A DNA stretch of 52,392 nucleotides from Anaerolineales bacterium. GTDB lineage: Bacteria > Chloroflexota > Anaerolineae > Anaerolineales > Villigracilaceae. The stretch covers positions 1 through 52,392 of the forward strand of contig JABWAU010000010.1 in assembly GCA_013360875.1 (NCBI GenBank). Reading direction: 5' to 3'. This document shows, piece after piece, positions 1 to 52,392 of this stretch. The notes beneath the pieces are model-generated. The model did not search any database, was not told the origin of the DNA, and saw only the letters and a program-made list of their open reading frames with translations. Position 1 is the stretch's first letter; every line of letters begins with the position of its first letter. A program made the position numbers and the translations under genes.

Positions 1-1191
1 GCGATGGACACCGGCAGTCTCGGCGCGAGCGAAAAGGAACAGGACGATTCCTTTGCGTGGCTCGAAGCCCTCGCGGCAAAACAGGGCGCGACCGAAGGTT
101 TGCTGACCAAGCCCGAAGAACGCCCGGAAGAAGAACCCGAATGGATCAAGCAGGTGAAGTCCACTGCCCCCTTGCAACCGCCGTCAGAGGCGGAATCGCA
201 ACCCGAACCCACCATTCTGACGCAGCCGTTGGGAGAATTGGGCGCGAGCGAGGAAGAACCCGAATGGATGCCGGGGGAGAAGGAAACGAAAGAGGAATTC
301 CCTACGCTGGAACCTGAAATCCCGGTCGAGGAATTCGCCCCGGCGGAGGAAGCCGCGCCCTGGCTCAAGGGATTGGAGGAAGAGGCGCCCACTCCCATGG
401 CGGAAGACGACATGGTTTCGTGGTTGAAATCCCTGGACGAGCCGGAAGAGGAACCGATCACCTCCGCTCCCCCCGCGGAGGAACTGCCCGCCTGGATGAA
501 GGATCTCGAAGAGGAAGAGGCTCGGACGCGTGAATCAGCCGTCCCGACGGAAGAGGCGGAGGAAACGTCGGAGGAAAGGGGCGCAGTCGAAGAGCCTGTC
601 GCCGAATCCCCGGCGCCCGCGTCGGAGGAACTTCCCGAATGGTTGAAAGGACTGGAAGAGGAGGAGAAACTGCCCTCTCTTCCCACCTCCGAGGAATTGC
701 CCGCCTGGATGCGCGACGAGACCGGCGAAGTGGTCGCCGAACCGACCCGCATCGAACCGACGCGCCCCTCGGATTGGATGCCTGCGGACGAGGTGAAGGA
801 GGAAGCGACTCAGCCGCCTCCGCCCGTCCCTGAGCCTGCTCCAGAGCCCAAGCCCGAACTCACGCCCACGCCAAAGCCGAAGAAAGCCGCACCCAAAAAG
901 GAACCTGCGGCGCGCAAGAAGGCGGAGGCAGCCCCGTCCATTGACCGCACGCTCGATACGGCGCGTGCCGAACTCTCGCGCAGCAACATCCCCGGCGCGC
1001 TCGAGGCGTATGGCAAACTCATCAAGAAGGGTCGCTTCCTCGAGGAGACGATCTTCGACCTGCGCGAAGCGTTGTATCGTTACCCGGTGGAAGTGAGCAT
1101 CTGGCAGGCGCTCGGCGACGCGTACATGCGTGCCAACCAGTTGCAGGACGCGCTCGACGCCTATACCAAGGCGGAAGAACTATTACGTTGA
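1..1191 (+). CDS. Acidic TPR-containing protein with repeated Trp motifs (5' end outside window)
   Basis: The frame is open from base 1, so the gene probably starts upstream; the first ATG inside the window is at 4. Numbering from that ATG, residues 1-260 are extremely rich in Glu and Pro and carry nine short tryptophan motifs (W19, W47, W88, W120, W140, W164, W213, W235, W258) of the type PAWMKDLEEE or EWLKGLEEE. A basic Pro/Lys/Ala linker follows (about 270-315). A C-terminal helical region of about 80 residues ends in a recognisable TPR unit (ALGDAYMRANQLQDALDAY). The protein is probably a scaffold or adaptor: TPR domains bind peptides, and the spaced Trp motifs look like repeated docking sites. 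No enzyme motif is visible. ndk follows 124 bp downstream. Confidence 0.75.
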   Translation, partial: AMDTGSLGASEKEQDDSFAWLEALAAKQGATEGLLTKPEERPEEEPEWIKQVKSTAPLQPPSEAESQPEPTILTQPLGELGASEEEPEWMPGEKETKEEFPTLEPEIPVEEFAPAEEAAPWLKGLEEEAPTPMAEDDMVSWLKSLDEPEEEPITSAPPAEELPAWMKDLEEEEARTRESAVPTEEAEETSEERGAVEEPVAESPAPASEELPEWLKGLEEEEKLPSLPTSEELPAWMRDETGEVVAEPTRIEPTRPSDWMPADEVKEEATQPPPPVPEPAPEPKPELTPTPKPKKAAPKKEPAARKKAEAAPSIDRTLDTARAELSRSNIPGALEAYGKLIKKGRFLEETIFDLREALYRYPVEVSIWQALGDAYMRANQLQDALDAYTKAEELLR

Positions 1192-1194
1192 ATT

Positions 1195-1211
1195 AAACCT
1201 GGCAGGTTTTT
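1195..1211 (+). terminator. Short hairpin with T-run after the TPR gene
   Basis: A 6-bp perfect stem AAACCT/AGGTTT with a 3-nt loop runs into five Ts, 3 nt after the TPR stop codon. It could act as a weak intrinsic terminator. A similar but imperfect copy (AAACCTGTCAAGTTT) lies at about 1275-1289 just before the ndk ribosome-binding site, so it may instead be a short interspersed palindrome. Confidence 0.4.
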
Positions 1212-1314
1212 GCTGATGGCGTGTTGATCTCGTAACGCGCTGGTGGAGATGTTCTGGATGGGGAAGAACATGATGAAACCTGTCAAGTTTTTATATTATC
1301 TTTGGAGGAAATCG

Positions 1315-1770
1315 GTGGAAAGGTCGCTCGTATTGGTCAAACCCGACGGCGTGCAGCGCGCGTTGGTCGGGGAGGTTGTTTCAAGGTTGGAAAGGCGCGG
1401 CTTGCGGCTCGTCGGCGCGAAGTTCATGCAGGTAAGCCGCGAACTGGCGGAGACGCATTACGCCATTCACAAAGGCAAGCCCTTTTACGACGGCTTGATT
1501 GAATACATCACTTCTGCGCCGGTCATGGCGATGGTCTGGGAGGGACCCAACGCGGTCGCCGCCATCCGCCAGACGATGGGTTCGACGCGCCCGACAGACG
1601 CCGCGCCGGGTTCGCTTCGCCACGACTTTGCCCTCGAAGTGGGACGCAACCTCACGCACGCCTCCGACAGCGTGGAGAACGGCGCTGCCGAGGTGGAATT
1701 GTGGTTCGGGAAGGAAGAGTTGGTGGAGTGGAAGAGGGAGGTGGATCGGTGGGTGTTCGAGGGGAGGTAG
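1315..1770 (+). CDS. ndk: Nucleoside diphosphate kinase
   Basis: Transfers the gamma phosphate of ATP to nucleoside diphosphates through a phosphohistidine, balancing cytoplasmic NTP and dNTP pools. The GTG at 1315 is chosen because GGAGG (1304-1308) sits 6 nt upstream and the protein then begins directly with the family N-terminus (ERSLVLVKPDGV). The 151-aa length is normal. Visible landmarks are Lys9 of VKPDGV, the Kpn-loop region near residues 88-101, and the active-site histidine in GRNLTHASDS (His115). The usual R-G-D triplet before the catalytic strand reads R-H-D here, a mild deviation. A strong terminator follows directly. Longer in-frame starts (from 1243) lack a ribosome-binding site. 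Confidence 0.95.
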   Translation: MERSLVLVKPDGVQRALVGEVVSRLERRGLRLVGAKFMQVSRELAETHYAIHKGKPFYDGLIEYITSAPVMAMVWEGPNAVAAIRQTMGSTRPTDAAPGSLRHDFALEVGRNLTHASDSVENGAAEVELWFGKEELVEWKREVDRWVFEGR

Positions 1771-1790
1771 TGTTAGAGAATTGGGGAATT

Positions 1791-1823
1791 GTCCCGCGAA
1801 TCGAGAGGCTCGCGGGACTTTTT
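1791..1823 (+). terminator. Intrinsic terminator of ndk
   Basis: A perfect 9-bp GC-rich stem (GTCCCGCGA/TCGCGGGAC, 1791-1799 with 1810-1818) with a 10-nt loop is followed by TTTTTG. It lies between the convergent ndk and EamA genes. The T-run serves the plus strand only. Confidence 0.88.
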
Positions 1824-1827
1824 GTTT

Positions 1828-2721
1828 TCAATCTTTGTTCGCAATGGGTTTCCGTAGTTGAACGATCAATGTCCCCAATCCGGTGACAACCAGGCCGACG
1901 ATCTCTTTCGCCGTGACGGTTTCTTCCAGAAAGAGAACGGCAAGGATGGGGATCCAGATCATCATCGTCCCGTTGATGATGCTGGATTCGACGGCGGAGA
2001 GCGTGCGGAGGGTGTGATTCCAGAGCGTGAAGGCGAACGCGGTGTTGACCAGCGCCAGCCAGAGGATGACGCCCCAACCTCCCAATCTGAGCGCGGGGAA
2101 GCCCTCCACGGTCACGCCCGCCGCGAGCAAAAGGATCGAACCCGCTCCCATGCTGACGACGGTCACCACGAGCGGATTATGTTTCAACGAACGGTTGACG
2201 TCCCTGCCCAGGATGGATGACAACGCGTTCGTCAGGATGCCGAAAAACGCGACGATGACGCCGATGGTCTGATTTTGCGGGATGTCCACCGGGTAAAAGT
2301 AGATCACCGCCCCGATGATCGCCAGCGCAATCCCCGCCCATTGCATGATCGTCGGACGTTCTGCCAGCCAGGTTGCGCCCAATATCGCAACGAGTACGCT
2401 GCTAAAACTCCACAGCAAATTGACGGTTACTGCAGGCAGGTAGGCGAGAGCGACGAAAATTGCTCCCTGCGTGACGGCATAGAAAAGAAGACCCAGCAGG
2501 AGGAATCCGATCCAATCGCGTTTGCTCAGCGCGCGAATCTCTCTTTTGGATTCGTTGAAAGCCAATACCACTGCGAGGCTGAGAAACGCGATGAAATACC
2601 TCAACCCCGCGAACGTGACCGGCGGGATATCCTGCAAACCGATCTTCACGAACACCCACGAGGTCGCCCAAAGGAACACGACAATAAGCGCTTGAAGGAC
2701 TGCAATGGTGTGCGGCGGCAT
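1828..2721 (-). CDS. EamA/DMT-family transporter
   Basis: A 297-aa integral membrane protein of the drug/metabolite transporter superfamily. It has about ten hydrophobic helices arranged as two EamA repeats (roughly residues 5-140 and 150-287). The N-terminal signature (VVFLWATSWVFVKIGL) and the second-repeat start (GVIVAFFGILTNALSSILGR) fit the family, as does the length. Substrate cannot be predicted; relatives export amino acids, sugars or metabolites. The ATG at 2721 is the only convincing start. Transcription runs toward ndk. The next upstream gene (GT87-like) is about 240 bp away on the same strand, with a palindromic repeat between, so co-transcription is uncertain. Confidence 0.88.
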   Translation of the reverse strand: MPPHTIAVLQALIVVFLWATSWVFVKIGLQDIPPVTFAGLRYFIAFLSLAVVLAFNESKREIRALSKRDWIGFLLLGLLFYAVTQGAIFVALAYLPAVTVNLLWSFSSVLVAILGATWLAERPTIMQWAGIALAIIGAVIYFYPVDIPQNQTIGVIVAFFGILTNALSSILGRDVNRSLKHNPLVVTVVSMGAGSILLLAAGVTVEGFPALRLGGWGVILWLALVNTAFAFTLWNHTLRTLSAVESSIINGTMMIWIPILAVLFLEETVTAKEIVGLVVTGLGTLIVQLRKPIANKD

Positions 2722-2840
2722 CGAACGAATAAATCCTTTCCTGGTCCTGCTCTGATTGGTATCTCACCTTTGCCGGGCGACGACCCGCGTAAAGAGAATG
2801 TCTGAAAACAAAATCAGGGAGGCTGGTGCATACCTGGCAC

Positions 2841-2916
2841 TGTCATTTCGAGCGAAGCGAGAAATCTTTACCCAGCCGCAACAAGATTTCTCCTCGCTTT
2901 GCCCGTCGAAATGACA
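2841..2916. repeat. Palindromic repeat, GTCATT-family copy A
   Basis: Imperfect inverted repeat with ends TGTCATTTCG (2841-2850) and CGAAATGACA (2907-2916). Internally GAGAAATCTT faces AAGATTTCTC. It is the most diverged of four related elements in the window (see 4513, 33033, 48170). Nothing else was seen in the 2722-2963 gap. Confidence 0.75.
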
Positions 2917-2963
2917 TCTGGCAGGGTTTCCAGACCGTCAACAAGTATGAGAGGACACGCCCC

Positions 2964-4142
2964 CTACTCCAAGCGGCGCGAAAGATTTCCCGGCTCGAGA
3001 TTGTTGACGCGTCTTCGCGCGAACAAATACGACCCCAACACCACGAACGGAACCCAGAAGAACCACACGTCGCTGGGCGTGAACGTCCGCAAGACGTACG
3101 CGGCGAGGTTGGCAAGGATCAACCCCCAAACGACAATCCTTGAATCACGTTTGGGTAATTCGCCTCTTGCCGCCCACGCCAGGAGGCTGAGGATGGGAAA
3201 GATCAACATGACCTGGTCATAACTCCAGCCGATGGGGGAGACGATCAATCCCACAGTGACGGAGATGTCAATGAACGCGCGGCGGTCCCAGTTCTGTCCG
3301 CGCCTCCACCACCACACGATGCCCGCCGCCAATGCAAACAGCCACAACAATTTGCCGAGCGTGAACTCGCCGACCAATACGAGCAGACCGTTGAGGTTCG
3401 GCGTCTCGCGGACGGTGTTCATGCCGGAAGCGACCACGTTCCAGGAACTTTGGATCCACGGAGGATAGAACGCGAACAGGACGGCGACGCAAAAGCCCAG
3501 CGCAATGGAAAACCCGGCAAGCGTTTTCCATTCCCTTTTGCGGAGCAGGTCAAGGAACAGGATCGGCAGGGTCAGGATGACGAGATGCGGTTTGATCGTC
3601 GTCAACACGAGGCTCCCCCCGGCGAGGTAATGCCGCTTCGATCTGCCGAGCGAAAGGAACAACGCCAGTCCCAGAACTTCGAGCGAGTTGATCTGCCCGA
3701 AGACCAACGAGATGACCGTCAGCGCGAAACCGAACACGGCGGCGAGCGGAATCCAGATCCGTTTGTCCGCCTGTTCCCAGGTCAATACCGCGCTGTAGAA
3801 AAAGACGACCACGTTCAGGATGAGCCAGTAATAGACCAGCCTCGTGAACGGTATGAGCGTGAACGGCAATAAGATCACATTGCCGATCGGGGAAAACCAC
3901 GCGTATTGCGTGTCTGAGCGGGTTCGATTGGCGAGCGTCCGCTGCGCCTCTCCCAGCGCCTCCGCATCCGAGAAGTCCTGCCCGTGCGCGAACAAGTATG
4001 CCGAGCCCCAATACGCCTGCAAATCCATGTCTCCTGCGCCGGTCGGCAAGGTGACAGGAAACAACAAAACGATCCCCGTCAGCAAAAGGATGAGGATCGT
4101 TCTAAGGACAGGGGAGAGCCGGGCGGTTCCTGCCTGAGCCAT
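2964..4142 (-). CDS. GT87/DUF2029-type membrane glycosyltransferase-like protein
   Basis: A 392-aa polytopic membrane protein with roughly ten helices. The first extracytoplasmic segment carries GDMDLQAYWGSA (about residues 37-48), fitting the acidic catalytic loop of GT-C glycosyltransferases. The motif VFGQINSLEVLGLALF (about 160-175) is characteristic of the GT87/DUF2029 family, whose characterised members use polyprenol-phosphate mannose. Here it probably transfers a lipid-linked sugar to an envelope glycan, but donor and acceptor are unknown. The last 20 residues are basic and cytoplasmic. It begins 6 bp after the rsfS stop and is probably co-transcribed. The start ATG at 4142 lacks a clear ribosome-binding site, which suggests coupling to rsfS. 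Confidence 0.75.
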   Translation of the reverse strand: MAQAGTARLSPVLRTILILLLTGIVLLFPVTLPTGAGDMDLQAYWGSAYLFAHGQDFSDAEALGEAQRTLANRTRSDTQYAWFSPIGNVILLPFTLIPFTRLVYYWLILNVVVFFYSAVLTWEQADKRIWIPLAAVFGFALTVISLVFGQINSLEVLGLALFLSLGRSKRHYLAGGSLVLTTIKPHLVILTLPILFLDLLRKREWKTLAGFSIALGFCVAVLFAFYPPWIQSSWNVVASGMNTVRETPNLNGLLVLVGEFTLGKLLWLFALAAGIVWWWRRGQNWDRRAFIDISVTVGLIVSPIGWSYDQVMLIFPILSLLAWAARGELPKRDSRIVVWGLILANLAAYVLRTFTPSDVWFFWVPFVVLGSYLFARRRVNNLEPGNLSRRLE

Positions 4143-4148
4143 GGGGAA

Positions 4149-4493
4149 TCACTGAACCCTCAGGAGGACCTTTCCGTCGCTCCATAATTCCTCGAGATCG
4201 TAATGCTCGCGCATATCGGGCGAGAAGAGATGCACCACCACGTCGCCGTAATCCATGACCAGCCACCCCTCGCGGGAGTTGCCGTCCACGCGGCTCTTTT
4301 TCTTGTAGAATTTTTTAGTCGCTTCGAGCGCCCCCTTGGCGAGCGCGTCCAACATGCGGTCGCTGGTGCCGTTGCAGATGATGAAATAATCGGTAAAGGA
4401 TGCGATGCCCTTGAGGTCGAGGAGCAGGATGTCTTCGCCCTTTTTATCCTCCAGGGCTTCGATGATCTTGTGCGCGAGTTCGAGTGCGTTCAG
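4149..4493 (-). CDS. rsfS: Ribosomal silencing factor RsfS, apparent CTG start
   Basis: RsfS binds ribosomal protein uL14 and blocks 50S-30S joining, lowering translation in starvation. The C-terminal 68 residues contain the family core (REGWLVMDYGDVVVHLF and the DLEELWSDGK tail). The frame continues 46 codons upstream of the first ATG (4355), encoding the conserved N-terminus: LNALELAHKIIEAL, LLLDLKGIASFTDYFIICNG. An in-frame TGA lies just beyond, and the only start candidate at the right place is CTG at 4493, preceded by GAGGTG at ideal spacing. This gives 114 aa, normal for the family. No ATG, GTG or TTG occurs between that TGA and 4355. It lies downstream of thpR and upstream of the glycosyltransferase. 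Confidence 0.88.
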   Translation of the reverse strand: MNALELAHKIIEALEDKKGEDILLLDLKGIASFTDYFIICNGTSDRMLDALAKGALEATKKFYKKKSRVDGNSREGWLVMDYGDVVVHLFSPDMREHYDLEELWSDGKVLLRVQ

Positions 4494-4512
4494 GTTTCAC
4501 CTCTTTGTGTTT

Positions 4513-4633
4513 CGTCATTGCGAGGAGCGGCGCCTCATCCTGAGTAGAGCCCGGAGGGCGCAGACGATGGAGCGCCGCGACGAAGCAATCTCAAGTTCAA
4601 CGAGGCGATTGCTTCGCTTCGCCCGCAATGACG
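4513..4633. repeat. Palindromic repeat, GTCATTGCG-family copy B, invading the thpR 3' end
   Basis: Ends CGTCATTGCG (4513-4522) and CGCAATGACG (4624-4633) are perfect inverse complements. Subterminal arms CGACGAAGCAATCTC and GGCGATTGCTTCGCTTCG also pair. The 4597-4633 part is translated as the end of thpR. It is a non-autonomous, MITE-like repeat with no coding capacity. Confidence 0.88.
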
Positions 4634-5208
4634 GAGTGTAATGGCGCGGAAAATAATTTCGCGTACACCGGTCCCGCCGGTTGCAATTCGCTTTTGTATA
4701 AATGCACCGAGTCTACCCTCACCGCGCCGAGCGAGTCAATACGGGTTTCATCCAGCGCCTTGCGGATGCGTTGTTGTTCGGCGAGCGTGGCATTCTGCCG
4801 CACCCGTCCGAGCGTGAGATGCGGGGAAAAGGGACGCGGGTCGGATTCGTACCCGAGTCGCGCGGCGGCGGATTCGATCCCGTGCCGGAGCGTCTCCAAC
4901 TCAGCCGGGGCTTGGATCCCGATAAATAGCACGCGCGGCCGCTTCGAGTTTGGGAAAGAGCCGAGTCCGCCCACCGTCATGTCGAAGGCGGGGCAGGAAT
5001 CCGCCTCGGCGCGGAGCATCTGGGTCAACAGGTCGAGGCTCGAGGAGGGGACATCCCCCAGGAATTTCAACGTGAGGTGGATGTTATCTCCCGCCACCCA
5101 GCGTACGCAATCGCCGATGGTTTTGCGAAGCGATTCTGTTTTTTGTCGGATGGATTGGAGGATCGCAGGATGGATGTCCAGCGCGATGAAGGTTCGCAGG
5201 AGGCTCAT
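4597..5208 (-). CDS. thpR: RNA 2',3'-cyclic phosphodiesterase (2H phosphoesterase)
   Basis: A 203-aa member of the 2H superfamily (formerly 2'-5' RNA ligase LigT). It is expected to open 2',3'-cyclic phosphate ends of RNA. Both catalytic HxTx motifs are present: His44-Leu-Thr46 (NIHLTLKFLG) and His130-Leu-Thr132 (FSPHLTLGRV). The N-terminus RTFIALDI is typical. The last dozen residues (SVIAGEAKQSPR) do not belong to the family. They are encoded by repeat copy B, which replaced the original stop codon. The start lies 4 bp after the response-regulator stop, so the two genes are surely co-transcribed. Confidence 0.9.
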   Translation of the reverse strand: MSLLRTFIALDIHPAILQSIRQKTESLRKTIGDCVRWVAGDNIHLTLKFLGDVPSSSLDLLTQMLRAEADSCPAFDMTVGGLGSFPNSKRPRVLFIGIQAPAELETLRHGIESAAARLGYESDPRPFSPHLTLGRVRQNATLAEQQRIRKALDETRIDSLGAVRVDSVHLYKSELQPAGPVYAKLFSAPLHSVIAGEAKQSPR

Positions 5209-5212
5209 ATCT

Positions 5213-5590
5213 TCAGGATGCCGCCCCGAGCGTGCGTTCGACGGCTTCCTTCAATTCCTGGAAGCCGACCGGCTTGGTGAGATAGGTGGATGCGCCCGCC
5301 TCCATGCCGTTCTTGATATCGGCTGGCATGCTCTTGGCGGTGACCACGATGACCGGGATGTCCGCCAGGTTGGGGTCGCGCCGCATCTGTCGCAGAATGT
5401 CGAGCCCGGAGATTTCGGGCATCATAATATCGAGCAGGACGATGTCGGGCTTGTCGGAGTTCATCAGGGAAATGGCGGGTTCGCCCCGGGAGGTTTTGAG
5501 GACGCGGAAGCCGCTGACGCGCATCATCTCTGCGAACAGTTCGGCGGCGTCCTCCTCGTCCTCGACGATCAACACAGTTTTCTGGTTCAT
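5213..5590 (-). CDS. Single-domain (CheY-like) response regulator
   Basis: A stand-alone 125-aa receiver domain with no output domain. The acidic pair Asp11/Glu12 (VEDEEDA), phosphoacceptor Asp54 (VLLDIMMPEISG), Thr84 (VVTAKS) and Lys106 (YLTKP) are all present, so phosphorylation chemistry should be intact. No histidine kinase lies in the window. Such proteins relay phosphate or act by protein contact. It heads the operon with thpR, rsfS and the GT87-like gene. A near-consensus promoter ends 9 nt before the ATG (5600-5628), and no ribosome-binding site is visible. Confidence 0.92.
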   Translation of the reverse strand: MNQKTVLIVEDEEDAAELFAEMMRVSGFRVLKTSRGEPAISLMNSDKPDIVLLDIMMPEISGLDILRQMRRDPNLADIPVIVVTAKSMPADIKNGMEAGASTYLTKPVGFQELKEAVERTLGAAS

Positions 5591-5599
5591 GCGAAAGTA

Positions 5600-5628
5600 A
5601 CGATAGCATAAGAGCCTCGGAATGACAA
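5600..5628 (-). promoter_or_regulatory. Sigma-70-type promoter of the response-regulator operon
   Basis: On the minus strand TTGTCA, a 17-bp spacer, then TATCGT. The -10 box ends 9 nt before the ATG at 5590, so the transcript would have a leader of only a few nucleotides. Confidence 0.6.
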
Positions 5629-5682
5629 GAGGTTCTCGCCCGCGCCCGCGTTGTAAGAATGTTTTAACTTTCGATGTCTATA

Positions 5683-5715
5683 AAGCGGCAGTCGCCTGCG
5701 AGGCGGCTGCCGCTT
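5683..5715. other. Strong hairpin in the DUF1684 gene leader
   Basis: Arms 5683-5696 and 5702-5715 form 14 bp with a single G-T wobble and a 5-nt loop, ending 11 nt before the GGAGG of the downstream gene. There is no T-run, so it is not a standard terminator for the plus strand. It could be a leader structure or a repeat. Confidence 0.6.
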
Positions 5716-5735
5716 AGGATATGAATGGAGGCACA

Positions 5736-6242
5736 ATGACCGAATTGGAAGAGTTCCGCGCGGAGAAGGATGAGTTTTTCAGGTCGCATCCGCAGAGTCC
5801 CCTGACGCCGGAACAAAGGCGAAACTTCAGGGGATTGGAATATTTCCCGGAAAACGACGCGCTCCGCCTGGAGGTGAAAGTGGAGCCGTTGAACGATCCC
5901 CAGCCGATGCAGATGCAGACGACAACGGGCAATGTGCAGTTTTACTTCCGCCACGGACGTTTTAAATTTTCGGCGGACGGGCAGGACGCCGAATTGACGA
6001 TCTACCGCAACGAGAACGGTTACTTCCTGCCTTTTGTGGATTCGCTGGCTGGGGCGGAGACATACCCGGCAGGGCGTTATCTCGAACCGGAGGAACTTCC
6101 CGGCAACCGCTTCCTCGTGGATTTCAACGTTGCCTATAACCCGTATTGCGCCTATAACGAGATGTGGTCCTGTCCCATCACGCCCGCGGAGAACCGCTTG
6201 AAGATTCCCATTCGCGCGGGGGAGAAGATCTTCCACGCTTAA
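5736..6242 (+). CDS. DUF1684 family protein
   Basis: A 168-aa soluble protein that matches DUF1684 by eye. Supporting features are an N-terminal FRAEKDEFFRSHPQSPLTPEQR segment (in this family the FR.EKD..F motif is typical), a central beta-rich region with ENGYFLPFVDSLAGAETYPAGRYLE, and a C-terminal DFNVAYNPYCAYNEMWSCP motif with two conserved cysteines. The molecular function of the family is unknown. The ATG at 5736 is preferred over 5721 because GGAGG (5727-5731) is correctly placed only for the former. The gene is monocistronic, with a strong hairpin upstream and another just downstream. Confidence 0.85.
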   Translation: MTELEEFRAEKDEFFRSHPQSPLTPEQRRNFRGLEYFPENDALRLEVKVEPLNDPQPMQMQTTTGNVQFYFRHGRFKFSADGQDAELTIYRNENGYFLPFVDSLAGAETYPAGRYLEPEELPGNRFLVDFNVAYNPYCAYNEMWSCPITPAENRLKIPIRAGEKIFHA

Positions 6243-6246
6243 ACAT

Positions 6247-6271
6247 CAGCGGCGGGCATAACCCGCCGCTG
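6247..6271. terminator. GC-rich hairpin after the DUF1684 gene
   Basis: Perfect 10-bp stem CAGCGGCGGG/CCCGCCGCTG with a 5-nt loop, located between convergent genes. No T-run follows on either strand, so termination is plausible but not certain. Confidence 0.5.
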
Positions 6272-6295
6272 TGTTCATTCATCATACCGGTGCGG

Positions 6296-6592
6296 TCAGT
6301 TCCTGTCCCTTTCCGTGTGTTCGAGCACGTCCAGAAGCGCCTCGTATTCCTCGCAACATTCGTGACAGATATCGAGGTGTTCGCGGATCAGCGGCATGAC
6401 TCGCGCGGCATCCTTGCAATCCATCTCACATTCCACGTATTCGTCCAGTTTGGAATAGATCTCTTCGCAGGTGAGTTCTTCTTTTCGCGCATTCTCCAGG
6501 ACGCGCAGGAAACCCAAAACCGCCTCGTTGGGGAGTTCTTCGCGCGGCGTCAGTCGTCTGCGCGCCCGTTGGATGAGATTTCGAATATTCAT
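6296..6592 (-). CDS. Zinc-finger anti-sigma factor-like protein
   Basis: A 98-aa soluble protein. It has a His72-x3-Cys76-x2-Cys79 motif (EHLDICHECC), the hallmark of zinc-binding anti-sigma (ZAS) domains, preceded by a helix LTCEEIYSKLDEYVE that matches the usual start of the domain. There is no transmembrane segment, so it would be a cytoplasmic anti-sigma factor. It lies 32 bp downstream of an ECF sigma gene on the same strand, the standard sigma/anti-sigma arrangement. The zinc ligands could sense redox state; that is inference from the family. Confidence 0.8.
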   Translation of the reverse strand: MNIRNLIQRARRRLTPREELPNEAVLGFLRVLENARKEELTCEEIYSKLDEYVECEMDCKDAARVMPLIREHLDICHECCEEYEALLDVLEHTERDRN

Positions 6593-6624
6593 ACGCTGAT
6601 TGGACGGTTAATGATTTCTTAATC

Positions 6625-7263
6625 TTACTTCTGCTCGAACAAAGACAACACATCGTGGGGGGATATATCTTCCAGTGCGAGGCGGGTCTTGAGTCGCAGG
6701 CGCGCGTCGTGAAGAAGTTTATACAGGGCGTTGCGGTTGGTCTTCAGTCTGCGCGCCGCGTCCTCCATGGACATATCCTGCAAGCCGAGCAGGACCAGCG
6801 CCTGCCGCTGGCGATCCGTCAATTCCTCTTCGATCACTCTGCGGACGCGCGCCAGCATGTCGGCGCGTTCGGCGGAAACGTCGGGACCCGCCTGCGAGTC
6901 AGCCAGAAGACCCTGGGGAGGGGGGATGTCCTCGTTTTCAGTCAGTTCATCGAGGGATGAGTCGCGCCAGCGTTTGCGGCGCAGTTCGGTCAGCGCGATG
7001 CGGATGGCGATCTTATGCACCCAGGTGGTGAATTGACTGCGCCCCTCGAACGTGTCCAGTTGGTCGAGCACGCGCAGAAGCGTTTCCTGGGTTACCTCTT
7101 CGACCAGGGATTCGAATTGAGGCTGGGAGGGGGAGAGCCAGCGCGAAAGCGCGTAGGGCAATCCTTTTTGAATGATGGAACGCAGATCTTCGATGGCGGC
7201 ATTTCGTCTTTCCCCTTCCGCGCGCAGGTCCGAGAGCCAGGCTTCGTTGGTGCGGGTTGACAT
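6625..7263 (-). CDS. ECF-type RNA polymerase sigma factor
   Basis: A 212-aa sigma-70 family protein with only regions 2 and 4. Region 2 spans about residues 20-95 (VTQETLLRVLDQLDTFEGRS, FTTWVHKIAIRIALTELRRKR). Region 4 spans about 145-195 (LTDRQRQALVLLGLQDMSME, then AARRLKTNRNALYKLLHDAR, the helix-turn-helix). The region between has an acidic linker. It directs transcription of an unknown regulon, presumably including itself. Its partner anti-sigma gene follows. A TATAAT box (7273-7278) ends 9 nt before the ATG, with no ribosome-binding site. Confidence 0.92.
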   Translation of the reverse strand: MSTRTNEAWLSDLRAEGERRNAAIEDLRSIIQKGLPYALSRWLSPSQPQFESLVEEVTQETLLRVLDQLDTFEGRSQFTTWVHKIAIRIALTELRRKRWRDSSLDELTENEDIPPPQGLLADSQAGPDVSAERADMLARVRRVIEEELTDRQRQALVLLGLQDMSMEDAARRLKTNRNALYKLLHDARLRLKTRLALEDISPHDVLSLFEQK

Positions 7264-7272
7264 GATGAATGA

Positions 7273-7278
7273 ATTATA
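7273..7278 (-). promoter_or_regulatory. -10 box of the ECF sigma gene
   Basis: Perfect TATAAT on the minus strand, 9 nt before the ATG at 7263. No good -35 hexamer was found at 16-18 bp. The expected transcription start lies at or within about 3 nt of the start codon. Confidence 0.5.
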
Positions 7279-7333
7279 AAGCAGGATGTTCGATGGGATG
7301 GAACTCTCTTACGTCTCTCTTATTGGCGACATG

Positions 7334-7360
7334 AAAAAAACGCCTCTCACGAGGCGGTTT
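7334..7360 (-). terminator. Intrinsic terminator of tRNA-Val
   Basis: On the minus strand CGCCTC, a GTGA tetraloop, GAGGCG, then seven Ts, immediately downstream of the tRNA. Confidence 0.9.
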
Positions 7361-7362
7361 TG

Positions 7363-7436
7363 TGGGCGCACAGGGACTCGAACCCCGGACCTCATGTGTG
7401 TGATACATGCGCTCTAACCAACTGAGCTATGCGCCC
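7363..7436 (-). tRNA. tRNA-Val (anticodon CAC)
   Basis: A 74-nt cloverleaf on the minus strand. The acceptor stem is GGGCGCA/TGCGCCC with discriminator A. The D arm is GCTC...GAGC. The anticodon stem is CATGT/ACATG around the loop ATCACAC, giving anticodon CAC that reads GUG. The T arm is CGGGG-TTCGAGT-CCCTG. CCA is not encoded. It has its own promoter (7449-7477) and terminator (7334-7360), so it is an independent unit. Confidence 0.96.
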
Positions 7437-7448
7437 AAAGCGACGCAG

Positions 7449-7477
7449 ATTATAGCCGAGATAAACCCATTCGGCAA
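7449..7477 (-). promoter_or_regulatory. Promoter of tRNA-Val
   Basis: Minus strand TTGCCG, exactly 17 bp, TATAAT. The -10 box ends 12 nt before the mature tRNA 5' end. Confidence 0.8.
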
Positions 7478-7494
7478 GCAAAAATAAAGCATCG

Positions 7495-8634
7495 CTACGG
7501 CGGAGGCAACACGTCCCACGGGTTGACGAACGACGAGATCGCGCGGATCTCGAAATGCAGATGCGAGCCGCTCGAACGCCCGGTGTTGCCGATCGCGCCG
7601 ATCACGTCGCCCTGTCCCACGGATTGTCCGCAGACGACGTTCAACGCGGACAGATGCGCGTACAACGATTGGAAGCCGCTTCCGTGGTCAACCATGATCA
7701 TGTTGCCGTAGCCGTAATTATTCCAGCCCGCGTACACCACCACTCCGGCGTCCGTCGCATAAACGCCCTCGCCTTCATTTCCCGCGATGTCAATGCCCCA
7801 GTGATTGGCGCTGGGCGAATAATCGAAGCCCGAAAGATAATGCTTGTTGGCGGGCCAGATAAAACTGCCAAACCCCACCGCGCCGCCCGAGACGGGACCG
7901 CACGCGCCCTCTCCAAGCACGCGCGCCGATGCGGGATTCTCACGCGTCACGCCGAGCGGCGCGCTCCAGGATATGAACTCGCGCCTCCCGCCCGGCACGA
8001 CCAACCACGTGCCAGGCGGGATGTTTGGATTGGCATAGTCGCCGACGGTCGCCGCGTCCAACCCGTTGGCGGGATAATTGATAATGTCCTCGGGCGTCAC
8101 GCCATAATATCTTGCCACGCCATTCAGCCCCTCACCCTGTTGCCACTCGTGATACGTCCCATCCACCGGCAAAATGTTCAATTCCTGTCCGGGTCTCAAC
8201 GAGTGCGGGTTATCCAGCAGCACGTAATAATTTCCCCACAAAACGGTCTCGGGCTTCAAGCCGAACTTTTCCGCGATGCCGAAGATCGTATCCCCTTCGA
8301 TGACTGTGTACCTGGTCACCTCCTGCCGCGGACGGGATGGGATGATAGTGCGCTCCTGCGCCAAACGCGGGACGCCATCATAAGCGTTCGCCGCCTCAGG
8401 GACGCCTGCGCCTCCTGCCCCGCCGACAGTTGGTACAACCGCCGTCGCCTCGACCTCGCCCCCAGCCCCCGCAACCGCCCGCGTCGTGGGCATCCGCAGC
8501 AGAACGATCACCGCGCCCAGCAGCAAGAGGGAAAGGATCCCCGTGCCGACACGCAACAGCGAGTCCCCCAATCCCAATTGAAGGATCGAATCCAGAAAGC
8601 GGCTGAAAATTCCCCGCGGATCATTGTTCTTCAT
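7495..8634 (-). CDS. LysM / M23 peptidase (murein endopeptidase-like)
   Basis: A 379-aa envelope protein. A transmembrane anchor lies near residues 28-47. A Gly/Ala/Val-rich linker is followed by two LysM modules (RYTVIEGDTIFGIAEKFGLK and a second around HEWQQGEGLNGVARYYGVTP). The C-terminal M23 domain carries the zinc motifs HWGIDIAG and HLHFEI plus the central HGSGFQSLYAHLS. It is expected to cleave peptidoglycan cross-links outside the membrane. The ATG at 8634 is chosen because the in-frame ATG at 8661 lies inside a promoter -10 box (TATGAT, 8657-8662) and so would not be transcribed. Confidence 0.9.
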   Translation of the reverse strand: MKNNDPRGIFSRFLDSILQLGLGDSLLRVGTGILSLLLLGAVIVLLRMPTTRAVAGAGGEVEATAVVPTVGGAGGAGVPEAANAYDGVPRLAQERTIIPSRPRQEVTRYTVIEGDTIFGIAEKFGLKPETVLWGNYYVLLDNPHSLRPGQELNILPVDGTYHEWQQGEGLNGVARYYGVTPEDIINYPANGLDAATVGDYANPNIPPGTWLVVPGGRREFISWSAPLGVTRENPASARVLGEGACGPVSGGAVGFGSFIWPANKHYLSGFDYSPSANHWGIDIAGNEGEGVYATDAGVVVYAGWNNYGYGNMIMVDHGSGFQSLYAHLSALNVVCGQSVGQGDVIGAIGNTGRSSGSHLHFEIRAISSFVNPWDVLPPP

Positions 8635-8656
8635 TCGATAGCGAATCTCCGGGAAA

Positions 8657-8686
8657 ATCATAACATGTGTAAAAAAGGGGCGTCAA
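8657..8686 (-). promoter_or_regulatory. Promoter of the M23 peptidase gene; decides the start codon
   Basis: Minus strand TTGACG, 18-bp spacer, TATGAT. The -10 box overlaps the upstream candidate ATG (8661). The expected transcript starts near 8650, about 16 nt before the ATG at 8634, with GGAG at its 5' end. Confidence 0.6.
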
Positions 8687-8714
8687 TCCGCCCATCCCAT
8701 ACGCTAACCTTGCG

Positions 8715-9974
8715 TTAACCCGGCGAATTGTGTACTTCCCGAAATTTGAGCCTGATCGCAAGGATGCCGACCAGACAAATCACGCCGCCCGCGATGATCG
8801 TGGTGGGAACGTCCCACGTTTGCGCCATCCATCCAATCACGATGCTTCCAAAGGGGGCGACCCCCTGAAGCGCCCAGAAATACACGCTGAACACGCGCCC
8901 GCGTAGACCGTTCGGAACGTCCACCTGGATCATCGTGTTCATGCTCACCAGTTGAGTGACGGTGCCCCAGCCCACGAAGGTTAACAGCAGCATGGCAAGG
9001 GAGGCGTCTCTTACGAAGCCCAGCGCAATGATGGGAAAGACGAACGCGGTTTGCCCGAGAAGTAACATCTTTGGTTTGTTCGCGGTTGCCAGGTACGCTG
9101 CGAGAAGGGCGGCGATCAATGCCCCAACGCCCTGGACGGCGTACAGGTTGCTGGTGCGCTCCGCGACGACCGCCTCCGTATCGGCGATGGTCTGTAATAC
9201 ATCGCGCGCCACCGCCGGGATCTGCTGTGTCAACGGGATGCCGAAGAACCCCACCAGCGTCGCCATCAGGATGACGGACAGGACGACGACATTACTACGT
9301 ATATATTCGACGCCTTCCTTGAATTCCCTTCGCAAGTGTCGTTCCTCGGGCGCTTCCTGCTCCACCTTGAAGCGGGTCCTGGAGAGGAACAACCCGATGA
9401 CCACGAACACAAAACTGATCCCGTTTGCGAGGAACACGCTCCCCTCGTTTCCGCTTGTCGCGATCAGCCACGCCGCGATCAGTGGACCGATCACGCGCCC
9501 GACGTTGAAGGCTGTCGTTTGCAGGGCGATCGCGCTGGGCAACGCCTCGCGCCCCGCCAGTTCGATGAGCATGGATTGGCGCGCCGTGACCTCTATCGAA
9601 ACCGCCGAACCGTAGAAGAACGCCAGCGCGATGATGTGCCATACCTCGATGCGATTCGCGTACGCCAGATAGGCAAGCCCGAACGCCTGGAGCGACATAA
9701 TGGATTGAAAGAGGATGACCGTCTTTCTTTTATCCCAGCGTTCCACCAGCACTCCTGCGGGAAGCGCAAATAAAAGAGTCGGGAGCGTGTTGGCGAATCC
9801 GATCAACCCCAGGTCGAAGGGACGGCCCGACATGCGATAGGCGAGGTAGGGAAGCGCGGTCGCCTGCGCCCACGTACCGATGACCGAGACCAGTTGACCG
9901 ATGACGAAAATGACAAAATCGCGCGAGGCAAGCGCGGGAAAACGTTCGATGAGTCTGGCGTTGAATCGATTCAC
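8715..9974 (-). CDS. Major facilitator superfamily exporter (MFS_3 / EntS-like)
   Basis: A 419-aa protein with about twelve hydrophobic helices. The N-terminal pattern FPALASRDFVIFVIGQLVS and the motif A-like loop ERWDKRKTVI between helices 2 and 3 fit the MFS_3 family (enterobactin exporter-like, multidrug or siderophore efflux). Substrate is unknown. The frame stays open upstream to 10082, overlapping the SRAP gene, but those residues look non-coding. The GTG at 9974 gives a normal N-terminus, although no clear ribosome-binding site precedes it. It is 91 bp downstream of the SRAP gene and may be co-transcribed. Confidence 0.85.
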   Translation of the reverse strand: MNRFNARLIERFPALASRDFVIFVIGQLVSVIGTWAQATALPYLAYRMSGRPFDLGLIGFANTLPTLLFALPAGVLVERWDKRKTVILFQSIMSLQAFGLAYLAYANRIEVWHIIALAFFYGSAVSIEVTARQSMLIELAGREALPSAIALQTTAFNVGRVIGPLIAAWLIATSGNEGSVFLANGISFVFVVIGLFLSRTRFKVEQEAPEERHLRREFKEGVEYIRSNVVVLSVILMATLVGFFGIPLTQQIPAVARDVLQTIADTEAVVAERTSNLYAVQGVGALIAALLAAYLATANKPKMLLLGQTAFVFPIIALGFVRDASLAMLLLTFVGWGTVTQLVSMNTMIQVDVPNGLRGRVFSVYFWALQGVAPFGSIVIGWMAQTWDVPTTIIAGGVICLVGILAIRLKFREVHNSPG

Positions 9975-10065
9975 GATGAAGTAATCACAGCGCGTATCTT
10001 GTGCTGAGCTGGCAGGTTGACAGGCGAAGCCGTTCCGACCCCCTGTCGAAGGACGGCAAACTGCC

Positions 10066-10746
10066 CTACGCGGGAACGACAAGCTCGGGCGAGTCGTTTT
10101 CGGGTTTGTTGACCAGCGTCGAGACCGGGTGGGCGGACATGGCGTCGGCGGGGTAGGGCTTGAGGAGGGGGAGCAGGTCTTCGGGAGTCTGAGGCGAAGC
10201 GTCCAGCCATTTTGCGTAATCGCGCGGAGGCAGGATGACCGGCATCCGATTGTGGATCGTCGCCATCAGTTCGTTCGGTTCAGTGGTGATGATGGTGCAG
10301 GTCTTGAGGCTCGATCCGTCCGGGCTTTCCCACGAATCCCACAAGCCCGCGAAGGCGAAGGGTTTGCGGTCTTTCATGTGGATGAAGTATGGCGTTTTGA
10401 TCTTTCTGCCGGGCACGGCTTTCCATTCGTAAAAGCCGTCCGCCAGGATGAGACAGCGTTTATATTTGAACGAGCCGCGAAAGGACGGTTTTTCCGCGAC
10501 GGTTTCGCCGCGCGCGTTGATGAGGCGGTTGCCGATGGACGGGTCTTTTGCCCACATGGGGATCAATCCCCAGATGAAGAAGTCGGCGGTGTTTGCCCCA
10601 TCGTTCGGGATCGCCAGCACGGGTTGAGAGGGCGCGATATTGAAGCGCGGCGCGAATTTTTTCGGGAAGATGGTTTCGCCCAGGGTCTCGCGGAACGTAT
10701 CCTGCAATTCCGCGGGATCAACGGTCAATGTAAATCGTCCGCACAT
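10066..10746 (-). CDS. SRAP-domain abasic-site-processing protein (YedK/HMCES family)
   Basis: A 226-aa protein. The mature N-terminus must be Cys2 (M-CGRFTL), which forms a thiazolidine crosslink with abasic sites in single-stranded DNA. Other family landmarks are present: RFNIAPSQ with the conserved Asn, NARGET, ADGFYEWK with the conserved Glu, and the C-terminal MSAHPVSTLVN with the catalytic His. The ATG at 10746 places Cys at position 2 and has AAGGAG five nt upstream. The in-frame GTG at 10752 is therefore not used. It protects and repairs stalled replication forks. Its upstream neighbour is selB. Confidence 0.93.
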   Translation of the reverse strand: MCGRFTLTVDPAELQDTFRETLGETIFPKKFAPRFNIAPSQPVLAIPNDGANTADFFIWGLIPMWAKDPSIGNRLINARGETVAEKPSFRGSFKYKRCLILADGFYEWKAVPGRKIKTPYFIHMKDRKPFAFAGLWDSWESPDGSSLKTCTIITTEPNELMATIHNRMPVILPPRDYAKWLDASPQTPEDLLPLLKPYPADAMSAHPVSTLVNKPENDSPELVVPA

Positions 10747-10863
10747 GATCACTCCTTTAGTTGCGGTGTCGGCAATACGATTTTGAGTTTACGCATTCAG
10801 AAATTTTTCAGCCTCGAATTTCACGAATTGCCTTTTTACGCGGGTTCCGCGATGATCACAATT

Positions 10864-12765
10864 TTACCTGCGAAGCGCGAGTTTTCTCGCGTCGCCGTGA
10901 CGCGCGGTCACGCCGATGGCATCCAGGTGTTCGAGCAACGCCTGCGCGAATTTCCTCGTCGTGCCGAGCATATCGCGCACCTCCGCCAGCGTGACCTGTC
11001 CGTTCCGTTGGATGGCTGTCTTTATTTTATCCACCATCTCATCATAATCTTTTTTCCGAAACACGACCTCCTGCGAGACGGCGACCAGTTCGCCCATTTC
11101 GATCAACGCGTTGAAGACCTCCTCGCCGACCTCCGCCTGACATTCCTTTACGCCCGGCGGACTGAACGGATTCGCCTCGAACCTGCGCTTCAATACCTGG
11201 ACCTTCGCCTGTTCCCGTCCATCGAACCTTATCTCATGCCCGGGCTTCGCGACCCAGGAGGAGTAATCGGTAATGGAGTTGTCAGCGATCAGTTTTCCAA
11301 GCAGGGCGTTGAAGATGCGAGGCGACAGTTTGAGCCTGCTCTTCAATTCTTCGCGTGGAACGCCTCGCCGGAGGGGATATTCGCGGTGATACGCCTCGAC
11401 CAACTGAATGGTTTTATCGTGCAACGCGCTCCAATGTGGGGATGGAACGACGAGCAGGTCGGCGTTGATCGTCGGTTTGCCGTCTTCGAGGGGGATCAAT
11501 TGTCCGTTCCCGATCAGTTCTTTCAGGGCGCCTTCCGCGTTTTCGTCGTCGAGCCTCGAACGGCGCACGATGTCCTGAATGGAGGCAACGTTCATGCCGA
11601 ACGCGGCTTCGAACAACACCTCGGCGGGGGAGCCTTGCGCCAGCGCCTCGAGGGATTTCGGAACGGTTTCATCGAATCGTTTGTGCCGTCCCTTTGGCTG
11701 GTGATCCACGATCACGCCCCCGCCCAGCGTCTCACCGGGAGAAGGGCGGCGCAGGATGTAGCGATCTCCGCGCACGGCAACCACCGGTTCGCGCAGTTCG
11801 AGTTGGATCCACGCCTCGTTGCCGGGCTGCAATTCCTCCGCGCCAAGCAATCGCAGGGTTCCAATGGTCTCGGACGCGCCGACGAAAAACTTGACCTCCT
11901 GCCCGTGCAGGACGGTGGAGGAGGCGTCCTTCAGCAATTTGAAACGCGCATCCAGCCGGCGCGTGGGCTGGTATTGACCCGGGCGCGCCAGCACGTCCCC
12001 ACGCCGGATCTGCTCCGTGCCGATCCCGGAAACGTTGACCGCCGTGCGCGACCCGGGGACCGCTCTCTCCTCTTTCTTCTTGTGGGTTTGCAGTCCGCGT
12101 ATTCTTCCCTTCAATCCGCCCGGCAAAATTTCGATGTCCTCGCCTGCGGAAAGATGCCCGTCGCTCAAGGTGCCGGTGACGACCGTGCCGAATCCGCTCA
12201 TGGTGAAGACGCGGTCAATGGGCAGGCGCGGACGGTTGAGGTCGGGGCGTGCGGGTTTTTCTTGAAGAAGTGATTGGAGGTTGGCAATTAGAGAATCGAG
12301 TCCGTTTTTGGTTTTGGCGGAGACGCGTACGATGGGCGCGTCTTTGAGAACGGTATCGGCAACAGCGGCGCGAATGTCCGTTTCGACGAGATCGAGCCAG
12401 GCTGAGTCCGAAGCGAGGTCGGTCTTGGTCAAAACGATGAGCCCGGCGGGAATCTGCAACAGGTCCAAAATCGCAAGATGTTCCTTCGTTTGCGGCATGA
12501 CGCCCTCGTCCGCCGCGACGACGAGGAGCGCGGCGTCTATCCCGCCGACGCCCGCGAGCATGTTTTCGATGAAGTCGCGGTGACCCGGCACATCCACAAT
12601 GCCGATCTCCTCGCCGTTCGGAAGCGTGAGCCAGGCGAAGCCGAGTTCGATGGTCATCTCACGCGCCTGTTCCTCCTTGAGGCGATCCGGGTGTACGCCG
12701 GTCAGCGCTTCGATGAGCGTGGATTTTCCGTGGTCAACGTGACCTGCCGTGCCGATAACGCGCAT
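10864..12765 (-). CDS. selB: Selenocysteine-specific elongation factor SelB
   Basis: A 633-aa translational GTPase. The N-terminal G domain has GHVDHGKST (residues 8-16), DVPGH and TKTD, followed by EF-Tu-like domains II and III. A C-terminal part from about residue 390 on contains winged-helix modules that bind the SECIS RNA hairpin (for example YHREYPLRRGVPREELKSR and the terminal VTLAEVRDMLGTTRKFAQAL). It delivers Sec-tRNA to UGA codons. The start has AGGAG three nt upstream. No selA, selD or tRNA-Sec was found in the window, so the rest of the pathway must lie elsewhere. Confidence 0.95.
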   Translation of the reverse strand: MRVIGTAGHVDHGKSTLIEALTGVHPDRLKEEQAREMTIELGFAWLTLPNGEEIGIVDVPGHRDFIENMLAGVGGIDAALLVVAADEGVMPQTKEHLAILDLLQIPAGLIVLTKTDLASDSAWLDLVETDIRAAVADTVLKDAPIVRVSAKTKNGLDSLIANLQSLLQEKPARPDLNRPRLPIDRVFTMSGFGTVVTGTLSDGHLSAGEDIEILPGGLKGRIRGLQTHKKKEERAVPGSRTAVNVSGIGTEQIRRGDVLARPGQYQPTRRLDARFKLLKDASSTVLHGQEVKFFVGASETIGTLRLLGAEELQPGNEAWIQLELREPVVAVRGDRYILRRPSPGETLGGGVIVDHQPKGRHKRFDETVPKSLEALAQGSPAEVLFEAAFGMNVASIQDIVRRSRLDDENAEGALKELIGNGQLIPLEDGKPTINADLLVVPSPHWSALHDKTIQLVEAYHREYPLRRGVPREELKSRLKLSPRIFNALLGKLIADNSITDYSSWVAKPGHEIRFDGREQAKVQVLKRRFEANPFSPPGVKECQAEVGEEVFNALIEMGELVAVSQEVVFRKKDYDEMVDKIKTAIQRNGQVTLAEVRDMLGTTRKFAQALLEHLDAIGVTARHGDARKLALRR

Positions 12766-12777
12766 CTGCTCCTCTTA

Positions 12778-12835
12778 TTAACTGCCGAGACACGGAGACA
12801 CTGAGAAAGATCCTCTCCGCGCTTCCGTGTCTTTA
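12778..12835. repeat. Palindromic repeat, gcgaag/gacacgg family
   Basis: Begins TTAACTGCCGAGACACGGAG. Inner arms GACACGGA (12789-12796) and TCCGTGTC (12824-12831) pair. It resembles the elements at 22554, 29654 and 41566 in layout. It lies between the coiled-coil gene and selB. A second hairpin with CTGGCG/CGCCAG arms follows at about 12842-12860. Confidence 0.55.
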
Positions 12836-12899
12836 CACGTGCCTGGCGGGCAGCGCCAGGGTTATCCCCGCATGGGGACAGTGGCATTGCGTGCGAATC

Positions 12900-14099
12900 T
12901 TATTTCTTTGTCTTCTTCGTCGTCTTGCCGTGACCCATGATGCGTTCGTACGCGGAGAGCCATTCGTGCGCCACGTTCATCAATTCCTGAAGTTGTGCCT
13001 CGGTGGTTTCCGCCGTCTGGTGCAGTTGATCCTGCGTAGTCTGCTGCGCCTCGTCCAGCGCGCGGATGCGATCCTCGAGTTTTTGGATGGACTTGCGCAG
13101 GTCCTTGCCGCTTTCGTCCAGCGAGAGGGTGTAGCCGGTCCAACGTTTCTGGTCGTCGGCTTTGAACGTAACCCATTCCTGCCTGAGGCGGTCCTCGGCG
13201 AGTCTTTGCATTTCGGTGACTTCGTTGATGCGCCGTTCGAGTTTGGAGTTGAGTTCGTTGTAGGTCTCCTGGGCGCGCTTTGCGGAACGAAGGGTTTCCT
13301 CGAGTGCCAGGGATTGCGCCTCGAGTTTTTCCACCTGCGCCTGGAAATCGGCGTAACTCTTGCTCCATTCCTTGTAGGCGCGTTCGCGGTCGAGGTGCGC
13401 GACGGATTGTTTTTCGATGAATTCGTTCTGCACGGCTTTGCGCTCGGCTTCGGAGACCATCAATTCCTTGATGCGGGTTTCCAGGTGCTTGAAACTGTCG
13501 GCGCTCGTGTCAATGCGGGAGCGTGTCTCGTCAATCCGTTTGCGGAGCGCCGTCAGCTCGCCCTGCAGGTCGGCGATGCGCTTCATGTCCTGCTTGCGGT
13601 TTTCGTCGAAGACGCGCTGGACGCGGGTCGCCTCCTCCGCGGCGCGTTTCGCCTCGTCAATGGGCGGTCTTAACTCCTTGATCTCCTGGTGCAGGCGCGT
13701 CTCTTCGAGGGCGCGGGCTTTGAGTTCGCGCTTGAGGGGGGCGATCTCCGTCAGCGCCTTTTTGATCTGGTCAATTTCCTTGTTGAGGGGTTCGAGGTCC
13801 TTCTGGTGCTGTTTGGTCAGGTCCTTTTCGCGTTTCTGGTATTTCTTCTCGAGTTCCTCGAGCGCGATCTTCATCTCTTCGCGTTGATTCGCGACGATGA
13901 CTTCGAACTGGTCAATGCGCGCGGAATTGGGCAGCAGCGCGGCGATCTGTTTTTCGAGCGGTTTGATCTGTTTGGCGACCGTGTCGAGATTCGCCTCGTA
14001 GGAGGCGATGCGTTCCTCCAGTTCGATGATCGCGGCTTTATCCTTGCGGTGTTCCTCGTCAAGCCATTGCAGGCGTTTGACGATCTGTTCGAAATCCAT
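12900..14099 (-). CDS. Long coiled-coil protein of unknown function
   Basis: A 399-aa protein that is almost entirely charged heptad sequence from residue 2 to about 370 (for example EELEKKYQKREKDLTKQHQK). It ends in a short hydrophobic-helical patch (AHEWLSAYERIM) and a Lys/Thr-rich tail. No signal peptide or membrane segment is present. It may be a structural or SMC-like scaffold; no catalytic motif is visible. It starts 48 bp after the last complex I-like gene on the same strand, so it may be co-transcribed with that cluster and act with it, but this is only positional evidence. GC content and codon use match the neighbours. Confidence 0.75.
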   Translation of the reverse strand: MDFEQIVKRLQWLDEEHRKDKAAIIELEERIASYEANLDTVAKQIKPLEKQIAALLPNSARIDQFEVIVANQREEMKIALEELEKKYQKREKDLTKQHQKDLEPLNKEIDQIKKALTEIAPLKRELKARALEETRLHQEIKELRPPIDEAKRAAEEATRVQRVFDENRKQDMKRIADLQGELTALRKRIDETRSRIDTSADSFKHLETRIKELMVSEAERKAVQNEFIEKQSVAHLDRERAYKEWSKSYADFQAQVEKLEAQSLALEETLRSAKRAQETYNELNSKLERRINEVTEMQRLAEDRLRQEWVTFKADDQKRWTGYTLSLDESGKDLRKSIQKLEDRIRALDEAQQTTQDQLHQTAETTEAQLQELMNVAHEWLSAYERIMGHGKTTKKTKK

Positions 14100-14147
14100 T
14101 TTGCCTCCGACGCGTGTTCTTGAATTGCGTGCGGGTATTATAACGCC

Positions 14148-15545
14148 TCAACGACCGAGGTGTTCGAACATGGCTGGCAGGTCCGTCAGAAAGAATTGAA
14201 CCGCCTGAGGGAACAAGCCCAGGACGAAAAGCCCGATCATTCCCAGCCCGAGCATGATCCCCTGCAGCCAATTTTCGCCCACTTCCCAGCCTGTGTATTC
14301 GTCCGCCATGCTGAGGACAGCCAGCGAACGGAACGACGCCGTGAATAAACCGACAATACCGATTCCCATCCACAACGCCGCGTCGAGCGAGACGCGCGCC
14401 AGGGCATCCCACAACGCCAGCCGCGCAGGGAAGCCCGCCAGCAAGGGCAGTCCGCTTGTGGAGAGCGAGGCAAGCACCAGCCCGGCGCTCGCAAACGGGA
14501 AACGCCTGAGCAAACCGCGCGTCTCGCCGAAGCGCATCGTTTTGGACTGTTCCCTGAGGATGGTCAGCGAGAGCGACCAGACCGCCAGCGCTAGCGCGCG
14601 CGCGGGGAGGAGCAAAAACAGGATGGGAATCCCCAGCCTCAGGTCCAGGCTGAGCGCAAGCAGGCAGAATCCCGTATCGGCGATGGAGCCGAACGCCATG
14701 ATCCGCCCAAGGTGGTTTTGGAACGCCGCCCACAATCCGCCGGTGACGAGCATGAGCAATCCACTGAATTGCAGGGCGGTGGTCAGTTCGGGTGAAGTGC
14801 GGAGCCAGGAGTAACGGTCAATGAACCCCGCGCCGAAGATCAGGGTGATGGTGGGGATGATCCAAAGAAGGAAGCCGACCACAAAGGGATGGGTCTCCTC
14901 CAGCAGCATGGGAATCCAGTTGTACAACGGAAAGATCGCCAGCAGGAACGCGAACCCAAGCCCAAGCACGGCGGCAGCTTGACCGGCCAAAGCCAGGTTG
15001 CCGGGGCTGACCTCCACGCCAGCCAACAGCCAGCCGGAAATCAGGATGAACGGCATGGCAAGCGTTTGATAGATGAGGAATCGAACGACGCCGCGTCCGG
15101 GCGGTTGATCCGCGCCCGCCAGCAGGGGAACCGCCAGCAGGACAGCCATCTCGATGAAGAGCGCGGCGAAAAGGAACGGCTCCACCGCGATCGAAGCGAC
15201 CATCAACGCTGTGATCAACAGTCCCAGCGGCGCGAAGCGCAGCGCCGATTTGGAGGCTTCCGCGCCGAAGAACCATAACGCCGTCCCTCCAAAGATCAAC
15301 GCCAGCAGGGGTCCCTCTTCCGGCTTGATGAGAAGTTCCCTGCCGAGGACGCTTAACGACGATTCGATCCTGAAAGATAACGCGCCCACTTTCAACGCCT
15401 CTTCCGTCGGGATGAATTGCGCGGACGCCGCGAGCAGGACCGCCGCCGTTCCCCCGATGAGACTCAACGCGCGCTGGTTGCGAACGAGAATCAACAGAAC
15501 GGCGATGACAGCCGGGGCGATGATCCAGATCGTTGGAGAGTTCAT
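14148..15545 (-). CDS. NuoM/NuoN-like membrane subunit (proton-conducting transporter family, divergent)
   Basis: A 465-aa protein with about 14 hydrophobic helices resembling antiporter-like subunits of complex I, Mrp or group 4 hydrogenases. Landmarks are a Glu in FIEMAVLLAVPLL (equivalent to the helix-5 Glu), a degenerate PLYNWIPMLLEE in place of PFHTWLPDA, and AAFQNHLGRIMAFGSIADTG in place of the A..Q.DLKRLLAYSSI motif. The lysines expected in helices 7 and 8 are not visible (FAFLLAIFPLY, PTITLIFGAGF). The ATG at 15545 overlaps the stop of the preceding gene (ATGA). The open frame extends further upstream but is out of phase with real coding there. Role is probably ion translocation or a structural partner. 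Confidence 0.8.
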   Translation of the reverse strand: MNSPTIWIIAPAVIAVLLILVRNQRALSLIGGTAAVLLAASAQFIPTEEALKVGALSFRIESSLSVLGRELLIKPEEGPLLALIFGGTALWFFGAEASKSALRFAPLGLLITALMVASIAVEPFLFAALFIEMAVLLAVPLLAGADQPPGRGVVRFLIYQTLAMPFILISGWLLAGVEVSPGNLALAGQAAAVLGLGFAFLLAIFPLYNWIPMLLEETHPFVVGFLLWIIPTITLIFGAGFIDRYSWLRTSPELTTALQFSGLLMLVTGGLWAAFQNHLGRIMAFGSIADTGFCLLALSLDLRLGIPILFLLLPARALALAVWSLSLTILREQSKTMRFGETRGLLRRFPFASAGLVLASLSTSGLPLLAGFPARLALWDALARVSLDAALWMGIGIVGLFTASFRSLAVLSMADEYTGWEVGENWLQGIMLGLGMIGLFVLGLFPQAVQFFLTDLPAMFEHLGR

Positions 15546-16138
15546 GGCGTTTCCGTTTCCTGCGTGTTGGAGGCGATCATCAGATAGGAGCCAGCCAAAG
15601 CCAGCCCGAGGTTGACGATGGCAAGCAAAGCCGCCAGCAGAACCGAACTTTCGACCGCGGCGTGAATGACCTCGAACCCGGAAAGAACCGTCATCAAACC
15701 GATTGACGCGCGCATGGGCTGGTCGGTGACGCCGAGGTGAAGCAATCCCATGCCGATCAAGAGCATTCCTCCCGCGGAGACCGTCGCTCCGGCGTCCGCC
15801 ATCATGGAGTCCACAAACGGGGCGCCGGTGGCGGCGATCAAACCGACGAAACCGGCGGCAATCAGGCGGAAGAGTCGTCCCTGCGGGAGCGCGCTTGCGC
15901 CTTCGTCCTTCTCGCTCATGTTCGAGCGCGTCATGCCCAGGATGACCGCGCTCATCCAGCCCGCGATCACTTTGACGGTCGCCGCGCCAAGAGTCCAGTG
16001 TTGCAGGGTGAGAAGAAACACCCCGACATATTGCAGGGAAAGAAAAATGATCAGCCAACGCCAGTCGCGCGCGAGCAATATGCCCGCGGAAGTGACGGCG
16101 ATCAGCACGATGACGGTCCACGAGAGAAGAGGAGACAT
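15542..16138 (-). CDS. NuoK/HyfE/MrpC-like small membrane subunit
   Basis: A 198-aa membrane protein with about six helices. Its C-terminal half (LLIGMGLLHLGVTDQPMRASIGLMTVLSGFEVIHAAVESS in two parts, with Glu in SGFEVIHAAVE) resembles HyfE, NuoK and MrpC subunits, which hold membrane Glu residues of the proton path. The N-terminal half resembles an additional two- or three-helix unit. It starts 3 bp after the stop of the NuoL-like gene and overlaps the next gene by 4 bp, so the three genes form a tight operon. The assignment to a subfamily is by eye and could be HyfE rather than NuoK. Confidence 0.65.
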   Translation of the reverse strand: MSPLLSWTVIVLIAVTSAGILLARDWRWLIIFLSLQYVGVFLLTLQHWTLGAATVKVIAGWMSAVILGMTRSNMSEKDEGASALPQGRLFRLIAAGFVGLIAATGAPFVDSMMADAGATVSAGGMLLIGMGLLHLGVTDQPMRASIGLMTVLSGFEVIHAAVESSVLLAALLAIVNLGLALAGSYLMIASNTQETETP

Positions 16139-16141
16139 GGA

Positions 16142-17704
16142 TTAAGGCGCCCCCCGGATGAAGATGGAAATGAAAAGCACGAGGAAGAGAAGGGTCCACA
16201 TAATCCCGCTTTCGCCTTCCAGCACGTTCGAAAAGGCATGAATGACTCTTCTCGCTGCGCGATACAACTCCCAGGTCGTTTGGTAGATGGCGTCCAGCCA
16301 GTCCGGGTCGGCGGAGCGTACCCAATGGGCGCGGACCGGGCTGAGGAGGCGCACGCGGCGGGAAAGCCAAATCAAGCCAAATGCCAGGATGGAGGCGGCG
16401 AGCGCGGCGATCCAGTTGCCGATCTGTAACGCCCCGTCCCAATCGGAGAAGCCCAGGAGCAAAATCGTCAACAAAACGATATACACCCCGAACGGATACA
16501 CGTTCTTTGCCCAGATGGGCTGATTTTCGAACGTTGCGCGCGCGGAGGAACGCCGGCACATGCGGATATACCCCGCAAGCAGGGCGGCTTGCGCGAAGAC
16601 CAGGAACGGCATCGCATACCAAAACCCTCCGCGTTCGCTGACCCAGCCTGTGGCGGTAAGCGAAAACGGCAGAGCGGAAATCCCCCACGCGCCGACGAGC
16701 AACGCCTTATCCATCCAACGGCTTTCGGCGGAAGCGATGAAAAGCGCGCCGCCGGAAAGCATGAGCGCGCAACTCCACGCGGCGGCGCCGGCCGCGTTGC
16801 CCCGCAACGCCGAAGCGACCGCCAGCGCGCCCATGCCGATCATCCAAAAGGGACGCCCGCTTAATTCGTCGGGCGAACGGAGCCACGTCCACGCGCCGTA
16901 CAGCGCGGCGAAGGTCACGAAGATCGTCAGGTAGGGCGTGATCGGCGATTCGACTCCGCCGAACGGAATGCGCGCGAGCAGGATCAAGCTCGACCCTGCC
17001 GAGACCGTCCGCAGGGCGGTGCCGAATCCCTGGCGGAAGGACACCTCGCTTGCGTACGGCAAGTGAAGCGGCAATACGCCGAGGCGGAACGCGGAAGCCG
17101 TCACCAGAAACAAACCCGCGCGCGGCGGCGCGGAAGGAAAATCGAAAACAGAGCCTTCTGATGCGCTAACCATGCTCGCCCAAAGCAGGATCAGGATCCC
17201 CGTCACGCGCGAAGCGAACGAGAGAACCACGCGTTCGCTCAACTTTGGGTGTTCCACGAAACGGATTTGCGCGATCATCTCCGCAAGGTCAATCGCCGCC
17301 CAAAGCAGGACGAGTGTCAGGGGGTTGTCCGCAGTCACCGCAAGGACGCCCAACGCGCCCAGGATCAACACGCCGGTCCAACTGAGCGGGGTGGGAAAGT
17401 TCTCGCGCGCCACAGCCGTAACGATCACCCCCAGACAAACCGTCACGATGCTGAGCGCGAACGCCCAGGCGGTTCCATCCGCAATGAACAGCGGCGACTG
17501 CCTGAAAATGCTTTCGGGTTTCCAGAGGGGGAGTTGCGTGACGGCGGGCAAATTCGCCTGCCAGACGAACACGCTGATCCAGGCGGTCAGCGCGCCGCCC
17601 GCAGCCGTCAGCCACGCGAAGCGGAAATCCGGCGCCGCGAACCGCAGGACCAGCAGAACCAGAGCCGTAAAGAGCAGAATGCCGACTGTGATAAAAATGA
17701 ACAT
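16142..17704 (-). CDS. NuoL/NuoM-like membrane subunit (highly divergent)
   Basis: A 520-aa protein with about 14 helices, the first gene of the trio. Similarity to NuoL-type subunits is seen in the general hydropathy and in the FRLGVLPLHLPYASE segment, which lines up with K..PLHTWLPDAM. The helix-7 Lys is Arg here. The helix-5 WE motif reads LLWAAIDLAEM, so the expected Glu has become Ala. HAATMV is replaced by RTVSAGS. The C-terminus ends in a lone membrane helix after an amphipathic segment (DAIYQTTWELYRAARRVIHA), as in NuoL-type proteins with a lateral helix. No catalytic complex I or hydrogenase subunits are nearby. Confidence 0.7.
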   Translation of the reverse strand: MFIFITVGILLFTALVLLVLRFAAPDFRFAWLTAAGGALTAWISVFVWQANLPAVTQLPLWKPESIFRQSPLFIADGTAWAFALSIVTVCLGVIVTAVARENFPTPLSWTGVLILGALGVLAVTADNPLTLVLLWAAIDLAEMIAQIRFVEHPKLSERVVLSFASRVTGILILLWASMVSASEGSVFDFPSAPPRAGLFLVTASAFRLGVLPLHLPYASEVSFRQGFGTALRTVSAGSSLILLARIPFGGVESPITPYLTIFVTFAALYGAWTWLRSPDELSGRPFWMIGMGALAVASALRGNAAGAAAWSCALMLSGGALFIASAESRWMDKALLVGAWGISALPFSLTATGWVSERGGFWYAMPFLVFAQAALLAGYIRMCRRSSARATFENQPIWAKNVYPFGVYIVLLTILLLGFSDWDGALQIGNWIAALAASILAFGLIWLSRRVRLLSPVRAHWVRSADPDWLDAIYQTTWELYRAARRVIHAFSNVLEGESGIMWTLLFLVLFISIFIRGAP

Positions 17705-17769
17705 GCAGGCGTAATTTTATCCTATCGGACTGCTTCGCGTGTCGGCGCTTCGCAGGCTCAGCGCGCGGT

Positions 17770-17798
17770 TTGCCCCGCCCGCTCGATTGTTGTACAAT
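17770..17798 (+). promoter_or_regulatory. Promoter of the DUF3048 lipoprotein gene (leaderless type)
   Basis: TTGCCC (17770-17775), 17-bp spacer, TACAAT (17793-17798). The ATG at 17806 is only 8 nt after the -10 box, so transcription should start at or next to the start codon. Confidence 0.65.
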
Positions 17799-17805
17799 TC
17801 ATCCC

Positions 17806-19050
17806 ATGCGATTGACCCTCACCGCGCTCGTCTGCGTTTCCATCCTTCTTTCGGGATGCGCCCCAAATGCGGACAGCGTCTCCGCCATCGGAATTCCCTC
17901 CCCAACTCCTTTTCAACCTGGATCGGAAAACGCCTCGGACTCACTTTATGCTGGCGCGGCGCCGACGCCCTTATCCCTGCCGACAGTTTCCCTGCCGACC
18001 TCCGTCCCAACCGAAACGCCCATCCAACCGGCGATGATCCTCCCCCCAACAGCGACCGTCCCACCCGTCCTCAACCCGTTGACCGGGCTTCCGCAAGCCG
18101 AGGCTTCATTGCTCGAACGCAGACCGATGGCGATCAAGGTCGCGAACTATCCGCGTTACATCCGTCCGCAATCGGGTCTGACGCTCGCAGACCAGGTCTT
18201 CGAATACTACATCGAAGGCGGTCTGACGCGTTTCATCGCCATCTTCTACGGCAACGACTCCGAGTGGGTGGGACCCGTCCGTTCGGGCAGGTTCTTCGAC
18301 GAGCACATCGCGCGCATGTACCAGGCGTTTCTCGTTTTCAAGTTTGCAGACAAGCGCGTGCTCGAATACTTCAAGACGACGGACATCGCAGAGTTCCTCG
18401 TTGTGCCGACCTCCGGCTCCTGCCCGCCCTACCGGTTGATGTCAACTCGCGATATCGAAGCGTACAACAATAACTATTTCAACACCGTGTTGTGGGGCGA
18501 GTGCGTGCTGAAGAACCACCTGCCGGACGATCCGCCTCACCTGCGCGGAAATTTCAGCGACGAAACCCCAGCCTTTGCGGGATTGGAGGGGAGGCGGGTT
18601 TATACCTATTACTCCGACTATTCATACAACTATTGGGAATACATCCCCGATTCCCATGAATACGTGCGCTATCAAGAAAAGAGCGACAAGCACAACGGCA
18701 GGGAGGAATCGTACGCGCCTTTGCAGGATAACGTCACGGGGCAGCACGTCCACGCTTCGAACGTGGTCGTGCTGTTCGCCTATCACGAATTCGCCAACCC
18801 GTTCCAGGAGGACGACGAGGTCTATCACATTGACCTGACCGGCTCCGGCGAGGCGTACGTCTTCAGAGATGGGATGGGGTTTCCCGCAAAGTGGAACCGC
18901 CTGTCGAAGGACCAGCCCCTCCTACTGACCACGACCGCCGGGATACCGATTCCCCTTCATCCTGGCATTACGTTCTACGAAGTGATCGGCGCGAACTCCT
19001 ACGCCTCGCAGGGAGAAGGCGAATGGTTCTTCCATCACACCACCCCGTAA
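17806..19050 (+). CDS. DUF3048 lipoprotein (YerB-like)
   Basis: A 414-aa exported lipoprotein. The signal peptide MRLTLTALVCVSILLSGC ends in a lipobox, with Cys18 as the lipidation site. A Pro/Thr-rich linker (residues 25-85) leads to the N-terminal DUF3048 domain. Its hallmark residues are NPLTGLP, RRPMAIKVANYPRYIRPQSG, ADQVFEYYIEGGLTRFIAIF and GPVRSGRFFD. The C-terminal domain includes HASNVVVLFAYHEF and GEAYVFRDGMGFPAKWNR. The family's biochemical role is unknown; B. subtilis YerB is a related lipoprotein. The ATG at 17806 gives a correct signal peptide. It is a single gene with its own promoter and a strong terminator. Confidence 0.9.
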   Translation: MRLTLTALVCVSILLSGCAPNADSVSAIGIPSPTPFQPGSENASDSLYAGAAPTPLSLPTVSLPTSVPTETPIQPAMILPPTATVPPVLNPLTGLPQAEASLLERRPMAIKVANYPRYIRPQSGLTLADQVFEYYIEGGLTRFIAIFYGNDSEWVGPVRSGRFFDEHIARMYQAFLVFKFADKRVLEYFKTTDIAEFLVVPTSGSCPPYRLMSTRDIEAYNNNYFNTVLWGECVLKNHLPDDPPHLRGNFSDETPAFAGLEGRRVYTYYSDYSYNYWEYIPDSHEYVRYQEKSDKHNGREESYAPLQDNVTGQHVHASNVVVLFAYHEFANPFQEDDEVYHIDLTGSGEAYVFRDGMGFPAKWNRLSKDQPLLLTTTAGIPIPLHPGITFYEVIGANSYASQGEGEWFFHHTTP

Positions 19051-19100
19051 CATGGGACCTGTTACGCGAAATTTATTCCACATTCGCCGATTTGCCCAAG

Positions 19101-19131
19101 ACGCGTTACGAAAACAGCGTAACGCGTTTTT
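19101..19131 (+). terminator. Intrinsic terminator of the DUF3048 gene
   Basis: 10-bp perfect stem ACGCGTTACG/CGTAACGCGT (19101-19110 with 19118-19127), 7-nt loop, T-run to 19131. Confidence 0.92.
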
Positions 19132-19173
19132 CAATTCGCAACCCAAAGAGCAAAGATGAGATAAAATACCTCC

Positions 19174-19698
19174 ATGATCCTCGACCCCACCTTCGTCAGC
19201 AATCTGCTTCTCGTATTGACCGGCTTCGGCGGCGCGTTCCTTGCCGCGCTGTGGGTCTCGCTCATTGTGTGGACGTATCGCGACATCCGCACGCGCGCCC
19301 GCGACCCGCTCGCGCAAACGCTCGCGACGTTGCTGGTCGCTGTGTTGACTTTGCCCGGCATTCTGGTTTATCTCATCCTGCGTCCCCCGCGAACTCTCGA
19401 AGAGGATTACCAGAAGACGCTCGAGGAGGAGGCATTACTCCAGGCATTGGAAGACCTTCCGCTTTGTCCCGGCTGTGAACGCCGCGTCAAGGACGACTGG
19501 CAGGTCTGCCCGAACTGTCACACCAGGTTGAAGAAGAACTGCGAGAACTGCGACCGACTGATGGAACTGCCGTGGAACATCTGTCCCTATTGCGGGACCC
19601 CCGCCGCAGGCGCGAAACGCGACTCCGCCACCAGCGTGGATGAGGCGTTACGCGGTTTGAGGATGGAAGAGGAGGAGGGGGAAGCGGAGGTGGAGTAG
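19174..19698 (+). CDS. Membrane protein with double zinc ribbon
   Basis: A 174-aa protein with two N-terminal transmembrane helices (about residues 9-32 and 46-68) and a cytosolic linker. Two zinc ribbons follow: CPGC/CPNC (about 97-115) and CENC/CPYC (about 124-145), similar to DZANK-type domains. The C-terminus is acidic. Such proteins are common in Chloroflexota and are probably regulatory or scaffolding; no enzymatic motif is seen. A TAAAAT box (19162-19167) lies 6 nt before the ATG and there is no ribosome-binding site, which suggests a leaderless mRNA. It is separated from the DUF3048 gene by that gene's terminator. Confidence 0.8.
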   Translation: MILDPTFVSNLLLVLTGFGGAFLAALWVSLIVWTYRDIRTRARDPLAQTLATLLVAVLTLPGILVYLILRPPRTLEEDYQKTLEEEALLQALEDLPLCPGCERRVKDDWQVCPNCHTRLKKNCENCDRLMELPWNICPYCGTPAAGAKRDSATSVDEALRGLRMEEEEGEAEVE

Positions 19699-19800
19699 CC
19701 ATGCCCGCCGATACCTTCCACCCTTAAGACGCCGTCAATAATCTGCACTTGCGTTTGCTGACGCGAGGCTCAAGTCCAGCCTTGGTTTCCATTACTAACA

Positions 19801-19918
19801 TTACAGCGCAAGGTTGGGCGGACGTTACACTTGCCCTGGCGGGCAAGCGCCAGGGGAGAACGTCTGCCTACGCCGAAGCGTAAGAGACGCTCTCTAGCGT
19901 CGGACTTTGCGCTGTAAT
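19801..19918. repeat. Palindromic element with 50-bp core, copy 1
   Basis: Ends TTACAGCGCAA and TTGCGCTGTAA are perfect inverse complements. The inner core (about 19822-19873) contains CTTGCCCTGGCGGGCAAG-type nested hairpins. Its reverse complement matches the core at 34590-34640 with few mismatches. It occupies the middle of the 577-bp gap between the zinc-ribbon gene and pnp. Confidence 0.75.
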
Positions 19919-20189
19919 ACTAAAATCATCTGTAAAATAGGGTGTGGAATTTTCTGCTAATGCCAAAAGCGGGTCTGCAAAGATCTGGGCTGGATGTGGC
20001 GTGGCGGTAGCCGTGAGTATGACGGTTATGGTGGCTGAACCGCACTAAAACCGCCCAGAGGCAAAAGTCAATAAACCCTGGCAATCCCCCGCCCGTGTAC
20101 CAGGTCTCTTCTGCGCCCGCGCTGAAGGAAAAAACGGACGAAGCCTCTTCCGCGCTCCGTCCGTACACTTCCTCTTTTTCACTTCTCAC
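19910..20189 (-). pseudogene. Possible remnant of a secreted or membrane-anchored protein gene
   Basis: On the minus strand, 20189-20042 reads as a plausible N-terminus ending in a hydrophobic stretch (FIDFCLWAVLV). After a frame change at about 20041 the 44 codons to 19910 read SATITVILTATATPHPAQIF and then AENSTPYFTDDFSITA. The Thr/Ala/Pro linker followed by a Y-F-T-D-D-F-S motif is typical of the start of extracytoplasmic proteins in Anaerolineae. The frame then runs into repeat copy 1 and stops within it. I read this as a gene fragment cut by the repeat and frameshifted. It could be chance; the N-terminal part is not recognisable. Confidence 0.3.
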
Positions 20190-20275
20190 CCTTCGACTCG
20201 CTCAGGGCAGGTTTTCTACTTTCCACTCCCCACTTTTCCCTTTCACTTCTTGCTTTTTACTTCCCACCTTTCCAT
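20190..20275. other. Pyrimidine-rich stretch downstream of pnp
   Basis: About 85 bp of C/T-rich sequence on the plus strand just beyond the pnp stop, containing one short CCCTTCGACTCGCTCAGGGC hairpin of a type also present at about 22757-22787. No gene is seen. Confidence 0.4.
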
Positions 20276-22519
20276 TCATCGCCTATCCCGCCCTCCACGC
20301 CGATCCCCATCGCGCCCGCCGCGACGATCGCCTCCGCGTCCGCCCCCGGGACGCCCGCCCCCGCCGCTTCGACGCGGACTATCCTTCTCGCGGGCTTCCT
20401 CGGCGGTCCAGCCTTCCAGCACTGCCTGGCGCGAGAGGCGTATCTTGCCCTGCGGGTCAATGTCGGTCACCATTACAGTGACCTCTTCGCCCATGCGGAC
20501 AACGTCTTCCACCTTGTTCACGCGCTCCGAATCGAGCTGCGAGATGTGAACCATGCCGTCCACGCCGGGCAGGATTTCGACGAACGCCCCAAAGTCTGTG
20601 ATGCGCACCACCCTGCCGGTATAAATGTTGCCGATCACCGCGTTCTCTCCCAGCGACTCGATGCGTTCCTGCGCGACCTTCGCGCCGGCGCTGTCGGTCG
20701 AAGCGATGTACACGGTGCCGTCCTCCTCGATGTCAATCTTCGTGCCTGTCTCCTCCTGCAGGGCGCGGATGTTCTTCCCGCCGGGACCGATCAGCGCGCC
20801 AATCTTGTCCACGGGGATCTTCACAGTGATGATGCGCGGCGCATGATCCTTGATCTGCGGGCGCGGCGCGGGCAACGTCTCGAGCATCTTCTCCATGATG
20901 TGCATGCGCGCCACGCGTGCCTGCTCGAGCGCCTCCTTCATCATCTGCGCGCTCAAGCCGCTGATCTTGATGTCCATTTGTAGGGCGGTGATTCCCTTTG
21001 CCGTGCCAGCCACCTTGAAGTCCATGTCGCCGAGATGGTCTTCGGTTCCCTGAATGTCGGTCAGGATTTTATAACGTCCTTCGGCGTCTGTGATGAGTCC
21101 CATTGCCACGCCGGAGACCGGGGCTTTGATCGGGACGCCGGCATCCATCAACGCCAGTGTCGAACCGCAGACCGATCCCATTGACGTGGAACCGTTGGAG
21201 GATAGCGCCTCGGACACAACCCGGATCGCGTACGGGAACGACTCTTCGTTCGGGATGACCGGTTCCAGCGCGCGCTCTGCCAACGCTCCATGCCCGACCT
21301 CGCGCCTGCTCTGCCCACGAAGAGGCTTGACCTCGCCCGTGCTGAACGGTGGGAAGTTGTAGTGGTGCATGTATCGTTTCGTATCGTTCGGGGATAAGTT
21401 ATCCAGTTCCTGTGCCTCGCCCAGTGTGCCGAGCGTGACGAACGACAAGATCTGCGTTTCGCCGCGCGTGAACAGAGCGCTCCCATGCGCGCGGGGCGAG
21501 ACGTTCACCTCGCACCAGATCGGGCGCACTTCGGTTGGCGTGCGACCGTCGGGACGTTTGCCCATGCTCAAAATGCGTTCGCGCACGACTGCCTGCTCCG
21601 CCAGTTCGAACGCTTCGCGGAACATGTTGATCGGGATGTAATCTTCGGGGTTCGCGCCTTCCGGCACAGCGCATAACTCCGCTTCGGCTTGTTCCTTGAT
21701 CGTCGTCATGCCGGTATAGAATTCATTTTTTGAAAGCGGTTTGTCGAGCAGTTCGTTCATCGCTCCGCTGACGCGCTCGAAGACCTTCTTCTTGATCTCC
21801 TCGCTGGGCAGGAACAGTTCCACTTCCCGTTTTGGTTTGCCGACCTCTTGCGCCATTTGCAGTTGCAGTTCGATCAACGGCTGAAGGGACTTGTGTCCCA
21901 GTTCGAGCGCCTCCACCATCACGTCTTCGGAGATTTCATCCGCGCCGCATTCGACCATGAGAATGGCGTCTTTGGTGCCGGCAATTCTCAGGTCCAGGTC
22001 TGAAGCGTTCATTTGAGCGAAGGTCGGGTTGATGACGAATTCACCGTCCACGCGCCCAACACGCACCGCGGCGATGGGTCCGTTCCAGGGAATGTCCGAG
22101 ATCAGGATCGCGGCGGAGGCGGCGTTGATGGCGAGAATGTCCAGCGGATTGACGCCATCGGACGAATGGGAATAAACGATAACCTGCACCTCGTTCCGCA
22201 TTCCATCCTGGAACAGCGGGCGGATGGGGCGGTCGGTGAGTCGGGCGGTGAGAATGGATTCGGTGGAGGCTCTGCCCTCCCGTCGGAAGAACGAGCCGGG
22301 GATCTTTCCGCCTGCGTACAGCCTTTCCTCATAATCCACGCTGAGCGGGAAGAAGTCAATGCCTTCGCGCACGCCGCCCATGGTGGCGCTGGCAAAGACA
22401 ATGGCTTCGCTTGTGCCGAAGGTCACCGCGCCTCCCGCCTGGCCGGCGAGTTTGCCGGTCTCGAACGTGTAGGTTTGAGTCCCAACGGTCGTTGAAAACT
22501 TTTTTGATTCGGGTTTCAT
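20276..22519 (-). CDS. pnp: Polyribonucleotide nucleotidyltransferase (PNPase)
   Basis: A 747-aa phosphorolytic 3'-5' exoribonuclease, a core component of RNA turnover. It has two RNase PH-like domains (about 10-145 and 325-550, with [20 protein letters not shown] and the second-domain GRRD-like MGKRPDGR). A KH domain follows ([20 protein letters not shown], about 575-635), then an S1 domain ([20 protein letters not shown], about 640-710). The last 25 residues are an RGG-type Gly/Arg tail. AGGAG lies 4-5 nt before the ATG. It follows rpsO, as in many bacteria, but a palindromic repeat and a hairpin separate the two genes. Confidence 0.98.
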
Positions 22520-22553
22520 TTTGTCTCCTGTGACTGGCTACATCAATCTGTTC

Positions 22554-22621
22554 ACCGCGAAGACGCGAAGAGCGCAAAGATTCTTTTCTAGATCTTCACG
22601 TCCTTGGCGTTCTTCGCTGTG
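22554..22621. repeat. Palindromic repeat, CCGCGAAG family, pnp-rpsO gap
   Basis: Begins CACCGCGAAGACGCGAAG and ends GGCGTTCTTCGCTGTGGG. The arms face each other around TTCTTTTCTAGATC. Related copies lie at 29654 and 41566. Confidence 0.7.
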
Positions 22622-22740
22622 GGATTTGGTCCGATCAATGTAAGCCCTAAATTTGGTTTCCGCCTCGAGTCAGGGACTGAAGAGTGTGAATGACGAGGGC
22701 GTCATTCGCGCTATTCAATTCCTGACGGCGGATTTGAATA

Positions 22741-22800
22741 GACCCTAAAGGCTTGCCCTGAGTGCTTCGCAATCGAAGGGTCTCATCAGCCTTTAGGGTC
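22741..22800 (-). terminator. Long hairpin downstream of rpsO
   Basis: Outer arms GACCCTAAAGGCT and AGCCTTTAGGGTC (13 bp, perfect) enclose a second hairpin with CCCTTCGA/GCTCAGGGC character. On the minus strand it lies 12 nt after the rpsO stop. There is only a short T-containing tail, so it may terminate, attenuate or serve as an RNA processing site between rpsO and pnp. Confidence 0.5.
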
Positions 22801-22812
22801 TATCTACCTACA

Positions 22813-23085
22813 TTACTTGTGGCGCAGGTTCAAACTCTCGGTCACAGCCAGGTACCGCTTGTAATCCGATTTTCGCAGGTACGCCAACATGCGGCGGCGC
22901 TGTCCCACGAGTTTGAGAAGCCCGCGGCGGCAGGACTCATCCTTTTTGTTGGCGCGCAGATGATCGGTCAACTGCTGGATGCGCCCCGTCAGGATGGCGA
23001 TCTGGACTTCAGGGGAGCCGGTATCGCTGTCGTGGCGGTGGTACTTCGTGATGAGCCCTGTCTTGACTTCTTTTTGCAAGGGCAT
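22813..23085 (-). CDS. rpsO: 30S ribosomal protein S15
   Basis: A 90-aa protein (family norm 89) that binds 16S rRNA early in 30S assembly. Conserved stretches are [26 protein letters not shown] and [20 protein letters not shown]. The ATG at 23085 is chosen because AAGGAAA is upstream and the conserved N-terminus begins there; the longer open frame to 23163 is the leader. A TGG-TATAAT promoter lies about 100 bp upstream. rpsO and pnp are adjacent on the same strand as in most bacteria. Confidence 0.97.
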
Positions 23086-23187
23086 GACGTTTGCTTTCCT
23101 TTCTATAAACTGGGGCAGTGTTGTCCGCCCCGTGCAGGTCTCCATACCGACAGCCGAAACCATCGGCAGGACCAGTCACGGGCGAAG
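23086..23187 (-). promoter_or_regulatory. rpsO: rpsO 5' leader with two hairpins
   Basis: About 100 nt of untranslated leader between the promoter and the rpsO ATG. It contains GCCGA/TCGGC and GGGGC/GCCCC stem-loops before the ribosome-binding site. In several bacteria S15 represses its own synthesis by binding such leaders, so this is a candidate autoregulatory element by analogy only. Confidence 0.35.
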
Positions 23188-23196
23188 ATTATACCA
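23188..23196 (-). promoter_or_regulatory. Extended -10 promoter of rpsO
   Basis: Minus strand TGGTATAAT, a perfect -10 box with the TGn extension. No good -35 hexamer is visible. Confidence 0.6.
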
Positions 23197-23306
23197 GAAT
23201 TTGCGCCCCCTCCCCGGCGCCCTTCCCTGGGAGCGTGTTTGTGTGCAAGCAAACCATGTCAGGTACCCTGCTCTCTGCGCCGTCCCTGGCACAAGATCTC
23301 CCTCGC

Positions 23307-23329
23307 AAAACGCCGCCGGGGACGGCGGC
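23307..23329 (-). terminator. Terminator between the beta-propeller lipoprotein gene and rpsO
   Basis: Minus strand GCCGCC, a GTCCCC loop, GGCGGC, then G and four Ts. The rest of the 23197-23423 gap shows no gene. Confidence 0.65.
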
Positions 23330-23423
23330 TTGAGCATAACCGCTGACAACTTTTGCATGCACACTGCAAACTCAAAAGGGCTGTCGCCTCACCTTGCACG
23401 GGGGCTGGGGAGGAGGTATTGCA

Positions 23424-24860
23424 TTACGGCGCGATCAACCAGGCTCCGTAACCGTCCGCCAGCCATTCTCCGAGCAACCCGCCTCCCGCTGAATATGCCG
23501 ACATTCGAGTCTGGGTGTTTTCGATTGTGACCGAGGAAAGCAACAAAGTCGTACCGTTCATTCGATGCGCGGGAACGAGAATGGCATTGTCGAAATGCCC
23601 CGTGATCCGAAGTGTCTTTGCATTCAGAATGTCGGTGGAGGGCGGTTCGTTCCAGTTGTGAAGGAGGAGAGAACTTCCATCCGCTGTGATCCAAAGACCG
23701 GTGGCGGAGATGTCGAATTTGACCCGTTCGGTTCCGTCGCTGGCATTAATCGCCTGCAAGCCGAGCGGGATCTGGGTCATTGTCCAATTGCCATTGGTGG
23801 ATTGTGTTGCTTGGTTTCTATATCCAATCGTGTAAATCGTCCCGCCATCCGGCGAAATGACCGCGCTGCGCGAGACGCCATTCGCCACTTTGGCATGAGC
23901 GACGCCGGTCGTCAGCAGGAAAATGCGTTCGAGCCAGGACAGTTTTGGTCGAATGTTCACAGCGCTTATGGAGCGAGAACCGAAATCAACCGTTGTGAGT
24001 TTATCTTCATCTGCGTGGACGATGTACAGGTTATCGCGGTCTGGCGCGAAGACCAGGCCCGGGTAAAGATAAACCGCGGCTTCCGGATTCTCGTGAAGGG
24101 CTGTTGTTCCGGCGGTTTCTTCATCGGCTGGATAGACGCCCTCGCGCACGCCCTCCAGTTCAGCCGACCAAAGCAGGTTCAGATCGCGCGCGTCGAACAA
24201 CGCCGCTTTTGCAAATCCGCTGGTCTGCTCGTTCGAGGTGAAACGGTTGACGATCACCTTGCCGTACGCCATCACCGCCGAACTGTCGGAGGTGAATTTG
24301 AGCCGCGAGATTTCAAAGCCCGGCGCAACTTGAGCAAGGACCCGGTTCCTTTCCACGTCAACGACCAGCAGGGCGCTCTTGCTGTCGTTGAGCCCGATTG
24401 CCACAGAGTTTCCATCCGGGCTGAAAGCCAGCCCGCCGGTCCAGCCTTTGCCGTCGAGCGGGAGGCTTGTTTTCTGCCAGGAGGTCAGGTCAATCTCGTG
24501 CATGGTAGGGTCGCCGGAATTGTCCGATTGGTAACCGACGACGAACAGCGTTTTTCCGTCGGGCGAGAAGGTGTAGTAATAGTTGACTCCGATCGAGATG
24601 GGATCGTAACCAGGAATGGGTCGTCCGCTTGAAGGCTCAACGGGCAGGATTTGATGGGTCCGGGTTTTGGCATCCCATAAAGCGGCGAGGACGCTCGTCT
24701 CATATTGCGGCGTATTGTCGTTTGATGCTGCTGTCGAAGACTCGGATGAGGGCAGGGTCGTTTCCGGGGACGTTGGAGCAGTTATCGGGGCGGGTCGAGA
24801 CGTCACGGGTGTGCAGGATGTCAACGCAAGAAGAAGGATCAGGGGTAATCGTATTTGCAT
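23424..24860 (-). CDS. Beta-propeller-like lipoprotein
   Basis: A 478-aa exported protein. The signal peptide MQIRLPLILLLALTSC ends in a lipobox (Cys16). A Ser/Thr/Pro linker (17-60) leads to a domain built of repeated blades with YTFSPDGKTLFVVGY, LAFSPDGNSVAIGL, LVFAPDRDNLYIVH and AVISPDGGTIYTIGY, the signature of WD40/YncE-like propellers. It is probably a surface binding or sensing protein; no catalytic motif is visible. The ATG at 24860 has AAAGGAG upstream and gives the correct signal peptide. It is monocistronic, with a terminator downstream and a decayed gene upstream on the other strand. Confidence 0.8.
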   Translation of the reverse strand: MQIRLPLILLLALTSCTPVTSRPAPITAPTSPETTLPSSESSTAASNDNTPQYETSVLAALWDAKTRTHQILPVEPSSGRPIPGYDPISIGVNYYYTFSPDGKTLFVVGYQSDNSGDPTMHEIDLTSWQKTSLPLDGKGWTGGLAFSPDGNSVAIGLNDSKSALLVVDVERNRVLAQVAPGFEISRLKFTSDSSAVMAYGKVIVNRFTSNEQTSGFAKAALFDARDLNLLWSAELEGVREGVYPADEETAGTTALHENPEAAVYLYPGLVFAPDRDNLYIVHADEDKLTTVDFGSRSISAVNIRPKLSWLERIFLLTTGVAHAKVANGVSRSAVISPDGGTIYTIGYRNQATQSTNGNWTMTQIPLGLQAINASDGTERVKFDISATGLWITADGSSLLLHNWNEPPSTDILNAKTLRITGHFDNAILVPAHRMNGTTLLLSSVTIENTQTRMSAYSAGGGLLGEWLADGYGAWLIAP

Positions 24861-24924
24861 AATTGTCTCCTTTGCTTTTACTTTATACACCGCAAAGGAG
24901 ACCCCGGTTCCCGCGTGAACGTAA

Positions 24925-25283
24925 AAACCGCAGGTTCATTAGCGAAAATCCTTCATGTGAACTGCGGAAGCCGGTGGATTTGTCGAACGCGTATTCCTTC
25001 GATGCCATCAACCATCTGTATAACGAGTGTTCCGTGCGCGAGGCGGGGATACAGGAATTTCTTGCCGAGGGCGGCATCACCCCACTGAACATTTTTCTCC
25101 GAAGACTTTATCCAAAACTACGAGGGGACGGTGCGGACGCTTCTGGACTACCTCGAGCTTGACTCTGTTTCCGTGACCATCGCCCTGCCTGCGCTGACCC
25201 GTCTTACCGATGACATCTCCGAAGAATGGGTACAGCGTTTTCGCGAGGAACGCCAAAAGGACTGGGTCAACCGCGGCTGGTAG
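24925..25283 (+). pseudogene. C-terminal remnant of a Stf0-like sulfotransferase, frameshifted
   Basis: Two consecutive frames give one coherent family C-terminus. The first reads AYSFDAINHLYNECSVREA and IQEFLAEGGITPLNIF. After a +1 shift at the T-run 25092-25096 it continues SEDFIQNYEGTVRTLLDYL and DISEEWVQRFREERQKDW, ending at TAG 25281. This matches the end of Stf0-type sulfotransferases (a Y-D-F...H-L segment, I-x-P-L...Y-E-D-L, then L-D-F-L). The N-terminal half with the PAPS-binding loop is absent; that position is taken by the start of the divergent lipoprotein gene. The gene is therefore truncated as well as frameshifted, so it is non-functional even if the shift were a sequencing error. 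Confidence 0.7.
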
Positions 25284-25296
25284 AAACCCTGCTCGA

Positions 25297-25956
25297 TCAA
25301 TTCCTCCCCGAAGAACCTTTTACCAACTTTTGCAGCCACACCAGGCACTTCGTCCACGGACTGTTTGTCACGATACCCAACTCCTTGATGAACTCGTCCC
25401 TGTGCGCCAGTTCTTCGGCGGTAAAGCTCTCTTTCAAGATTTTGTTCTTGAATTCCTGCGAGTCGCCCTCCTCAGGGACAACCCATGATTTTATCGGTTT
25501 GCTTGCAATTTGATGATTCACCCCCAGCACAAAATCTTCGTTCACAACCAGTCCCATTCCTTTGGTGGCAAGGGGCCAGGTTGCGTCCACGATCATTTCA
25601 CCGCCATCGGGCAATTCAAGGATCAGATAATTGTGCACGTCCACGAAGCGACCGTTCGACTGCTCGAGCAGTTTCCGCAGTTTGCCGCTGACGCTCTTCG
25701 GGTCAATGTGATTGACCGTAGTGCAGGCGATCAACTTTGATTGATACCCAAGCTCGGCAAAGAGTTTTTTCAACAGGTAATGCTTCCCTGAACATGTACC
25801 CCGCCATTCGTGGATGATGGTCTCGGAATCGCGGGAACTGGCGCGCGTATATGGCATATCGCGCACAAGGAAGAAGGCTTTCCTGAGGTCAATTTCTTCC
25901 TCGGGCTTGAGCAGTCCGCGTTGGACGGCTTCGGATTTCAGGGTTTCGAGTAGCAT
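25297..25956 (-). CDS. Transglutaminase-like domain protein
   Basis: A 219-aa soluble protein with a plausible papain-like Cys-His-Asp triad in transglutaminase order: Cys55 in EWRGTCSGKHYLL, His108 in FVDVHNYLILEL and Asp124 in MIVDATWP. Spacing fits the bacterial transglutaminase-like superfamily (proteases, peptide N-glycanase-like and arylamine acetyltransferase-like enzymes). Substrate is unknown. The N-terminal part (residues 1-45) is a helical cap, and there is no signal peptide. It stands alone between the sulfotransferase remnant and the toxin-antitoxin region. Confidence 0.72.
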   Translation of the reverse strand: MLLETLKSEAVQRGLLKPEEEIDLRKAFFLVRDMPYTRASSRDSETIIHEWRGTCSGKHYLLKKLFAELGYQSKLIACTTVNHIDPKSVSGKLRKLLEQSNGRFVDVHNYLILELPDGGEMIVDATWPLATKGMGLVVNEDFVLGVNHQIASKPIKSWVVPEEGDSQEFKNKILKESFTAEELAHRDEFIKELGIVTNSPWTKCLVWLQKLVKGSSGRN

Positions 25957-26009
25957 GGTTTAGTTGACTTCTTTTCACTTCCCATCAGTATCCAGAATCT
26001 TTAGTCCTA

Positions 26010-26272
26010 TCATTTATCTAAAGCATCTTTGCGGTGGCGGACACGCACAATTTCTATCACCAGCCTGTTTTCAAATATTTCATAAACAACGCGATAATCG
26101 CCAACCCGAATGCGATAACTATGTTCCGAGCCAACCAGCTTTTTGACACCTTGCGGACGGGGGTCATTGGATAAATCAGAAACTGCCGCGACGACTCTTG
26201 GGATCATCGGACGCGACAGTTTTTGTAGTTCCTTTAAGCCGAGTTCTTCCACTCAATCTTGTAGGAAGCCAT
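26010..26272 (-). pseudogene. RelE/ParE-family toxin gene with a frameshift near its start
   Basis: The natural start is ATG 26272, overlapping the antitoxin end. It reads MASYKIEWKNSA, the canonical RelE N-terminus, but hits TAA at 26234. One base is missing at about 26236-26238. In the next frame the protein continues LKELQKLSRPMIPRVVAAVS and ends with the RelE core GVKKLVGSEHSYRIRVGDYR and IEIVRVRHRKDAL. The only undisturbed frame would need the GTG at 26252 and would lack the first beta strand. RelE toxins cleave mRNA on the ribosome; without the first strand this one is probably inactive. A homopolymer sequencing error is the alternative. Confidence 0.75.
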
Positions 26273-26456
26273 CGCGCTTCAATCTTTCCATCACTTCCTC
26301 AAAGGGAATCGTTGGCTCCTCGCGACGTTCGGCTAAAACAGCCAGGTCCTCCAAGTCTTCCAATAATTCTTCGAACTCTTCAATGGGAAGAATAACAGCA
26401 GTTTTTTTGCCGTTTTCGTCAGTAACGTATTGTGCCTGTAAATCTCGAATCTTCAT
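26253..26456 (-). CDS. Antitoxin of the RelE-type module
   Basis: A 67-aa acidic protein beginning MKIRDLQAQYVTDENGKKTA. The N-terminal strand-helix resembles Phd/YefM or RelB DNA-binding antitoxins, and the C-terminal part (EEVMERLKRDGFLQD) would wrap the toxin. The ATG at 26456 has GAGG seven nt upstream; a TATAAT box lies at 26483-26488. The toxin start overlaps its last codons by 20 bp, the usual translational coupling. It is intact although its toxin is frameshifted. Confidence 0.8.
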   Translation of the reverse strand: MKIRDLQAQYVTDENGKKTAVILPIEEFEELLEDLEDLAVLAERREEPTIPFEEVMERLKRDGFLQD

Positions 26457-26493
26457 GGTGCCTCGCTTTTCACTTATCTGCAATTATATCCTC

Positions 26494-26589
26494 ACTCCCC
26501 CGTCGGCACCCCGATATTCTTCACCTGCGTGGACTCATGCAGGAACTCATGACCTTCGCCTTGCTCGCGGTCCATCCAATCGCGGGGCA
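26494..26589. repeat. Duplicated 3' end of an aldehyde dehydrogenase gene (left copy)
   Basis: About 96 bp that match 27179-27274 with roughly five mismatches (offset 685 bp, direct orientation). On the minus strand it encodes PRDWMDREQGEGHEFLHEST and then QVKNIGVPTGE-stop, the end of the neighbouring aldehyde dehydrogenase with changes S/D and W/G. It has no start and no upstream gene, so it is a fragment. Together with the right copy it brackets the second toxin-antitoxin module. Confidence 0.88.
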
Positions 26590-26608
26590 TTATTTGAGTC
26601 ACCACCTT

Positions 26609-26947
26609 TCAAACACCTTCCTGCAAAATCTCAACTACACCGTCAACCAATTTCTTGATCTTCGATTTCTTCAATATTCCAACTGTTTATGCAACAAGGC
26701 TGGAATTCGCCGTGAATAATTTACCTGGCCTGGCAAAACTCGTGACGCGTAGAGAGCCGATTTGGAAATCTTTTTCTGAAATCGTTAGCGCCCTTTCATC
26801 GCCATAAGGATTACTCGTTACCTGGCAAAGAATCCAATCATCGCGACCTGCTTCGGCAAGTACAACAGCAGGTCGCATCTTGGCGCGTGATAAATCCGAA
26901 AACGGGAATGGAACAAGAACTACTTGTCCGACTGCAAGTATGCCCAT
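26609..26947 (-). pseudogene. MazF/PemK-like toxin gene with internal stop codon
   Basis: The N-terminal 86 residues match the MazF/PemK fold: GQVVLVPFPFSDLSRAKMRP, AVVLAEAGRDDWILCQVTSN, then SFARPGKLFTANSSLVA. An in-frame TAA at 26687-26689 interrupts the frame. Downstream codons continue in the same frame as TVGILKKSKIKKLVDGVVEI to TGA at 26609, giving the usual total of about 112 aa. A single CAA-to-TAA change would explain it. The lost C-terminal helix belongs to the dimer core of these ribonucleases, so activity is doubtful. The start overlaps the antitoxin end by 28 bp. Confidence 0.8.
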
Positions 26948-27138
26948 GCTTCATCCTCCTCGGGGCGGTTCCAGTCTTCTGCCAATGCCGCTTCACTCAA
27001 TAATGCTGTTTCGACAACAGGCATCGGTTCATCCAAAATTGTCAGGATGGCGCGGCGGCGTTCAGGCAAATTCACTTTTTGGGGCAGGCGGACTGTGCCG
27101 TCTTTTTCCACTGTTACTTCAATTGAACGTAATACCAT
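26920..27138 (-). CDS. Antitoxin of the MazF/PemK-like module
   Basis: A 72-aa protein. The N-terminal part (RSIEVTVEKDGTVRLPQKVN) is AbrB/DUF2281-like and probably binds DNA. The acidic C-terminus (EDWNRPEEDEAWAYLQ) is the likely toxin-neutralising tail. It overlaps the toxin by 28 bp. It lies 38 bp downstream of the aldehyde dehydrogenase stop and on the same strand, inside the segment bracketed by the duplicated dehydrogenase 3' ends. It is intact, while its toxin has a premature stop. Confidence 0.8.
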   Translation of the reverse strand: MVLRSIEVTVEKDGTVRLPQKVNLPERRRAILTILDEPMPVVETALLSEAALAEDWNRPEEDEAWAYLQSDK

Positions 27139-27176
27139 CTTGCACCTCTGACTTCATTATACTCGCATCAAACACC

Positions 27177-29636
27177 CTACTCCCCCGTCGGCACCCAGAT
27201 ATTCTTCACCTGCGTGGACTCATGCAGGAACTCATGACCTTCGCCTTGCTCGCGAGACATCCAATCGCGAGGCAGACCGTAGCCCACCCACGTCCGCTTC
27301 ATGTTGGCAGCGGACTCGTACTCCACCCAGTAACTGCCTTCCGCTGAGCCGAAGTACCAGACCGAGTCCACGTCTTCGTGCTGGACAAGCGTTTTGGTCA
27401 GGTGATCACGGTCGCCTGTGACGATGTTGACCACTCCATCGGGCACATCGGACGTATCGAGCACTTGATAGAAATCAGTTGCCGATAATGGATGTTTCTG
27501 ACTGGGAATCATCACCACAGTATTTCCTCTTGCAATCGCAGGAGCCATGAGTGAGACAAATCCCAGCAATGGATATTCATCGGGGCAGGCAATGCCGATC
27601 ACACCGATAGGTTCATTCACACCGACCGTGATGCCGCGAAGTGTTGTCTCTTGCACGGAGCCGCCGAATTTATCTGCCCACGCCGCATAAGTAAACAATC
27701 TTTCAACCGCCGTATCCACCTCGGCTTGCGCGGACTTTTTCGTGCGCCCCGTCATCTCAACGATACGTTCGACGAACTCTGCGTTGCGTGCATCGAGATT
27801 TTCAGCGATGAAATACAAAATCTGCGAACGGTTGAATCCGTGCCTCATCGCCCAGCCAGGCTTCGACAAATGCGCCTTGTGCGCGGCTTCGACCGCATCA
27901 CGGATATCTTTTCTATTACCGTCACCGACCTGCCCGACGATCTGTCCTTTCGCGCCGATCACAGAAAACGTGTAATGTCCATCAGGACGCACCTGCTTGC
28001 CGCCAATGTACATCTTCGGGGTGCGGTCGACGCGGGGCAGATCACGTCCATTGGCGCGGGCAGTTGTCGGCGGAGCAGGACGCGCAGGAACATGTTCGCC
28101 CCACTTCTTTCCATCGAGCGGTGGTCGAGTAGGCGAAGCCGTATCGAGACCAGGGCGCGGACGATCCATCCAAATCGGTCGGACATATTCGAACAATCCC
28201 TCCCTGCCGCCTTCACGACCAAATCCCGATTCACGATAGCCGCCAAATCCCGAAGCGCCATCGAAAAGATTCGTGCAGTTGACCCACACCGAACCCGCCT
28301 TGATCTTGCTCGCCACATCCAGCGCAAGATTGATGTTATCGCTCCACACACTCGCCGCGAGTCCATAGCGCGTGTTGTTCGCAAGTTCGATGGCTTCGCT
28401 CGGCGTTCTAAAAGTAAGCGAGACCAGCACGGGTCCGAAGATCTCCTCCTGCACTGTTGCCGCCGCGGGGTCAAGCCCCGTGATGAGCGTCGGCTTATAA
28501 AACAGCCCCTTTTCAGGCATTTTGATGTTCGGCTGATAACACTCACCGCCTTCGCTGATACCCGTCTTCACCCAACTATCAATGGTCTCCCATTGCGTCT
28601 TGTCCACGATGGCGCCCATGTCAATGGATTTATCGAGCGGATCGCCAACCCGCATATGTTCCATGCGAGCCTTTAATTTTTGGATGAAACGCGCCGCGAC
28701 ATTTTCCTGCACAATCAGCCTTGACCCTGCGCAACAGACCTGACCCTGATTAAACCAGATCGCATCAACCACCCCCTCAACTGCTCCATCCAAATCGGCA
28801 TCTTCAAACACGACAAATGGACTCTTGCCCCCCAACTCCAGCGACAGTTTCTTGCCCGACCCAGCCGTCTGCCTGCGCAAAATGCGACCGACATCCGTTG
28901 AGCCCGTGAATGCAACTTTATCAATATCAGGATGTTCAACCAACATCGAGCCAGCACTGCTCGAACCCGTGATTACATTCACCACGCCCGCAGGCACTCC
29001 CGCCTCCGCGACGATCTCCGCAAACAACAACGCCGAGAGACGTGTATATGAAGCAGGTTTCAACACGACTGTGTTGCCCATCGCAATGGCTGGAGCAATC
29101 TTCCATGCCAGCATCAACAACGGGAAGTTCCACGGGATGATCTGTCCCACCACGCCGACAGGTTGATAGTCGCGCAGTTCGGTTTCCATCAACTGCGCCC
29201 AGCCTGCATAATAGTAAAAGTGACGCGCCAACAACGGCACATCGATATCCCGCGACTCACGGATCGGCTTGCCGTTGTCCATGCTTTCGAGTACAGCTAA
29301 TAAACGATGATGCTTCTGGATGTTGCGCGCAATCGCATACATATACCGCGCACGGACAACACCTGGAGTCTTGCTCCATGTGCCAAACGCCTCCCGCGCC
29401 GCCGCCACTGCCGCATCCACTTCCTTCTTCCCAGCCTGCACCGTCTCTCCCAATAACTCCCCATTCGACGGGTTGTATGAAGGATAATACTTCGCACCCT
29501 TCGGCGTCACCCATTCGTTGTTGATGAACAACCCGAACTTGCGTCCGTGCTCATCCAGCCACGCCTTGACCGCGTCGGGTGATTCAGGGGCAGGTCCGTA
29601 TTCCATGGTTTTGAAGATTTCAAGTAATGTGCTCAT
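27177..29636 (-). CDS. Two-domain aldehyde dehydrogenase (ALDH16-like)
   Basis: An 819-aa protein with two fused ALDH units. The first (about 1-500) has the full NAD(P)-dependent dehydrogenase signature: PWNFPLLMLAWKIAPAIAMG, LELGGKSP with the general-base Glu, and NQGQVCCAGSRL with the catalytic Cys. The second (about 530-819) has the fold (GVIGIACPDEYPLLGFVSLM) but no catalytic Cys motif and ends early. This resembles the ALDH16 architecture. It probably oxidises acetaldehyde or another aldehyde. The ATG at 29636 has GGAG six nt upstream. deoC lies upstream on the same strand, so acetaldehyde from deoxyribose 5-phosphate is a likely substrate. Confidence 0.9.
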   Translation of the reverse strand: MSTLLEIFKTMEYGPAPESPDAVKAWLDEHGRKFGLFINNEWVTPKGAKYYPSYNPSNGELLGETVQAGKKEVDAAVAAAREAFGTWSKTPGVVRARYMYAIARNIQKHHRLLAVLESMDNGKPIRESRDIDVPLLARHFYYYAGWAQLMETELRDYQPVGVVGQIIPWNFPLLMLAWKIAPAIAMGNTVVLKPASYTRLSALLFAEIVAEAGVPAGVVNVITGSSSAGSMLVEHPDIDKVAFTGSTDVGRILRRQTAGSGKKLSLELGGKSPFVVFEDADLDGAVEGVVDAIWFNQGQVCCAGSRLIVQENVAARFIQKLKARMEHMRVGDPLDKSIDMGAIVDKTQWETIDSWVKTGISEGGECYQPNIKMPEKGLFYKPTLITGLDPAAATVQEEIFGPVLVSLTFRTPSEAIELANNTRYGLAASVWSDNINLALDVASKIKAGSVWVNCTNLFDGASGFGGYRESGFGREGGREGLFEYVRPIWMDRPRPGLDTASPTRPPLDGKKWGEHVPARPAPPTTARANGRDLPRVDRTPKMYIGGKQVRPDGHYTFSVIGAKGQIVGQVGDGNRKDIRDAVEAAHKAHLSKPGWAMRHGFNRSQILYFIAENLDARNAEFVERIVEMTGRTKKSAQAEVDTAVERLFTYAAWADKFGGSVQETTLRGITVGVNEPIGVIGIACPDEYPLLGFVSLMAPAIARGNTVVMIPSQKHPLSATDFYQVLDTSDVPDGVVNIVTGDRDHLTKTLVQHEDVDSVWYFGSAEGSYWVEYESAANMKRTWVGYGLPRDWMSREQGEGHEFLHESTQVKNIWVPTGE
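27179..27274. repeat. Right copy of the duplicated aldehyde dehydrogenase 3' end
   Basis: The last 31 codons of the intact gene; direct repeat of 26494-26589 (about 95% identical by eye). Confidence 0.88.
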
Positions 29637-29653
29637 ACTAAACTCCAATTCAA

Positions 29654-29728
29654 TTAACCGCGAAGCACGCAAAGGGCGCAAAGATTCTTTTTGTCTTTCT
29701 TCGCGTTCTTAGCGCTCTTGGCGGTTAA
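29654..29728. repeat. Palindromic repeat, CCGCGAAG family, deoC-ALDH gap
   Basis: Ends TTAACCGC (29654) and GCGGTTAA (29721-29728) are perfect inverse complements. The interior has GCGAAGCACGCAAAGGGCGC facing TTCGCGTTCTTAGCGCTC. It fills nearly all of the gap between deoC and the dehydrogenase. Confidence 0.85.
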
Positions 29729-29735
29729 TAAACTC

Positions 29736-30692
29736 TTATCCCATCGGCATGTGATGCTTCGCGGCGTAGTGACCTGTGATGAAGTGATACAACTGCCGCT
29801 CGAGGTCGGTTAACAAACTGCTCGCACCAAAGCGGAACAGGTCATTCTTCAACCAATCGTCGCCGAGTTCTTCCTTCATCAACGACTGCCATGCCATCGC
29901 CTGCTTCGCGGAACTGATCCCGCCTGCGGGCTTGAATCCGATCTTGTATCCGTAGCGTTCGAGATATTCACGGATGGCGCGTGTCATGACCAGACTCACT
30001 TCTAGCGTCGCATTGACCGATTCCTTGCCTGTGGACGTCTTGATAAAATCCGAGCCTGCCATCATTGCAACAAGGCTGGCTTGATAGACTTGCTTGAGCG
30101 TTCCCAATTCGCCTGTCGCCAGAATGGTCTTCATGTGTGCTTCCCCGCAGGCTTTGCGGAATTGCTGTAACTCGTCATACATCGCCTGCCAATTACCGGT
30201 CAACACGTAGTTGCGGGCAATGACCACGTCAATTTCGCGCGCGCCAGCCTCCACGGCTTGCTCGATCTCCTGAATGCGTTGTGGCAGAGGGGTTTGTCCC
30301 GCAGGGAAACCTGTCGCAACAGAGGCAACTGGAATGTCAGAGCCTTGAAGCGCTTCGACTGCGTCCTTGACTCGATTTGGGTAAACACACACCGCGCCTA
30401 CGGTAATCTTCTCGCCATCCAGTCCCATTCGAGAGAGCATATCTGGGCGGATCGGCTGTTTGGCTTTGGCACACAGACGCCTAATTCGTCCGGGCGTGTC
30501 ATCGCCCGCGAGGGTGGTCAGGTCAATGCAGGTGACGGCGCGCAACAGCCAAGCCGCCTGCCAGTCCTTTTTGACCGTTCGCCGCTTGGGCAGGGATTCG
30601 ACGCGGCGTTCCACCGCGCTCTTGTTGACGTGCGCGCCCATCACCCAATCGAGGTCGAGGGGCACACCGGGATTTCGGTTGTTTTGAGTCAT
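29736..30692 (-). CDS. deoC: Deoxyribose-phosphate aldolase
   Basis: A 318-aa class I aldolase that splits 2-deoxyribose 5-phosphate into acetaldehyde and glyceraldehyde 3-phosphate in deoxynucleoside catabolism. The Schiff-base Lys is in SDFIKTSTGKE and the second conserved Lys in IGFKPAGGISS. ITVGAVCVYPNRV and DVVIARNYVLTG are also typical. It is longer than the E. coli enzyme (259 aa) because of an N-terminal extension of about 60 residues, as in the eukaryotic-like group. The ATG at 30692 has GGAG upstream. The in-frame ATG at 30719 directly abuts a TATAAT box and would not be on the transcript. The aldehyde dehydrogenase follows. Confidence 0.95.
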   Translation of the reverse strand: MTQNNRNPGVPLDLDWVMGAHVNKSAVERRVESLPKRRTVKKDWQAAWLLRAVTCIDLTTLAGDDTPGRIRRLCAKAKQPIRPDMLSRMGLDGEKITVGAVCVYPNRVKDAVEALQGSDIPVASVATGFPAGQTPLPQRIQEIEQAVEAGAREIDVVIARNYVLTGNWQAMYDELQQFRKACGEAHMKTILATGELGTLKQVYQASLVAMMAGSDFIKTSTGKESVNATLEVSLVMTRAIREYLERYGYKIGFKPAGGISSAKQAMAWQSLMKEELGDDWLKNDLFRFGASSLLTDLERQLYHFITGHYAAKHHMPMG

Positions 30693-30720
30693 GGAAACTC
30701 CATTTTCATTTGCTGACATG

Positions 30721-30726
30721 ATTATA
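30721..30726 (-). promoter_or_regulatory. -10 box of the deoC-ALDH operon
   Basis: Perfect TATAAT on the minus strand. A weak TTTCCC stands 17 bp upstream. Expected transcript start is near 30714, between the two candidate ATGs. Confidence 0.55.
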
Positions 30727-30819
30727 CAGCGGTTGGGGTGAACGGGAAACCAGAAACTATCTCATCCTGGTCGGGTTATAGTTGATAACGTCCAAATTTA
30801 TTGTAAAAAGGAGATACCC

Positions 30820-31104
30820 ATGATCCACGTACTCGTTCGTGCAACAGTCGAGGATTTGCAGAGATGGAAATCTATATTCGAGGAAAATGCTCCGCTGCGC
30901 AAGAATGCAGGCTCCATGGGGGTTCACGTCTATAGCAAGGCGGGCGACCCCAACGAAGTTATGATTCTCGGAGAATATGCCGATAAAGAAAAAGCCATGC
31001 AGATGTTCCAGTCGCAGGAGTTTCGCGAAGCGGCTGCCCGCGCAGGCGTGAAAGGTCCGCCTGAGGTGACTTTCCTTGACGAGGTGGTTAAACTGCCTGC
31101 GTAA
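30820..31104 (+). CDS. Small dimeric alpha/beta-barrel protein (ABM-like)
   Basis: A 94-aa protein with the ferredoxin-like pattern of the antibiotic biosynthesis monooxygenase/dimeric barrel superfamily: IHVLVRATVEDLQRWKSIFE, then VHVYSKAGDPNEVMILGEYA and AMQMFQSQEFREA. Members are heme-degrading enzymes, quinone monooxygenases or unknown. No diagnostic catalytic residues are visible, so the reaction is open. AAAGGAG lies 7 nt before the ATG. It is transcribed divergently from deoC. Confidence 0.72.
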   Translation: MIHVLVRATVEDLQRWKSIFEENAPLRKNAGSMGVHVYSKAGDPNEVMILGEYADKEKAMQMFQSQEFREAAARAGVKGPPEVTFLDEVVKLPA

Positions 31105-31211
31105 GCAGATGCAGATGAAATCTTCCTACACAGCCCTTCGAGCACAGCCCGGAGGGCATGTTTGATTCATAAATCCCCGGCGCGTCTGGCAGGAGTATAA
31201 TCGCGAAAAAC

Positions 31212-31388
31212 ATGTTCGATTATTTTATCGAACCCTTCGTGGATACGGGACTCGGCAACTCCGCCTACCTGATCGGATCGTACGAGACGAAAAAGGGGAT
31301 TTTGATAGATCCGTTTCGGGACGTGGACCGGTACCTGCATACCGCGTCCGAACTGGGTCTTACGCTGAACAGTTTTGAAGTTACTTGA
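31212..31388 (+). pseudogene. Truncated MBL-fold hydrolase (N-terminus only)
   Basis: A 58-codon frame: FVDTGLGNSAYLIGSYETKK, GILIDPFRDVDRYLHTASEL, GLTLNSFEVT-stop. This is the N-terminal segment of persulfide-dioxygenase/glyoxalase II-like metallo-beta-lactamase proteins, in which the next residues would be the zinc motif THxHADH. That motif and all later parts are missing. A TATAAT box (31196-31201) still stands 10 nt before the ATG. The HD-domain gene begins 23 bp downstream, so the break may mark where that block joined. Confidence 0.65.
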
Positions 31389-31411
31389 GACAATCCACCG
31401 TTGACCAAACC

Positions 31412-32239
31412 ATGAATAACACCAGTGAAGCCCCTTCATTCGATATTCTCCTCGGTGAACTCAATCAATTTATTCTGTCGTTGGTTGAGGAATACAAAAA
31501 CGGAGGAATCAGGTCGTGGGATGACCTGGATGAAAGGGTAGGAGCGTTCTACACGCCCGAAAGGATGGATGCAATCGAAGCCAAAGCGCCTGGCTGGAAA
31601 AAGATGGCATCATATTCGGATGGAATCACATTGACACACGTAACGTGCGTATTCCTTGGGTTGTTCATGCTGCCAGAGTTTCTGGCTTTGAACGCGGAAC
31701 AGCAACAACTCGCAAAGTGGATTGTCCTATTCCATGACATAGACAAGTTCCACATCCGAGGCAAAAGGGACACGATGCACGCGTTCCGTTCGGGGGTGGT
31801 TGCGGCGAAGGTCATGCCGAAACTCGGCTTTCCCGTGAACGATCAATATTACGGGCTGATAAAATCATGGAGCGAATTCACCGTCAATGCTTTCACGCTG
31901 GAAAATAAAGAGACCGATCCCAAACCGGACAATCGAAAACTCCCTGAGATCCTCGCGGGTATTGATCGCCTTTTCGGCGAAAACGCCCCGGCAAGCCTGA
32001 TCGTAAAGACCGCGCTATTGCACATCTCCCTGGACGTTGATAAGAACTATCCCACTCCCTCGCCGTTGACCGAGAACGAAATCCGCCAATTTATCAGCCG
32101 AAACCTGTTCCCGCTCCTGCGGGTCATGATGCTGGTGGACAACGAAGGCTGGTCATTATTCGATCCTGAAGTCAGGGCAAGGCAAAGAAAAGACATACTG
32201 AACGCTTTTCAAAGAACGGAGGAGTTGATTTCTTCATGA
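31412..32239 (+). CDS. HD-superfamily phosphohydrolase-like protein
   Basis: A 275-aa soluble protein. Candidate metal ligands in HD-domain order are His76 (LTHVTCVF), His108-Asp109 (VLFHDIDKFH), His114, His123 (DTMHAFRSG), and a later Asp in HISLDVDKNY. Helical content throughout fits the all-alpha HD fold. It would hydrolyse a phosphoester, perhaps a nucleotide, but the substrate is unknown. No ribosome-binding site precedes ATG 31412. The stop overlaps the start of the ABC-2 permease (ATGA), so the two are translationally coupled; why a hydrolase would be coupled to a permease is not clear. Confidence 0.55.
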   Translation: MNNTSEAPSFDILLGELNQFILSLVEEYKNGGIRSWDDLDERVGAFYTPERMDAIEAKAPGWKKMASYSDGITLTHVTCVFLGLFMLPEFLALNAEQQQLAKWIVLFHDIDKFHIRGKRDTMHAFRSGVVAAKVMPKLGFPVNDQYYGLIKSWSEFTVNAFTLENKETDPKPDNRKLPEILAGIDRLFGENAPASLIVKTALLHISLDVDKNYPTPSPLTENEIRQFISRNLFPLLRVMMLVDNEGWSLFDPEVRARQRKDILNAFQRTEELISS

Positions 32240-33030
32240 ACTTCATCAAAAAATACTGGGCGATCTTCCAGATCACGCTCATCAACAGCCTGGCGTATCC
32301 CGGCGAATTGATCGGGCGCAGTCTGATGATCGTGCCTTTCATGTGGATCTTCTACCAGTTGTGGAAGGTCACGTTCGCCGCGGCAGGCGCGGACACGCTC
32401 AACGGCATGACCCTCTACAGCACGATGTGGTACCTGATGATGGCGGAGACCATCGAACTCAGCCGCCCGCGGCTGGCAAACGTGATCTCGGATAATGTCA
32501 AGGACGGTTCCATCGCCTACATCCTCAACAAGCCGTATAACTTCCTGCTCTACCAGTTCAGCAGTTCGATGGGGGAAACCGTTTTCCGCGCGCTGATGAA
32601 CGCGGTCTTCGGCGGGATCGTCGTCTGGTGGCTGGTGGGGGCGCCGCCTGCAGCGACCGGGTGGGCGTTCGCCCTCGTTGCCCTGCTCGGCACGTGGATC
32701 ATGAATTTCTGTATCGCTTGTCTCATCGGGTTGTCCGCTTTTCTCGTGGAAGAGGTCTCGCCGTTTTTGTGGATCTATCAAAAATTCGTTTTCATCCTGG
32801 GAGGTTTTCTCATCCCGCTCGATTTTTACCCGCACTGGCTTCAAGCCATTGCAAAGGCGCTTCCGTTCGCTTACATGATCTATGGACCCTCGAAACTGTT
32901 CGTCGCGCCTTCGGTGGATTTGCTCGCAAACATTCTTTCGATGCAATTCGTTTGGATCGCCGTCCTCGGCTCGATCCTGGTCCTGTCCTATCGCCGCGGC
33001 GTGGCATATCTCACGGTGAATGGAGGGTAG
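32236..33030 (+). CDS. ABC-2 family permease (PF06182-like), first of pair
   Basis: A 264-aa membrane protein with six predicted helices. The N-terminus (ITLINSLAYPGELIGRSLMI) and the central loop (VISDNVKDGSIAYILNKPYN) are typical of ABC-2 permeases of the DUF990/PF06182 type. In these, two permeases and one ATPase form an exporter. It starts 4 bp inside the HD-domain gene. Its partner follows after a palindromic repeat. No ABC ATPase gene lies next to them in this window. Substrate unknown. Confidence 0.82.
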   Translation: MNFIKKYWAIFQITLINSLAYPGELIGRSLMIVPFMWIFYQLWKVTFAAAGADTLNGMTLYSTMWYLMMAETIELSRPRLANVISDNVKDGSIAYILNKPYNFLLYQFSSSMGETVFRALMNAVFGGIVVWWLVGAPPAATGWAFALVALLGTWIMNFCIACLIGLSAFLVEEVSPFLWIYQKFVFILGGFLIPLDFYPHWLQAIAKALPFAYMIYGPSKLFVAPSVDLLANILSMQFVWIAVLGSILVLSYRRGVAYLTVNGG

Positions 33031-33032
33031 AT

Positions 33033-33151
33033 GTCATTGCGAGTGGCGCCTCGCGCTGAGCGGAGGACGAAGTCCGTAGTCGAAGCGGCATCACGAAGCA
33101 ATCTCCAACCTGGCGAGGAGATTGCTTCGTCGCTCCGCTCCTCGCAATGAC
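33033..33151. repeat. Palindromic repeat, GTCATTGCGAG-family copy C
   Basis: Ends GTCATTGCGA (33033-33042) and TCGCAATGAC (33142-33151). Subterminal CACGAAGCAATCTCC faces GGAGATTGCTTCGTCGCTCC. It lies between the two permease genes and ends 14 nt before the second start. Confidence 0.9.
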
Positions 33152-33165
33152 GGAAGAAAATAATT

Positions 33166-33948
33166 ATGAACCACCTCAAATTCCTCCTCGCGATATGGAA
33201 AGCCAACCTGCAATCCGTGATGGAGTATCGCGTTTCGTTCCTCACGCAGGTCGTCGGCATGATGCTCAACAACTTCATCTACTTCGCCATCTGGATCGTG
33301 TTCTTCGACCGCTTCAAGGACGTGCGCGGTTGGGGTATCAACGACATGTACGTGACGTTCGGCGTGCTTGCCAGCGCGTTCGGGCTGGTCTCGCTCCTGT
33401 TCGGCAACGCGTTCACGCTCGGCGACATCATCAACAACGGGCGGCTCGATTACTACCTCTCGCTTCCGCGTCCCGTTTTGCTCCACGCGGTTTCCAGCCG
33501 CATGATCTCCAGCGGCATGGGCGATTTCACCTACGGTTTTCTAAGTTACGCGGTCTCCGGTCCATTCACGTGGGATGGCTTGCTCCGCTTCGTTCTCGCC
33601 ATCCTGCTGGCGGCGGTCGTCTTTGCCGCGTTCCTGATCCTGGTCAACAGCCTCGCCTTCTGGATGGGGATCGTTTCGAGTTTCGCCAACCTGATGCTGA
33701 ACGCCATGATCACTTTCGGCATCTACCCCATCACGCTCTTCGACAACTACGCTAAACTGATCCTGTTTACGGTCATCCCTGCCGCGTTGATGGGCGCGGT
33801 GCCTGCCGAATACATCCGCTCCGCCTCGTGGCAGATCCTGGCTCAACTCCTGCTCGGGGCGGCGATCTTGCTCGGGTTGGCGGTGACAGTTTTCAGGTCG
33901 GGATTGAAGCGGTATGAGTCGGGAAGCGCGATCCAGGTTGAAGTGTAA
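33166..33948 (+). CDS. ABC-2 family permease (PF06182-like), second of pair
   Basis: A 260-aa membrane protein with six helices. Typical features are KANLQSVMEYRVSFLTQVVG at the N-terminus, the GDIINNGRLDYYLSLPRPVL loop and the helix-rich C-terminus. It is the second half-permease of a presumed heterodimeric exporter with the gene at 32236. The start lies 14 nt past repeat copy C, which provides no strong ribosome-binding site (only GGAAG). The ATPase is not in the window next to it; in related genomes it is usually the first gene. Confidence 0.82.
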   Translation: MNHLKFLLAIWKANLQSVMEYRVSFLTQVVGMMLNNFIYFAIWIVFFDRFKDVRGWGINDMYVTFGVLASAFGLVSLLFGNAFTLGDIINNGRLDYYLSLPRPVLLHAVSSRMISSGMGDFTYGFLSYAVSGPFTWDGLLRFVLAILLAAVVFAAFLILVNSLAFWMGIVSSFANLMLNAMITFGIYPITLFDNYAKLILFTVIPAALMGAVPAEYIRSASWQILAQLLLGAAILLGLAVTVFRSGLKRYESGSAIQVEV

Positions 33949-33985
33949 CGCGGGATTCATCTCGTATAGAGGAGGCGCAGAATCA

Positions 33986-34519
33986 ATGACCCTCAAAGAA
34001 GAACTTGTCCGCGAGATGGAGAATACGCGTCGGGACTTTCATCACTTGCTGGATTCCGTTCCCGAAGACTTCTACCACCTTCCGAGCGACAACCCCGCGT
34101 GGACGGTCGGCGAGGTGCTGTTCCACATGTCGCTTGCGCCGCGCTTCCTGACCGCCGACCTGCGCCTTCTCCTCGGTCAGGCGTGGATCGCGAGGATCAT
34201 TGGGGCGCTTCTCCCCAAATCCCTGTTCGACAGGTTGAACGAGTATTTTACAAAACGCTGGGCAAGCCGGGTCATGACGCGCGAAAAACTGCGGCGCGCC
34301 TACGACGTGGCGCACGACAATGCCAGGCGCTCCCTGGACAAACTCGAAGAGGATGATTTTGGAAAATCATTGGAATATCCAAACTACGACGAACTTCTTT
34401 CCGGCGTCGTGAGCGTGGAAAAGTTATATCGTTACATCACGATCCACTTCAACGCGCACGCCGAACAGATCCGCAGGATCATCGAACCCGGCACAGACCG
34501 TCCGAATTCCGCCAAATGA
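33986..34519 (+). CDS. DinB-like four-helix protein
   Basis: A 177-aa protein fitting the DinB/YfiT superfamily. A four-helix bundle would bind one metal through His residues; candidates are His46-47 in GEVLFHMSLAP and the FNAHAEQIRRI histidine near residue 160. The N-terminal pattern (ELVREMENTRRDFHHLLDSV) and the DNPAWTVGEVLFH segment are family hallmarks. Members act as thiol transferases or are unknown. The ATG at 33986 has GAGGAGG upstream. It follows the permease by 37 bp and may be in the same transcript. Confidence 0.75.
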   Translation: MTLKEELVREMENTRRDFHHLLDSVPEDFYHLPSDNPAWTVGEVLFHMSLAPRFLTADLRLLLGQAWIARIIGALLPKSLFDRLNEYFTKRWASRVMTREKLRRAYDVAHDNARRSLDKLEEDDFGKSLEYPNYDELLSGVVSVEKLYRYITIHFNAHAEQIRRIIEPGTDRPNSAK

Positions 34520-34576
34520 ATGTTCCCTATGCCTGCGGCTTATTTTGGATTGCTGCGATTAACCATTTTCAGGTTA

Positions 34577-34680
34577 TCACGAAAATCTCGCGTAGGCTGC
34601 GCTCTCCCCTGGCACTTGCACGCCAGGGCAAGTGTAGCGTAAAACTGGCGTTAGAGAACGCCAGTTACGCGCTTTCGTGA
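34577..34680. repeat. Palindromic element with 50-bp core, copy 2
   Basis: Ends TCACGAAA (34577-34584) and TTTCGTGA (34673-34680). The core 34590-34640 matches the reverse complement of 19822-19873. A strong CTGGCGT/ACGCCAG hairpin follows. It lies in the 387-bp gene-free gap 34520-34906. Confidence 0.72.
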
Positions 34681-34719
34681 AGTACTAAAATTTGTCTTTC
34701 CTGGGCGGATCACCTACGG

Positions 34720-34850
34720 TTTTCTTCGCGCACTTCGCGGTGAGGAATTTGTTTTTTCAGGAGACTCACGGATGACACAGATTTTTTCCGTGTGTCTCCG
34801 CGTAAATCCGCGCTGTCCGTGTCCAGAATCACGGGAAGTCCCATAGAGCC
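34720..34850. repeat. Degenerate repeat region before the DUF4129 operon
   Basis: Contains CTTCGCGCACTTCGCGGTGA followed by an ACGGATGACACAGATTTTTT/CCGTGTGTCTCCGCG palindromic stretch, similar in style to the CCGCGAAG family. No gene is seen. A TGGTAAAAT extended -10-like box lies at 34885-34893 just before the operon. Confidence 0.45.
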
Positions 34851-34906
34851 CGCGTTACGAGGGGGGGCAGGCGGATAACCCCGATGGTAAAATTCCATTT
34901 GCTCCT

Positions 34907-35794
34907 ATGCGTTCCCTTTTCGAGAAGAAATCCTGGGTGTTGCTGCTGTCGGTGCTTGCTTTGGGGGCGTTGACGGCGCTCGCTGTCAGCGTGGGGGATG
35001 TTTATTTTGGCGGCGCCCAGCCCATCGGTCGGGAGGAGACGGAGGAGCCGGCGCGTCTGCCTCCGCTCAATTTGGGACCGATCAACGAAGTGACCGTCCC
35101 ATCCCAGATCGCCCTTTGGATTGCGCTGGTTGTGCTGGTCGCGCTGGTCGGGGTTTTGCTTTCGCCGGAGGCGCGCCGGAGGATGATCCGCATTCTCGTT
35201 CGGACGGCGTTTACCGTGTGGGCGTTGTATATTCTGCTCGATCGTTATCCCGAAGTGTTCGGTTTTTTGACCCCTATTTTGCAAGGCGGTTTCTCGGGTC
35301 CACAATCACTCGAAGGGGACGCGGGAGTTCCTCCGCCGGTCTTCACGCCGCCGCAAGAATATCCGATTCTATCATATGCGGTCAGCCTGCTGGTTGTCCT
35401 TGCGGTTGCATTTCTGGGATGGCGGGCGTACCTCGCATGGCAAGCGTTGACTCCGCGCCCTTCGACCTCGTTGCAAAGCCTTGCCCGTATTGCGCGCGCT
35501 TCCCTGCGCGATCTGTCTTCCGGGCGGGAAACGTCCGACGTGATCATGAATTGTTACTTCCGCATGAGCGACGTGGTGGCGGATAAACGAAACCTGCATC
35601 GCGGCCTGGACATGACCCCGGCAGAGTTTGCCCTTCGGCTGGAGGAGGCGGGCTTGCCCGGCGACGCAGTACGGAGGTTGACGCGTTTGTTCGAAGCCGT
35701 GCGTTATGGGAAACGAAAAGCGGGCCCGCAGGACGTCAACGAGGCGATTGCCTGTTTGACGACCATCCTCCAATATTGCGGAGAGCCAGTATGA
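34907..35794 (+). CDS. DUF4129 membrane protein
   Basis: A 295-aa protein. It has an N-terminal signal-like helix (about 9-30), two further helices (66-84, 98-112) and one near 155-175. The C-terminal cytosolic domain (about 195-290) shows the DUF4129 pattern SLRDLSSGRETSDVIMNCYF, RGLDMTPAEFALRLEEAGLP and LTRLFEAVRYGKR. DUF4129 genes regularly accompany MoxR, DUF58 and transglutaminase genes; function is unknown, perhaps assembly or quality control of envelope complexes. It is the first gene of the operon, overlapping the next by 4 bp. Confidence 0.85.
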   Translation: MRSLFEKKSWVLLLSVLALGALTALAVSVGDVYFGGAQPIGREETEEPARLPPLNLGPINEVTVPSQIALWIALVVLVALVGVLLSPEARRRMIRILVRTAFTVWALYILLDRYPEVFGFLTPILQGGFSGPQSLEGDAGVPPPVFTPPQEYPILSYAVSLLVVLAVAFLGWRAYLAWQALTPRPSTSLQSLARIARASLRDLSSGRETSDVIMNCYFRMSDVVADKRNLHRGLDMTPAEFALRLEEAGLPGDAVRRLTRLFEAVRYGKRKAGPQDVNEAIACLTTILQYCGEPV

Positions 35795-36402
35795 CCGCCC
35801 GGCGGAATCTCGCCATTGCCGGGATAGCCGTCGTCGTCATCCTGCTGGCGTTCCCGCTGCGCGTGGCGGTCTACGAAACGATCATCGTCCCGGTTGCGTA
35901 CGCGCTGTGGGTGTTGGGGTTGTTTTACCGTTCAGTGGATCAGTTCATCTGGTGGATCATTGCCCTGTTCATTGTGCTGGCGGTGCTCCTCCGCAGTCTT
36001 CGACCGCCCCGCAGGATCAGGAAAGGGAGGCGGTTCAAAAACAGACCGGTCTTTGGGCAGGTGGAGGGGCTTTCGATCTGGATGAAACGCACCGGGCGCG
36101 GGACGTATTTCAAATGGCTGGTCGCAAACCGCCTGGGGAAGATCGCGCACGAGATCCTTTTGCAGCGCATGGGAGGAAAACCCCGTTCCTTCTTCGACCC
36201 GCTTGCCGGTCCCGATTGGACGCCGGACGCGGACGTTCAGGCGTATCTCGAATCGGGCTTGAAGGGTTCGTTCGCGGATTATCCTCAGGGGCGGCGGTTC
36301 TTTTCGAAACCCAGCCGGACGCCTTTGGACCATGACGTGAACGATGTGATCGGGTTCCTTGAATCGCAGGTTGGAAACCAACAAGACGACAACCGCTTCT
36401 AA
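35791..36402 (+). CDS. Membrane protein of the MoxR/DUF58 operon
   Basis: A 203-aa protein with two N-terminal helices (about 8-28 and 45-72) and a basic cytosolic region. The C-terminal part (SRTPLDHDVNDVIGFLESQV) is not recognised. Its place between DUF4129 and MoxR and the ATGA overlap with the former suggest it works with them. GGAG lies 8 nt before the ATG at 35791. No known family was recognised. Confidence 0.7.
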   Translation: MTARRNLAIAGIAVVVILLAFPLRVAVYETIIVPVAYALWVLGLFYRSVDQFIWWIIALFIVLAVLLRSLRPPRRIRKGRRFKNRPVFGQVEGLSIWMKRTGRGTYFKWLVANRLGKIAHEILLQRMGGKPRSFFDPLAGPDWTPDADVQAYLESGLKGSFADYPQGRRFFSKPSRTPLDHDVNDVIGFLESQVGNQQDDNRF

Positions 36403-36423
36403 AGCAGCTGTCGCCTGTTTCGA

Positions 36424-37389
36424 ATGGAGAACAACGTGACCGAATTATCGAACGTATCCAAAGTAGGAAGGCAGGTCATCGCGGAGGTGGAGCGCGCCGT
36501 CGTCGGCAAGCGCGACCTGCTCGAGATGATGATGGCGTCCGTGCTGGCGGGCGGACACATTCTGCTCGAGGATTTCCCCGGTCTGGGCAAGACTCTTGTC
36601 GCGCGCAGTTTTGCCACCGCGCTCGGATTGCAATTCAAACGCATCCAGTTCACGCCCGACCTTCTGCCCGGCGACATCACCGGCGGATACATCTACAATC
36701 GCACGAAGAACAAATTCGAACTCCGCAAGGGACCGGTCTTCGCCAACATCATCCTCGCCGACGAGATCAACCGCGCCTCGCCAAAGACGCAATCCGCGTT
36801 GCTCGAAGCCATGCAGGAGGGACAGGTTACCATCGAAGGCGGGACGCTTCGTTTGCCCGAACCGTTCCTCGTGCTTGCCACGCAGAATCCCATCGAATAC
36901 GAAGGCACGTTCCCGCTGCCCGAAGCGCAACTGGATCGCTTCATGCTGAAACTCAGGGTCGGCTATCCGAGCATCGAGGAGGAGAAGTTGATCCTGCGCC
37001 GCCGCCGCGAACGCAGGCAGGATGAAGTGTTATTGAGCGAAGTTACAAAAGCGAAACAATTGATGGAAATGCGCGCCGCGGTCGAGACCGTCCACGTGGA
37101 TGCCGATCTCGAAGAATACATCGCGTCGCTCATTCATGCCACCCGCGCGGATCGCCGCGTGGCGGTCGGCGCGAGCCCGCGCGGGTCGCTGGCGTTTCTC
37201 AAGATGGCGCGCGCCAACGCCGCGCTCGAGGGTCGCGAGTATGTCACGCCTGACGACATCAAGCGTTATGCGGCGCCGGTGCTGGGTCATCGCATCCTCC
37301 TCCAGCCCGAATATTGGATGGCGAACTCCGTCACCGACGAGGTCATCCGCGACGCGTTGGCGAAGACGCCGGTTCCGGTGGTCAAATAG
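36424..37389 (+). CDS. MoxR-family AAA+ ATPase
   Basis: A 321-aa ATPase. Walker A is GHILLEDFPGLGKTLVARSF (about residues 40-59), Walker B IILADEINRASPKTQSALLE (about 108-127), sensor 1 VLATQNPIEYEGTF, with a C-terminal lid domain. MoxR proteins act as chaperone-like ATPases that mature or activate partner complexes, often with DUF58/VWA partners encoded next door, as here. The N-terminus (SKVGRQVIAEVERAVVGKRD) is standard, and length is normal. It lies 21 bp after the membrane protein gene. Confidence 0.95.
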   Translation: MENNVTELSNVSKVGRQVIAEVERAVVGKRDLLEMMMASVLAGGHILLEDFPGLGKTLVARSFATALGLQFKRIQFTPDLLPGDITGGYIYNRTKNKFELRKGPVFANIILADEINRASPKTQSALLEAMQEGQVTIEGGTLRLPEPFLVLATQNPIEYEGTFPLPEAQLDRFMLKLRVGYPSIEEEKLILRRRRERRQDEVLLSEVTKAKQLMEMRAAVETVHVDADLEEYIASLIHATRADRRVAVGASPRGSLAFLKMARANAALEGREYVTPDDIKRYAAPVLGHRILLQPEYWMANSVTDEVIRDALAKTPVPVVK

Positions 37390-37415
37390 TCGGGTCGTTG
37401 CCTGGTCAGATAGTC

Positions 37416-38696
37416 GTGTCACGTTCTTTATTCCTCGGCGTCATCACATACGCTCTTCTGCTTGCAGGCATGGCAACCGTGAGCGGCGGGATGTTCGCGT
37501 TGATGCTTCCGCTGGTCGTCTATCTGCTGGCAGGATTTTTGTTCGCGCCCGACGAGATCAAACTCGAAGCGACGCGCCATCTGAACGCGGAGCGCGTCCT
37601 GCCGCATAGCGAGGTTCAAGTGACGGTGACGATCACGAATCGAGGCTCGTATTTGGAGGAGGTCCTGGTCGAGGACGTTTTGCCCGCAGACTTGAAGATC
37701 GCTTCGGGGCTTAACCGACACCTGATCCGGCTTCCGAAAGGCTCCTCCTGCGCCTTCACCTACACTGTGACCGGTCCGCGCGGCGGATATGGATTCGAAA
37801 AGGTGCGGGCGAGGGTCAACGATCATTTGGGAGTGACCAGCCGCGAGGTCGCGATCGAAGCGAAGGGTCAGTTGTTCGTCTTCCCGCCGGTCATGCGCCT
37901 GCGCCGCGTTGCCATCCGCCCGAGACGGACGCGTGTTTATGCGGGGACGATCCCTGCGCGGGCGGGCGGCTCCGGCACGGATTTCTTCGGAGTGCGCGAA
38001 TATCAGCCGGGCGATCCGCCGCGCGCGATCAACTGGCGGGCGAGCGCGCATACGTTGAACGAGTTGTATGCGAATGAATATCAACAGGAGCGCGTGGCAG
38101 ACGTGGGCATTGTGCTGGACGGTCGTTTGCGGACGAACGAGTTTGCGCTCGGACATTCGCTGTTCGAGTATTCGGTGCAAGCCGCGGCGGCGATCGCGGA
38201 CGCGTTGCTGACGCAGGGCAACCGCGTGGGCTTGCTCGTGTATGCGATGTTCCTGCGTTGGACGGTTCCCGGTTACGGCAAGGTGCAGCGCGAACGGATC
38301 TTGCACTCGTTGGCGCACGCCAGGCCGGGCGGAAGCGAAGTGTTCTCCAATCTGGGGAACCTTCCGACGCAGTTGTTTCCGCCTGAGTCGCAGATCATCC
38401 TGGTCTCGCCGCTGCTGGCGGAGGATTTGCTTCCGCTCGTGCAAATGCGCGCCCAAGGGTATCAGGTGTTGGCGGTCAGCCCCGACCCGGTGAAGTTCGA
38501 ACTCTCGTATTTGAAAAAGGATCAAAGCGTGATACTGGCTTCGCGCGTGATCCAATTGGAACGCAGACTATTGCTGCAAAAAGTCCAGCGCGCGGGCATT
38601 CAGGTGTTGGATTGGGACGTGAGCGAACCGTTCGATCAGGTCGTGATGCGGAGGTTGAGTCGTCCGCCGGCCCGGCTGCGGGCGGTGGGCAGGTAA
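37416..38696 (+). CDS. DUF58 protein
   Basis: A 426-aa protein. Two N-terminal membrane helices (about 4-40) are followed by an extracellular-like beta domain (QVTVTITNRGSYLEEVLVED). The DUF58 signature FGVREYQPGDPPRAINWRAS lies at about 190-210, followed by a von Willebrand A-like region (VADVGIVLDGRLRTNEF). DUF58 proteins are partners of MoxR ATPases. GTG 37416 is taken as the start because the hydrophobic N-terminus begins there, though no ribosome-binding site is evident; upstream in-frame codons overlap moxR. Confidence 0.85.
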   Translation: MSRSLFLGVITYALLLAGMATVSGGMFALMLPLVVYLLAGFLFAPDEIKLEATRHLNAERVLPHSEVQVTVTITNRGSYLEEVLVEDVLPADLKIASGLNRHLIRLPKGSSCAFTYTVTGPRGGYGFEKVRARVNDHLGVTSREVAIEAKGQLFVFPPVMRLRRVAIRPRRTRVYAGTIPARAGGSGTDFFGVREYQPGDPPRAINWRASAHTLNELYANEYQQERVADVGIVLDGRLRTNEFALGHSLFEYSVQAAAAIADALLTQGNRVGLLVYAMFLRWTVPGYGKVQRERILHSLAHARPGGSEVFSNLGNLPTQLFPPESQIILVSPLLAEDLLPLVQMRAQGYQVLAVSPDPVKFELSYLKKDQSVILASRVIQLERRLLLQKVQRAGIQVLDWDVSEPFDQVVMRRLSRPPARLRAVGR

Positions 38697-38750
38697 ATGG
38701 AGGGGTGGGATCGTCCCGCTCAAATGCGATGGAAATAGGATGAGGTCGAG

Positions 38751-39245
38751 TTGACAATCATTGCGATGGTATTGAGCATCCTCACAGGGATCGTCTCTCT
38801 TGCTTATGGGTATTCGCAGGAGGGACTTGCCGACCCTGCCCGCTGGATCGTGTTGATGGGAATCGTCTGGCTGCTGGCGCACTGGCGAAGGTATTACTGG
38901 TTTTCGTCCGTCGCCTTGTTGCTGATGATCTTCGCCGCGGCGTATGGCGTCTGGCGGGAATTCCCTGCGGTGTGGATGATACTCGGCACGCTCGGCGGTC
39001 TGCTCGGCTGGGACCTATCCGATTTTGCGATGCGCCTGCGTTACGCCGCGCCGACGGATGATGTCGAAGGCATGGAACGGCGTCACCTGGCGCGTGTGGG
39101 GATTGTCGCCGCGCTGGGATTGGGCCTCGCGTACCTGAGCGCGGTGGTTCAATTCAGGCGATTGACATTCGAGGTGGCGGTGGGTTTGATTTTGTTGACG
39201 GCGCTGGGGTTGACGCGACTGGTGATGCGGTTGAGGAGGTATTGA
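38751..39245 (+). CDS. Four-helix membrane protein at the end of the MoxR operon
   Basis: A 164-aa protein with about four or five hydrophobic helices and no recognised domain. TTG 38751 is favoured because GAGG precedes it by five nt; ATG 38766 is an alternative. Its position after DUF58 suggests it belongs to the same membrane complex. The C-terminus is a short basic tail (LVMRLRRY). Confidence 0.65.
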   Translation: MTIIAMVLSILTGIVSLAYGYSQEGLADPARWIVLMGIVWLLAHWRRYYWFSSVALLLMIFAAAYGVWREFPAVWMILGTLGGLLGWDLSDFAMRLRYAAPTDDVEGMERRHLARVGIVAALGLGLAYLSAVVQFRRLTFEVAVGLILLTALGLTRLVMRLRRY

Positions 39246-39284
39246 ATCTGGAGGAGGCCATGTACATGATACAGCCGCTTCCAT

Positions 39285-40250
39285 TTATCGGATGCGGCTC
39301 ATATCGAAGTTGTTCATGTGCCACTGGCTTGCCTTTCGAAATGCCGCCGCATCCCGCTCCGTAGATTGTCCTGCAGTCTTGTCTGCGATCGTCTGTAATG
39401 TTGATGCTACATTATCCGGGAAGACATATCGGACATTGTAGAGGACATCGTTGCCGTCTGTAAGGATGATGAAGCAGCTGCCCACCTGTCGCAGTCGCTG
39501 CAACAACCAGTATCCCGAGATGGGACTTGCCTTCTCCGGGGTGAATGTGGGCAGAAATGATTCGCCCCGCCATGGATCGGTGGGGTTATCCATTATCAGA
39601 ACATAATGGGCTACGATCGAGCCATAAGGAGTGTCGGACCATATCGGCTCCCACTTGGACGACATCCTGTTCGACAACCCCTCTGGAAACTCGGCGCGTC
39701 GGACAGATCGCACGATGGCTATCCCGATCTGCAGTCCATCACGGACGAGTTGAACCGCCCTCTCGTTCTGAAGGTGTCCCACCATGATCGGGTGCAGGGT
39801 CGTGGCGGCGGTGGACCAGGAAGGAAATTGGAACAAATGCCCCCAGTCCTCCCAGTGATCCTTGCGTTGCCGCGCGTCGAATTTTTCTGCATCAACAGAA
39901 AGAATAAGATCGAGCACTTCTTCGGCGGTCTTATATTGCAAGCCGCAGCAAAGCGCCCCGGATTTCGCCAAGAGCAGGTCCAAATCGTCGGGCGCTTTTC
40001 CAAGCGCTTCCTCGATGGCAGAGACAAGTTGCGCGGCATCCACAGTGTTTGTTTGCAACACTTCCCGGTCCCCAAGCCACTCCAGACGGACGGTCCGATC
40101 CGCGATGCGTGAGGCTTCATCAATGAATTGCCTCGCAGAATGATGCGGGTCAGCCAATCCAAGAGCCAACCGTGGCTTCCTGCCGGCTGAGGAAGGCGTC
40201 TGTTGCGACTCATCCCCTTTTCCGCCAAAGAGTTTTTTGAAGGCGTTCAT
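39285..40250 (-). CDS. Unrecognised 321-aa protein
   Basis: A soluble protein with no signal peptide. The N-terminus MNAFKKLFGGKGDE is basic and amphipathic, followed by a Ser/Gln/Pro linker. A helical middle (ALGKAPDDLDLLLAKSGALC) has TPR-like spacing, and the C-terminal half is alpha/beta. I recognise no family. It is transcribed toward the MoxR operon and shares no operon neighbour. A possible promoter (TTGCGC, 16 bp, TATACT) lies at 40387-40414, which would imply a leader of about 130 nt. Confidence 0.65.
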   Translation of the reverse strand: MNAFKKLFGGKGDESQQTPSSAGRKPRLALGLADPHHSARQFIDEASRIADRTVRLEWLGDREVLQTNTVDAAQLVSAIEEALGKAPDDLDLLLAKSGALCCGLQYKTAEEVLDLILSVDAEKFDARQRKDHWEDWGHLFQFPSWSTAATTLHPIMVGHLQNERAVQLVRDGLQIGIAIVRSVRRAEFPEGLSNRMSSKWEPIWSDTPYGSIVAHYVLIMDNPTDPWRGESFLPTFTPEKASPISGYWLLQRLRQVGSCFIILTDGNDVLYNVRYVFPDNVASTLQTIADKTAGQSTERDAAAFRKASQWHMNNFDMSRIR

Positions 40251-40386
40251 CTATTTTTTTCCTTTTCCGTTTCGTTGTCACAATCGGAAAACAGAATTGC
40301 TTTACGCCAGACGAGGCTCCGACCTCCGGCGTGCCGCAGAAGATGAGGGCATCGTTTGGAACGAAAGAAAAATGGGCGCTGGCGTG

Positions 40387-40414
40387 AGTATACTCCGAAA
40401 AGACGGGCGCGCAA
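40387..40414 (-). promoter_or_regulatory. Possible promoter upstream of the 321-aa protein gene
   Basis: Minus strand TTGCGC, 16-bp spacer, TATACT. The 40251-40545 gap is otherwise without a gene that I can support. Confidence 0.35.
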
Positions 40415-40545
40415 GTTCCCTGTGACAATGCAATGGCGGGCGACGTGTACCTGCGCCGACCTCGTAGCGCTCTGTGATCGCCGCGGCTGGCGATAAGGTT
40501 GAGGTGATTTTGGTAAGTTGGGATTAACAGAGGGGTGAGTTTCAA

Positions 40546-40794
40546 TTAAGTGTTTTCGGCAACGATATTGTATATCCTGTCAATTCCGCCATCCGGAACA
40601 TACTGAAGCATATTGACTAATTTATCCGTCATTTGTTTGCGGTTATAGAACAACAAACTGAAAGTATCTGCAACGTCAAGCCAGGATGGGAGTTCGATTT
40701 CTTCCTTTATTACACGATTTAACTGTCCCAAAACCATATCTCCACAATACTGAAGATTGTTTTTTATGTATTCGATCTTGATGTGCCTGTCCAT
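40546..40794 (-). CDS. Unrecognised 82-aa protein in AT-rich DNA
   Basis: A small acidic alpha-helical protein (HIKIEYIKNNLQYCGDMVLG, then VADTFSLLFYNRKQMTDKLV). AAAGGAG lies 7 nt before the ATG at 40794; the open frame extends to 40956 but without a ribosome-binding site. The local base composition (about 40% G+C) is clearly lower than the neighbours, suggesting recent acquisition. No family was recognised. Confidence 0.65.
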   Translation of the reverse strand: MDRHIKIEYIKNNLQYCGDMVLGQLNRVIKEEIELPSWLDVADTFSLLFYNRKQMTDKLVNMLQYVPDGGIDRIYNIVAENT

Positions 40795-41011
40795 TGTTGT
40801 CTCCTTTATGTTAGTTTTGACAATCAAGTTCTTACATGCTGCATCCACTGTTTCCCCGCTTTTTGGATCTCGAAATTCTCCCTCCTTTTGGTTTGATCCC
40901 AGCGCTCGCAAGTCAAGGCAATCTTCCTGTTGAATCGCAAGTTGAAAATAAATCAAATTATGCCTTCAAAATCACATTATAAATGGAAGTATTGTTTGGT
41001 GTAAACGCTAA

Positions 41012-41557
41012 TTATCGTAGTTTATCCAGCCATTTCTCCGTTTCCCTCGGATGTTTAAAGTGGATCAGTTTCAAATGCCGATTCTCCGGCAGGGAGAATA
41101 ACATGGGATATTCGCGCTTTCTGCGCCAGTAGGTTTTGAACAACCACTTGAAGAGCGATTCGTCCGACCATATCTTGAAGTGCCACCAGAGTTTCTCGCG
41201 GTTGCTGTTCCATAATTCCTCCTGATACCACCAGCGCCTGAAGGTGCGGCGGGTGAGTTGCCAGAAGACTCTTGGAAACGAATAATCCAGCCAGACGACC
41301 GCCTCCGCCCTGGACCAGACGATATCGCGCACGACGTGATAGTTCCCCGCGACGACCCAGGTTTCGGCTTGTGTCGCCTCCTCCACGCGTTTGCGAAAGA
41401 CGAAAAGCGGAGCCTCCTGCCAGTCCGGTTCCCAGTGGAGCGCGTCCAGTTCGATAAAGGCGCAGCCGAAATTATCCGCGAGTTTCTTCGCGAGGGTGGA
41501 TTTGCCCGAACTGGTCGTGCCGACGACGGCGATGCGTTTGTAGGGGAATGAAGACAT
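41012..41557 (-). CDS. P-loop nucleotide kinase-like protein
   Basis: A 181-aa protein with Walker A GTTSSGKSTLAKKL (residues 13-26), the acidic ELDALHWEPDW motif that binds the substrate in adenylate-kinase-like enzymes, and a lid region rich in Arg/Trp (RRTFRRWWYQEELW). It resembles the 'topology modulation protein'/FlaR-like group of small kinases. The true phosphate acceptor is unknown. It lies 89 bp downstream of the PHP gene on the same strand, with a palindromic repeat between. Confidence 0.8.
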   Translation of the reverse strand: MSSFPYKRIAVVGTTSSGKSTLAKKLADNFGCAFIELDALHWEPDWQEAPLFVFRKRVEEATQAETWVVAGNYHVVRDIVWSRAEAVVWLDYSFPRVFWQLTRRTFRRWWYQEELWNSNREKLWWHFKIWSDESLFKWLFKTYWRRKREYPMLFSLPENRHLKLIHFKHPRETEKWLDKLR

Positions 41558-41565
41558 GGGTTTTT

Positions 41566-41642
41566 AAACCGCGAAGACACGAAGGTCGCGAAGTTTTTTG
41601 ACGCCGCGAAAGAGGCTTCGCGTTCCTGGCGTCTTTGCGGCG
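41566..41642. repeat. Palindromic repeat, CCGCGAAG family, PHP-kinase gap
   Basis: Begins AAACCGCGAAGACACGAAGG and ends GGCGTCTTTGCGGCGAG. Inverted arms surround GCCGCGAAAGAGGCTTCGCG. It ends 5 bp from the PHP stop. Confidence 0.8.
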
Positions 41643-41646
41643 AGAA

Positions 41647-42708
41647 CTATCTTACATAGATCGGGTTGCTGTAGATCCAGCCGCGCTTTCTGCCGAGGTA
41701 ACTGCGTTTGGCTTCCACGCGATAGACACCCGGCTCGGAGGTGTTGTGGGTCAGCGTTTGACGGTTTCGTAACGTAAAAAGCGGAACACCGTCCTTGAGG
41801 AGGGAAATATCCGCCTTAAGGGGAAAGTGCGCGTGCAGGGTCACGCCTCCCTTTGCAGGAATCTCGTCGCCCATGATGGCGGAACGTTCGAGTCCCTTCG
41901 CTTTGAAACGGAAGCCGCGCGTGGAGGCGGGCAGGTCGTAGCCGACGAAGCAATGTCCGCTGGCGAGCGCTTCGTAGATCGTCCTTTTGTCGGTGGGCGC
42001 GTCGCCGGTCAACGGTTCGGGGATAAAGACGTGGGTGTTGACCGCGCGGAAGTGGAATTCATACGGAAAGATGACGCGGCGAAAGGGTCCCATGCTCATG
42101 TTCATGGCGTGCGCGTCCGAGCCGCCGACCGCGACCACGCGCTTGCCGTGCGAGGTGAGTTCGTCCCATTTTTGGACGGTTTCGGGAATGGGTCCATGCC
42201 CGATGAATTGCGGGAAGTACGCATAGAATAGTCCGTGCAGTTTGGTCGGGACGAGGGTCTTGAGTTCGCTCAGTCCGTTCCAAAGTTCGAGGCCGGTGTA
42301 GCCTTCCGCCTCCCACGCCTCCCACGAGATGTCCGTTTCGTTGAAGGCGGGCGCTTCGGGGTCCCAGGGATGGGCGATGAAACATATCCCGCCCGCGTCG
42401 TTGACTCCGTTGATGAGCGCCTGCGGGTCGTCCGCCAGGGTGGAGAGGTCGCGGGGGACGTTGAAGATCAGCAGGTGATTCTTTTGCGGGACCCGGTCCT
42501 GGTCGTGGACCTCCTGTCCAACGAGGAGCAGGACGCGGTCACGCGCGACGCGGTAGTATCCCTCCACACCCTGAACGAGGACGTTGTGATCCGTCACGAT
42601 GACCGCATCCAAGCCTGCCCTGATCGCGGCGTGGGCGATGTCCTTGTGAGTCCCGCTTCCGTCCGAATATCGGGTGTGCATGTGCAGGTTGACGATGATT
42701 TCGCGCAT
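41647..42708 (-). CDS. PHP-domain phosphoesterase with C-terminal beta domain
   Basis: A 353-aa protein. The N-terminal PHP domain (about 1-260) has metal ligands His9 and His11 and Asp16 (NLHMHTRYSDGSG), VTDHN, GQEVHD, CFIAHPWD and VGGSDAHA. The C-terminal 90 residues form a beta-sandwich-like unit (GGVTLHAHFPLKADISLLKD). PHP enzymes hydrolyse phosphoesters such as histidinol phosphate or nucleoside bisphosphates; substrate here is unknown. GAGG lies 4 nt before the ATG. It faces secG across a shared upstream region. Confidence 0.88.
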   Translation of the reverse strand: MREIIVNLHMHTRYSDGSGTHKDIAHAAIRAGLDAVIVTDHNVLVQGVEGYYRVARDRVLLLVGQEVHDQDRVPQKNHLLIFNVPRDLSTLADDPQALINGVNDAGGICFIAHPWDPEAPAFNETDISWEAWEAEGYTGLELWNGLSELKTLVPTKLHGLFYAYFPQFIGHGPIPETVQKWDELTSHGKRVVAVGGSDAHAMNMSMGPFRRVIFPYEFHFRAVNTHVFIPEPLTGDAPTDKRTIYEALASGHCFVGYDLPASTRGFRFKAKGLERSAIMGDEIPAKGGVTLHAHFPLKADISLLKDGVPLFTLRNRQTLTHNTSEPGVYRVEAKRSYLGRKRGWIYSNPIYVR

Positions 42709-42719
42709 GAGACCTCAAG

Positions 42720-42749
42720 TTGACGTTTCTTCCGCCCAGCGGGTATAAT
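42720..42749 (+). promoter_or_regulatory. Promoter of secG
   Basis: TTGACG (42720-42725), 18-bp spacer, TATAAT (42744-42749), followed by a normal leader with AAAAGGAGG. Confidence 0.85.
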
Positions 42750-42778
42750 GTCCCCGCTTAAAAGGAGGCATGTATTAG

Positions 42779-43006
42779 ATGGAAACCTATTTGAATATCG
42801 CACTGATTATAATCTCGGTCCTGCTCATCGTCAGCGTGATCCTGCAGAGCAAGGGCGCGGGATTGGGAGGCGGTTTGACCGGCGCGGATGCGGGAACCGT
42901 GTACACCGCCCGCCGGGGCGTGGAACGAACGTTGTTCAAGTTGACGATCGTCCTGAGCGCTGTGTTCTTTGTGCTGGTGCTTATACTTGTGTATCTTTCG
43001 CGGTAG
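42779..43006 (+). CDS. secG: Preprotein translocase subunit SecG
   Basis: A 75-aa protein with two membrane helices (about 4-24 and 54-73). Between them is the conserved glycine-rich loop (LQSKGAGLGGGLTGADAGTV, about 21-40) followed by RRGVERTLFKLTI. It assists SecYE in protein export. GGAGG stands 10 nt upstream of the ATG. A strong promoter precedes and a terminator follows, so expression is independent of the next gene. Confidence 0.95.
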   Translation: METYLNIALIIISVLLIVSVILQSKGAGLGGGLTGADAGTVYTARRGVERTLFKLTIVLSAVFFVLVLILVYLSR

Positions 43007-43025
43007 CGCGGCGGGGATTTCCCTG

Positions 43026-43084
43026 AAGGGCTCTTTCGTTCCGTGCGGTTGATCCGCTGGGAGGGAACGAGCCTTTCTTTATTT
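43026..43084 (+). terminator. Terminator after secG
   Basis: Arms with GGCTC...CGTTCC and GGAACGAGCC (small bulge) surround a loop of about 20 nt. A T-rich tail (TTTCTTTATTT) follows. Confidence 0.65.
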
Positions 43085-43095
43085 ATGGAATCGTT

Positions 43096-44778
43096 ATGAA
43101 ACAATTGCGCTGGCAGATCCTGGTCGTTCTCCTTACGCTATCCATCGTGGGCGTCCTGCTCTATACGCAGCAGTCCTCGCCGGTCGCGGGCGGCATTATA
43201 TTGCAGGAGCCGGAACAGGGAGGCGTGTACACGGAGGCGTTGATCGGGTCGTTGGGCCGGTTGAATCCACTGCTGGATTGGAACAACACCGCAGACCGCG
43301 ACGTGGACCGACTGCTCTTCAGCGGACTCGTCCGCTTCGACGAGCGCGGCATGCCTCACGCCGATCTTGCCGATTCGTGGGGCGTTTCGCAGGACGGCAC
43401 GATCTACAACTTCACCATCCGCCCCAATGCGGTCTGGCACGACGGGACGCCCGTCACCAGCGACGACGTGATCTTTACCATCGAGATGATGAAGAGCGCG
43501 GGATCGCTGTATCCGCAGGACATCAAGGACCTGTGGGGCAGGGTGGAAGTCACGAGACTCAACGACAAGAATCTCAAATTCACCTTACCGGAGCCATTCG
43601 TCCCGTTCCTCGACTATCTCACGTTCGGCGTCGTTCCGAAGCGCCTGCTTGAATCCGTTCCGCCGGACCAGATGGCGAACGCGGAGTTCAACATCAAACC
43701 CGTCGGTTCGGGACCCTATAAGTTCGATCAATTGATCGTGGAGAACGGTCAGATCGCGGGCGTGGTGCTGACCCTTTCCGACAATTACTACGGAGCGTCC
43801 CCATTCATCGAGCAGGTGGTCTTCCGCTACTACCCGACCTCTGCCGCCGCGCTCGCCGCCTACCAGCAGGGCGAAGTATTTGCCGTCGCTCAGGTCACGA
43901 AGGACATCTTGAACGAAGCCCTGGAGGAACCCAACCTCTCGCTCTATTCGAGCCGACTGCCGCAAATGGGATTCGTCCTCTTGAACCTGAACAACCCCGA
44001 AGTCGCGTTCCTCCAAGATGCGAACATCCGCCGCGCGCTCATGCTCGGTTTGAATCGTCCCGTCATCATCAACAGCATCCTCCAGGGACAGGCGTTCGTC
44101 TCCGATTCGCCGATCCTGCCCGGCTCGTGGGCGTATTTCGACGGCGCGGAAAAATTCGAATACGACCCCGACGCGGCGATCTCGATCCTGAAAAGCGAAG
44201 GATACATCATCCCGTCCACCGGCGGGGACGTGCGCGCCAAGGACGGCGTTTCGCTGGCGTTCACGATGATCCATCCCGACGATCCCGTCCACACCCAGAT
44301 CGCGCAGGCGATCCAGTCTCAATGGATGAAGATCGGCGTGCGCGTCGAGTTACAGCCCCAGCCCTACGATCAACTCGTTTTGACGACGCTCGCTTCGCGC
44401 GCCTTTCAATCTGCCCTCGTGGACCTGAACCTTTCGCGCACCCCCGACCCCGACCCGTATCCGTTCTGGCACCAGGCGGAAGCCGTTGGCGGACAGAACT
44501 ATTCCGGCTGGGACAACCGCACGGCGAGCGAATATCTCGAACAGGCGCGCATTACTGCCGATTACTCTCTGCGGACGAGGCTGTATCGCAACTTCCAGGT
44601 GATCTTCGCAAAGGAACTCCCCGCGCTTCCGTTGTACGTTCCCGTGTATTCCTACGGCGTGGATGCGCAGGTGCAGGGCGTGCAGATCGGTCCGTTGTAC
44701 GAACCGAGCGACCGCCTGAACACGTTCACGCGCTGGTACCTGCTCACCCGCCGCGCATTGGGGCAGGGGACTCCATAG
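43096..44778 (+). CDS. Family 5 extracellular solute-binding protein (oligopeptide-type)
   Basis: A 560-aa exported protein. The N-terminal hydrophobic segment (about 7-24) has no lipobox Cys, so it is an uncleaved anchor or an ordinary signal peptide. The mature part matches SBP_bac_5: GGVYTEALIGSLGRLNPLLD, LLFSGLVRFDERGMPHADLA, TIRPNAVWHDGTPVTSDDV and NIKPVGSGPYKFDQL. It probably binds peptides or similar substrates for an ABC importer, whose permease and ATPase genes are not in the window. No good ribosome-binding site is seen. Confidence 0.92.
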   Translation: MKQLRWQILVVLLTLSIVGVLLYTQQSSPVAGGIILQEPEQGGVYTEALIGSLGRLNPLLDWNNTADRDVDRLLFSGLVRFDERGMPHADLADSWGVSQDGTIYNFTIRPNAVWHDGTPVTSDDVIFTIEMMKSAGSLYPQDIKDLWGRVEVTRLNDKNLKFTLPEPFVPFLDYLTFGVVPKRLLESVPPDQMANAEFNIKPVGSGPYKFDQLIVENGQIAGVVLTLSDNYYGASPFIEQVVFRYYPTSAAALAAYQQGEVFAVAQVTKDILNEALEEPNLSLYSSRLPQMGFVLLNLNNPEVAFLQDANIRRALMLGLNRPVIINSILQGQAFVSDSPILPGSWAYFDGAEKFEYDPDAAISILKSEGYIIPSTGGDVRAKDGVSLAFTMIHPDDPVHTQIAQAIQSQWMKIGVRVELQPQPYDQLVLTTLASRAFQSALVDLNLSRTPDPDPYPFWHQAEAVGGQNYSGWDNRTASEYLEQARITADYSLRTRLYRNFQVIFAKELPALPLYVPVYSYGVDAQVQGVQIGPLYEPSDRLNTFTRWYLLTRRALGQGTP

Positions 44779-44792
44779 CCGTAATCCATTAT

Positions 44793-44842
44793 GTACCGCG
44801 AGATTTATCTCGCACGCGGGGGCGACATGAATGTCGCGGTAC
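44793..44842. repeat. Nested palindrome upstream of the M20 peptidase gene
   Basis: Outer arms GTACCGCGA/TCGCGGTAC (44793-44801 with 44834-44842). Two inner hairpins are GCGAGAT/ATCTCGC and GCGACAT/ATGTCGC. It lies 20 nt before the M20 start and after the binding-protein stop, and could be a cruciform, an RNA processing site or a repeat. Confidence 0.75.
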
Positions 44843-44862
44843 GTATTACCAAAGAGGACAAC

Positions 44863-46236
44863 ATGACCAATCTGCAATCCGCGCTCGAATACGCAAGCCA
44901 AAACCGCGAACGATTCCTGAACGACCTGAAGGAGATACTTGCCATCCCGTCCATTTCCACCGATGCGGAATACAAAAGCGAAACCGCGCGCGCCGCGCAA
45001 TGGACGGCGGACTACCTGAAAAAACTCGGCATGGAAAACGTCGAGATCATGCCGACGGCGGAGGATGGACATCCGGTCGTTTACGGCGAATACCTCAAAA
45101 AGCCCGGCGCACCCACCGTATTGATCTACGGGCATTACGACGTCCAGCCGCCCGATCCGCTCGAACTGTGGGAAACGGGTCCCTTCGAACCGCAGGTGCG
45201 CGGCGATTTGCTGTTCGGGCGCGGTTCCTCCGACATGAAGGGACAAGTCCTTGCGACATTCCATGCCATTGAATCCGCGCTAAAGGCGGGCGACCTGCCG
45301 GTCAATTTGAAGTTCCTGATCGAAGGCGAGGAGGAGATCGGCTCGAAGAACCTCGAACCGTTCCTCAAAAAGCACGCCGAAAAGTTCAAAGCCGACGTTT
45401 CGCTCAACCCGGACGCGGGCATGATCGGCGTGGACATGCCGACCATCACCTACGGTCTGCGCGGACTCGCCTACGTGGAAATCCACGTCTGGGGTCCCAA
45501 AGCCGACCTGCACTCCGGGCTGTACGGCGGTGTTGTCCACAACCCGGCGCAGGCATTGACCGAATTGATCGCGAAGATGCACGACGAAAAAGGACGCGTC
45601 ACACTGCCCGGCTTTTACGACAGCGTGCGCCCGATCAGCGGGGAGGAGCGCGAGGCTTTCGCGAGGCTTCCAAACGACGATAAGCATTATTTGGAAGAAA
45701 CAGGCGTCCCTGCGTTGTGGGGCGAAGAAGGGTACATCTCTGCCGAAAGAACCGGCGCGCGTCCCACGCTGGAGGTCAATGGTCTGCTTTCGGGTTGGAC
45801 GGGACCCGGCTCGAAGACCGTCCTACCCGCAAAGGCGATGGCGAAGATCTCCTGCCGCCTCGTCCCGGACCAGGATCCCGATGAGGTCGTCGAACAGATG
45901 AAACGGTTCATGGAGGCGAACGCGCCAAAGACGATCCATTGGGAGGTCAAAAAACTGACCGGCAGTCCGCACGCTATCGCAGATTTGAACAATCCCGGCG
46001 TAAAGGCGATGGACAAGGCGATGGAGGCGGTTTGGGGCATGCGTCCGTACTATCGCCGCGAAGGAGGCTCCATCGGCGCGGTGGCGATGCTCCAGCAGAT
46101 CTGCGGCGTCGAATCCGTTTTGGTGGGCATGGGCTTGCCAAGCGACAACGTCCATTCGCCGAACGAACATTTGCACCTGCCCACGTGGTACAAAGGCATG
46201 GACGCGTTCATCCATTTCCTTTACAACCTGGGTTGA
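44863..46236 (+). CDS. M20-family metallopeptidase (dipeptidase)
   Basis: A 457-aa cytoplasmic dinuclear zinc peptidase. Metal ligands and catalytic residues are visible: HYDVQ (His and catalytic Asp, about residue 90), GRGSSDMKG (bridging Asp), EGEEEIGS (Glu pair) and a C-terminal HSPNEH His. It has the inserted dimerisation domain (about 195-340) with DLHSGLYGG. It is probably a dipeptidase or carnosinase-type enzyme, fitting a neighbour that binds peptides. The ATG at 44863 has AGAGGA upstream; the open frame to 44791 lies in a palindrome. The next gene overlaps its stop. Confidence 0.93.
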   Translation: MTNLQSALEYASQNRERFLNDLKEILAIPSISTDAEYKSETARAAQWTADYLKKLGMENVEIMPTAEDGHPVVYGEYLKKPGAPTVLIYGHYDVQPPDPLELWETGPFEPQVRGDLLFGRGSSDMKGQVLATFHAIESALKAGDLPVNLKFLIEGEEEIGSKNLEPFLKKHAEKFKADVSLNPDAGMIGVDMPTITYGLRGLAYVEIHVWGPKADLHSGLYGGVVHNPAQALTELIAKMHDEKGRVTLPGFYDSVRPISGEEREAFARLPNDDKHYLEETGVPALWGEEGYISAERTGARPTLEVNGLLSGWTGPGSKTVLPAKAMAKISCRLVPDQDPDEVVEQMKRFMEANAPKTIHWEVKKLTGSPHAIADLNNPGVKAMDKAMEAVWGMRPYYRREGGSIGAVAMLQQICGVESVLVGMGLPSDNVHSPNEHLHLPTWYKGMDAFIHFLYNLG

Positions 46237-47132
46237 TGCGTAAGGTTTTCATGGAAGATAGAATCATCACCTACGGCGGGCAAGCCGTCATCGAAGGCGT
46301 AATGATGCGCGGGCGCAATGCCTTTGCGGTCGCCATGCGCGCCCCCGACGGGAACATCGTTGTTCACAAGGAAAACCTTGCCGCGCTCTATCGTTCGCGC
46401 ATCGCGAAGATTCCCTTTTTGCGCGGCGTGATCCTGCTGTGGGACGCGCTGGGTCTCGGTATGCGCGCGCTCACCCTCTCCGCCAACACGCAAACGGGCG
46501 AGGACGAAAAACTCGAAGGTCCCGCGCTCTATCTCACGCTCGGTCTCTCGCTCGCGCTTGGCATCGGCTTGTTCATTCTCCTTCCGGCCGGCATCGGCGG
46601 GCTGGCTGAACATTACCTCGGCTGGAAGAACCTCGCGCACAATCTGCTCGAAGGATTGATGCGGCTGCTCCTGCTGGTCGGTTACATCTGGGCGATCGGT
46701 TTCATGCCCGACGTCAAACGCCTCTTTGGGTATCACGGCGCGGAACATAAGACCATCAACGCCTACGAAGCGGGCGCGGAACTCACTCCCGAAGTCGTGG
46801 CGAAATATCCCATCGAGCATCCGCGCTGCGGCACAGCCTTTATCCTTACGTTCGTGTTGCTGTCCGTGCTGGTGCATAGCCTTCTCGGCGACATGACCAT
46901 CTTCTGGAGGCTGACCAGCCGCATCCTGTTGATCCCGGTCATCGCGGGGATCGCCGTCGAATACATTCGCTGGACAGCCAATCACCTGGGTTCGCCCCTC
47001 GTGCGCCTCCTCATCAAGCCGAACCTGGCTCTTCAATCCCTGACCACGCGCGAACCCGACGCCTCCATGCTCGAGGTCGCCATCGAGTCCTTCAAAACGA
47101 TGCGGCGGGCGGAGCAGGAATTCGCGGTGTAA
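46236..47132 (+). CDS. DUF1385 membrane protein
   Basis: A 298-aa protein. The N-terminal signature YGGQAVIEGVMMRGRNAFAV defines DUF1385. Membrane helices occur near 95-120, 135-155, 205-225 and 235-250. The conserved motif FGYHGAEHKTINAYEAG and HPRCGTAFILTFV suggest metal binding; function is unknown. The ATG at 46236 overlaps the M20 stop (TGATG). ATG 46251 with AAGG upstream is an equally possible start. Confidence 0.88.
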   Translation: MRKVFMEDRIITYGGQAVIEGVMMRGRNAFAVAMRAPDGNIVVHKENLAALYRSRIAKIPFLRGVILLWDALGLGMRALTLSANTQTGEDEKLEGPALYLTLGLSLALGIGLFILLPAGIGGLAEHYLGWKNLAHNLLEGLMRLLLLVGYIWAIGFMPDVKRLFGYHGAEHKTINAYEAGAELTPEVVAKYPIEHPRCGTAFILTFVLLSVLVHSLLGDMTIFWRLTSRILLIPVIAGIAVEYIRWTANHLGSPLVRLLIKPNLALQSLTTREPDASMLEVAIESFKTMRRAEQEFAV

Positions 47133-47192
47133 ATCCATCGCGCAGAGCGGAGCGACGAAGGTCGAACGCGTTCGAAGTGCAAGGGTAAACCA

Positions 47193-47230
47193 AAACAGGA
47201 ACAGACGCCGCGTCTGTCCCTGTTTTTTAT
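47193..47230 (+). terminator. Intrinsic terminator after the DUF1385 gene
   Basis: Stem AAACAGGaACAGAC/GTCTGTcCCTGTTT with one internal mismatch, followed by a T-run and TAT. Confidence 0.88.
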
Positions 47231-47254
47231 AAGGGGGAACATGATTGCCTTGAA

Positions 47255-48163
47255 ATGAGTTATACATCCATGACGGATATGAAAGCCAAAAAGACCATAA
47301 GGGTCATTCTCTGGATACTGATCGTCACCGGCTTGTGTTTCGGGGCTTACGCCATTTACGACCGCGGACGTCCCGCGCCCATCCCGATGAAGCAGACCCT
47401 GCACAACGGCGTGATCTACCGCCGTCTCGTGCGCGTCGTCCCGCACCCGATGATCGCGCACGTCATCATCATTGACAAACGCGAGAGCGGCGCGACCTTC
47501 CTCGTCACCCCTGCGGACTCGGAGGGAGACCTGCCGGTGAAGGCGCGCACCACTTCCCAATTTTTGGACGAGTTCAACGCGCAGATCGCCATCAACGGGG
47601 ATGGGTTCACGCCCTGGTGGTCGCGCAGTCCCGTGGATTATTACCCGCGTCCCGGCGATCCGGTCAAGCCGCTTGGGTTGACCGCTTCGGAGGGGAACAT
47701 CTACGTCACGGGCCGCACAGACATCATCGGCGTCGAGCCGACGTTGTATATCAGCCGCCGCAACGACCTTTCGTTCAATCGCCGTCCCGGCCGGGTGTGG
47801 ACTGCCATCTCCGGCGACCGCATGCTGGTCTCGAAAGGAGAGATCGAAAGCGGACTCGACGATGCCCTCCGCGAGCCGCGCACCGCCATCGGCATCAACG
47901 GCAACGGGCGTTACGTCTATCTGGTCGTGGTGGATGGCCGCCAGCCGTTCTACAGCGAAGGCGCGACGTTTCAGGAACTGGCTGAGCTGCTCCTCGAGCA
48001 GGGCGCATTCTTCGCCATGAGTTTGGATGGAGGCGGTTCCTCCACCCTGGTCATCGAAGGGGAGGATGGAGAGCCTGTCATTCTAAATTCCCCAATTGAC
48101 AATTACCTTCCCGGTCGTGAAAGACCTGTGGCGAATCATTTTGGGGTGTTTGTCAACCCGTAA
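47255..48163 (+). CDS. Phosphodiester glycosidase-domain (DUF2233/NAGPA) protein
   Basis: A 302-aa protein with an N-terminal membrane anchor (about 12-30) and an outer domain. The NAGPA-like core includes AQIAINGDGFTPWW, LREPRTAIGINGNGRYVYLV and FFAMSLDGGGSSTLV. Bacterial relatives hydrolyse phosphodiester-linked sugars or are sporulation-related; the exact substrate is unknown. Starts at 47255, 47270 and 47279 are all possible and none has a good ribosome-binding site; I use the first. Own transcription is likely because a terminator precedes it. Confidence 0.82.
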   Translation: MSYTSMTDMKAKKTIRVILWILIVTGLCFGAYAIYDRGRPAPIPMKQTLHNGVIYRRLVRVVPHPMIAHVIIIDKRESGATFLVTPADSEGDLPVKARTTSQFLDEFNAQIAINGDGFTPWWSRSPVDYYPRPGDPVKPLGLTASEGNIYVTGRTDIIGVEPTLYISRRNDLSFNRRPGRVWTAISGDRMLVSKGEIESGLDDALREPRTAIGINGNGRYVYLVVVDGRQPFYSEGATFQELAELLLEQGAFFAMSLDGGGSSTLVIEGEDGEPVILNSPIDNYLPGRERPVANHFGVFVNP

Positions 48164-48169
48164 AAATCG

Positions 48170-48264
48170 GTCAGTGTGAGGAGCGGCGCCTCGCGTCTCG
48201 ACGAAGCAACCTCCACCACGAGATGGAGATTGCTTCGTGGCGCTGAGGCGTCACTCGCAATGAC
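48170..48264. repeat. Palindromic repeat, GTCATTGCGAG-family copy D
   Basis: The right end TCGCAATGACGG (48255-48266) is intact; the left end reads GTCAGTGTGAGGAGCGGCGC. The inner CGACGAAGCAACCTCC faces GGAGATTGCTTCGTGG. It lies between convergent genes. Confidence 0.82.
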
Positions 48265-48268
48265 GGGG

Positions 48269-49084
48269 TTAGAACTCGATCTCCCCGATCTGCTCGAAGT
48301 TGACGTCGAACAATTCCTCCGCTTCCATCTCCGCCTCAGCCTGATCCACATCCCCCGCGCGAACGCCGCGGTCGCAGTACGATCTGTAGGGGCAGTACAG
48401 GCACTTCGTCCGGTCCTCAGTGAGCGGGTAGGTCGAAGCGGATGCAATTTCGTCGGAGAGTTTCGTCAGCAAGTCCCAATCCCGTTTGTATTGCGCGGAC
48501 GTGTATGTGAATCGGGCAGGGTCGTTTGGGTACTCCGCGAACCAGTAGATCATTTCGATCTGTTCGGGTTGAAAAGGCTGACCATGATTGAGGTGCGCCC
48601 CCGCGCGGATGAGTAGGGCGCGATACACGCGCGTCTGCATCCTCGAAGATAGCCACTCGTTGCGCGGACGTTTGCGATAGGTCTTCCAGTCGTAGATGGC
48701 GGCTTTGCCGTCCTCGGCGGCGATGAGATCGTACTTGGCGACGATGCGAAAATCCCCCAGCGGCGCGGAGAGAGTTGCTTCAGGGGAGAGGCCTCCAAGG
48801 TCTTTAAAGCCTCGGAGGTCTTTATCAGCCAGAAAATTCTCCCACCATCTCTGCAAGTTGACCGTGTTCGCAAGTTTCGCAATTTGTTCGGCTGGAATGC
48901 CGATCAAATATTGTTGTACCAGCCGGTGAAAATATTCCCCCTCCTGCAAATGCTTTTCGTTCTCCAGCGCCGGCTCGGATTCAATCGCAGGGTACGACAG
49001 CCGTTCCAGATACCGCAGTTGGAACCGCCGCGCGCAGTCCACGTAATCTTGCAGGGAGGATTGGGAAAGGGTAGTGAGTTTCAT
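48269..49084 (-). CDS. PD-(D/E)XK nuclease with probable Fe-S cluster (RecB/Cas4-like)
   Basis: A 271-aa protein. The N-terminus LSQSSLQDYVDCARRFQLRY supplies a Cys (residue 17). The nuclease core is seen around RIVAKYDLIAAEDGKAAIYD followed by WKT, where Asp...Asp-x-Lys would bind metal. The C-terminal KCLYCPYRSYC provides three more Cys. This four-Cys layout matches AddB/Cas4-type Fe-S nucleases. Neither CRISPR genes nor other recombination subunits are present. A 12-residue piece (KDLRGFKDLGGL) is encoded by a short palindromic repeat at 48791-48824. Likely role: stand-alone exonuclease. Confidence 0.82.
   Translation of the reverse strand: MKLTTLSQSSLQDYVDCARRFQLRYLERLSYPAIESEPALENEKHLQEGEYFHRLVQQYLIGIPAEQIAKLANTVNLQRWWENFLADKDLRGFKDLGGLSPEATLSAPLGDFRIVAKYDLIAAEDGKAAIYDWKTYRKRPRNEWLSSRMQTRVYRALLIRAGAHLNHGQPFQPEQIEMIYWFAEYPNDPARFTYTSAQYKRDWDLLTKLSDEIASASTYPLTEDRTKCLYCPYRSYCDRGVRAGDVDQAEAEMEAEELFDVNFEQIGEIEF
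48791..48824. repeat. Short palindromic repeat inside the nuclease gene
   Basis: Two AGGTCTTTA units flank a near-palindromic AAAGCCTCGGAGGTCTTT. In frame on the minus strand it encodes KDLRGFKDLGG. Confidence 0.5.
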
Positions 49085-49169
49085 GGGAGTGGGATAGTGT
49101 TCGGTGAACGGTGATCAGTGTTGCCGTGATTATAGTCTCCACTGATGACTGATCACTATTCCCCAAATT

Positions 49170-51285
<2,116 letters not shown>

Positions 51286-51356
51286 ATCGTGTTCTCCTGT
51301 GTAATGTCGCTCAAAGTTTACCATAATTCAAATTGCAGGAGAATGGCGTCGCAAAT

Positions 51357-51385
51357 TTGACCGTCCCTTTGCTTCATGTTAGACT
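51357..51385 (+). promoter_or_regulatory. Promoter of the secreted Ig-like protein gene
   Basis: TTGACC (51357-51362), 17-bp spacer, TAGACT (51380-51385). The ATG at 51400 is 14 nt beyond the -10 box, so the leader is only about 8 nt. Confidence 0.65.
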
Positions 51386-51399
51386 TATTCGTCAATTTT

Positions 51400-52005
51400 A
51401 TGAACGCCCGACTTCTCCCACTTCTCGCATTGCTTCTCATCGCCGCGCAGGACGCCCCGCAGGCTGCGATCACATTCCCCAGGCCGGGCGACGTCCTGAG
51501 CGGCGAGGCGACCATCACCGGCACGACGGACATTCCGGGATTCGCCTCCTCCCAACTGGATTTCTCGTACGCTTCCAACCCGACCGATGCCTGGTTCGCC
51601 TTCCAGACCTCCACCCAGCCGGTAGCGGACTCTTCCCTCTTCGTCTGGGACACGACCCTCATCAGCGACGGCGATTACGTCCTTCGCCTGCGCGTGTTTT
51701 TGAACGACGGCACGATCCAGGAAGTCACGGTTCCTTTCCGGGTGCAAAACGATACGCCCAATTTGACTCCGACGCCTGTCATCACCTCGACCCCGAACAA
51801 ACTCGATGCGCAATTTCCAACGCCCTTCCTCGTCGCCTCCTCGCCCACGCCCACGCTGACGCCGCGTCCCACCCCAACCCCGCTCCCGACGAATTCCGTC
51901 GCGATCAACCGGACGGCGGTATACGCCAGCCTCGGTCGCGGCGCGCTGGTCATCATCGGCTTGTTTCTTTTTGCGGGTTTCCTCCTCCGCTTCCGCCGTT
52001 ACTGA
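51400..52005 (+). CDS. Secreted, membrane-anchored Ig-like-fold protein
   Basis: A 201-aa exported protein. The signal peptide MNARLLPLLALLLIAAQDAP is followed by a beta-rich domain (ITFPRPGDVLSGEATITGTT to DGDYVLRLRVFLNDG) with an immunoglobulin-like pattern. A Thr/Pro-rich linker (TPTLTPRPTPTPLP) leads to a C-terminal helix (ALVIIGLFLFAGFLL) and a basic tail. It is probably displayed outside the membrane; no enzyme motif is seen. It starts downstream of a promoter only 14 nt away and has no ribosome-binding site. Confidence 0.75.
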   Translation: MNARLLPLLALLLIAAQDAPQAAITFPRPGDVLSGEATITGTTDIPGFASSQLDFSYASNPTDAWFAFQTSTQPVADSSLFVWDTTLISDGDYVLRLRVFLNDGTIQEVTVPFRVQNDTPNLTPTPVITSTPNKLDAQFPTPFLVASSPTPTLTPRPTPTPLPTNSVAINRTAVYASLGRGALVIIGLFLFAGFLLRFRRY

Positions 52006-52061
52006 TCTCCAATCCTCCAATTCTCCCGCCCGTCAATTACGATGTACATGGGACTTCAAGC

Positions 52062-52392
52062 GTGATACCTGACACCTTCCTCCTCATCGGTCTCGGCAAC
52101 CCCGGCCGCGAATACCGCGATACCCGCCACAACTTCGGCTTCATGCTCCTTGACCGCATCGCCGTCCGTTTGAACGCGCGCGGGATGAAAATGCAATCGA
52201 AAGCCATCGTCATGGACGCGCGTTACGAGGAACGCAAACTCATCCTCGCCAAACCGCAGACCTACATGAATCTCTCCGGCCGATCCGTGCAGGGACTGAT
52301 CCACTTCTACAAACTTCCGCTCACCAACGTGATGATCCTGTCCGACGACCTGGATCTCCCTTTCGGTGTCATCCGCATCCGCGCCTCGGGCG
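52062..52392 (+). CDS. pth: Peptidyl-tRNA hydrolase (3' end outside window)
   Basis: The first 110 residues of Pth, which releases peptides from peptidyl-tRNA. LLIGLGNPGREYRDTRHNFG contains the catalytic His23. TYMNLSG holds the conserved Asn70, and SDDLDLPFG the Asp95 that activates His. It reads in frame to the last base. GTG 52062 is the best start: the next in-frame ATG is inside the conserved region. There is no clear ribosome-binding site. The remainder of about 80 residues lies beyond the window. Confidence 0.93.
   Translation, partial: MIPDTFLLIGLGNPGREYRDTRHNFGFMLLDRIAVRLNARGMKMQSKAIVMDARYEERKLILAKPQTYMNLSGRSVQGLIHFYKLPLTNVMILSDDLDLPFGVIRIRASG

Follow-up and report, generated by a model that had tools for sequence, protein, structure and literature searches.

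Three coupled genes of an Anaerolineales bacterium encode what very probably is the membrane part of a former redox machine whose redox half has been lost. The genes, here named A, B, and C, lie in a 52,392-nt stretch of DNA, referred to as the window (Villigracilaceae; assembly GCA_013360875.1, contig JABWAU010000010.1). Outside the class Anaerolineae, the same A-B-C trio follows a NuoD/hydrogenase-large-subunit gene (D), and a NuoB-like gene (S) and a membrane gene of 270–285 aa (H) are often found downstream of it. The number of genes declines stepwise, from six (D-A-B-C-S-H) through five and four to three, and only the trio was seen in Anaerolineae; this six-to-three series in relatives is what is new here. 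The coupling of the membrane and redox arms of complex I is a long-standing question that has been approached by dissecting the enzyme. The operon versions with six, five, four, and three genes are seemingly a natural dissection, a series with which the roles of the ion pairs and the lysine wire might be separated. The trio itself raises the question of what use a cell has for a pump arm that probably cannot pump.

All features described here lie on the minus strand. Gene A (16142..17704) encodes a divergent NuoL-like membrane protein of 520 aa, gene B (15542..16138) a seven-helix membrane protein of 198 aa at the HyfE position, and gene C (14148..15545, with its ATG at 15545) a NuoN/M-like protein of 465 aa that belongs to PF00361. 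A and B are separated by 3 bp, and B and C overlap by 4 bp, which bears out the positions and the tight coupling given in an initial annotation. That annotation had also described the trio as isolated from hydrogenase, complex I, and other Mrp genes, and this held among the neighbors scanned: in a Pfam scan of 18 window genes between approximately 4.6 and 29.7 kb, trio included, C was the only member of the complex I, hydrogenase, or Mrp families, and the profiles of D, S, and H found no match in the window. Apart from C, the PF00361, PF00346, and PF01058 matches of this genome are all on contigs other than that of the trio. Pfam and NCBIfam assign no informative family to either A or B, and both would thus ordinarily be overlooked.

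The predicted fold of A (pLDDT 82) superimposes on Escherichia coli NuoL (7p61_L) with a Z score of 32.6 and an rmsd of 3.8 over 469 aligned residues, and Foldseek matched it to 8e9g_L with an E value of 5.7e-11. The 50 structure matches listed for A are all complex I chains (mostly NuoL/ND5), Mrp chains, or MBS chains. Although A has no PF00361 match in Pfam, hhalign gave 94% with the NuoL set, 64% with NuoN, and 40% with NuoM; moreover, A aligns to its outgroup counterparts at 98%, and these align to NuoL at 99.9%. Near the C-terminus, residues 468–496 (16217..16303) form a short amphipathic helix that resembles a lateral helix, ends in a conserved LEGE motif, and is followed by the last transmembrane segment. 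Collectively, profile comparison and the structural model indicate that A is a very divergent NuoL. C is more easily placed, with 54 bits to PF00361 against a cut-off of 21.5 and 99% to NuoM/N in hhalign.

For B, which had been called HyfE/NuoK-like, the position between an L-like and an N-like gene fits HyfE, and homology is unproven. The HyfE profile gave 3–6% in hhalign, compared with 0.07–0.3% for four control membrane proteins, and Foldseek returned no match at E ≤ 0.001. The best structure match was a V-ATPase chain (7uw9_g, Z 8.1), and the Mrp chain 7d3u_G gave a Z score of 5.9 with an rmsd of 2.6 over 81 residues. Three charged residues of B are strongly conserved in 72 closer rows and in 40 order-wide rows: Lys56 (15971..15973; 72/72 and 32/40), Glu156 (15671..15673; 72/72 and 34/40), and Glu163 (15650..15652; 71 Glu and 1 Asp of 72, and 38/40).

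To map the proton-path residues, we used joint MAFFT alignments with the Nuo, Hyf, and Mrp proteins of E. coli and of the same genome as positive controls; a mapping by hhalign only was dropped because it misregistered helix 5 in C. For A, 35 order-wide rows and a closer set of 68 rows were counted. A has neither the helix-5 Glu, the helix-7 Lys, the helix-10/11 His/Lys, nor the helix-12 Lys. The column of NuoL Glu144 holds Ala in 20, Thr in 7, and Val in 4 of the 35 rows, and Arg207 (17084..17086) occupies the position of NuoL Lys229 in helix 7 in every row of both sets (68/68 and 35/35). The Ala and the Arg had been noted initially; to these we add a near-invariant Asp139 (17288..17290; 68/68 and 34/35), one helix turn past the lost Glu144. 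Close to it are Glu142 (17279..17281; acidic in 68/68, Glu in 19/35) and Arg166 (17207..17209), which precedes the NuoL Arg175 column by one residue (basic in 65/68, Arg in 21/35). Between columns 190 and 359, no column of A has Lys in more than 20% of the 35 order-wide rows, and only His214 exceeds this level for His; His334, His338, Lys342, and Lys399 are therefore lost as family features, with a His at 334 present in one A row.

C was counted in 34 order-wide rows and 70 closer rows. At the NuoN Lys217 column in helix 7, Leu is found in 26 rows, Trp in 3, and Ile in 2, with His, Phe, and Ser in the others and Lys in 0/34. At the NuoN Lys247 column in helix 8, where the register is uncertain by approximately one residue, no Lys occurs among the 29 of 34 rows listed. 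The NuoN Lys395 column in helix 12 holds Arg in 24, Lys in 3, and His in 3 of the 34 rows; in the window protein, this residue is Arg375 (14421..14423; Arg in 56 and Lys in 2 of 70). The reported absence of the helix-7 and helix-8 lysines from C thus stands, and we add that the helix-5 acid is retained as Glu132 (15150..15152; 60 Glu and 3 Asp of 70, 22/34 order-wide), one residue ahead of the NuoN Glu133 column. Furthermore, Asp290 (14676..14678) takes the position of NuoN His305 (acidic in 64/70), and Arg316 (14598..14600) takes that of NuoM His348 (basic in 65/70). Judged from these alignments, the missing lysines of A and C are a family trait.

In A, the acidic residues Asp139 and Glu142 may form a charge cluster with Arg166 and Arg207 near the gating ion pairs of NuoL. 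The rest of the wire, namely the helix-10/11 His/Lys and the helix-12 Lys, is missing, and most of the bases that are left are Arg, so proton pumping by the complex I route would not be expected. We consider it probable that the trio carries out no canonical proton pumping; it would be a stripped, free-standing membrane arm for which pumping in the manner of complex I is unlikely. Several of the charged sites weaken across the order, as seen for Glu142 and Arg166 of A and Glu132 of C, which indicates that the gate itself is not universal.

The trio might instead still transport H+, Na+, or another ion along a path rewired through the new Asp, Glu, and Arg residues, in the manner of a small antiporter of the Mrp type that has no redox subunits. 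The buried acids and bases of the closer set, 90%–100% conserved in A, B, and C, could equally mark such a re-routed path and in this respect count against our explanation. Helices 7 and 12 of the A model are short near the invariant Pro212 and Pro346, and C retains the helix-5 acid, both of which would suit ion transport. In contrast, A lacks any order-wide Lys column over residues 190–359, its modeled helices 9 and 11 are uncharged in the window protein, and the genome has a separate Mrp cluster on contig C34 with MrpA- and MnhB-type genes. Arginine also titrates poorly. Dissected NuoL/NuoM modules, for their part, conduct protons alone (PMC11496545), which favors transport. On balance, we regard a rewired transporter as unlikely, though as the strongest of the alternatives.

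The relatives outside the class point to the origin of the trio. The order D-A-B-C-S-H is found in 6/6 uncut loci of family f72 and in the single locus of f75, D-A-B-C-H in 9/9 loci of f36 (with S in one), and D-A-B-C in 4/4 loci of f46. The one D protein searched in the PDB, from locus L168, best matches HycE (7z0s) and MbhL (6cfw). For two D proteins, the best NCBIfam scores are to NuoD models, far under the cut-offs. In L164 and L168, D contains RICGECSFAHS and VCVAC, which may be the NiFe-ligand Cys pairs, and S contains four Cys that are candidate cluster Cys; these motifs are partly altered in f36, f46, f93, and f75. H was also considered as NuoH, and with 0.3% in hhalign and no Pfam match above the cut-off, it is called a membrane gene only. 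Most of the A lysines are missing in the redox-containing relatives as well, and Arg or other residues occur at helix 7 of C; the loss of the lysines therefore does not follow from that of the redox half. The A protein of L170, for its part, retains the Glu and the lysines. Neither D, S, nor H was found in the 40 order-level loci, 10 class loci outside the order, 80 named loci, and the window. According to the initial annotation, hydrogenase or complex I genes beyond a conserved gene order in relatives would speak against a degenerate module. Such genes are present outside the class and were found in none of the Anaerolineae loci searched, which explains the origin of the trio and does not refute its reduced state.

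We propose that A-B-C would be the NuoL-like, HyfE-position, and NuoN-like membrane arm of an ancestral machine of the group-4-hydrogenase/Ehr/complex I type, with A, B, and C presumably assembled as in Hyf or complex I. In Anaerolineae, the electron-transfer subunits, NuoD-like D and NuoB-like S, together with the membrane gene H, would have been lost rather than gained elsewhere, and the arm would persist as a free-standing complex. In the C tree, the D-positive loci form one clade (96/88) and D-less trios sit on several other branches, as they would if an original trio had acquired D, S, and H in a single recruitment, in the common ancestor of the D-positive families. The branches are long, and the tree does not decide between loss in Anaerolineae and gain elsewhere. 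However, the canonical relatives Hyf and Nuo already possess homologs of D, S, and H, D itself resembles hydrogenase/NuoD proteins, and the D-positive clade includes versions that lack S or both S and H; we thus think the reverse order improbable. Locus L169 (f35), with C alone and B on another contig, was left out of the trio counts but still used for the tree and for the outgroup set of C, and L172 has B-C with no A directly upstream.

Two complex I gene sets were read in the genome of the window, located away from the trio cluster, and a NuoD-family gene is present in 99/101 relatives. The trio could accordingly be imagined as a substitute or additional membrane arm for the cell's own canonical complex I, to which it would dock. 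G097, a genome 99% complete on a single contig, keeps an intact trio with no PF00346 protein, no PF01058 protein, and no PF00361 protein besides C, for which reason this docking was rejected there and is very improbable overall; its B protein has lost Lys56 and Glu156.

Retention of the trio is broad within the class. A-B-C was present in 40/40 fetched order-level loci (picked from 91 matches, some cut by contig ends), and B was detected at E ≤ 1e-5 in 35/36 genomes of the order and 17/19 other genomes of the class (one weakly), or 52/55 overall. Some low-scoring B matches are seemingly unrelated open frames of approximately 800–1000 aa. The sole match of G218 in the class (E 8.4e-7, in a 781-aa frame) and the only matches of G236 in the phylum, in an overlong and seemingly unrelated frame, may be false; conversely, G443 was scored as a miss, yet the trio is visible in its locus L179. 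A was found by profile in 5/10 class loci outside the order. Longilinea arvoryzae (L136), a cultured relative, is among the carriers of the trio. Between A and its counterpart in L083, dN is 0.019 and dS is 0.183 (dN/dS approximately 0.1), and the trio is under purifying selection. A functionless, decaying remnant, suggested by the missing catalytic residues and partner genes, is hardly credible given this ratio and genes that are open, ordered in every fetched locus, and near-universal in the order.

Being kept across an order, even in a genome without a related machine, the trio probably has a job other than redox-driven pumping. More likely, it would respond to voltage or protons as a conformational module, or serve as a scaffold locked by its charges, in either case acting on a non-redox partner; that it acts conformationally on a partner is tentative. 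Slightly better placed, though still short of an even chance, is the reading in which the trio represents, next to Mrp and DAB, a third non-redox branch of the complex I superfamily. It would then be an autonomous L-E-N complex found in the whole order, with an ion-pair gate only and no proton wire, and would drive or sense something through a non-redox partner, possibly a coiled-coil protein. The explanation as a whole, an orphaned membrane arm of a former redox machine that acts otherwise than by redox-driven pumping, we hold to be evenly balanced.

Among known systems, the trio order equals HyfD-E-F, and the D-A-B-C-S-H clusters outside the class resemble Ehr and group 4 [NiFe] hydrogenases (Hyf, Mbh, Mbx), whereas the window trio has neither large- or small-subunit genes nor the proton-path lysines. 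It resembles the complex I arm (NuoL, NuoN, NuoK) in the NuoL fold of A and the PF00361 membership of C, but its cluster lacks genes of the NuoB and NuoD families. Mrp likewise combines antiporter-like proteins without redox subunits; however, C is the only Mrp-family protein among the 18 window genes, and MrpA on C34 keeps the Glu and the lysines. DAB (DabA-DabB) puts a NuoL-like protein to non-redox use. In DabB2, too, the lateral helix is short and an ion pair is altered, but DabB2, unlike A, keeps the NuoL proton-transfer residues (PMC13144422). DabA (PF10070) is absent from both genomes searched, this one and G097, and the trio was thus rejected as DAB. Dissected Nqo12 and Nqo13 are membrane modules without a peripheral arm that keep the lysine wire and lose proton conduction upon K385I, K235M, or E377Q substitution (PMC11496545), in contrast to the natural trio, which has lost this wire.

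No description of the trio appeared among the literature titles and abstract openings searched, a set that mostly excludes subscription papers. In the parts consulted, the Chloroflexus aurantiacus genome paper describes two complex I clusters without mention of the trio operon (PMC3150298), a proteomic paper does not mention it (PMC9316378), and a genome-neighborhood paper presents NuoL homologs with YbcC rather than A-B-C (PMC5700660).

The next gene on the strand, CC (12900..14099), encodes a coiled-coil protein of 399 aa that had been proposed as the coupling partner. The gene order including CC is indeed conserved, with CC no more than 700 bp after C in 28/40 order-level and 71/80 named loci. 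The idea of a cut-down ion-translocating module likewise fits the appearance of the trio and its missing proton-path residues; the homology of B and the coiled-coil partner are the unproven parts of it. We did not accept CC as a proven partner, since it gave no match at E 1e-6 in L070, L072, L073, L075, and L137 despite downstream room and lies approximately 2.4 kb from C in five order-level loci (L051, L066, and L076–L078). It is a candidate only, and a doubtful one. CC is tied to the neighboring gene of the SelB elongation factor (10864..12765), outside the trio, about as tightly as to the trio, and SelB still adjoins CC in the five loci in which CC is distant from C.

The three genes of the trio lie on the minus strand of the window as gene A (NuoL-like; 16142-17704, 520 aa), gene B (in the HyfE position; 15542-16138, 198 aa) and gene C (NuoN/M-like; 14148-15545, 465 aa, with its ATG at 15545 within a longer open frame). 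A 3 bp gap separates A from B, and B and C overlap by 4 bp, which confirms the tight coupling described in the initial annotation. On the same strand, the trio is followed by a coiled-coil gene (CC, 12900-14099) and then by the elongation factor gene SelB (10864-12765). C is the sole match on the contig to PF00361 (antiporter-like), PF00346 (NuoD/large subunit) or PF01058 (NuoB-like/small subunit), and Pfam analysis of 18 genes in the window (~4.6-29.7 kb) revealed no complex I, hydrogenase or Mrp family other than that of C, as had been claimed for the neighbourhood. Aligned to SZPG01000003.1 (L083), window positions 14625-17704 show ~92% identity along the initial 1.1 kb of gene A and 100% along the following 1.9 kb; the step marks either a recombination boundary or a mosaic assembly. 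In this pair, A shows dN 0.019 and dS 0.183 and B is identical; the remaining selection comparisons have dS 0.9-2.8, near saturation.

C matches PF00361 with 54 bits (cut-off 21.5) and, in the PDB, is closest to NuoN- and MBS-type chains, while A and B gave nothing significant in Pfam, NCBIfam or PDB sequence searches. In profile comparisons, A matched the NuoL set at 94%, versus 40% for NuoM and 64% for NuoN; its profile matched A of other Chloroflexota at 98%, and the latter matched NuoL at 99.9%. As modelled by AlphaFold2 (pLDDT 82, pTM 0.84, alignment of 68 rows), A resembles E. coli NuoL (Z 32.6, rmsd 3.8, 469 residues), and the rows listed among its structure matches are antiporter-like subunits from complex I, Mrp or MBS. 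The confident model of B (pLDDT 92) has seven helices, and a structural search with it gave no clear match; the best row, to a V-ATPase chain, scored Z 8.1, a level that helical bundles reach by chance. By sequence comparison, B reached only 3-6% probability against HyfE, though more than the membrane-protein controls at 0.07-0.3%. Thus, the earlier NuoL-like and NuoM/N-like identities hold for A and C, whereas the HyfE label of B rests on position and size.

Of 101 genomes, made up of the own genome and 100 relatives, 91 contain B. Regions were fetched for 40 of these 91 matches, with gene starts set by alignment, and all 40 carry A-B-C with order and strand conserved, with an A-B gap of at most 10 bp in 34 and a B-C overlap of 1 or 4 bp in 37. 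A named-genome scan confirmed 213 relatives, the best 80 of which are Chloroflexota as judged from titles. Across 400 phylum genomes, B was detected at E <= 1e-5 in 91: 35/36 in Anaerolineales, 17/19 among the other genomes of the class (one a weak hit) and 39/345 outside it (at least one doubtful). In 28/40 order loci and in 71 of the best 80 of 213 named loci, CC follows C at a distance of no more than 700 bp. Where CC is present, SelB adjoins it in 27/33 order loci and 70/73 named loci (from the best 80 of 213), an association about as strong as that of CC with the trio. The CC-trio association is a genuine gene order but does not prove a functional tie, for which CC is a candidate.

Residues were aligned together with own-genome NuoL, NuoM, NuoN and MrpA and E. 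coli Nuo/Hyf proteins as positive controls; the named residues were confirmed at their positions in E. coli, which we take to be functional proton-path sites. The replacements first read in A (Ala for the helix-5 Glu, Arg for the helix-7 Lys) and the missing helix-7 and helix-8 Lys of C are real, and the loss is family-wide, beyond the window copy. For A, the Glu144 column holds Ala/Thr/Val in 31/35 and the Lys229 column Arg (Arg207) in 35/35, and the Lys/His of the His334, His338, Lys342 and Lys399 columns are gone as a family feature. Asp139, one turn past the Glu144 column, is kept in 34/35 order-wide and 68/68 in the closer set, and Arg166 lies one residue ahead of the Arg175 column. Near the NuoL ion-pair gate, A of the closer set thus retains the acids Asp139 and Glu142 and the bases Arg166 and Arg207, with the remaining wire lost; order-wide, Glu142 declines to 19/35 and Arg166 to 21/35. 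For C, the Lys217 column has Lys in 0/34 rows and Lys247 is lost, the helix-8 register being uncertain by ~1 residue because the canonical rows are themselves offset there. Helix-5 Glu132 is Glu in 60 and Asp in 3 of 70 (22/34 order-wide), the His305 position is acidic in 64/70, the NuoM His348 position is Arg in 30/34, and the Lys395 position is Arg in 56/70. B keeps Lys56 (72/72; 32/40 order-wide), Glu156 (72/72; 34/40) and Glu163 (71/72; 38/40). Separately, an extra NuoM-type gene (PF00361) in one own-genome complex I cluster (contig C156, L080:6397-7911) has Leu at the helix-7 Lys column; neighbouring proteins retain Lys.

Most fetched loci outside the class carry D, a NuoD/hydrogenase-large-subunit gene, ahead of A-B-C, the gene order kept in 40/40 Anaerolineales loci. 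Three tested D proteins match PF00346 (E 1e-35 to 1e-48), one searched in PDB has HycE and MbhL as top matches, and two score best with NuoD models in NCBIfam, yet under their cut-offs. Often behind C are S, a NuoB-like gene (PF01058 in L167, 42.7 bits versus 27), and H, a membrane gene of 270-285 aa without family. The six genes D-A-B-C-S-H occur in 6/6 uncut loci of family f72 (two further loci are cut by contig ends) and 1/1 of f75, D-A-B-C-H in 9/9 of f36 (S in 1/9), D-A-B-C in 4/4 of f46, and D-A-B-C with a Cys-less S in 1/1 of f93. D is absent from 5/5 f45 loci, which have A and C (with a B-like frame in each of the 3 inspected), and from the single f40 locus with A-B-C. Family f35 shows C alone (L169) and was excluded from counts; its genome G110 has C-like and B-like genes on separate contigs (C80, C344). 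In f72, D of L164 and L168 retains RICGECSFAHS and the C-terminal VCVAC pair, and S retains four Cys; these features are altered in f36, f46, f93 and f75. In relatives that have the redox genes, A is without most of the Glu/Lys set, and among nine aligned outgroup A proteins that of L170 (f40; 8660-12572, D not nearby) alone retains the helix-5 Glu along with the three Lys; from its residues, this trio is possibly a still-working minimal antiporter. In L164, L165, L167 and L168, the same-strand gene after D-A-B-C-(S)-H reads as an ABC ATPase, Pfam-confirmed (PF00005) in L164.

Searches for D, S and H gave nothing in the window, the 40 order loci, the best 80 of 213 named loci or 10 class loci outside the order. 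Because canonical relatives carry homologues of all three, the simpler explanation is that these genes were lost. In a phylogeny built from 64 C proteins, with many long branches, D-positive loci group in a single clade (96/88) and canonical NuoN/M/HyfF form a clade of their own (100/99), while the D-less lines are not resolved; this tree is also compatible with one later gain of D, S and H.

A NuoD-family gene occurs in 99 of 101 relatives, the exceptions being G094 (78% complete) and G097 (one contig, 99% complete). The G097 genome has no PF01058 or NuoD-family gene, and its sole PF00361 protein is C of an open, ordered trio with CC adjoining. The trio can therefore persist in a genome lacking any complex I, group 4 hydrogenase or Mrp that these families cover. 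In G097, B lacks Lys56 and Glu156 and C lacks Glu132, and A retains Asp139 and Arg207.

In isolated Nqo12 and Nqo13, loss of the middle or terminal charged residue is described as stopping proton conduction, which the ion pair tunes (PMC11496545); judged against these residue-removal results, neither A nor C is expected to conduct along the known path. DAB is an example of a NuoL-like protein serving a non-redox partner (PMC13144422), but DabB2 retains its proton residues. Given both comparisons, our preferred reading is a charge-gated membrane complex that stands on its own and does not pump, and that would act on a putative partner; a rewired ion path through the trio is the main rival. Ehr complexes are described as group-4-related without the residues holding Ni and Fe (PMC6349859). 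In the own genome, a third PF01058 match (G000:C91:6978-7466, 344-aa frame) lies outside both complex I sets and is perhaps a soluble hydrogenase small subunit.
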